Below, one piece after another: positions 1-20,844 of a stretch of 20,844 bases of DNA. The position numbers were made by a program, and so were the translations under genes. The stretch is from positions 1 through 20,844 of the IMG/VR virus record IMGVR_UViG_3300036804_000288, one strand, 5' to 3'. How positions within the stretch are numbered: position 1 is the first letter of the stretch; each line of letters begins with the position of its first letter. The stretch is from a virus. The notes beneath the pieces were generated by a model that had not been told where the DNA came from, searched no databases, and saw nothing but the letters and a program-made list of their open reading frames with translations.

Positions 1-114
1 CGGCATTTTCGTCTTTTTCTTGCCGCCAAAAGCCGGTGGGGCCATCGGGGGAGCTTTGCGGGCTTGAGCCTTGCGCTTTGGAGGCGCTTTTTTGGATTTT
101 GATTTGCCTGCCAT
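1..114 (-). CDS. Small lysine-rich protein, C-terminus outside window
   Basis: The ATG is at 114 and the frame stays open to the window edge (38 codons). The product starts MAGKSKSKKAPPKRKAQARK and is almost entirely Lys, Ala, Pro and Arg, so it is highly basic and probably disordered. The start lies one base after the stop codon of the upstream minus-strand gene, as in a translationally coupled operon. Small basic proteins like this are common in phage virion gene clusters and may bind nucleic acid, but no family is recognised. That it is a gene rests on the tight spacing and the composition. Confidence 0.55.
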   Translation of the reverse strand, partial: MAGKSKSKKAPPKRKAQARKAPPMAPPAFGGKKKTKMP

Positions 115-115
115 T

Positions 116-417
116 CTATTTCTTCTTCTTTCGATAGCCCGATTTTGGTTTAGAGGCGATTTTGTGCAGATCGCTGGGGGCTATCGATTTGGCGATCTTG
201 CCAGCTGCCGTTTTGGACGAGCCGCCACTCTCCTGCAAGCCCCTTGCAGTGCCGAAAAGTTTCTGCTGGGCTTGGGTGATCTTGTGACCGCGAATCGTTC
301 CTTTGGGCTTGTTTGGGATAAATGGAGAGTGCTCCTCGAGTTTTAAAAATGCAACACTGGACTTTTAGTCTTTTGGGTGCCTAAAGTGAGGCTCTTGAAG
401 AACTCTCTAGCTGGCAT
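116..417 (-). CDS. Small basic phage protein read in two frames (possible -1 frameshift)
   Basis: A good ribosome site (AGGGGAGAGG on the minus strand) precedes an ATG at 417. That frame gives MPAREFFKSLTLGTQKTKSP... and stops after 24 codons at 343. The -1 frame is open from just after a TAA in the overlap down to a stop at 116, and lacks a good start of its own. It encodes FIPNKPKGTIRGHKITQAQQ, then KLFGTARG and a Lys-rich tail (GYRKKKK). The two frames join exactly at the minus-strand run TTTTTAAAA, where a -1 slip on TTT bypasses the TAA. The joined product would be about 100 residues. Glycine/lysine segments of the type KITxxQQKLFG are frequent in small phage proteins. Either programmed frameshifting or a one-base error or mutation explains the split. 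Confidence 0.5.
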
Positions 418-441
418 TTCCTCTCCCCTAAAGAGAAAAGA

Positions 442-1941
442 GTGTCCAACTTCTTTAAGGTCGCTTCCAGCTCCCTGCTGCCGCCCATTGATGGAGTCAC
501 TGTCTTTGTTGGTGACTTAGGTTACACACTCGATGACGGAGGCTTTTGGGACGCAGCGCAGCCTTCGGCCCCTCCCGGTGCAGCTCCTGTCTGGAGTTTT
601 GTGGACGTCTTGCGCGGGCCTCCGGGCCCACAGGGTGAACCGGGTTTCGGCTTACCGGGACCCCAAGGTCAGATCGGTCCTCCGGGTTTAATGGGCGGAA
701 GAGGGCCGCAGGGAGTTTCGGGCAAGAGTGCCATCAGCAATTTAGCCCAGGCAATCCAGATCCCGTGTGTCGGAGATCCGCCCTATACGATCCATGTCAC
801 CGACACCTCTTGGATGAGTGCCGGGATGCTGATCTTTATCCCCGGAGCCGGGACCTTCACGGTAATCGGCTCGCCGCTTGATCCAAACACAGTCCAGATC
901 CAGAATAGCGGCGACCCGGCTAACACGCCTTGTGGGACAATGCTAGGGGCCGGAGCCAGTGTCAGCGCAGCTAATCTGCGCGGGCCCAGTGGCGCGCAGG
1001 GAATCGCGGGGCCCGTGGGCCCCCCTGGCCCGCAAGGAGCGGGGGGAGAGAGTGTTTTCTCGACTTTAGCCCAAGCTTTTACGGTTCCCGCAGTAGGGGC
1101 TGTCGCCACTGCCTTTGTGCAGGACGCAAACCCCTTTAGCGCGGGCCAGATCGTCTATATCGAAGCGGGCGATTACTTCTCGGTCCAGAGCGTCAATACA
1201 GCTAACAATTCGATGGCCCTGGTTAATCAGGGTTATCCAGGCGGCGCGCCCGAAGGTGCCGTTCTACCTGTCGGCAACAACGTCTCTGCCACCGGTCCCC
1301 AGGGTCCCCAAGGACCCGCTGGGGTCGCTGGTCCGGCTGGGCCGCAAGGGCTCATGGGAGTGGCTCCTACCGGTTCCATCTTTATGTGGCCGACTCCGAC
1401 TCCTCCGGGCGGCTTTCTTGTGTGTGACGGCAGCTCCGTTGCGATCAGCGCCTTTCCGAATCTTTATGCGGTGATTTCAAACACCTTCGGAGCAGTCGAT
1501 GGCGCACACTTCAATCTGCCGCCTTTCAGTAATGGCATTTTCCCGGTGGGCGCTGGGGCTAACTATCCTTTAGCCAAATCTGTCACTGCCTCCGGCCAAA
1601 GAGGCGAAGCGACCCACACCCTAGTCACTGCTGAGCTGGCCACGCACGCGCATACAGCTACTTCAACCGTTAGCCCTAATCCCCATGCACATACCGCATC
1701 CAGCCCAGCGCACGCGCATAACCTGCAACAGCTAATCGATGATGCCCAGCGTGGATCAGATTTCAACGCTCTGAAATATGCCACTGGTGGGCCCAACCTG
1801 AGTACGCTAGGCACCGCAGCCGGGGTCACGGTTGACCCTACGGCACTCTCAGTCGCCACCGCCATTGCTAATGCCGGAAGTGGCGCTGCCCACAACAACT
1901 TGCCGCCATTTCTCGGCATCAACTTCATCATTAAAACGTGA
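442..1941 (+). CDS. Collagen-like tail fibre protein with phage collar domain
   Basis: This 499-residue protein probably forms a trimeric fibre that contacts the host surface. It starts at a GTG preceded by only a weak purine-rich site (AAAGAGAAAAG). Collagen-like Gly-X-Y blocks lie at about residues 59-95, 181-203 and 285-308. Two related beta-type modules sit between them (97-180 and 204-284), both with the pattern LAQA..VP..G. The C-terminal part matches the phage tail-collar domain: [20 protein letters not shown] at 311-330, then a FNLP motif near 357. HxH motifs follow (THAH, PHAH, AHAH, residues 401-426), and it ends [18 protein letters not shown], as such fibre tips do. HxH clusters bind iron in the T4 gp37 tip, so a metal-stabilised needle is plausible here. 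The stop overlaps the next start (GTGA). The role as a fibre is confident; the receptor is unknown. Confidence 0.88.
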
Positions 1942-4580
1942 GCAGCGGCACCCAATACTTTGTTAGTCCGATGCAGCCTGGAGTCAGGCCGCTAGATCCG
2001 CCTGACTATGACGGCATCACCTTCGTTTTCGTTTTCACTAACGTCATTGCTCCCTGGACCCAGCCTGCGGTTAACGCCAATGTCGTCTTAGTCGTTGCTA
2101 ACTCCCAAGGCTTTGTCCCTGGGATGACCATTGTGATCGGAGACGGTAACGGAGGCAGCGCCGGGTACTACGAAGTGGTCGATACCAGTGTTCTTGACCG
2201 GATGACGGTCATGAATTTTGGCACCGAATACAATCAGGACCCTGGCACCGGCTTTGGACCGGACAAGATCACAACTACTTCGTTACCTGGGCCACCCGGC
2301 GGAATCGGCCCGCAAGGTCCGGTCGGGCCGCTCGGGCCTCCAGGGCCTCCGCTAAACCCCCAAGGCACCGTTGCTACCAGTTCTGCCCTACCCGCTAGCG
2401 GCAATAATGAGGGCGACCTTTATGTCACCCTGGATACCGGCCATGGCTGGAGCTGGAATGGGAACAGCTGGATCGACACTGGCCCTTATCAAGGACCACC
2501 GGGACCGACCGGAGCCCAAGGGCCAATCGGACCAGTCGGACCCCAGGGAATCCAGGGAATTCCAGGCACCACTGGGGCACAAGGCAACCAAGGTCCAAGC
2601 GGACCTCAGGGCGTCCCTGGCCCGACCGGGCCAACCGGGCCGACCGGACCGACCGGGCCAAAAGGCAATGATGGCACCAGCGTAGTCCTAAAAGGATCAG
2701 TAGCAACTTTCAGCGCTCTGCCTGCAACCGGTAACACCTTCGGAGATCTCTGGGTCACGACCGACACCGGCCATGGCTGGGTCTGGAGCCAACCCGGTCA
2801 ATGGGCAGATGTAGGGCCGATTCAAGGCCCAGCTGGACCAGCTGGGCCAGCTGGGGCAACCGGAGCCGCTGGAGCCGCAGCTACGGCTAATGCTGGCACC
2901 ACTTCGACAGGGGCTCCCGGCACAAATGCCAATGTTACCAATGTCGGAACCCCGCAAGCGGCAGTCTTTGATTTTGTTATTCCCTCAGGATTAGCCGGTG
3001 CAGCCGGTGCAACCGGTGCTCAAGGACCCCAAGGAATTCCGGGTACAGCCGGAGCTACCGGAGCCCAAGGACCCGCAGGCGCGACTGGGAGTCAAGGTCC
3101 AGCGGGCGCAGCTGGCATTAACGCTTACACGATTACTAGCGCTCAGTTTACCGTGCCGCCAATCGGGGGCACGGTAGTAGTCACCTTCCAGAATGCTTCC
3201 TGGCTGGTCTTGGGCCAGTACGTGGAAGTAAAGACCGCTGGCGGAACCTCGGTCTCGGGCACCCTTCAGGTTACTAATATCAGCGGCAACCAAGTTACGC
3301 TGCTTAATCCTTCCATCCCCTCGCTAGCCTTAGCTAACACCACGGCAGCGGGACTGCTCGCCCAGGTAAGCGGTAATGCCACCGATTATATAGGTGGAGA
3401 TAATGCTCCTCATGCCCTGCCTCCCTCCGGTGTCAGCGCCGATGCCGGGAATATTGCCACGCTGGGCAGCGATAGCCGGATCTACGTGCCCGATCCCACG
3501 CCTGTCATCACCAGCGTGCGCCTGCGTAGTTTTAATGCCATCGGCAACCCGAACTTCGAAGTGGACCAGCGTAACGTAGGCAATGCAATCAGTTTGGCTG
3601 CGGGCAATGTGATTAAATTCGGTTGTGATCGCTGGAACTTAAATAAGAATGCGGCGACTGGTGCCGTCAATGCGGGACAAGGCGTATTAACATCCGTTGT
3701 CCCAGGCACTAATTTCCAGATAAGCTCCCGTGTTCTGCAATTAAACGTCGCGACCGCACAAGCCACCTTAGCGGCAGGTGAATATGTTTTCTTGCAACAG
3801 GCTGTTGAGGCACCGCAATTACGCGAATTGCTGGGAGACGTTCATTCGATTCAATTGCTAGTTAATAGTTCAGTTGCCGGTAATTTCACTTTGTGCCTGA
3901 GAAACGCTGCCACTACTTACACGTACGTCTCGGCTTTTAGCTTGGCGGCAGGTACATGGACCCTGATAACCATTCCTAACATCCCGGTTTGGGTATCGGG
4001 AGGAGGCTGGGCAACCACCCCTGGGTCGGTTGGTTACTACTTATCTATCTGCCTTGGGTCAGGCTCGACCTTTATCGCGCCTAGCGGGGCTGCCGCTGGA
4101 TGGCAGAACGGCAATTTCTTCGCCGCACCGGGTCAGACTAATTGGCTGGCGACAGCTAACGCCTATTTCACAGTCGCTTTTGTCCAGCATGAACCGGGAG
4201 CGGTTTGCGCGACACCAATTGATAAACCGTTTACGCAGAATTATGAGGAGTGTTTGCGCTACTACTGCAAAAGTTACGATTACGAAACAGCAATTGGGAC
4301 AGCATCGGCCGCAGCATCAACATCGGCTTGGCAAGGAAGTACTACGGGTTTTTATACTGCCACTAAATTTCCTAAAAATATGGCTAAACTGCCAACCGGG
4401 ATAATATATAGCTGGGCTACTGGTGCCGCGAATGCGACAAGATTCAGCGGCGTAGATTATGCCGTCACGTCAGTGAGTCTTGGAAAGAGTTATCTTGCGA
4501 GCTTTGGTACTGCAACCCTACCGGCTGTTGCTGCTGGGGCTACTACTAGCTTTCACTACACCGCCGACACCGGCTGGTAA
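1938..4580 (+). CDS. Large collagen-like tail fibre / receptor-binding protein
   Basis: This is an 880-residue modular fibre protein whose GTG start overlaps the previous stop. An N-terminal beta module (about 25-115) resembles those of the upstream fibre. It is followed by collagen-like stretches at about 117-140, 186-246, 297-315 and 354-393. Two near-copies of a short module, [20 protein letters not shown] and [20 protein letters not shown] (143 and 253 onward), each carry a DTGHGW core. [20 protein letters not shown] segment (320-338) is a common phage fibre insert. Another beta module spans 398-468. From about 535 ([10 protein letters not shown]...CDRW) to the end lies a jelly-roll or carbohydrate-binding type domain with the [18 protein letters not shown] motif found in many phage structural proteins. 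This C-terminus probably binds the receptor. It shares [15 protein letters not shown] with the next gene. Confidence 0.85.
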
Positions 4581-4589
4581 CCTCTTTTT

Positions 4590-6068
4590 ATGCCCGCAGC
4601 CATCCCAGGAACAATAGTTAACACCGGAGCCGGAGTCGGACCCGGCGGCGATATCGGTAGCCCCGGCGCTACGGGAACCTCCGGTCCTGCTGGCGCAACT
4701 GGGCCTGCTGGGCCTGCTGGACCTACCGGAGCTGCCGGAGACGCGGAAGTCGGTTCCATTAAAGCGTGGCCTAGTGTGACGCCTCCGGCCAGCTGGGCAC
4801 TCATTGATGGGAGTGCCGTCTCCCGCACCCTTTATCCACAGCTCTTTACTTTGATTGGCACAACCTACGGAGCGGGAGATGGATCGACCACCTTTAATCT
4901 ACCGGATCTCAGGAATAAGTTCATCCTGAATTACGGATCAGCGGCTGGCTTTACTGCACGCAACTTAGGCGACACGGGCGGCGAGGAAAATCACGTGCTG
5001 AGTATTGCGGAACTGGCGGTGCATACGCACATCCAGAACGCGCACGCACACACCGTGAATAACTCTCCAGTGAATACGACAGGAATTCTGCCGATAGCGG
5101 GTAGTCAGACTTGGACTGTAGCAAACGTTAATACTACAAGCGTTGCTGCCATTAACCAAAACACTGGCGGCGGCGCAGGACACAACACGATGCCGCCCTT
5201 CCTGTGCTTGGTGTACATCATCAAGATGTCACCCACGGGCGGTCCCACGGCCCAGGCTCCGATTGCGGATACGACCCAAGCTGGGTTACTGAATCCGGTC
5301 AGCGGCAATGCCACCGATTACGTGGGCGGCGATAACGCTAGTCATCCTCTGATCGTTCCGACCATCGAGTATTACGATCAGGATGATTTCATAACGATTA
5401 ATGGAGGACCGAATGCCAATACTAATTATAGCAAACTATTTATAGTTTCTAGTAGTGGAGGAGCCGGTGCGATTATTACTCTATCTAAAGGGAATTATCT
5501 CGGTCACTCTGGGGTTTTGCAGCTCGGTCCGGGCACTACCGCGAGTTCTTACGTCCGCGCCATCCTGAATAATTGGCTCTATCTGGATGGCAACATGACG
5601 ATTACGATTCAGGGCGTTATGACAGTTGGATCAGGATCTTTCGCCGGGACTAACCAATACTTTTTCGGGTTAACCAATAGCGGGGGTCCATTAATCGCAG
5701 CGGCTAATTCTTACGCTGGTTTTTTTGCTGCCGCTAACAGCAACGCTAACTGGCAGCTATATACCCGCAACGCAGCTACCGTTGTCGCTACTCCTACTAC
5801 AGTCCCAGTAGGAAACCAAGCATGGCATAAATTTAAAATCGTAGCGACCCTGAGCCAAGTCAGTTTTTATATTGATGACGTTCTAATGGGGACTGTGACG
5901 GACAGTTCGGTTCCCCCTGGCACCACCGATCTGTATACCGCCTTTTTTACTAACAATGGCAGCGGGACATCCAACTTTTCCTTAATTGTCGATTGCTTCG
6001 ATATTTGGCTCCAGCCGGTAGCGCAGTCCGGCCAACCTGCCACACGGTTCATGCGCAGCATTTTATAA
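4590..6068 (+). CDS. Collagen-like tail fibre with collar domain and lectin-like extension
   Basis: This 492-residue protein starts 9 bases after the preceding stop with no visible Shine-Dalgarno site (CCTCTTTTT before ATG). A collagen-like block covers about residues 22-50. The tail-collar domain follows: GSIKAWPSVTPPASWALIDG at 55-74, then GTTYGAGDGSTTFNLPDLR. HxH motifs (VHTH, AHAH) occur at 144-154, and the usual end motif, GHNTMPPFLCLVYIIK, occurs at about 197-212. Most fibres of this type end there. This one continues for about 280 residues through SGNATDYVGGDNASH (238-252) into a beta-rich domain (about 260-480) that looks like a laminin G / concanavalin-type lectin fold (NQAWHKFKIVATLSQVSFYI with DDVLMGTVTD). 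The lectin assignment is inference from pattern. It ends the three-gene fibre operon. Confidence 0.85.
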   Translation: MPAAIPGTIVNTGAGVGPGGDIGSPGATGTSGPAGATGPAGPAGPTGAAGDAEVGSIKAWPSVTPPASWALIDGSAVSRTLYPQLFTLIGTTYGAGDGSTTFNLPDLRNKFILNYGSAAGFTARNLGDTGGEENHVLSIAELAVHTHIQNAHAHTVNNSPVNTTGILPIAGSQTWTVANVNTTSVAAINQNTGGGAGHNTMPPFLCLVYIIKMSPTGGPTAQAPIADTTQAGLLNPVSGNATDYVGGDNASHPLIVPTIEYYDQDDFITINGGPNANTNYSKLFIVSSSGGAGAIITLSKGNYLGHSGVLQLGPGTTASSYVRAILNNWLYLDGNMTITIQGVMTVGSGSFAGTNQYFFGLTNSGGPLIAAANSYAGFFAAANSNANWQLYTRNAATVVATPTTVPVGNQAWHKFKIVATLSQVSFYIDDVLMGTVTDSSVPPGTTDLYTAFFTNNGSGTSNFSLIVDCFDIWLQPVAQSGQPATRFMRSIL

Positions 6069-6073
6069 AACTT

Positions 6074-6424
6074 ATGAACGGAGATCCACAAGTTGAGGCG
6101 ACGACCTTTGTGCCGCCCCCATTCCCAACGTGGCCACCACCTTCGGGCGGCGCGCCTTTTCCGGGCTCGGAAACCGGGCCCGTAACTAACCCTTATCCTT
6201 ACGGGAGTCCGCAGCCGCCTAACATCTCGACGGTGCAGCCGCCCCCGCCTTTTAACGGGATCAAGTACCCGCAGAGCGGCGGGACAGGTTTGATCGGCCA
6301 GAACCAGCCCCAAGCTCTGCCGCCCAATAACCGGCCATGGGAGACCGGGCCTCTGAAAGCTTCGCCGTCAATCAGCCAGATCCAGCCCCCGCCGATTATG
6401 GGGCCGGGATCGACAGGAACTTAA
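6074..6424 (+). CDS. Proline-rich small protein, WPPPSGG family member
   Basis: ATG at 6074 follows the fibre stop by five bases, in the leader AAAACTT with no Shine-Dalgarno site. The frame is open further upstream, but that part overlaps the fibre gene. The 116-residue product is about one quarter proline and begins MNGDPQVEATTFVPPPFPTW, then PPPSGGAPFPGSETGPV. The next gene has the related stretch PPFPVWPPPSGGYP...ESGPV, so the two are paralogues. The protein is probably extended and disordered. Its place behind the fibre genes suggests a virion or tail-associated accessory, but no function is recognised. Confidence 0.65.
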   Translation: MNGDPQVEATTFVPPPFPTWPPPSGGAPFPGSETGPVTNPYPYGSPQPPNISTVQPPPPFNGIKYPQSGGTGLIGQNQPQALPPNNRPWETGPLKASPSISQIQPPPIMGPGSTGT

Positions 6425-6430
6425 AAACTT

Positions 6431-6652
6431 ATGTCTAGTCCAATTACGCCAGCAGCCGGTCAGCTAGGATTGCCGCCTTTCCCAGTCTGGCCACCACCTA
6501 GCGGGGGCTATCCGGTGACCAGATGGGAGTCGGGGCCGGTTGCTGGTACACCCGCGCCGGGACGCACTTTCCCGGCTGGAAGCTTCATTGACGGTTTAGG
6601 CTCGGTGGTGACACCCACGGGCGTTGTCCGCACCATTGGAGGTCTAGGCTAA
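6431..6652 (+). CDS. Proline-rich small protein, paralogue of the preceding gene
   Basis: The 73-residue product begins MSSPITPAAGQLGLPPFPVW and continues PPPSGGYPVTRWESGPVAG, which lines up with the N-terminus of the gene at 6074. The C-terminal half, rich in Gly and Val (GLGSVVTPTGVVRTIGGLG), is different. Its start context ACTTAAAAACTTATG is almost the same as that of the 6074 gene and again lacks a Shine-Dalgarno site. The stop TAA overlaps the next ATG by one base. Function is unknown; the family resemblance suggests a duplicated virion accessory. Confidence 0.65.
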   Translation: MSSPITPAAGQLGLPPFPVWPPPSGGYPVTRWESGPVAGTPAPGRTFPAGSFIDGLGSVVTPTGVVRTIGGLG

Positions 6653-6969
6653 TGAACACACTGCAGGACTTGTTAGTCATTCTGGATGGCCAGCACCTTG
6701 GTGCTGGTTATCTGACTCCAGTAGGCACTGCGCCTAACGCGCCTAACGCACTGGAAACAGTGATCGCGCTTAAAAAAGGCTTCGATCCTTGGACGCTGGC
6801 CACTAACCCGCTCCCTGGTATGACCAACCAGCCGGGGGCTCCTAACATTCTGCTTTCACCGGCTTGGGTAGCCAGTCTAGGGGCTGGCCAGGACGCCATT
6901 TTCTTAGCCGGAGTAGATGGGAAACTCGATTTAAGTAAAGCCGGTCCTGCTTACATCTTCACCCCATGA
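6652..6969 (+). CDS. Hypothetical protein in the virion gene cluster
   Basis: This 105-residue protein starts inside the previous stop codon (TAATG) and has a Shine-Dalgarno site, GGAGG, nine bases upstream inside the preceding gene. The sequence MNTLQDLLVILDGQHLGAGY opens with an amphipathic helix. An NxP-rich middle (PNAPNALETVIALKKGFDPW) and a C-terminal segment with DGKLDLSKAGPAYIF follow. It is less proline-rich than its neighbours and could be globular. No family is recognised. The stop overlaps the next start (ATGA), which supports one operon. Confidence 0.65.
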   Translation: MNTLQDLLVILDGQHLGAGYLTPVGTAPNAPNALETVIALKKGFDPWTLATNPLPGMTNQPGAPNILLSPAWVASLGAGQDAIFLAGVDGKLDLSKAGPAYIFTP

Positions 6970-7379
6970 GCATCAATCCTCCTTTTCAGCCAATTAGTTT
7001 CCCGCCGGGGCCACCTACGATCCCGGCCTGGGAAGGCGGGCCAAGGCCTTTCGCGCCTTACAATGGCCAGAACCAGACTTCCGGCATCAATACGGCCAAG
7101 CCAGCCCCTCCGATGGAGCTGGGACCGGGTCCCGGCGACCCGGCTTTAAGCGCAGCCAAAGGCCGTTACGCGGGTTCTGGTTACGGGCCGGTAGGCCAAG
7201 GCACCATTGGGGTGGGCAACCCCGTAGCGGTCACGCCAGGGCCTCCTCCGGCCCAAGCCAGAATGTACGTCCAGGGCAATAACCTGATCATTCTGGACAA
7301 CACCACCGGCAACGCCTATGCGGTGCCCCTAGCCGTAGCGCTGGCCGCTCAACCTGCAGTCTATTCACCAACCAAGTAG
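6966..7379 (+). CDS. Proline/glycine-rich small protein with folded C-terminus
   Basis: The product has 137 residues. The first two thirds are Pro, Gly and Asn rich (PPGPPTIPAWEGGPRPFAPY), with a WEGGP motif related to the WESGP and WETGP motifs of the proteins at 6431 and 6074. The last 40 residues (ARMYVQGNNLIILDNTTGNA, then YAVPLAVALA) look like a short beta hairpin plus helix. The start overlaps the stop of the previous gene with no Shine-Dalgarno site. It is probably a member of the same virion-associated proline-rich set; function unknown. Confidence 0.65.
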   Translation: MSINPPFQPISFPPGPPTIPAWEGGPRPFAPYNGQNQTSGINTAKPAPPMELGPGPGDPALSAAKGRYAGSGYGPVGQGTIGVGNPVAVTPGPPPAQARMYVQGNNLIILDNTTGNAYAVPLAVALAAQPAVYSPTK

Positions 7380-7388
7380 AAAGGATCT

Positions 7389-7562
7389 ATGGCTAAGAAT
7401 TGGATCAAGGGTGCCATCAAAAAACCAGGGGCTTTGCATAAGGATCTAGGGGTTAAACAGGGCCAGAAGATTCCGGCTAAAAAGTTAGCTAAAGCTGCGG
7501 AAAAAGGTGGCAAGGTCGGGCAGCGGGCGCGACTCGCGGAAACCTTGAAGAAGTTTAAATGA
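7389..7562 (+). CDS. Short lysine-rich phage protein (KKPGALHKDLGV type)
   Basis: This 57-residue protein has ATG at 7389 with a Shine-Dalgarno site AAAGGA four bases upstream. It reads MAKNWIKGAIKKPGALHKDL, then GVKQGQKIPAKKLAKAAEKG and a basic helical tail. Very similar short proteins, with a K-K-P-G-A-L-x-x-x-L-G-V core followed by IPAKKL, recur in unrelated phage genomes, which is why I am confident it is real. The strong positive charge suggests nucleic-acid binding or a minor virion component; the role is not established. Its stop overlaps the next start (ATGA). Confidence 0.8.
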   Translation: MAKNWIKGAIKKPGALHKDLGVKQGQKIPAKKLAKAAEKGGKVGQRARLAETLKKFK

Positions 7563-7795
7563 ACCCGGTTAGTAGTTACTGCGGTCAGAACCAGCAACAG
7601 GTAATTGCGGTTCCTCGCACCATCGTTTTTAAAAGCTACCAATACAGCCCGGAAGAAGGACCGTGGGCCATGATCCCTTATGCCAGTATCTATCCGCAGG
7701 CCCAGACTGAATCCCAAGCCTTCCTGCCGCCGCCGGTTTATTTGACCGACATCTTCAGCGCCCAGCAAACGTGGCCGCTGCCGCAGAGCGGATAA
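7559..7795 (+). CDS. Hypothetical small protein
   Basis: The 78-residue product starts MNPVSSYCGQNQQQVIAVPR and is rich in Gln, Pro, Tyr and Ser, with no charged clusters or membrane segment. Its ATG overlaps the stop of the lysine-rich gene, and it ends four bases before the next ATG. The central part (IVFKSYQYSPEEGPWAMIPY) could form beta strands. I do not recognise a family. The coupled position between virion and lysis genes is the main support. Confidence 0.6.
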   Translation: MNPVSSYCGQNQQQVIAVPRTIVFKSYQYSPEEGPWAMIPYASIYPQAQTESQAFLPPPVYLTDIFSAQQTWPLPQSG

Positions 7796-7798
7796 CCC

Positions 7799-8092
7799 AT
7801 GGCTAATGGCAATGGTAAGTTCCTTGCCTCTGACACCTTCCATCAGGCCCGACAGATTATGGCGGGCCTAGTCGGGATCGGGGTTGCTTGCATAGACCGG
7901 TGGAAGTTTCCGGGCGAGAACCAAGGCTTTTCTAATAACGTGGATGAGTTAGTTCTTTTGATCAGTTTAGGAGTTTTAGCCGGAGCCGCCGGTTTATTTC
8001 GCACTGCAGCAGTGCTGAGAGCTGACGAACCAGGGACGGAAGCACCAAAGGAGGTGCCTCATGATAAGTCCTCAGGAACTAGCGAAAATTAG
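7799..8092 (+). CDS. Candidate holin (small membrane protein)
   Basis: This 97-residue protein lies directly upstream of the lysozyme-like gene and overlaps it by 32 bases. It has a weakly hydrophobic stretch at about residues 20-33 (IMAGLVGIGVACID) and a clear membrane segment at about 51-72 (LVLLISLGVLAGAAGLFRTA). Its tail is hydrophilic and charged (DEPGTEAPKEVPHDKSSGTS). Size, topology and position fit a holin or similar lysis-timing protein that opens the inner membrane for the endolysin. No sequence family is recognised, so the call depends mostly on context. The Shine-Dalgarno site of the next gene lies within its last codons. Confidence 0.5.
   Translation: MANGNGKFLASDTFHQARQIMAGLVGIGVACIDRWKFPGENQGFSNNVDELVLLISLGVLAGAAGLFRTAAVLRADEPGTEAPKEVPHDKSSGTSEN
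8047..8056 (+). promoter_or_regulatory. Near-perfect Shine-Dalgarno site of the lysis enzyme
   Basis: AAAGGAGGTG matches the 16S rRNA anti-Shine-Dalgarno sequence almost completely and ends four bases before the ATG at 8061. It is the strongest ribosome site in the window and stands out because many neighbouring genes have none. It lies inside the 3' end of the holin candidate and fixes the start of the lysis enzyme. Confidence 0.85.
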
Positions 8093-8744
8093 AAATGTTC
8101 TGATTGTAGCGGAGCAAGGTAAGCAGGAGATGGCCTACAGCGACGTCTACATTTACCGGGACGGGCCCGGCGGCGTCCGGCAGATCACTTTATCCATCGG
8201 CTTCACCCAGTACGGCAACCTGGGGCCGCTGGTGGCTGCTTATGCGGAGAGGACCGGGAAATTCAGCCAGCAGATCAACAAGTTTGTCGGCAGGATGCGG
8301 GAGGCCGATCTAGTTAACAATGCCGAGTTTATTAACCTCTTAAAAGAGGCGGGCGAGGACCCGGTGATGCAGCAGACCCAGGAAGAATTATTTGATAAGT
8401 TCTATCTAACTCCGGGCGTCAAATGGGCGGCAGACCAAGGCTTCGTTCTGCCGCTGAGCAATCTGGTCATCTGTGACAGTTATCTGCATTCGGGTTCGAT
8501 CCTACCTACTATCCGGTCGCGGTTCCCCGCAAAGACGCCTACTAACGGCGGGCAGGAGAAGGCCTGGATAAGCCAGTACACTGACGCTCGCCAGAACTGG
8601 TTAGCCAACCATTCAAACACTCTTTTGCACGTCACGGTTTACCGGACCAAGTATTACAAGGAATTGATCGCGACTGATGATTGGGAGTTAGATGGCTACT
8701 CTAAAATCGCCATGAACGGCATTAAGCCTCTGGCTGTTGCCTAA
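8061..8744 (+). CDS. GH46 chitosanase/lysozyme-fold enzyme, putative endolysin
   Basis: The 227-residue protein has the length and pattern of glycoside hydrolase family 46 (chitosanase, lysozyme-like fold). An early Glu (E18, in VAEQGKQEMAY) and an Asp (D34, in YIYRDGPGGVRQITLSIGFTQYGN) sit about where the two catalytic acids of GH46 lie. The central region, EELFDKFYLTPGVKWAADQG, followed by LPLSNLVICDSYLHSG and later QYTDARQNWL, follows the family layout. In a phage next to a holin candidate, the likely substrate is cell-wall peptidoglycan, making this the endolysin. A true chitosanase acting on a host capsule or chitosan-like polymer is the alternative. No signal peptide is seen, so export would need the holin. 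The fold call is from recognition, not a search. Confidence 0.7.
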   Translation: MISPQELAKIRNVLIVAEQGKQEMAYSDVYIYRDGPGGVRQITLSIGFTQYGNLGPLVAAYAERTGKFSQQINKFVGRMREADLVNNAEFINLLKEAGEDPVMQQTQEELFDKFYLTPGVKWAADQGFVLPLSNLVICDSYLHSGSILPTIRSRFPAKTPTNGGQEKAWISQYTDARQNWLANHSNTLLHVTVYRTKYYKELIATDDWELDGYSKIAMNGIKPLAVA

Positions 8745-8798
8745 AAAGCTAGAGATAGCGCTTGACAACTACAGAGCGGATCGGGAGAAGCTAGCGTT

Positions 8799-9389
8799 AT
8801 GGAACCGTTCCTTGCTCTAATTACTCCCCTGACCGGCGGCTCACCGCCGAGTATTCCTGTCTATCCGGCGCATCCCATCGCGCCTGGAGGACCACCTCCT
8901 TACCCGTCCCATCCAATCCCGCCAGAAGTTTGGCCGACGCCTCCAGGCCAGCCGCCAACCGGAGGACCTCCTTATCCAAGTCATCCGATTCCGCCGACCG
9001 TTTGGCCGAATCCGCCCAGTGGTGCGCAACCGCCGACAGGGTCTCCTCCTTACCCGTCTCATCCCATTCCGCCGACCGTTTGGCCGAATCCGCCGACAGG
9101 AAATGGGAAACCACCCTATCCAGACATTAGCCCGCCAGATCCGCAGCCGATCCCAGGCTGGCCTCCGGTGGCTATGCCTCCGATAGTCATTCCGCCTGAA
9201 CAGGTGCCTCCGGGTTCACCGCCCTGGGTATCGCATCCGATCCCGCCTACCGTCTGGCCCAATCCCCCTGGGGAGACACCAGAACGTGAAAAGCTAATCG
9301 AGTGGAAGAGTGCGTGGAGTCCGACCACTGGCTGGATTGTAGTCGGTGTTCCCAACGTACCAACACCAACACCATCTAACCCGGCTTGA
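8799..9389 (+). CDS. YPSHPIPPTVWP repeat protein
   Basis: This 196-residue protein has a Shine-Dalgarno-like GGGAGAAG ten bases upstream. It carries repeats of YPSHPIPP[ET]VWP at residues 35-46, 59-70 and 85-96. A degenerate copy lies at 22-29 (YPAHPIAP), and another at 143-154 begins WVSHPIPP. Pro makes up over a third of the sequence. The last 35 residues differ: EREKLIEWKSAWSPTTGWIV, then VVGVPNVP, a small motif that ends similar proline-rich phage proteins. It is probably an extended polyproline rod or spacer, perhaps virion- or lysis-associated. The repeats are also conserved at DNA level (8988-9016 and 9066-9094 match over 29 bases), which implies recent duplication. Other frames stay open here only because of the repeats. 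Confidence 0.75.
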   Translation: MEPFLALITPLTGGSPPSIPVYPAHPIAPGGPPPYPSHPIPPEVWPTPPGQPPTGGPPYPSHPIPPTVWPNPPSGAQPPTGSPPYPSHPIPPTVWPNPPTGNGKPPYPDISPPDPQPIPGWPPVAMPPIVIPPEQVPPGSPPWVSHPIPPTVWPNPPGETPEREKLIEWKSAWSPTTGWIVVGVPNVPTPTPSNPA

Positions 9390-9455
9390 CACGCTGGGCC
9401 TATGCCTTAAAGTTTGTTAGCTAGGAACTTCTTTGTCGGCATTGGCATTGAGCAC

Positions 9456-9490
9456 TTAGGGCCCTGTTAACCGCAGGGCCCTAACTTTTT
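9456..9490 (+). terminator. Rho-independent terminator of the structural/lysis operon
   Basis: A perfect 11-bp stem, TTAGGGCCCTG (9456-9466) with CAGGGCCCTAA (9474-9484), encloses a 7-base loop (TTAACCG) and is followed by CTTTTT. It ends plus-strand transcription after the proline-rich repeat gene. The stop codon of the converging minus-strand gene (9481-9483) lies inside the right arm. Confidence 0.9.
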
Positions 9491-9702
9491 CTGCGCCTCT
9501 TCTTCTCCCGCTTCTCAGCGGCGATAGTTCTGCGCAGGGCTTCCACGTAGAGGGCATGCAGATCGATGTAAACTAACCGCTTGCATCTATGTTCGCGGAT
9601 AGTTAACAAGTCGCCGGGAACTAACGTCACGATCAGCGGACGCCGGTAGTGCATGAAGTTTTTCTTAGTCTTGCGGGTGATCGGCTTTTCCAAGATTGTC
9701 AT
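9481..9702 (-). CDS. Small conserved-type phage protein with basic tail
   Basis: The frame is open further upstream, but the likely start is the ATG at 9702, giving 73 residues: MTILEKPITRKTKKNFMHYR, then RPLIVTLVPGDLLTIREHRC. A compact beta segment (IVTLVPGDLLTIRE) leads into KRLVYIDLHALYVEALRRTI and a tail ending EKREKKRRRKS. Small phage proteins with a V-T-L-x-x-G-D-x-[IL] strand, Arg/Lys-rich turns and a Lys/Arg tail are common and unassigned. The start has no Shine-Dalgarno site but an extended -10-like sequence immediately upstream. Function unknown, perhaps nucleic-acid binding. Confidence 0.7.
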   Translation of the reverse strand: MTILEKPITRKTKKNFMHYRRPLIVTLVPGDLLTIREHRCKRLVYIDLHALYVEALRRTIAAEKREKKRRRKS

Positions 9703-9703
9703 A

Positions 9704-9718
9704 GGGTAATATACCAAA
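9704..9718 (-). promoter_or_regulatory. Extended -10 promoter, probably leaderless
   Basis: On the minus strand the sequence is TTTGGTATATTACCC, then TATG, where ATG is the start at 9702. TGG followed by TATATT resembles an extended -10 element. Only five bases separate it from the start codon, so transcription would begin at or next to the ATG. Related sequences occur upstream of the genes starting at 11216 and 16490. Confidence 0.45.
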
Positions 9719-9837
9719 TGAGAAATGTGAGTTATTAACCTCACCCTAGGACAGGCGTTGACCCATCCCTCGAAGAAAATGAGGACTTGACAAAGAAAAC
9801 GACCGCTTGAGGTTGAACGCGTTGTCGGGGAAAAAGA

Positions 9838-10074
9838 GTGCATATGCTTCCACGAATAGTTCCGTCTGTCCGTGGTCCGCAACGGGTGCTCTGGTTGGGC
9901 AACCAGCCCCCCGACACCTTCCTTTTTGTGACCTATGATCGAGTCGGTTCTCTTCCAAAGTCCCTATTCGGGCTGCTGCCGGTTCAGTGGCTGGAAGCCA
10001 GCACCGTGCAAACCGGCTCCCTTTCAGACGACTTGGCCAAGCGCCTACAATCGCCCAGGAACGATGTGCGTTGA
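9838..10074 (+). CDS. Hypothetical protein
   Basis: GTG at 9838 (or ATG at 9844) gives 76-78 residues: MLPRIVPSVRGPQRVLWLGN, then QPPDTFLFVTYDRV and an end LSDDLAKRLQSPRNDVR. A purine-rich stretch (GGGGAAAAAGA) precedes the start. It opens the divergent plus-strand pair opposite the 9702 gene. The 120-base gap between them contains several TTGAC elements but no convincing -10. It overlaps the next gene by 11 bases. No family is recognised. An overlapping frame from 9935 is open through most of this gene, so the call is moderate. Confidence 0.5.
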   Translation: MHMLPRIVPSVRGPQRVLWLGNQPPDTFLFVTYDRVGSLPKSLFGLLPVQWLEASTVQTGSLSDDLAKRLQSPRNDVR

Positions 10075-10369
10075 CCGAGGGTCAAAGCCCAAGCCGGTAG
10101 TCCAAAACGTCCAGCAGGTCCATTTCCAGCCATCCAGACCCTATCCCTGCTATGTGCTTGGCCCCGGCGGCGAGCCGGTTAAGCCGATGCCCAGCGCCTG
10201 GACCCAGAAGGTCGGAGTGCCGCCATACAACCTGCGGGCGCTAACCTTCCCTTCAACGACCGGGCCCTACACCTACATGATCAGTACAGGCTTGACCGGC
10301 CCCGGCGGCGCGGACGCAGTGGTTGGTTCCGGCGGGCAGGCTAGTCAGCACAACCTTGGCTTAAGCTAG
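10064..10369 (+). CDS. Hypothetical proline-containing protein
   Basis: The start chosen is ATG at 10064, which has AGGA four bases upstream and gives 101 residues beginning MCVDRGSKPKPVVQNVQQVH. The frame is open from 9935, but that part overlaps the 9838 gene. The sequence includes FQPSRPYPCYVLGPGGEPVK and a Gly-rich C-terminus (GLTGPGGADAVVGSGGQASQ). It loosely resembles the proline-rich proteins at 6074-7379 in composition. The stop codon shares the tetranucleotide CTAG (10366-10369) with the stop of the converging minus-strand gene. Function unknown. Confidence 0.55.
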   Translation: MCVDRGSKPKPVVQNVQQVHFQPSRPYPCYVLGPGGEPVKPMPSAWTQKVGVPPYNLRALTFPSTTGPYTYMISTGLTGPGGADAVVGSGGQASQHNLGLS

Positions 10370-10716
10370 TTGTCAGCTGACAACTTGTCTTTGGGCTCCC
10401 ACTCAGGCAAACCTTCGAGGATCTGGAGGGAGTCCTCGCCGGAGAGGTTAGCAACCACCCACCACTCGCGGCCTTCGCGGAACTCAGCCAGGAGCAAGTG
10501 GAGCTGATCGGTCCTGCCGTCCCCCGGCCAAGTGGAGGCATTGCCCCAGTAGTTGCGGTGGACGCTGAAACGGTGAAAGGGCGAGTGGACGATGTAAGGC
10601 GACTCCTCACTCCACCTGTGGATGAAAGGCAGCGCCAGTAATTCCGCTTGGGTTTTAACCTCCGCGATCACGGGCCGGGAATCGACAAAGCCGGGGATAT
10701 GCTGCCTGACTTTCAT
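10366..10716 (-). CDS. Hypothetical phage protein, WWVV motif
   Basis: This 116-residue protein starts MKVRQHIPGFVDSRPVIAEV, continues with the helix TQAELLALPFIHRW, and has a C-terminal beta region LHLLLAEFREGREWWVVANL. Small phage proteins with this layout (a PGFV start, an LL-x-[IL]-PF-V helix, a WWVV strand near the end) are frequent and uncharacterised. The ATG overlaps the stop of the upstream gene (ATGA), so the two are coupled. The C-terminus overlaps the converging gene by only four bases. Confidence 0.7.
   Translation of the reverse strand: MKVRQHIPGFVDSRPVIAEVKTQAELLALPFIHRWSEESPYIVHSPFHRFSVHRNYWGNASTWPGDGRTDQLHLLLAEFREGREWWVVANLSGEDSLQILEGLPEWEPKDKLSADN
10368..10385. repeat. 18-bp perfect palindrome at convergent gene ends
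   Basis: AGTTGTCAGCTGACAACT is its own reverse complement. It overlaps the shared stop codons of two converging genes. As RNA it could form a 7-bp hairpin with an AGCT loop on either strand, so it may act as a weak bidirectional terminator. It lacks a T-run, so a protein-binding site is an alternative. Confidence 0.5.
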
Positions 10717-11216
10717 AGCTCTATCTCAATCCCCGGCGGAGTTTTGCCCTCAAGTCTGAGCCTGATATCGTGGAGACTTTTGAGGTTGTGGAAGTCGTTG
10801 TGTCGTTTGGCTTCCTCGGCAAATCCAGGCGGTTCGATGATACCAGGGCGTCCTTGTAGAGCAGGGCCAGGACTCGCAGGTACTTGTGAATTGTCCATAG
10901 GAGATGAGCGCTCAAGGCCCCTATCGGGCGTACGTGTTGAATATCCTTCTCCAGTTCTAGGATCTGGGTCAGGGCCAGAGTCAGGGAGATCGGGTTCTTT
11001 TGCATCCGGGGCCTTGTCTATACCGTCGAGCGGTTCATAAGCAAGTTCCCCTGTCGGGTCCATTCTCCTTTTCTCTTGCGTCCGCTCAATCCGTTTGCGG
11101 GTCGTGGCTCTTTCTTTCTGGGCTCTGAGCTTCTCGGGGTTCTTTTCTTTCCAGCGTTTAACCTGGGCGCGATTATGCGCGGCGAGCTTTTCTTTTCCTA
11201 TTGGTGGACGGCCCAT
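10713..11216 (-). CDS. Basic helical DNA-binding-like protein
   Basis: The ATG at 11216 gives 167 residues. The N-terminus, MGRPPIGKEKLAAHNRAQVK followed by RWKEKNPEKLRAQKERATTR, carries the RWKEKNPEKLRAQ repeat type seen in phage proteins associated with HNH or homing functions and in small DNA-binding proteins. The middle is Pro/Asp-rich and probably disordered (DLPDSGPDPDPRTGEG). The C-terminus is helical (EEAKRHNDFHNLKSLHDIRL). A second minus-strand frame (10721-11005) is also open and reads like protein (ILELEKDIQHVRPIGALSAH), so a past frameshift in the middle cannot be excluded. A promoter-like TATATC/TATCAT lies directly before the start. Confidence 0.65.
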   Translation of the reverse strand: MGRPPIGKEKLAAHNRAQVKRWKEKNPEKLRAQKERATTRKRIERTQEKRRMDPTGELAYEPLDGIDKAPDAKEPDLPDSGPDPDPRTGEGYSTRTPDRGLERSSPMDNSQVPASPGPALQGRPGIIEPPGFAEEAKRHNDFHNLKSLHDIRLRLEGKTPPGIEIEL

Positions 11217-11219
11217 GGT

Positions 11220-11235
11220 GGGTATGATATACCAA
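11220..11235. promoter_or_regulatory. Bidirectional -10-like element between divergent genes
   Basis: Minus strand: TTGGTATATCATACCC, then ACCATG of the 11216 gene. Plus strand: GGGTATGATATACCAA, leading to the ATG at 11243. The core GGTAT-GA-TATACC is nearly palindromic and offers a TATATC/TATCAT box leftward and TATGAT rightward. A TTGCGT lies 17 bases upstream of TATATC on the minus strand. It could serve both operons, and the dyad could also be an operator. Confidence 0.45.
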
Positions 11236-11242
11236 GGGTTGA

Positions 11243-11764
11243 ATGAGCACGCAAACAGAAGCTGAAGTGGTGGATAATCTGGCAACTACGGCGCACGATT
11301 TTATTTCCCGTGTCCTGATTGGGACAGACGCGCAGGTGATCTCGACTGTGGTAGTCGATCACGGCGATGGGGTTGAAATCATTGGGTGCCCCTGGAAAGA
11401 TGATGCCGAGAAAAAGGCGATGCTGATGAAGGTGGCCGTGGAGATTGGGCAGAAGGGGGCGCGGGCCTGGAGTTTGGTCAGTGAGGCCTGGACGGCGACC
11501 CAGAAACCAGAAGACAAAGGCCCTTTCGTCCGACCCATGAACCGGCCTGACAGAAAAGAGATGGTCTTCTGCCTGATCGGCACGGGAGCGGAGGATGTGC
11601 ATTTCTGGAGCTGGGAGATCATCCGGGGCAAGGACGGCAAGTGCGAGAAGTTAGGCTCGATGTGTTCTAACCAGCTGGGGATGAAGAGCTGGATGGCGCG
11701 GATCTTAAACGCCGGGATTGATTTCAGTAGGCTCTATCCGAACTGGGACGGGATCAAGCCATGA
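11243..11764 (+). CDS. Conserved-type hypothetical phage protein
   Basis: This 173-residue protein has AAGGG four bases before the ATG. It has an alpha/beta layout: a first helix (VVDNLATTAHDFISRVLIGT), a strand region (VISTVVVDHGDGVEIIGCPW), a helix (KKAMLMKVAVEIGQKG), and then WSLVSEAW...RPMNRPDRKEMVF. The S-E-A-W segment followed by P-x-R-x-E occurs in a family of uncharacterised phage proteins. The C-terminal part is Trp-rich (MKSWMARILNAGIDFSRLYP). It leads the plus-strand operon 11243-12910. Its stop overlaps the next start (ATGA). Confidence 0.7.
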   Translation: MSTQTEAEVVDNLATTAHDFISRVLIGTDAQVISTVVVDHGDGVEIIGCPWKDDAEKKAMLMKVAVEIGQKGARAWSLVSEAWTATQKPEDKGPFVRPMNRPDRKEMVFCLIGTGAEDVHFWSWEIIRGKDGKCEKLGSMCSNQLGMKSWMARILNAGIDFSRLYPNWDGIKP

Positions 11765-11955
11765 GCGAAGATTCCATTTTACGCGAGGTGCGGGTGTTGC
11801 GGGAGAACACCTTACTGGCGATTGAAACGGTGAGGCGGCTCTTAGCGAACCACACGGCCCAGTTAGAGAATTTGCAGGAGCGGCTCGAGCGGCTGGAAGA
11901 GGCGCTGACCCCTAAAGCGGCGGATCAATGTCATGACTGGAAGAAGTTACCATGA
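11761..11955 (+). CDS. Small coiled-coil protein
   Basis: The 64-residue product is almost entirely a Leu/Glu heptad-type helix from about residue 5 to 50 (LREVRVLRENTLLAIETVRR, then LLANHTAQLENLQERLERLE). It probably oligomerises. Start and stop both overlap the neighbouring genes by ATGA, which supports coupled translation. Function unknown; a scaffold or regulator subunit would fit. Confidence 0.65.
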   Translation: MSEDSILREVRVLRENTLLAIETVRRLLANHTAQLENLQERLERLEEALTPKAADQCHDWKKLP

Positions 11956-12431
11956 CCAATCCCTACTGGCATATCCCTCTAGGCTCAGGGCCGCATTGTC
12001 AGGTGTGTGGCGGCTCCTGGCCGGACGGCCATTACCCGGACTGTCCGATTCGGACGGGCGAACCCGTGCAAGGATTTGTTTCCATACAATCTCAGATCGA
12101 CCCGGCCCAAGCGCAGAAGATCCAGCAGAACCAGCTGGGAGCCTCCGGGTTACCGGCGGGCTACAAGCAAGAGCCGATGCCGGTGAGCGCCTGGAGCGAG
12201 ATTGACTTTGTGGGAGGACCGCTGGACGGCCCTAACCCGGTGTACCCGGAACAGAACTACAAATTGCACGTCGAAGGCAATGTATCCGGTTACTACGAGC
12301 TGCTGCCCGATTTTAAGTACCACTGGATCGCCGCTAAGGCCCCTAGCGCCGCGCCTAGCCCGAAAGAGGTCCCATCCACCAGGGTGGGACTTTTGGAAGC
12401 TCTGAGGCGATTCTGGAGGCGGTTTTTATAA
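11952..12431 (+). CDS. Hypothetical protein with N-terminal zinc-knuckle and FVGGPLDG motif
   Basis: This is a 159-residue protein with GGAAGAAG just upstream. A possible zinc knuckle, CQVCGGSWPDGHYPDC, occupies residues 16-31. A middle segment is Gln-rich. The motif DFVGGPLDGPNPVY at about 85-98 is followed by a beta segment and GYYELLPDFKYHWIA. F-x-G-G-P-x-D-G proteins with a following Y...Y-x-L pattern are common in phages and actinobacteria and are unassigned. The C-terminus is Pro/Ser-rich and then basic (LLEALRRFWRRFL). The possible structured RNA begins two bases after the stop. Confidence 0.68.
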   Translation: MTNPYWHIPLGSGPHCQVCGGSWPDGHYPDCPIRTGEPVQGFVSIQSQIDPAQAQKIQQNQLGASGLPAGYKQEPMPVSAWSEIDFVGGPLDGPNPVYPEQNYKLHVEGNVSGYYELLPDFKYHWIAAKAPSAAPSPKEVPSTRVGLLEALRRFWRRFL

Positions 12432-12432
12432 C

Positions 12433-12537
12433 TAGGGGATCAGCTGTCCGCTGACCGTGACCTCTGGAGAACTCGCTAGTTTACCGCTCCGAGGGACAAC
12501 AACGATCCATGGGCCGGTGAGACCCCGGCTCCCCTAG
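12433..12537 (+). ncRNA. Candidate structured RNA with tRNA-like closure (leader of the next gene)
   Basis: TAGGGGA (12433-12439) pairs perfectly with TCCCCTA (12530-12536) as a 7-bp closing stem. Inside it, TCAGC/GCTGA form a 5-bp arm with a 5-base loop (12440-12454). A longer irregular arm (12457-12497) includes CCTC/GAGG and AACT-CGCT-AGTT. GCCGG/CCGGC form a 5-bp stem with a 7-base loop, TGAGACC (12513-12529), placed exactly where a tRNA T-arm would sit. At 105 bases, with no 7-base anticodon loop and a poor T-loop, it is not a normal tRNA. It ends 13 bases before the ATG at 12551, which has no Shine-Dalgarno site, so it may control that gene. Folding was done by eye. Confidence 0.35.
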
Positions 12538-12550
12538 ACCTTATGAACCT

Positions 12551-12910
12551 ATGAGCGCGAAACGAAAAGTAGTGCCTTTCCGCACACCGGGCCAGCTCGC
12601 CGGGGACGCGGCCATGGCCCAGGTCTTAGCCAACGAGCGCGAAGCCTGGAAAGCGCGGGCGACTGCCTTCCTGATGCGCGAGCCGGTAGATGCCCCCTTC
12701 AGCATCGAGACCCTGCGCTTAGCCTTAGAACCGATAGTGGGCAGGCCCCACCATCACAACACCTGGGGTGCTATGACTAACTCTTGGATACGCGCCGGAC
12801 TGATCATCCCGCTGGAGCTGAAGGAGCATATGCGCACCGAGAAAAGCCACGGGCGCTCCACCGATCTCTACGAGTGGCCCACCCGCCCAGGGATCGAATG
12901 CGACCTCTAA
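12551..12910 (+). CDS. Winged-helix-like phage protein (HPNAWGA-type)
   Basis: This 119-residue protein begins MSAKRKVVPFRTPGQLAGDA. A helix (VLANEREAWKARATAFLM) leads to PFSIETLRLALEPIVGRPHH and then HNTWGAMTNSWIRAGLIIPL. The layout, P-F-x-x-E-x-L-R, then P-x-x-x-N-x-W-G-A, then R-x-G-L-I, is that of small phage and plasmid proteins with a winged-helix look, and ends with a substrate-like tail (KSHGRSTDLYEW). A DNA-binding or replication-linked role is plausible but unproven. No Shine-Dalgarno site is visible. A minimal reading frame ATG-AAC-CTA-TGA (12543-12554) overlaps the start. It is the last gene before the iteron block. Confidence 0.65.
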   Translation: MSAKRKVVPFRTPGQLAGDAAMAQVLANEREAWKARATAFLMREPVDAPFSIETLRLALEPIVGRPHHHNTWGAMTNSWIRAGLIIPLELKEHMRTEKSHGRSTDLYEWPTRPGIECDL

Positions 12911-12939
12911 GACTCGGTCCAATTCCAACGCATGCCGTT

Positions 12940-12961
12940 GGTTTTCCAGCGCTGGAAAACC
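12940..12961. repeat. 22-bp perfect palindrome
   Basis: GGTTTTCCAGC is followed directly by its reverse complement GCTGGAAAACC. A second small hairpin, CCGCTC/GAGCGG with a 5-base loop (12960-12976), follows at once. There is no T-run, so it does not look like a terminator. It resembles a site for a dimeric DNA-binding protein. It lies 30 bases after the stop of the 12551 gene and 18 bases before the iterons. Confidence 0.8.
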
Positions 12962-12978
12962 GCTCGCTCGGAGCGGAA

Positions 12979-13038
12979 TTGCACCCATTTGCACTTCCCT
13001 GCACCTACTTGCACCTACTTGCGCGTAGTTGCGCAATG
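12979..13038 (+). repeat. Six iteron-like 10-bp direct repeats
   Basis: Six units follow each other with no gaps at a strict 10-base period: TTGCACCCAT, TTGCACTTCC, CTGCACCTAC, TTGCACCTAC, TTGCGCGTAG, TTGCGCAATG. The first six bases are the most conserved (consensus TTGCAC). A further pair of 9-bp repeats, ATGTCGTAG and ATGTCGTCG, follows at 13036-13053. A 10-base period places every site on about the same face of the helix, as in iteron origins and cooperative operator arrays. No coding frame explains it. Confidence 0.8.
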
Positions 13039-13073
13039 TCGTAGATGTCGTCGAACAGAATTCTGACCCTTTG

Positions 13074-13112
13074 GGGCCCCTATCGTTAGCACCGATAAGG
13101 GCCCTTCCTTTT
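13074..13112 (+). terminator. Rho-independent terminator of the 11243-12910 operon
   Basis: GGGCCC-C-TATCG (13074-13085) pairs with CGATA-A-GGGCCC (13093-13104) around a 7-base loop, TTAGCAC, with one internal mismatch, and is followed by TTCCTTTTTA. It separates the plus-strand operon from the converging minus-strand gene whose stop is at 13112. It closely resembles the terminator at 9456 in its GGGCCC stem and 7-base loop. Confidence 0.87.
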
Positions 13113-13639
13113 TAGAAATCCTCGCGCGAGTTTACTGCCCGCAGAGCCAGTCTCACCTTCTTGGCCGCATACTCAACGTCATCGAGCGAGTCACTGAGTC
13201 GCTCGCGTTTGATTCGGCTTTTTATGTATTTGAGTGCGATGCGAAGTGCCGTGACCTCGTTTTGCCCCATATTGGAAATGAGACTAAGCGTGCCTCTGAA
13301 TCCTTGTCGGGCATATGCCCGGTACTTTTCATCCATGATAAAGCTGCCCTGGTCGTCCACTAAAACCGGAAAGTAGCAACGCTCCTCTGGGTCGGGACCT
13401 CGTTTTACATGAGGGACACTCCAGCCATATTGGGCAGCGTGTTTCCTTAAGTGAAAGAGCGCCTGCCCGATCATGGCTAGACTAACCTCCTGGCCTAGAG
13501 GTATCAGCTTCTGTTGGATTTCCTTCATCGATTTTGAGGGGAGAACCACATAAAGCTCGTCTATCAAGAGGTCCATTTTAGACCGTCTCTCGGGCGGCTC
13601 ACCGCCGCCTCCGTTTGGGAAAGGAATTGTTCCTGACAT
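13112..13639 (-). CDS. Hypothetical helical protein, possible DNA-binding
   Basis: This 175-residue protein has GGAG nine bases before the ATG at 13639. After a Gly/Pro-rich start come helices (KMDLLIDELYVVLPSKSMKE, then IQQKLIPLGQEVSLAMIGQA) that could form a helix-turn-helix. A middle segment contains PDPEERCYFPVLVDDQGSFI, and a C-terminal helical part reads GQNEVTALRIALKYIKSRIK...LDDVEYAAKKVRLAL. No family is recognised. It starts four bases after the stop of the upstream 277-residue gene. Its distance from the iteron block (about 60 bases from its stop) makes it a candidate partner for those sites. Confidence 0.65.
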   Translation of the reverse strand: MSGTIPFPNGGGGEPPERRSKMDLLIDELYVVLPSKSMKEIQQKLIPLGQEVSLAMIGQALFHLRKHAAQYGWSVPHVKRGPDPEERCYFPVLVDDQGSFIMDEKYRAYARQGFRGTLSLISNMGQNEVTALRIALKYIKSRIKRERLSDSLDDVEYAAKKVRLALRAVNSREDF

Positions 13640-13642
13640 AAG

Positions 13643-14476
13643 CTAGTGCTCCATCACCGACAAGTGTCCTCGTTGATCGACAACTTCCTTGCGCACCAGC
13701 TGGGCCGCTTCCTTCCAGGCATTGGCTGCTTCCAGAGCACATTCGGTAAGACCGGCGACCCCTTTGACAGTCAGCTCATGGACGCTGCCCTCGATTACTT
13801 CGATTGCTTCCCGCGCCAAGACGATTGCTCGCTCGGCATTGGCGGTAAAAGTGGCCTCAGCAAGGAGCACTGGCACCTCTGTTTCGGCGGGTGGCTGGAG
13901 CGGAGGCATTTGCCTTCTGGGAGGCACTTTGGCCGCTTGTTCCGCCTTTCTTGCTGCCTCGGTTCGTTTGGCTGCTTCCCGATGTTCCTCTTCCAGCGCC
14001 TTACGCTCGGTAGCGTCTTTGGCCGCTTTAGCCCTAGCTAACTTCTCCCTCTCCTTGGCCTCAGCTGCTTCGCGTTTAGCCTGGGCTTTCTCGAAAGCCT
14101 CCCGGCGCGCCCGTTGCTCGTGATCTCGAATTCGGTCCACAATCTTGCGGACGTACCTGTGGCTGATCACCGCCCCTTTAGGCGCTCCCTTAATGACGGC
14201 CTCAAGCATTTGTGGAGTCTCTGCCTCTTGGTGAACCACAAACGATAATTCGAGGCGCCTCGATTTAGGAGGAAACGCCGCTGCCACTTGCCGCATCTGC
14301 CGGAGCCATTCTCCAGTATACTCCTGTCCGTTAGCCTGTAAGTAGGTTACAACTTCATCCAATGTGCCTTTGCTAGAATCAGCCGGGCACTCTTTCAGGA
14401 GCGCATCCCCCAGCTCCCATAGCGAACTCTTGTTCTTCTTCGCCGCTGCAAGAGTCAGCGGATAATTTTGTTTCAT
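13643..14476 (-). CDS. Putative DNA-binding regulator with long coiled coil (DUF6192/ParB-like architecture)
   Basis: This is a 277-residue protein. The N-terminal domain (about 15-115) contains SLWELGDALLKECPADSSKG, then TYLQANGQEYTGEWLRQMRQ and later FVVHQEAETPQMLEAVIKGA. This helix-rich order, a helix-turn-helix-like YTGEWLRQMR followed by fP..R...S...H..A, recalls DUF6192-type and actinophage regulators. It is followed by a long charged Ala/Glu/Lys/Arg coiled coil (about 116-182), a Pro-rich hinge (PPRRQMPPLQPPAE) and a second helical domain. The design, a DNA-binding head, coiled coil and C-terminal oligomerisation domain, would suit a repressor or a partition/replication protein. The family match is from memory and uncertain. 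A TTGACG/GATTTA promoter ends eight bases before the ATG. Confidence 0.65.
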   Translation of the reverse strand: MKQNYPLTLAAAKKNKSSLWELGDALLKECPADSSKGTLDEVVTYLQANGQEYTGEWLRQMRQVAAAFPPKSRRLELSFVVHQEAETPQMLEAVIKGAPKGAVISHRYVRKIVDRIRDHEQRARREAFEKAQAKREAAEAKEREKLARAKAAKDATERKALEEEHREAAKRTEAARKAEQAAKVPPRRQMPPLQPPAETEVPVLLAEATFTANAERAIVLAREAIEVIEGSVHELTVKGVAGLTECALEAANAWKEAAQLVRKEVVDQRGHLSVMEH

Positions 14477-14484
14477 TGTATCTG

Positions 14485-14513
14485 TAAATCCGCCATCCCG
14501 CCCGCCCCGTCAA
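14485..14513 (-). promoter_or_regulatory. Sigma-70-like promoter for the 277-residue gene
   Basis: Minus strand: TTGACG (14513-14508), 17 bases, then GATTTA (14490-14485), then CAGATACA and the ATG at 14476. The spacing is ideal, and the -10-like hexamer ends only eight bases before the start codon, so the transcript may be leaderless or nearly so. Confidence 0.4.
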
Positions 14514-14523
14514 GTTATTCACA

Positions 14524-14748
14524 TCAAAACCCTTCCACCTCTATCCCAGGCTTCTCTACCCCTTTCTTGCATATCTGTAAGCCCTTCTTATACGCCTCCC
14601 TAACACGCCGCCGCTCATTGCTCCGCTCCCATTGCTTCTTGTGCCGATACGGATTCCTCCTCCGCCATTCCTTCACCCGCTCATACGCCGCCTCCCTCGC
14701 CGCTTGACTCTTATTCCTCATACCATACTCTCGCATATCTGTATGCAC
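14524..14748 (-). CDS. Small basic protein with RVKEWRRRNPYRHKKQ motif
   Basis: The preferred start is GTG at 14748, which has GGAGG eight bases upstream, giving 74 residues. An ATG at 14736 and a TTG at 14814 are alternatives. The product reads MRNKSQAAREAAYERVKEWR, then RRNPYRHKKQWERSNERRRV and a basic tail. It is a single highly charged helix-rich protein. The R-x-K-E-W-R-R-x-N-P segment is like the N-terminus of the protein at 10713-11216 (RWKEKNPEKLRAQ) and like short repeats beside phage HNH proteins. It probably binds nucleic acid; no precise function. It opens the minus-strand block that runs to 13112. Confidence 0.6.
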   Translation of the reverse strand: MHTDMREYGMRNKSQAAREAAYERVKEWRRRNPYRHKKQWERSNERRRVREAYKKGLQICKKGVEKPGIEVEGF

Positions 14749-15035
14749 ACGACCACCCTCCACAGATGGGACCCTTTTTACGAGAGCCGGGGAGGCCTTT
14801 TTAAGAAAATCCAACTGCGCTCGAGCGTGGGTGGCGCGCTGCTCTCACCACCCTTTGCAGCGGGCAATGGGGGGCCTCGTGTTCCAAACAACGCTCGGAG
14901 GGTGACCATCCCTAGGCAGAGAGGGCCGATGACATGTCACGAGCGCTTAGAGCGTAAAAAGTCCGCGTTCGTCGTAAGTCGTTGATCCTCAACGAATCCT
15001 ATTTAACATAATTCTTCATTGTATGATGTTATCCT
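14749..15035. other. Intergenic region between divergent genes, with hairpins and candidate promoter
   Basis: I see no convincing gene in these 287 bases. They hold an inverted repeat GGGTGG/CCACCC (about 14830-14851), a 10-bp palindrome TGACATGTCA (about 14932-14941) and a small hairpin AGGG/CCCT near 14898. A plus-strand promoter candidate is TTGATC (14982) then 16 bases then TAACAT (15004). A second -10-like TATGAT lies at 15022-15027, eight bases before the ATG at 15036, which would give a leaderless transcript. The leftward promoter for the 14748 gene is not obvious. Confidence 0.4.
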
Positions 15036-15365
15036 ATGGGCAAGCATACTCAGGACACGCCAGAAGAGCGACGAGCTAAGCATCGCACCAGGGCCAGGGA
15101 CTACCACGTAACGCGCAACCTGGGCATGCGGCCTCAGCCCTGCGAGGTCTGTGGCACTGAGCCTGCCGAATGCCACCACATCGACTACAACGACCCAGAG
15201 CGCCGGATGTGGCTTTGTAGCACCTGCCACGGGGCGTATCACTCCCAGTTCGGCAAACCGGCTCCTGTAGACTGGATGGCCGACATCCGCGCGGCGATGG
15301 CACGCATCGACGCCAAACGAGCACGCCTGCGGGCCGCTCAATCAGGCGGCGAGATCGACGAGTGA
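15036..15365 (+). CDS. HNH-like zinc-finger protein
   Basis: The 109-residue product has a treble-clef metal-binding core: CEVCG at 36-40, AECHHIDYNDPERRMWLCST then CHGAYH at about 49-75. The C-x-x-C...HH-x-D...W-L-C-x-x-C-H order is that of small phage HNH-type proteins, which bind zinc through two CxxC pairs. The His-His-x-Asp part matches the nuclease centre, but the usual Asn/His of the last helix is not clear, so catalytic activity is uncertain. The basic N-terminus (EERRAKHRTRARDYH) could contact DNA. It is an isolated plus-strand gene in a minus-strand region, as is common for mobile HNH genes. It overlaps the converging gene by 24 bases. Confidence 0.72.
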   Translation: MGKHTQDTPEERRAKHRTRARDYHVTRNLGMRPQPCEVCGTEPAECHHIDYNDPERRMWLCSTCHGAYHSQFGKPAPVDWMADIRAAMARIDAKRARLRAAQSGGEIDE

Positions 15366-15551
15366 AGCAGCATGCTCGAGGATCTTGCTCCTAAGAATAT
15401 CGTTCTGCAGCGTGATCGCGCACAACCGGCAAAAGATCTTGTAGCAGCGGCGGCTGCAGTAGTGACGGTTGCCGCGACCGGGCGAGCGCCGGTAAGGCTT
15501 GTGGCAGATGAGACACGGCACGAGCTTGGAAGGCAGGCCGTGGCTACGCAT
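15342..15551 (-). CDS. Small zinc-finger protein (C-x2-C ... C-x3-C)
   Basis: The 69-residue product contains PCLICHKPYRRSPGRGNRHY then CSRRCYKIFCRLC, a treble-clef type finger with CxxC at 13-16 and a Cys-rich second half. It is strongly basic and should bind nucleic acid or act as a small adaptor. The C-terminus overlaps the converging HNH-like gene by 24 bases. There is no Shine-Dalgarno site. It is the last of the minus-strand cluster that begins at 16490. It is small, so the call depends on the spacing of cysteines. Confidence 0.6.
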   Translation of the reverse strand: MRSHGLPSKLVPCLICHKPYRRSPGRGNRHYCSRRCYKIFCRLCAITLQNDILRSKILEHAASLVDLAA

Positions 15552-15572
15552 TAGTATGACTAGCTTTCGGGT

Positions 15573-15812
15573 TTACTCGGCGGCTGGCGAGCTAATGGCT
15601 TCGGTGACAGGCAGCTCTTCGGGCTTGTGGAAGATTTGCTCATCCATCGCCAAGGTTTCATAGTAGCACGGTACGCAGATTAAGTGGTCCGGCTTCGGGC
15701 TCGAGTTGGCTAGCCAGATCGATTCGCCGCACTGGTCGCATTTGCGCATGCTCGACTCTGTCCCTGGTTCAGGGTAGGATTTAACCCGCAGACAGACGAC
15801 TGTTGTGCTCAT
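15573..15812 (-). CDS. Small zinc-ribbon protein
   Basis: ATG at 15812 (overlapping the previous stop, ATGA) gives 79 residues. The frame is open upstream, but that would overlap the previous gene deeply. After MSTTVVCLRVKSYPEPGTES comes MRKCDQCGESIWLANSSPKP, then DHLICVPCYYE, with two CxxC pairs about 22 residues apart, typical of a zinc ribbon. The C-terminus is acidic (MDEQIFHKPEELPVTEAISS). Function unknown. Confidence 0.65.
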   Translation of the reverse strand: MSTTVVCLRVKSYPEPGTESSMRKCDQCGESIWLANSSPKPDHLICVPCYYETLAMDEQIFHKPEELPVTEAISSPAAE

Positions 15813-16057
15813 TGTCTCATGCTCTGGTGCTGTTTGGCTTGCTCCATTTGCATATCCGGCTCTTGGCGCACGCCGCGCTCGATCCGCGAGAGCTGGGTTT
15901 GGATGTCCCTCAAAATTGCACCCATGAACCGGCATTGGCTCCCGATGTCGGCTAATAGCTCTGCCGTATCAACTATTGGCTCACCGTGGCTTGCACTCGT
16001 CTCTGGGTGCGCCGGGTCGTCCGGCACCGCATGCATCTGTGGCTTGTCTTCGCTCAT
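15809..16057 (-). CDS. Small hypothetical protein with C-terminal helix
   Basis: The start at 16057 (MSEDKPQMHAVPDDPAHPET) overlaps the stop of the upstream gene and gives 82 residues. The first 30 are polar and probably disordered. The rest is a helix, VDTAELLADIGSQCRFMGAI then LRDIQTQLSRIERGVRQE, which could form a coiled coil. No family recognised. Its tight placement between two zinc-finger genes supports it as a real gene. Confidence 0.6.
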   Translation of the reverse strand: MSEDKPQMHAVPDDPAHPETSASHGEPIVDTAELLADIGSQCRFMGAILRDIQTQLSRIERGVRQEPDMQMEQAKQHQSMRQ

Positions 16058-16251
16058 CGCTTTAAAAACCGGTAGGTTTTTGCCGCCTCTAAACAGGCGT
16101 TGTTGTCGTTGCAGTAACGCACGTTCTGTTTGAGCGTGCCAGCCGGTAATCCGCGTTCCTCGGATAAGTCTGTACTGCACACTGCTATCATGGCATCGGG
16201 CCGCTCCCGGCCACAGATGTGACAGGGCCAAGTCTCGAGTTCAGGGCTCAT
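16054..16251 (-). CDS. Small zinc-finger phage protein (CHICGRERPDAMIAV type)
   Basis: The 65-residue product MSPELETWPCHICGRERPDA continues MIAVCSTDLSEERGLPAGTL and KQNVRYCNDNNACLEAAKTY. The set C-x-x-C-G-x-x-R-P-D-A-x-I-x-V, then N-V-R-Y-C-N-D-x-x-x-C, is a recognisable small phage protein family (notably in actinophages). It probably folds around one zinc ion. The family has no known function that I can state. Start and stop overlap both neighbours by ATGA. Confidence 0.8.
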   Translation of the reverse strand: MSPELETWPCHICGRERPDAMIAVCSTDLSEERGLPAGTLKQNVRYCNDNNACLEAAKTYRFLKR

Positions 16252-16490
16252 TTCGCTCGCTCGGCTTTAACCGGATCGAAGTCTCGAGTCAATACCAAGT
16301 TGGTCATTACCGGCTCGCTCCAACGGCCTTTCTTTGGCTTCGGATCTCCATCATGCCACAACTGTGCTCTCCGGCAGACCGGGCATTGCACCATCGAATA
16401 GTTGCTGGGCCGGTGCAGGATCTCGCCGCAGTCACAGAACACTACCAGCATGTTGATCCGAGGCGTCCAGTAAACGTTGATTAGAGTCAT
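16248..16490 (-). CDS. Small zinc-ribbon-like protein
   Basis: The frame is open to 16595, but the likely start is ATG at 16490 (80 residues), placed just after a promoter-like TTGGATATTC. The sequence MTLINVYWTPRINMLVVFCD, then CGEILHRPSNYSMVQCPVCR, has a CxCG...CPVC ribbon (residues 19-39). A basic linker (PKPKKGRWSEP) follows. It is the first gene of a minus-strand set of five or six small genes, most with zinc fingers. Function unknown. Confidence 0.65.
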   Translation of the reverse strand: MTLINVYWTPRINMLVVFCDCGEILHRPSNYSMVQCPVCRRAQLWHDGDPKPKKGRWSEPVMTNLVLTRDFDPVKAERAK

Positions 16491-16506
16491 GTTGAATATC
16501 CAATTG
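16491..16506 (-). promoter_or_regulatory. Leaderless-type promoter of the zinc-finger gene set
   Basis: Minus strand: CAATTGGATATTCAAC directly followed by the ATG at 16490. It resembles TTTGGTATATTACCC before the 9702 gene. Just upstream is the dyad CAAAT-G-ATTTG in TTCAAATCATTTGTCAA (16504-16520). A gap of four bases between the -10-like GATATT and ATG leaves no room for a ribosome site. Confidence 0.4.
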
Positions 16507-16640
16507 ACAAATGATTTGAACCTGCGAGAATCTCTCTCGAGCCAGTAGTTTAAGTGGTGCCAAGACGGGGGAGACTGCGCAGCTCGGAGCGGCAAGTGGT
16601 GCTGATCACATCATGAAACGCCTCGAATCCTCCGACCGGC

Positions 16641-16704
16641 AACCCTGGTTAAAATGGTTGGGCGGAAGCCCTAAGATGGCGGTTCGAATCCTCCCTGGCT
16701 CACC
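16641..16704 (+). other. tRNA 3'-half-like sequence (remnant or attachment-site candidate)
   Basis: GGCGG, the canonical T-loop TTCGAAT and CCTCC (16678-16694) make a T-arm with one mismatch. It is preceded by TTGGG-CGGAAGC-CCTAA (16658-16674), a 5-bp/7-base arm like an anticodon arm (loop centre GAA, but G at the U33 position). Further upstream AACC-CTGGTTAAAAT-GGTT resembles a D-arm. After the T-arm, CTGGCTC-ACC resembles an acceptor 3' end, but no matching 5' acceptor strand exists. The motif TCGAATCCTCC occurs a second time at 16623-16633. This could be a degraded tRNA, an att core derived from a tRNA 3' half, or chance. The rest of 16507-16711 shows no gene. Confidence 0.3.
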
Positions 16705-16711
16705 TCTCGCT

Positions 16712-16948
16712 CTAAGGTTCCATCTCGATCACCTTATCCACCTCGGTATGATCCTGACGCAAATTGCCGATCTCAATGAGAATCTCATAACAAATCGCCC
16801 GCTCCGTTTCCTTGCCCCGGTATTCCCATTTGTCCCGGTTGTGTTGCGCATCTAGCATCCGCAGTTGCCCATCCAGTTGCCTTATTCGCATTAACAGTGC
16901 TTTGGATAAAACTAACAGCTCCCCATAGCTTAAACCCTCAAACCTCAT
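16712..16948 (-). CDS. Small coiled-coil hypothetical protein
   Basis: The 78-residue product MRFEGLSYGELLVLSKALLM continues RIRQLDGQLRMLDAQHNRDK and ETERAICYEILIEIGNLRQD, almost all helical, with two amphipathic helices separated by a short charged turn, as in an antiparallel hairpin. It lies five bases downstream of the next upstream gene. No family is recognised. It is the final gene of its operon before the 221-base gap. Confidence 0.62.
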   Translation of the reverse strand: MRFEGLSYGELLVLSKALLMRIRQLDGQLRMLDAQHNRDKWEYRGKETERAICYEILIEIGNLRQDHTEVDKVIEMEP

Positions 16949-16953
16949 CGCGC

Positions 16954-17205
16954 TTAGTCTTTGTCGTACACGCTCTTGCCCCCGTCATAGGCCTGGATGG
17001 CTTTACCCAATCTCATCGCCGCGTCTTCCAAGTGCCGGTAGCAAAGCACGATGTTCGCCGCCATCTCGTCGTAGTTGGCCTCGCTCTTGGCATCCTCCTG
17101 GCTGAACACCGGATGGCCGTGCGTATCATTCACCTCCGCCGCTACCGATTTGACCAGTTTGCGGAGGTTTTTGCAATGCGTGGGGAAGTCGATTGGTGCT
17201 GGCAT
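16954..17205 (-). CDS. Helical-hairpin protein, possible Acb2/Tad1-like signal sponge
   Basis: The 83-residue product is mostly helical: HCKNLRKLVKSVAAEV, then DEMAANIVLCYRHLEDAAMR and LGKAIQAYDGGKSVYDKD (residues 47-83). The C-terminal R-H-L-E-D-A-x-M-R-x-G-K-x-I-Q-x-x-D-G-G-x-S-x-Y-D pattern is familiar from small proteins of many phages. Its helix resembles the x-L-E-x-A-x-M-x-x-x-x-A-I helix of Acb2/Tad1-type hairpin proteins, which sequester the cyclic nucleotide signals of CBASS and Thoeris immunity. The family link is an inference from pattern memory; it could instead be an unrelated structural hairpin. The neighbouring upstream gene overlaps it by 80 bases in another frame. Confidence 0.6.
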   Translation of the reverse strand: MPAPIDFPTHCKNLRKLVKSVAAEVNDTHGHPVFSQEDAKSEANYDEMAANIVLCYRHLEDAAMRLGKAIQAYDGGKSVYDKD

Positions 17206-17356
17206 TTTGGTAGCTTTCTAAGGCCATCGCGAGACGGTCATGCAACGTTTGGTAAGGCGTATGAAAATATTTCTGCGGCTGCTCACAAGCTAGTTCCTCT
17301 AACGTGTTTATCAGCTCCGCGACATGCTCTGCAAGCTTCTCGCCCAGTTCACTCAT
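17126..17356 (-). CDS. Small helical hypothetical protein overlapping its neighbour
   Basis: The 76-residue product starts MSELGEKLAEHVAELINTLE, with an amphipathic N-terminal helix, then HTPYQTLHDRLAMALESYQN and a low-complexity tail (QKPPQTGQIGSGGGE). The ATG overlaps the preceding stop (ATGA), which supports it. The last 26 codons overlap the 16954-17205 gene in another frame, an unusually long overlap for this region. The tail may be dispensable, or the original stop may have been lost. Confidence 0.55.
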   Translation of the reverse strand: MSELGEKLAEHVAELINTLEELACEQPQKYFHTPYQTLHDRLAMALESYQNASTNRLPHALQKPPQTGQIGSGGGE

Positions 17357-17580
17357 AGCTCCTCAATGTAACTGGCAGGCCAAACCGGTAGCCCTACCGA
17401 GAAAGGTACTGGAGCTTTTAGATAGAAGTCTTTGGTCGGCAAGCTCTCACTGACAATAGGCACCAGTTTCAGCCCATGTGCTGCTAAAGCATCCACGAAT
17501 CGTTGATTCCAGAACTCATTGCCGCCTCGTGCTTCTTCTAAACACGCATCTACCGCATCTCGATATTCTGGATCAGTCAT
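17353..17580 (-). CDS. Small hypothetical protein
   Basis: The 75-residue product MTDPEYRDAVDACLEEARGG continues NEFWNQRFVDALAAHGLKLV. The N-terminal two helices are followed by an extended part with several prolines (LKAPVPFSVGLPVWPASYIE). It overlaps the upstream gene by eight bases and the downstream one by ATGA. The pattern of a D-A-L-x-x-x-G-[LY]-x-[LIV]-V helix-strand is common in small phage proteins, but no function follows from it. Confidence 0.62.
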   Translation of the reverse strand: MTDPEYRDAVDACLEEARGGNEFWNQRFVDALAAHGLKLVPIVSESLPTKDFYLKAPVPFSVGLPVWPASYIEEL

Positions 17581-17776
17581 CGCGCCGGTTGCCTCGCCTT
17601 AGAATGTTCACTAACCGCAAAGTCTCCTCGTCCAGATCCTGCCCAGCCTCATGCAGGCATTCTTGGCACCACCAACCCTTTGGGCTGGGATCGCCCATCT
17701 CCTTGTGCCGGAATAAAGCTGCTTGCAGCTCGTGGCAGTTGTCGCATCGCATGTCCGAGAGCATGGTTGCAATCAC
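17573..17776 (-). CDS. Small zinc-ribbon protein
   Basis: A GTG at 17776 overlaps the previous stop (GTGA); ATG codons follow at residues 5 and 9. The 67-residue product has MRCDNCHELQAALFRHKEMG then KGWWCQECLHEAG, two CxxC pairs about 24 residues apart, consistent with a zinc ribbon. A helix (LDEETLRLVNILRRGNRR) ends it. It is part of the same early gene set as the finger proteins at 15342-16490. Confidence 0.65.
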   Translation of the reverse strand: MIATMLSDMRCDNCHELQAALFRHKEMGDPSPKGWWCQECLHEAGQDLDEETLRLVNILRRGNRRDD

Positions 17777-18033
17777 TTAATGTTTCCGCTTCGCTCGTTG
17801 TCGGTCGGCGCTAATTTCTGCGATGGATGCCGCTTCGCGTTGCCCCAAAACATCTGATTAAATGCTTTGCCTAGGCTCTTAGACTCCATGAACTTCTGGT
17901 GATCCAGTGGGCTCACATTGTGATACCGGTATCGGCCCCCGCTCTTGAACGTGATCTCTAAGGCTTGATTGGCCGGATCATAATTGACTTGTTGGATGTT
18001 GCTCGAGCGTTTGCTCGTGTTCGTTGTGATCAT
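17773..18033 (-). CDS. KTSC domain protein
   Basis: The 86-residue product contains SSNIQQVNYDPANQALEITF then KSGGRYRYHNVSPLDHQKFM and SKSLGKAFNQ, which matches the KTSC domain (Pfam PF13619). The family pattern is S-S-x-I...Y-D...L-x-x-x-F...G-x-x-Y-x-Y-x-x-V, then S-x-G-x-x-F-N. KTSC domains are short, found in phages and bacteria, and were named for proteins that also contain lysyl-tRNA synthetase-like parts; their activity is not established. The start overlaps the previous stop by ATGA. Confidence 0.85.
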   Translation of the reverse strand: MITTNTSKRSSNIQQVNYDPANQALEITFKSGGRYRYHNVSPLDHQKFMESKSLGKAFNQMFWGNAKRHPSQKLAPTDNERSGNIK

Positions 18034-18161
18034 ACAATCCCGCCTCTGGCTAACCAGTCGCGATCCTCTTTAGTTAAGCTCTCAGCCATCAGCTTGCGCC
18101 ACGCTTCGAATTCCTCTTTCTCGACCAATTCCTCTGCTTTCTTGAGTTCGTCTTCTGTCAT
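18030..18161 (-). CDS. 43-residue acidic helical protein
   Basis: A reading frame of 43 codons starts at ATG 18161 and ends at 18030: MTEDELKKAEELVEKEEFEA, then WRKLMAESLTKEDRDWLARG and GIV. It is very helical and Glu/Lys-rich. Both ends overlap the neighbouring genes by ATGA, which gives it the same coupled architecture as the other genes here and is the main evidence that it is real. Function unknown. Confidence 0.6.
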   Translation of the reverse strand: MTEDELKKAEELVEKEEFEAWRKLMAESLTKEDRDWLARGGIV

Positions 18162-18319
18162 CTCCGGCAGTTTAGGAAGTTTTCAGCCCAGCCGATCAGA
18201 TCATGCATCATGTAGCTGGTCATTGGTTTGTTGCCATGATAGCCACCAACAATAGTCACTACGATTCTACGAATCGAGGGAGCAAAAAACTGAATCAAGA
18301 TTCGATCAATTAGCTTCAT
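18158..18319 (-). CDS. 53-residue hypothetical protein
   Basis: ATG at 18319 overlaps the stop of the HTH gene and gives 53 residues: MKLIDRILIQFFAPSIRRIV, then VTIVGGYHGNKPMTSYMMHD and LIGWAENFLNCRR. Two hydrophobic stretches (LIQFFAP, IVVTIVGG) are broken by Arg-Arg, so it is either a small peripheral membrane protein or a globular beta/alpha fold. The frame is open upstream, but that overlaps the HTH gene. Function unknown. Confidence 0.55.
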   Translation of the reverse strand: MKLIDRILIQFFAPSIRRIVVTIVGGYHGNKPMTSYMMHDLIGWAENFLNCRR

Positions 18320-18900
18320 GGTGGTGCTCCTGGGGCCAGCTCTACCGGCAGGCTGTCCACTAGTCGGTTGATGGCTGGCAACTGGTTCTGGACCCATACT
18401 AGGACGTTACGCGGCTCGCCACTGGGCCTGCGCTCGTCCGGCTCTGTGCCGGTCAATTTCGCCCGCCGCTCAATACACTTCAGGGTAATCGTCGCCGCTT
18501 TGTCGTCCCCGGCTTTGGCAGCGGGATAGAAGGTCTGTAAAAGCCCATCAACTCGTGCCAGATCCAGAGCACGATTCTGTTCCACGTTTTCTTTGATGTC
18601 TTCGGCGATGGCCGCATGGGCTTCCTTAATTAGAGTTTTGGCTGCTTCGATAGAAAGCGAAAACTCATGCGCCACCTCATAGATCGGCTTGCCGCTCAGG
18701 CGCATGTCCCAGGCCTTCAGAGCGTCTAGGACGCGTGCTGGGCCCAGCTCCGCTATCAACTCACCTAAGTGAGGCGCGGGCGCGTCTGGGGCCAACGTCG
18801 TGGGCTCCGGCAGACGCATGGGAACCACGTTGGTTCGCTGCCTGTCGCGGGCCGCATTTAATGCGTGCAAAACCGGATCGTTGTCAGTACTTTGAGGCAT
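18316..18900 (-). CDS. Small-terminase-like helix-turn-helix protein
   Basis: The ATG at 18900 (MPQSTDNDPVLHALNAARDR) gives 194 residues; the longer frame to 19029 would overlap the divergent gene. A helix-turn-helix lies at about 71-95 (GKPIYEVAHEFSLSIEAAKT, then LIKEA). It is followed by ENVEQNRALDLARVDGLLQT then FYPAAKAGDDKAATITLKCI and ERRAKLTG. The block R-x-L-D-L-A-R-x-D-x-L...P-A-A-x-x-G-D-x-x-A-x-x-x-x-L-K...R-R-x-x-L is characteristic of phage small terminase or terminase-like HTH proteins, which bind the packaging site. No large terminase is adjacent, so a DNA-binding regulator is an alternative. The C-terminus is Pro/Val-rich. Confidence 0.65.
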   Translation of the reverse strand: MPQSTDNDPVLHALNAARDRQRTNVVPMRLPEPTTLAPDAPAPHLGELIAELGPARVLDALKAWDMRLSGKPIYEVAHEFSLSIEAAKTLIKEAHAAIAEDIKENVEQNRALDLARVDGLLQTFYPAAKAGDDKAATITLKCIERRAKLTGTEPDERRPSGEPRNVLVWVQNQLPAINRLVDSLPVELAPGAPP

Positions 18901-19324
18901 GCTTACGACAAACCAGAGGAAACCAGTTGAGACGCCACCTGTCAAGATTCGGGCCCTCTTAATAGATCCATTTAAATGCGAATGCTTTCCCCTGCTCGTC
19001 GACTGGGCCGACCAAGCCGATATCCACAAGCTCTTAGACTGCGAGCTAATCCACTCGATCCGGTGCCATGATGATCTCCTGTGGGTCGACGAATCGGGCC
19101 TCTTGCGCGAGCCTTTCGTCTATCCTCAGTTCAAGATCCGAGGCGTAAACGGCGATTGCCCACTCACCGGCTACGGCCTCATCACCGGAGGCTGGACTTA
19201 CAAGCACGTCACTGGCTGCAGCGTCTTTACTACTTCGTTGTCCATTATATTTGAGGAGCATTGGCCCAGGCGGATCAATCCAGACCAATGTATTGATCAG
19301 CTCTTGCGGCTCTATCTTCCTTAA
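18899..19324 (+). CDS. DUF3846-like protein
   Basis: The 141-residue product has KIRALLIDPFKCECFPLLVD at 17-36 followed by HKLLDCELIHSIRCHDDLLW then VDESGLLREPFVYPQF and LTGYGLITGG. The order A-L-L-I-D-P-F...L-L-x-C...L-W-V-D-E-x-G-L-L...L-x-G-x-G-L-[IV]-x-G fits the N-terminal region of DUF3846 proteins, which are common in phages and of unknown function. The ATG at 18899 is the only good start. It shares CATG with the start of the divergent HTH gene. There is no clear Shine-Dalgarno site, only GAGG directly before the ATG. It leads the plus-strand set to the window end. Confidence 0.65.
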   Translation: MLTTNQRKPVETPPVKIRALLIDPFKCECFPLLVDWADQADIHKLLDCELIHSIRCHDDLLWVDESGLLREPFVYPQFKIRGVNGDCPLTGYGLITGGWTYKHVTGCSVFTTSLSIIFEEHWPRRINPDQCIDQLLRLYLP

Positions 19325-19334
19325 GAATTCTTAA
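19321..19334. repeat. 14-bp perfect palindrome after the DUF3846-like gene
   Basis: TTAAGAATTCTTAA is self-complementary and includes the TAA stop of the preceding gene. There is no T-run long enough for a terminator. It lies 27 bases before the ATG at 19362 and could be an operator, or just an AT-rich accident. Confidence 0.4.
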
Positions 19335-19361
19335 CACGTTTTCCTTGATTTTGAACACTTT

Positions 19362-19481
19362 ATGAATGGCACCCTGACTCCTCGACAACTCCAAATGCTG
19401 CTGGACGCCGAAGCCCAGCTCCAGATTCAAGTAGAGACCCTCCTGGCCGCAATAGACAAGGCCGAGGCCGATGCCAGCTGA
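19362..19481 (+). CDS. 39-residue helical peptide
   Basis: ATG at 19362 to a stop at 19481 gives MNGTLTPRQLQMLLDAEAQL then QIQVETLLAAIDKAEADAS, a continuous amphipathic helix. The stop overlaps the next start by 11 bases (ATGCCAGCTGA). The AT-rich leader (CCTTGATTTTGAACACTTT) has no Shine-Dalgarno site. Small size lowers confidence, but the codon pattern and position fit the gene string. Confidence 0.5.
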   Translation: MNGTLTPRQLQMLLDAEAQLQIQVETLLAAIDKAEADAS

Positions 19482-19719
19482 GGCTCAGCCCCAGTTCCTC
19501 ATCTGGAGTGAGGAACACGCAGCATGGTGGCGCGGAGGCAGCGCAGGCTATACCCGTTCTATCTTTGATGCGGGCCACTACTCATTCAAGGAAGCCATGG
19601 AGATTACTAGCGACGCCAATAAGACCGGCCAAACCAACGAAGTGGCCCTTTTCGCCATCGTTTTAACCGAATCTTTCGATGGCTCTAAAACGCGCCAGGA
19701 TGCCCCAGGATCGTTATAA
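19471..19719 (+). CDS. Conserved-type small phage protein (IWSEEHxAWW)
   Basis: The 82-residue product MPAEAQPQFLIWSEEHAAWW continues RGGSAGYTRSIFDAGHYSFK and EAMEITSDANKTGQTNEVAL. The pattern [LVI]-I-W-S-x-E-H-x-A-W-W...G-Y-T...A-G-x-Y-S...E-A...I...A-N...N-E-V is shared by many small phage proteins of unknown function. It is probably a compact alpha/beta fold. A terminator hairpin lies 66 bases downstream. Confidence 0.72.
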   Translation: MPAEAQPQFLIWSEEHAAWWRGGSAGYTRSIFDAGHYSFKEAMEITSDANKTGQTNEVALFAIVLTESFDGSKTRQDAPGSL

Positions 19720-19784
19720 TTTGCCAAGTGTAGAATCTACCTACTCGGGCCTCCGACGCGGCTAGCGCCAACCTCGTGCGTTTA

Positions 19785-19813
19785 AAGGCCATCCGCTTTT
19801 GGCCTTATTTTCT
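19785..19813 (+). terminator. Candidate Rho-independent terminator
   Basis: AAGGCCA (19785-19791) pairs with TGGCCTT (19800-19806) around an 8-base loop, followed by ATTTTCTC. The stem is moderate and the T-run short. It separates the 18899-19719 genes from the 19889 gene set. Confidence 0.6.
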
Positions 19814-19835
19814 CAAAATTATAAGCGCTACATCC

Positions 19836-19865
19836 TTTCCAGAGTTTATGTGAGCGCATATAAAC
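19836..19865 (+). promoter_or_regulatory. Promoter with overlapping inverted repeat
   Basis: TTTCCA (19836-19841), 17 bases, TATAAA (19859-19864) fits a sigma-70-type promoter for the 19889 gene set. An inverted repeat, GTTTAT (19844-19849) and ATAAAC (19860-19865), covers the spacer and -10, so a repressor could compete with RNA polymerase. A second small dyad, ATTTGA-CAAA-TCAAAT (19874-19889), sits on the start codon. Confidence 0.45.
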
Positions 19866-19888
19866 GGAAATAGCATTTGACAAATCAA

Positions 19889-20137
19889 ATGGCATCGCCG
19901 AGGTTCTCGGTCATGCAAGCAGAACGAAGCCTCAGTAACCTCCGCTACAACGCCCACGAGCAGCTCGACACTCTAGCCTTCCGCCTAGAAGAGCAGATTA
20001 ATCGTGAGACCGATGCTGACCGCAAGCACTGGCTCAAGCAGGCGCTCAAGAACGTCAAGACCTCCTCGACCTTCCTCTCGAAGGCCGCAGGCAACATTAA
20101 CTGCGCCGACCGCATCTGGGAAGCGAGGAACAAGTAA
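19889..20137 (+). CDS. Small helical hypothetical protein
   Basis: ATG at 19889 gives 82 residues (a TTG at 19877 is an alternative start): MASPRFSVMQAERSLSNLRY, then NAHEQLDTLAFRLEEQINRE and ALKNVKTSSTFLSKAAGNIN. It is helical and charged with no recognised family. It follows a promoter-like element and a terminator, so it probably starts a new transcription unit. The stop overlaps the next ATG by one base. Confidence 0.58.
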   Translation: MASPRFSVMQAERSLSNLRYNAHEQLDTLAFRLEEQINRETDADRKHWLKQALKNVKTSSTFLSKAAGNINCADRIWEARNK

Positions 20138-20313
20138 TGAAGTACCTCGTATTCATCGACGAAGGCAACGGCTGGGAACCGCAGGGAGACGGTCCCCTCG
20201 GCCTCAAAACCGCAGAGCGCATCGCTCGCGAGATCCGCGAAGAGTGCCACGTCAAAACCAAGATTGAACCGGTACGCTATGACGTCTCAGGACGCCTGAG
20301 GGACGCTAAATGA
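20137..20313 (+). CDS. 58-residue hypothetical protein
   Basis: ATG at 20137 is inside the stop of the previous gene (TAATG), and the frame ends at 20313: MKYLVFIDEGNGWEPQGDGP, then LGLKTAERIAREIREECHVK and TKIEPVRYDV. A strand, acidic turn and helix pattern (VFIDEG...TAERIAREIRE) suggests a small alpha/beta protein. Its stop overlaps the next start by ATGA. No family is recognised. Confidence 0.65.
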   Translation: MKYLVFIDEGNGWEPQGDGPLGLKTAERIAREIREECHVKTKIEPVRYDVSGRLRDAK

Positions 20314-20513
20314 AAGCACTTCCTAATATCGAACGCAGCGCCTTCAATAGAGGCGAATATATCGGCTACGGTGACGGCGTCTGGCGCATCACGCGGGCCC
20401 ACTTCACCCTGGGCACAAAACGTGTCCGCTGGGTTGCACGGCATCGAGAGAATATTTTCAGCTCTATCTGTGCCGGAACTCTCCGAGAAATCAGTCAGCA
20501 GCTGCCGAGGTGA
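20310..20513 (+). CDS. Small conserved-type phage protein (RGEYxGYG)
   Basis: The 67-residue product MKALPNIERSAFNRGEYIGY continues GDGVWRITRAHFTLGTKRVR and WVARHRENIFSSICAGTLRE. The pattern F-x-R-G-E-Y-[VI]-G-Y-G-x-G-x-W-R-I, then W-x-A and a final T-L-x-E-I-S helix, is found in many small phage proteins of unknown function. It would form a small beta sheet plus helix. Confidence 0.68.
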   Translation: MKALPNIERSAFNRGEYIGYGDGVWRITRAHFTLGTKRVRWVARHRENIFSSICAGTLREISQQLPR

Positions 20514-20522
20514 AAACGTCTA

Positions 20523-20753
20523 ATGAGAATGTTCGACCAACTCCATCGACAGCTCAGACCCGGCGACTTTGTTCTGGTCAATGACCCACCGTTTAAAAAG
20601 CCGCTCCCGGCTGAGGTGGTGCGCTGCTTTGCCTACAACGGCCTCTGCGTGAAGTTCGCCGATGGCCGTCAACGCTATTTCTCTTCCCGCGAGGGCTTCG
20701 CGGATATCCTCTCCGCAGCCCGCAAAGTCGGTGATTCTTACATGCCTTTATGA
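20523..20753 (+). CDS. Hypothetical protein with small beta-barrel-like sequence
   Basis: The 76-residue product (ATG at 20523; a second ATG two codons later) reads MRMFDQLHRQLRPGDFVLVN then DPPFKKPLPAEVVRCFAYNG and VKFADGRQRYFSSREGFADI. The motif R-P-G-D-F-V-L-V, followed by a later K-F-A-D-G-R strand, is reminiscent of small beta-barrel (SH3-like) proteins, but this is only inference. The stop overlaps the next start by ATGA. Confidence 0.6.
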   Translation: MRMFDQLHRQLRPGDFVLVNDPPFKKPLPAEVVRCFAYNGLCVKFADGRQRYFSSREGFADILSAARKVGDSYMPL

Positions 20754-20844
20754 ATGCCATGCAAGCACAACTACGCAGACAATCGAACGGGACCTACGTC
20801 AAACGAGGTCAGCGATTCACTCTCTTTATCGAACGCAACTGGCA
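20750..20844 (+). CDS. Start of a gene cut by the window end
   Basis: ATG at 20750 overlaps the previous stop (ATGA), and the frame stays open to the edge: MNAMQAQLRRQSNGTYVKRG, then QRFTLFIERNW. The same coupling seen along this string supports it. Too little is visible to assign a family. Confidence 0.5.
   Translation, partial: MNAMQAQLRRQSNGTYVKRGQRFTLFIERNW

Follow-up and report, generated by a model that had tools for sequence, protein, structure and literature searches.

The 201-bp non-coding gap at 12911-13111 of the window (the whole of an IMG/VR record of the virus class, 20,844 bp in length, which carries no completeness estimate) contains a real and statistically solid DNA control site, in which both an array of short direct repeats and a larger dyad exceed what chance would provide. 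We put at about an even chance the reading that this is a cis-acting DNA site, recognized by a phage-encoded DNA-binding protein and serving a DNA transaction.

Anatomy and surroundings of the site

The gap holds a palindrome, hairpins, iterons and 9-bp repeats (Table 1), and it is convergent, in that both neighbouring genes end there. A first-pass annotation of this DNA had described a 22-bp perfect palindrome (GGTTTTCCAGCGCTGGAAAACC), a small hairpin, six TTGCAC-type units at exact 10-bp spacing and two 9-bp repeats, and each of these is present. The palindrome lies at the centre of a dyad of approximately 70 bp (12916-12985) that had been overlooked, as had a second small hairpin, which reaches 6 bp if the adjoining CC/GG is borrowed.

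Table 1. Features of the convergent gap and its neighbouring genes (window coordinates)
Feature	Position	Strand	Remarks
Upstream gene, 119 aa, GRPHHxNxW motif	12551-12910	+	Candidate binding protein
Left outer arm, GGTCCAATTCC	12916-12926		Inverted repeat with 12975-12985
Small hairpin, AACG-CATGC-CGTT	12927-12939		Sequence and minimum-energy folds; weak alone
22-bp perfect palindrome, dyad core	12940-12961		Centre 12950.5
Small hairpin, GCTC-GCTCG-GAGC	12962-12974		Extended form CCGCTC-GCTCG-GAGCGG at 12960-12976; sequence and folds; weak alone
Right outer arm, GGAATTGCACC	12975-12985		Includes first iteron, ends TTGCACC
Six-iteron array, unit TTGCAC/CTGCAC/TTGCGC	12979-13034	+	Units exactly 10 bp apart
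Tandem 9-bp repeats, ATGTCGTAG / ATGTCGTCG	13036-13053	+	Sequence
Probable intrinsic terminator of the plus-strand operon	13074-13110	+	12-bp stem with one mismatch, then TTCCTTTTT
Converging neighbour, 175 aa	13112-13639	-	No recognisable family
Next minus-strand gene, 277 aa, charged coiled-coil-like middle	13643-14476	-	No recognisable family

No other palindrome in the contig is as long, and when the contig was shuffled 60 times with dinucleotides preserved, one of equal length arose once; by itself the 22-bp palindrome is unusual, short of impossible by chance. (The second-longest, the 18-bp perfect palindrome AGTTGTCAGCTGACAACT, is found at overlapping gene ends at 10368-10385.) The outer arms are concentric with the palindrome and pair at 10 of 11 positions, an arrangement equalled, at any offset, in 5 of 20,000 shuffles of the flanks. 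The left arm, when read on the minus strand (GGAATTGGACC), is a degenerate inverted copy of the iteron TTGCACC, which appears there as TTGGACC. Each of the 13-base stretches that separate the core from the arms folds into a 4-bp hairpin, and the two are not mirror images of each other; what is solid in the dyad is the pair of concentric arms, the two small hairpins being without independent significance.

The iterons begin at 12979, 12989 and 13009 (TTGCAC), at 12999 (CTGCAC), and at 13019 and 13029 (TTGCGC). In a 6x6 periodicity score they reach 33/36, the top value of the contig at periods of 7-30; shuffling the contig 60 times gave at most 28 and shuffling the region 300 times at most 26, and chance is excluded for the array. 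The earlier placement of the whole site in the 3' UTR of the plus-strand operon, ahead of its terminator, is plausible, with the open reading frame at 12551-12910 ending just before it and a terminator-like stem present on the plus strand only; that stem is missing from the list produced by a stricter terminator scan.

The labels 'winged-helix' and 'DNA-binding' that had been attached to the flanking genes were confirmed neither by family searches nor by structure predictions, whose models, built without relatives, were too poor in quality for use. Apart from one locus (L223), no relatives of the 12551, 13112 and 13643 proteins were found in the viral contigs, phages, plasmids or genomes searched, and these proteins are near-orphans. 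The exception is a distant relative of the 12551 product (27% identity, phmmer E 4e-6); the 12551 product itself has a weak match to phrog_38279 (E 0.006). In L223 the relative lies directly downstream of a gene that was judged by eye to be replication-type and winged-helix-like, the two occupying 6400-6870 and 6925-7401. With the flanking proteins as queries no close relative of the record was found, and the exact 22-mer palindrome has no match elsewhere in viral contigs.

The record itself is a phage fragment without known close relatives, its status as a fragment following from the lack of any recognisable capsid, portal or large-terminase gene in the 20.8 kb. To the left of approximately 12.9 kb most genes read rightward, and to the right of that point most read leftward. 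The left block contains tail-collar and collagen-like genes, a 57-aa gene, a GH46 family hydrolase and small unassigned genes, and the right block includes a KTSC-domain protein. The product of 18316-19029, also in the right block, resembles the small terminase of Arthrobacter phages (36% over 93 residues), and its family bears the PHROGs label 'Rnase E'. Three consecutive tail-fibre-like genes (442-6068) all carry collagen repeats, weak in the third, and two of them carry phage collar domains. The lysine-rich 57-aa gene (7389-7562) is a small, widely exchanged phage gene: at least 583 relatives occur in viral contigs that otherwise show no relation to the record, and the 80 of these loci that were compared have almost nothing else in common with the window. 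The GH46 (chitosanase-family) hydrolase at 8061-8744, found amid tail and late genes and perhaps a lysis or cell-wall enzyme, yielded no relative in a tblastn search of phage records.

Folding of the segment as DNA or as RNA

A single strand of the dyad segment, whichever is chosen, can fold as a four-way junction with no unpaired bases at the branch. The site might accordingly be viewed as a structured RNA, in which the 3' UTR of the plus-strand operon forms the gapless junction, is followed by the repeats and the terminator, and provides a stabilising 3' end or a small RNA. Its location, after a stop codon and ahead of a probable terminator, agrees with such a role, as do the folding z-scores: -4.5 for the 201-nt plus strand and, across 12914-12987, -5.0 for the minus strand (the lowest of 1124 windows of 74 nt) and -4.3 for the plus strand (the fourth lowest). 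However, the minus strand folds equally well, and all 27 of the 27 pairs in the junction are Watson-Crick, with no G-U pair among them. When the palindrome is kept fixed, 4% of shuffled flanks and 7.5% of flanks taken from the contig match the fold energy, which is then moderately unusual at most. The array is unremarkable in structure (z -1.6), no Rfam family matches the site, and an RNA role leaves the exact 10-bp repeats unexplained. When the two strands of the site were used to build a covariance model of the junction, the only match to that model in the window was the site itself, and 0.98 Mb of array-bearing loci gave none. Because the strands fold alike, with all pairs Watson-Crick, and because the array is not specially structured and Rfam offers no match, a DNA site is preferred, and a structured RNA appears rather unlikely.

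TTGCAC arrays in other phages

The pattern TTGCAC-N4-TTGCAC-N5-TGCAC was found in 99 viral stretches (62 distinct) and its version spaced at 11 bp in 113 (80 distinct), and such triplets recur in unrelated phages. A simple chance estimate had suggested a strong excess, which a scrambled motif at 10-bp spacing, present in 45 viral stretches (26 distinct), cut to approximately twofold above this one control. As these counts indicate, short direct repeats spaced at one helical turn are common in phages generally, and the TTGCAC motif by itself names no function. A literature search for the motif returned no matching system and no description of arrays spaced at one turn.

The neighbours of the arrays are mixed, with no single gene family common to their flanks. 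Among large ORFs within 2.6 kb, tyrosine integrases account for 10 of 101 near the 10-bp arrays and 8 of 108 near the 11-bp arrays, versus 3 of 106 further away; for large terminases near the 10-bp arrays (Terminase_6N), the corresponding figures are 12 of 101 and 2 of 106. Some arrays adjoin D5-type primases (L069, L027); an array region of L069 has no match in E. coli genomes. Since ORFs from one locus are not independent in these counts, the moderate enrichment of integrases and terminases, like the presence of some primases, is a lead only. Perfect stems of at least 7 bp lie beside the 10-bp arrays in 14 of 60 cases upstream and 11 of 60 downstream, versus 12 of 216 random places, although intergenic DNA abounds in terminators in any case. 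At eight loci in unrelated phages (L106, L131, L153, L184, L023, L037, L066 and L025), TTGCAC arrays spaced at 10 or 11 bp are closely trailed by inverted copies (GTGCAA), and these are two-sided iteron arrays.

A proposed docking site for a DNA transaction, and its counterparts

Six units set approximately one helical turn apart present themselves on one face of the DNA, where monomers of a protein might bind side by side, head to tail and cooperatively. The adjoining dyad, whose arms carry oppositely oriented copies of the iteron, could then serve as a core for a dimer or tetramer of the same protein or of a partner. We infer that the protein is encoded by the phage and that its role would be in replication start, site-specific recombination or packaging; about half of the weight within this reading is placed on replication initiation, its largest single share, and the rest on recombination or packaging. 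The array and dyad, both beyond chance, argue for a docking site, as do a fold that is wholly Watson-Crick and equal on both strands (and so suits DNA better than RNA), the recurrence of the triplets elsewhere, with integrases and large terminases somewhat commoner near them and D5-type primases beside some, and the precedent of BldC as a head-to-tail binder of direct repeats. Against it stand the absence of an AT-rich region, the sizeable count for the scrambled control, and the fact that no binding protein and no replication, recombination or large-terminase gene was found in the record.

A DNA transaction is favoured over promoter control because the site sits between the ends of two converging genes and not in front of a gene. 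That a phage repressor or activator might occupy the repeats and palindrome as an operator, and thereby control nearby transcription, is distinctly unlikely on the same grounds, and no promoter-like match was found within 12911-13111; direct-repeat arrays and palindromes are nonetheless common operators, and BldC sites are similar in spacing (PMC5859096). A special case of the docking-site explanation, counted separately here, is a recombination or telomere-resolution site of the attP or N15 telRL type, with a central palindrome, inverted arms and a one-sided set of further, degenerate arm-motif copies. The dyad with its concentric arms, the repetition of the right-arm motif and the position at the boundary of two gene blocks (a usual place for an attP) all fit such a site. 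However, attP, telRL and pac sites need cognate enzymes, and no tyrosine integrase, serine resolvase or protelomerase domain, nor a large terminase, was found in the 20.8-kb record; core and arms are, in addition, separated by 13 bases, and we consider this proposal at least as doubtful as an operator.

The first-pass annotation had favoured a replication origin or partition site. An iteron origin should come with an AT-rich stretch and replication genes; for a partition site one would look for an NTPase. Tandem direct repeats at regular spacing are certainly present (six units, 10 bp). The best 40-bp window within 12500-13700 is 62% AT, whereas 15 other places in the contig reach 68-78%, and an adjacent AT-rich unwinding element is thus not evident. 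The GC-skew, which had been put forward as a check, shows no turn beyond that of gene orientation, with which its local change coincides. No ParA-type ATPase, DnaB helicase (DnaB_C) or D5 primase (D5_N) was found in the record; as the record is a fragment, such gene absences, here as for the recombination and packaging enzymes above, carry little weight. We consider a ParR- or ParB-type partition centromere highly improbable: some centromeres typically carry short iterons spaced at approximately one helical turn, but no adjacent ORF resembles a partition protein, and neither a ParA-type domain nor an adjoining pair of NTPase and adaptor genes was seen (actin- and tubulin-like NTPases being sought through Pfam scans of selected ORFs). 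The origin or partition reading found no independent support, although to view regularly spaced repeats next to a dyad as a place of protein docking is fair.

We regard as a long shot the more ambitious idea of an undescribed cis element from a phage lineage not yet charted, where a 70-bp dyad able to form a cruciform would seed a one-sided, head-to-tail filament on 10-bp TTGCAC iterons, for example as a new hairpin-telomere, integration or origin site; were this true, the recurrent 10-11 bp arrays in unrelated phages would mark a widespread docking 'code'. If the docking-site reading is confirmed, the gap is likely to be where an otherwise unclassifiable phage starts replication, recombines or packages its DNA, and would offer a tractable case of the one-turn-spaced TTGCAC arrays that many unrelated phages carry next to integrase, terminase and primase genes.

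The broad kind of site, direct repeats that bind protein, is already known. We file the site under no named family, since the AT-rich element and partition NTPase were not found and other cognate enzymes are absent from the fragment. Like iteron origins (the phage lambda ori with its O protein, and those of P4-type primases), it places tandem direct repeats of one orientation beside inverted repeats; it differs in having no AT-rich unwinding region, in a record where no initiator, helicase or primase was found, and its iterons are 10 bp apart as against about 20 in lambda. The attP sites of tyrosine integrases combine an inverted core with arm-type direct repeats, an arrangement that is shared here along with the boundary between gene blocks, whereas the centre here is fully symmetric and the record has no integrase. 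The N15 telRL site has a core telO, L3/R3 and degenerate flanking copies of its motif (PMC12624138), and thus resembles the present site in its central palindrome, flanking inverted motifs and degenerate extra copies nearby; in contrast, telRL has a 56-bp palindromic core, whereas stretches of 13 bases that do not mirror each other split core from arms here, and the record contains no protelomerase domain. BldC, a small MerR-like protein, binds direct repeats approximately one turn apart as a head-to-tail filament, its repeats being 9 bp with the consensus AATTXXXXC and located in promoters (PMC5859096). The present repeats differ in motif (TTGCAC), in spacing (10 bp) and in their convergent location, yet share the spacing of about one helical turn that allows filament-like binding, and by analogy the site would work like a cooperative direct-repeat binding site.
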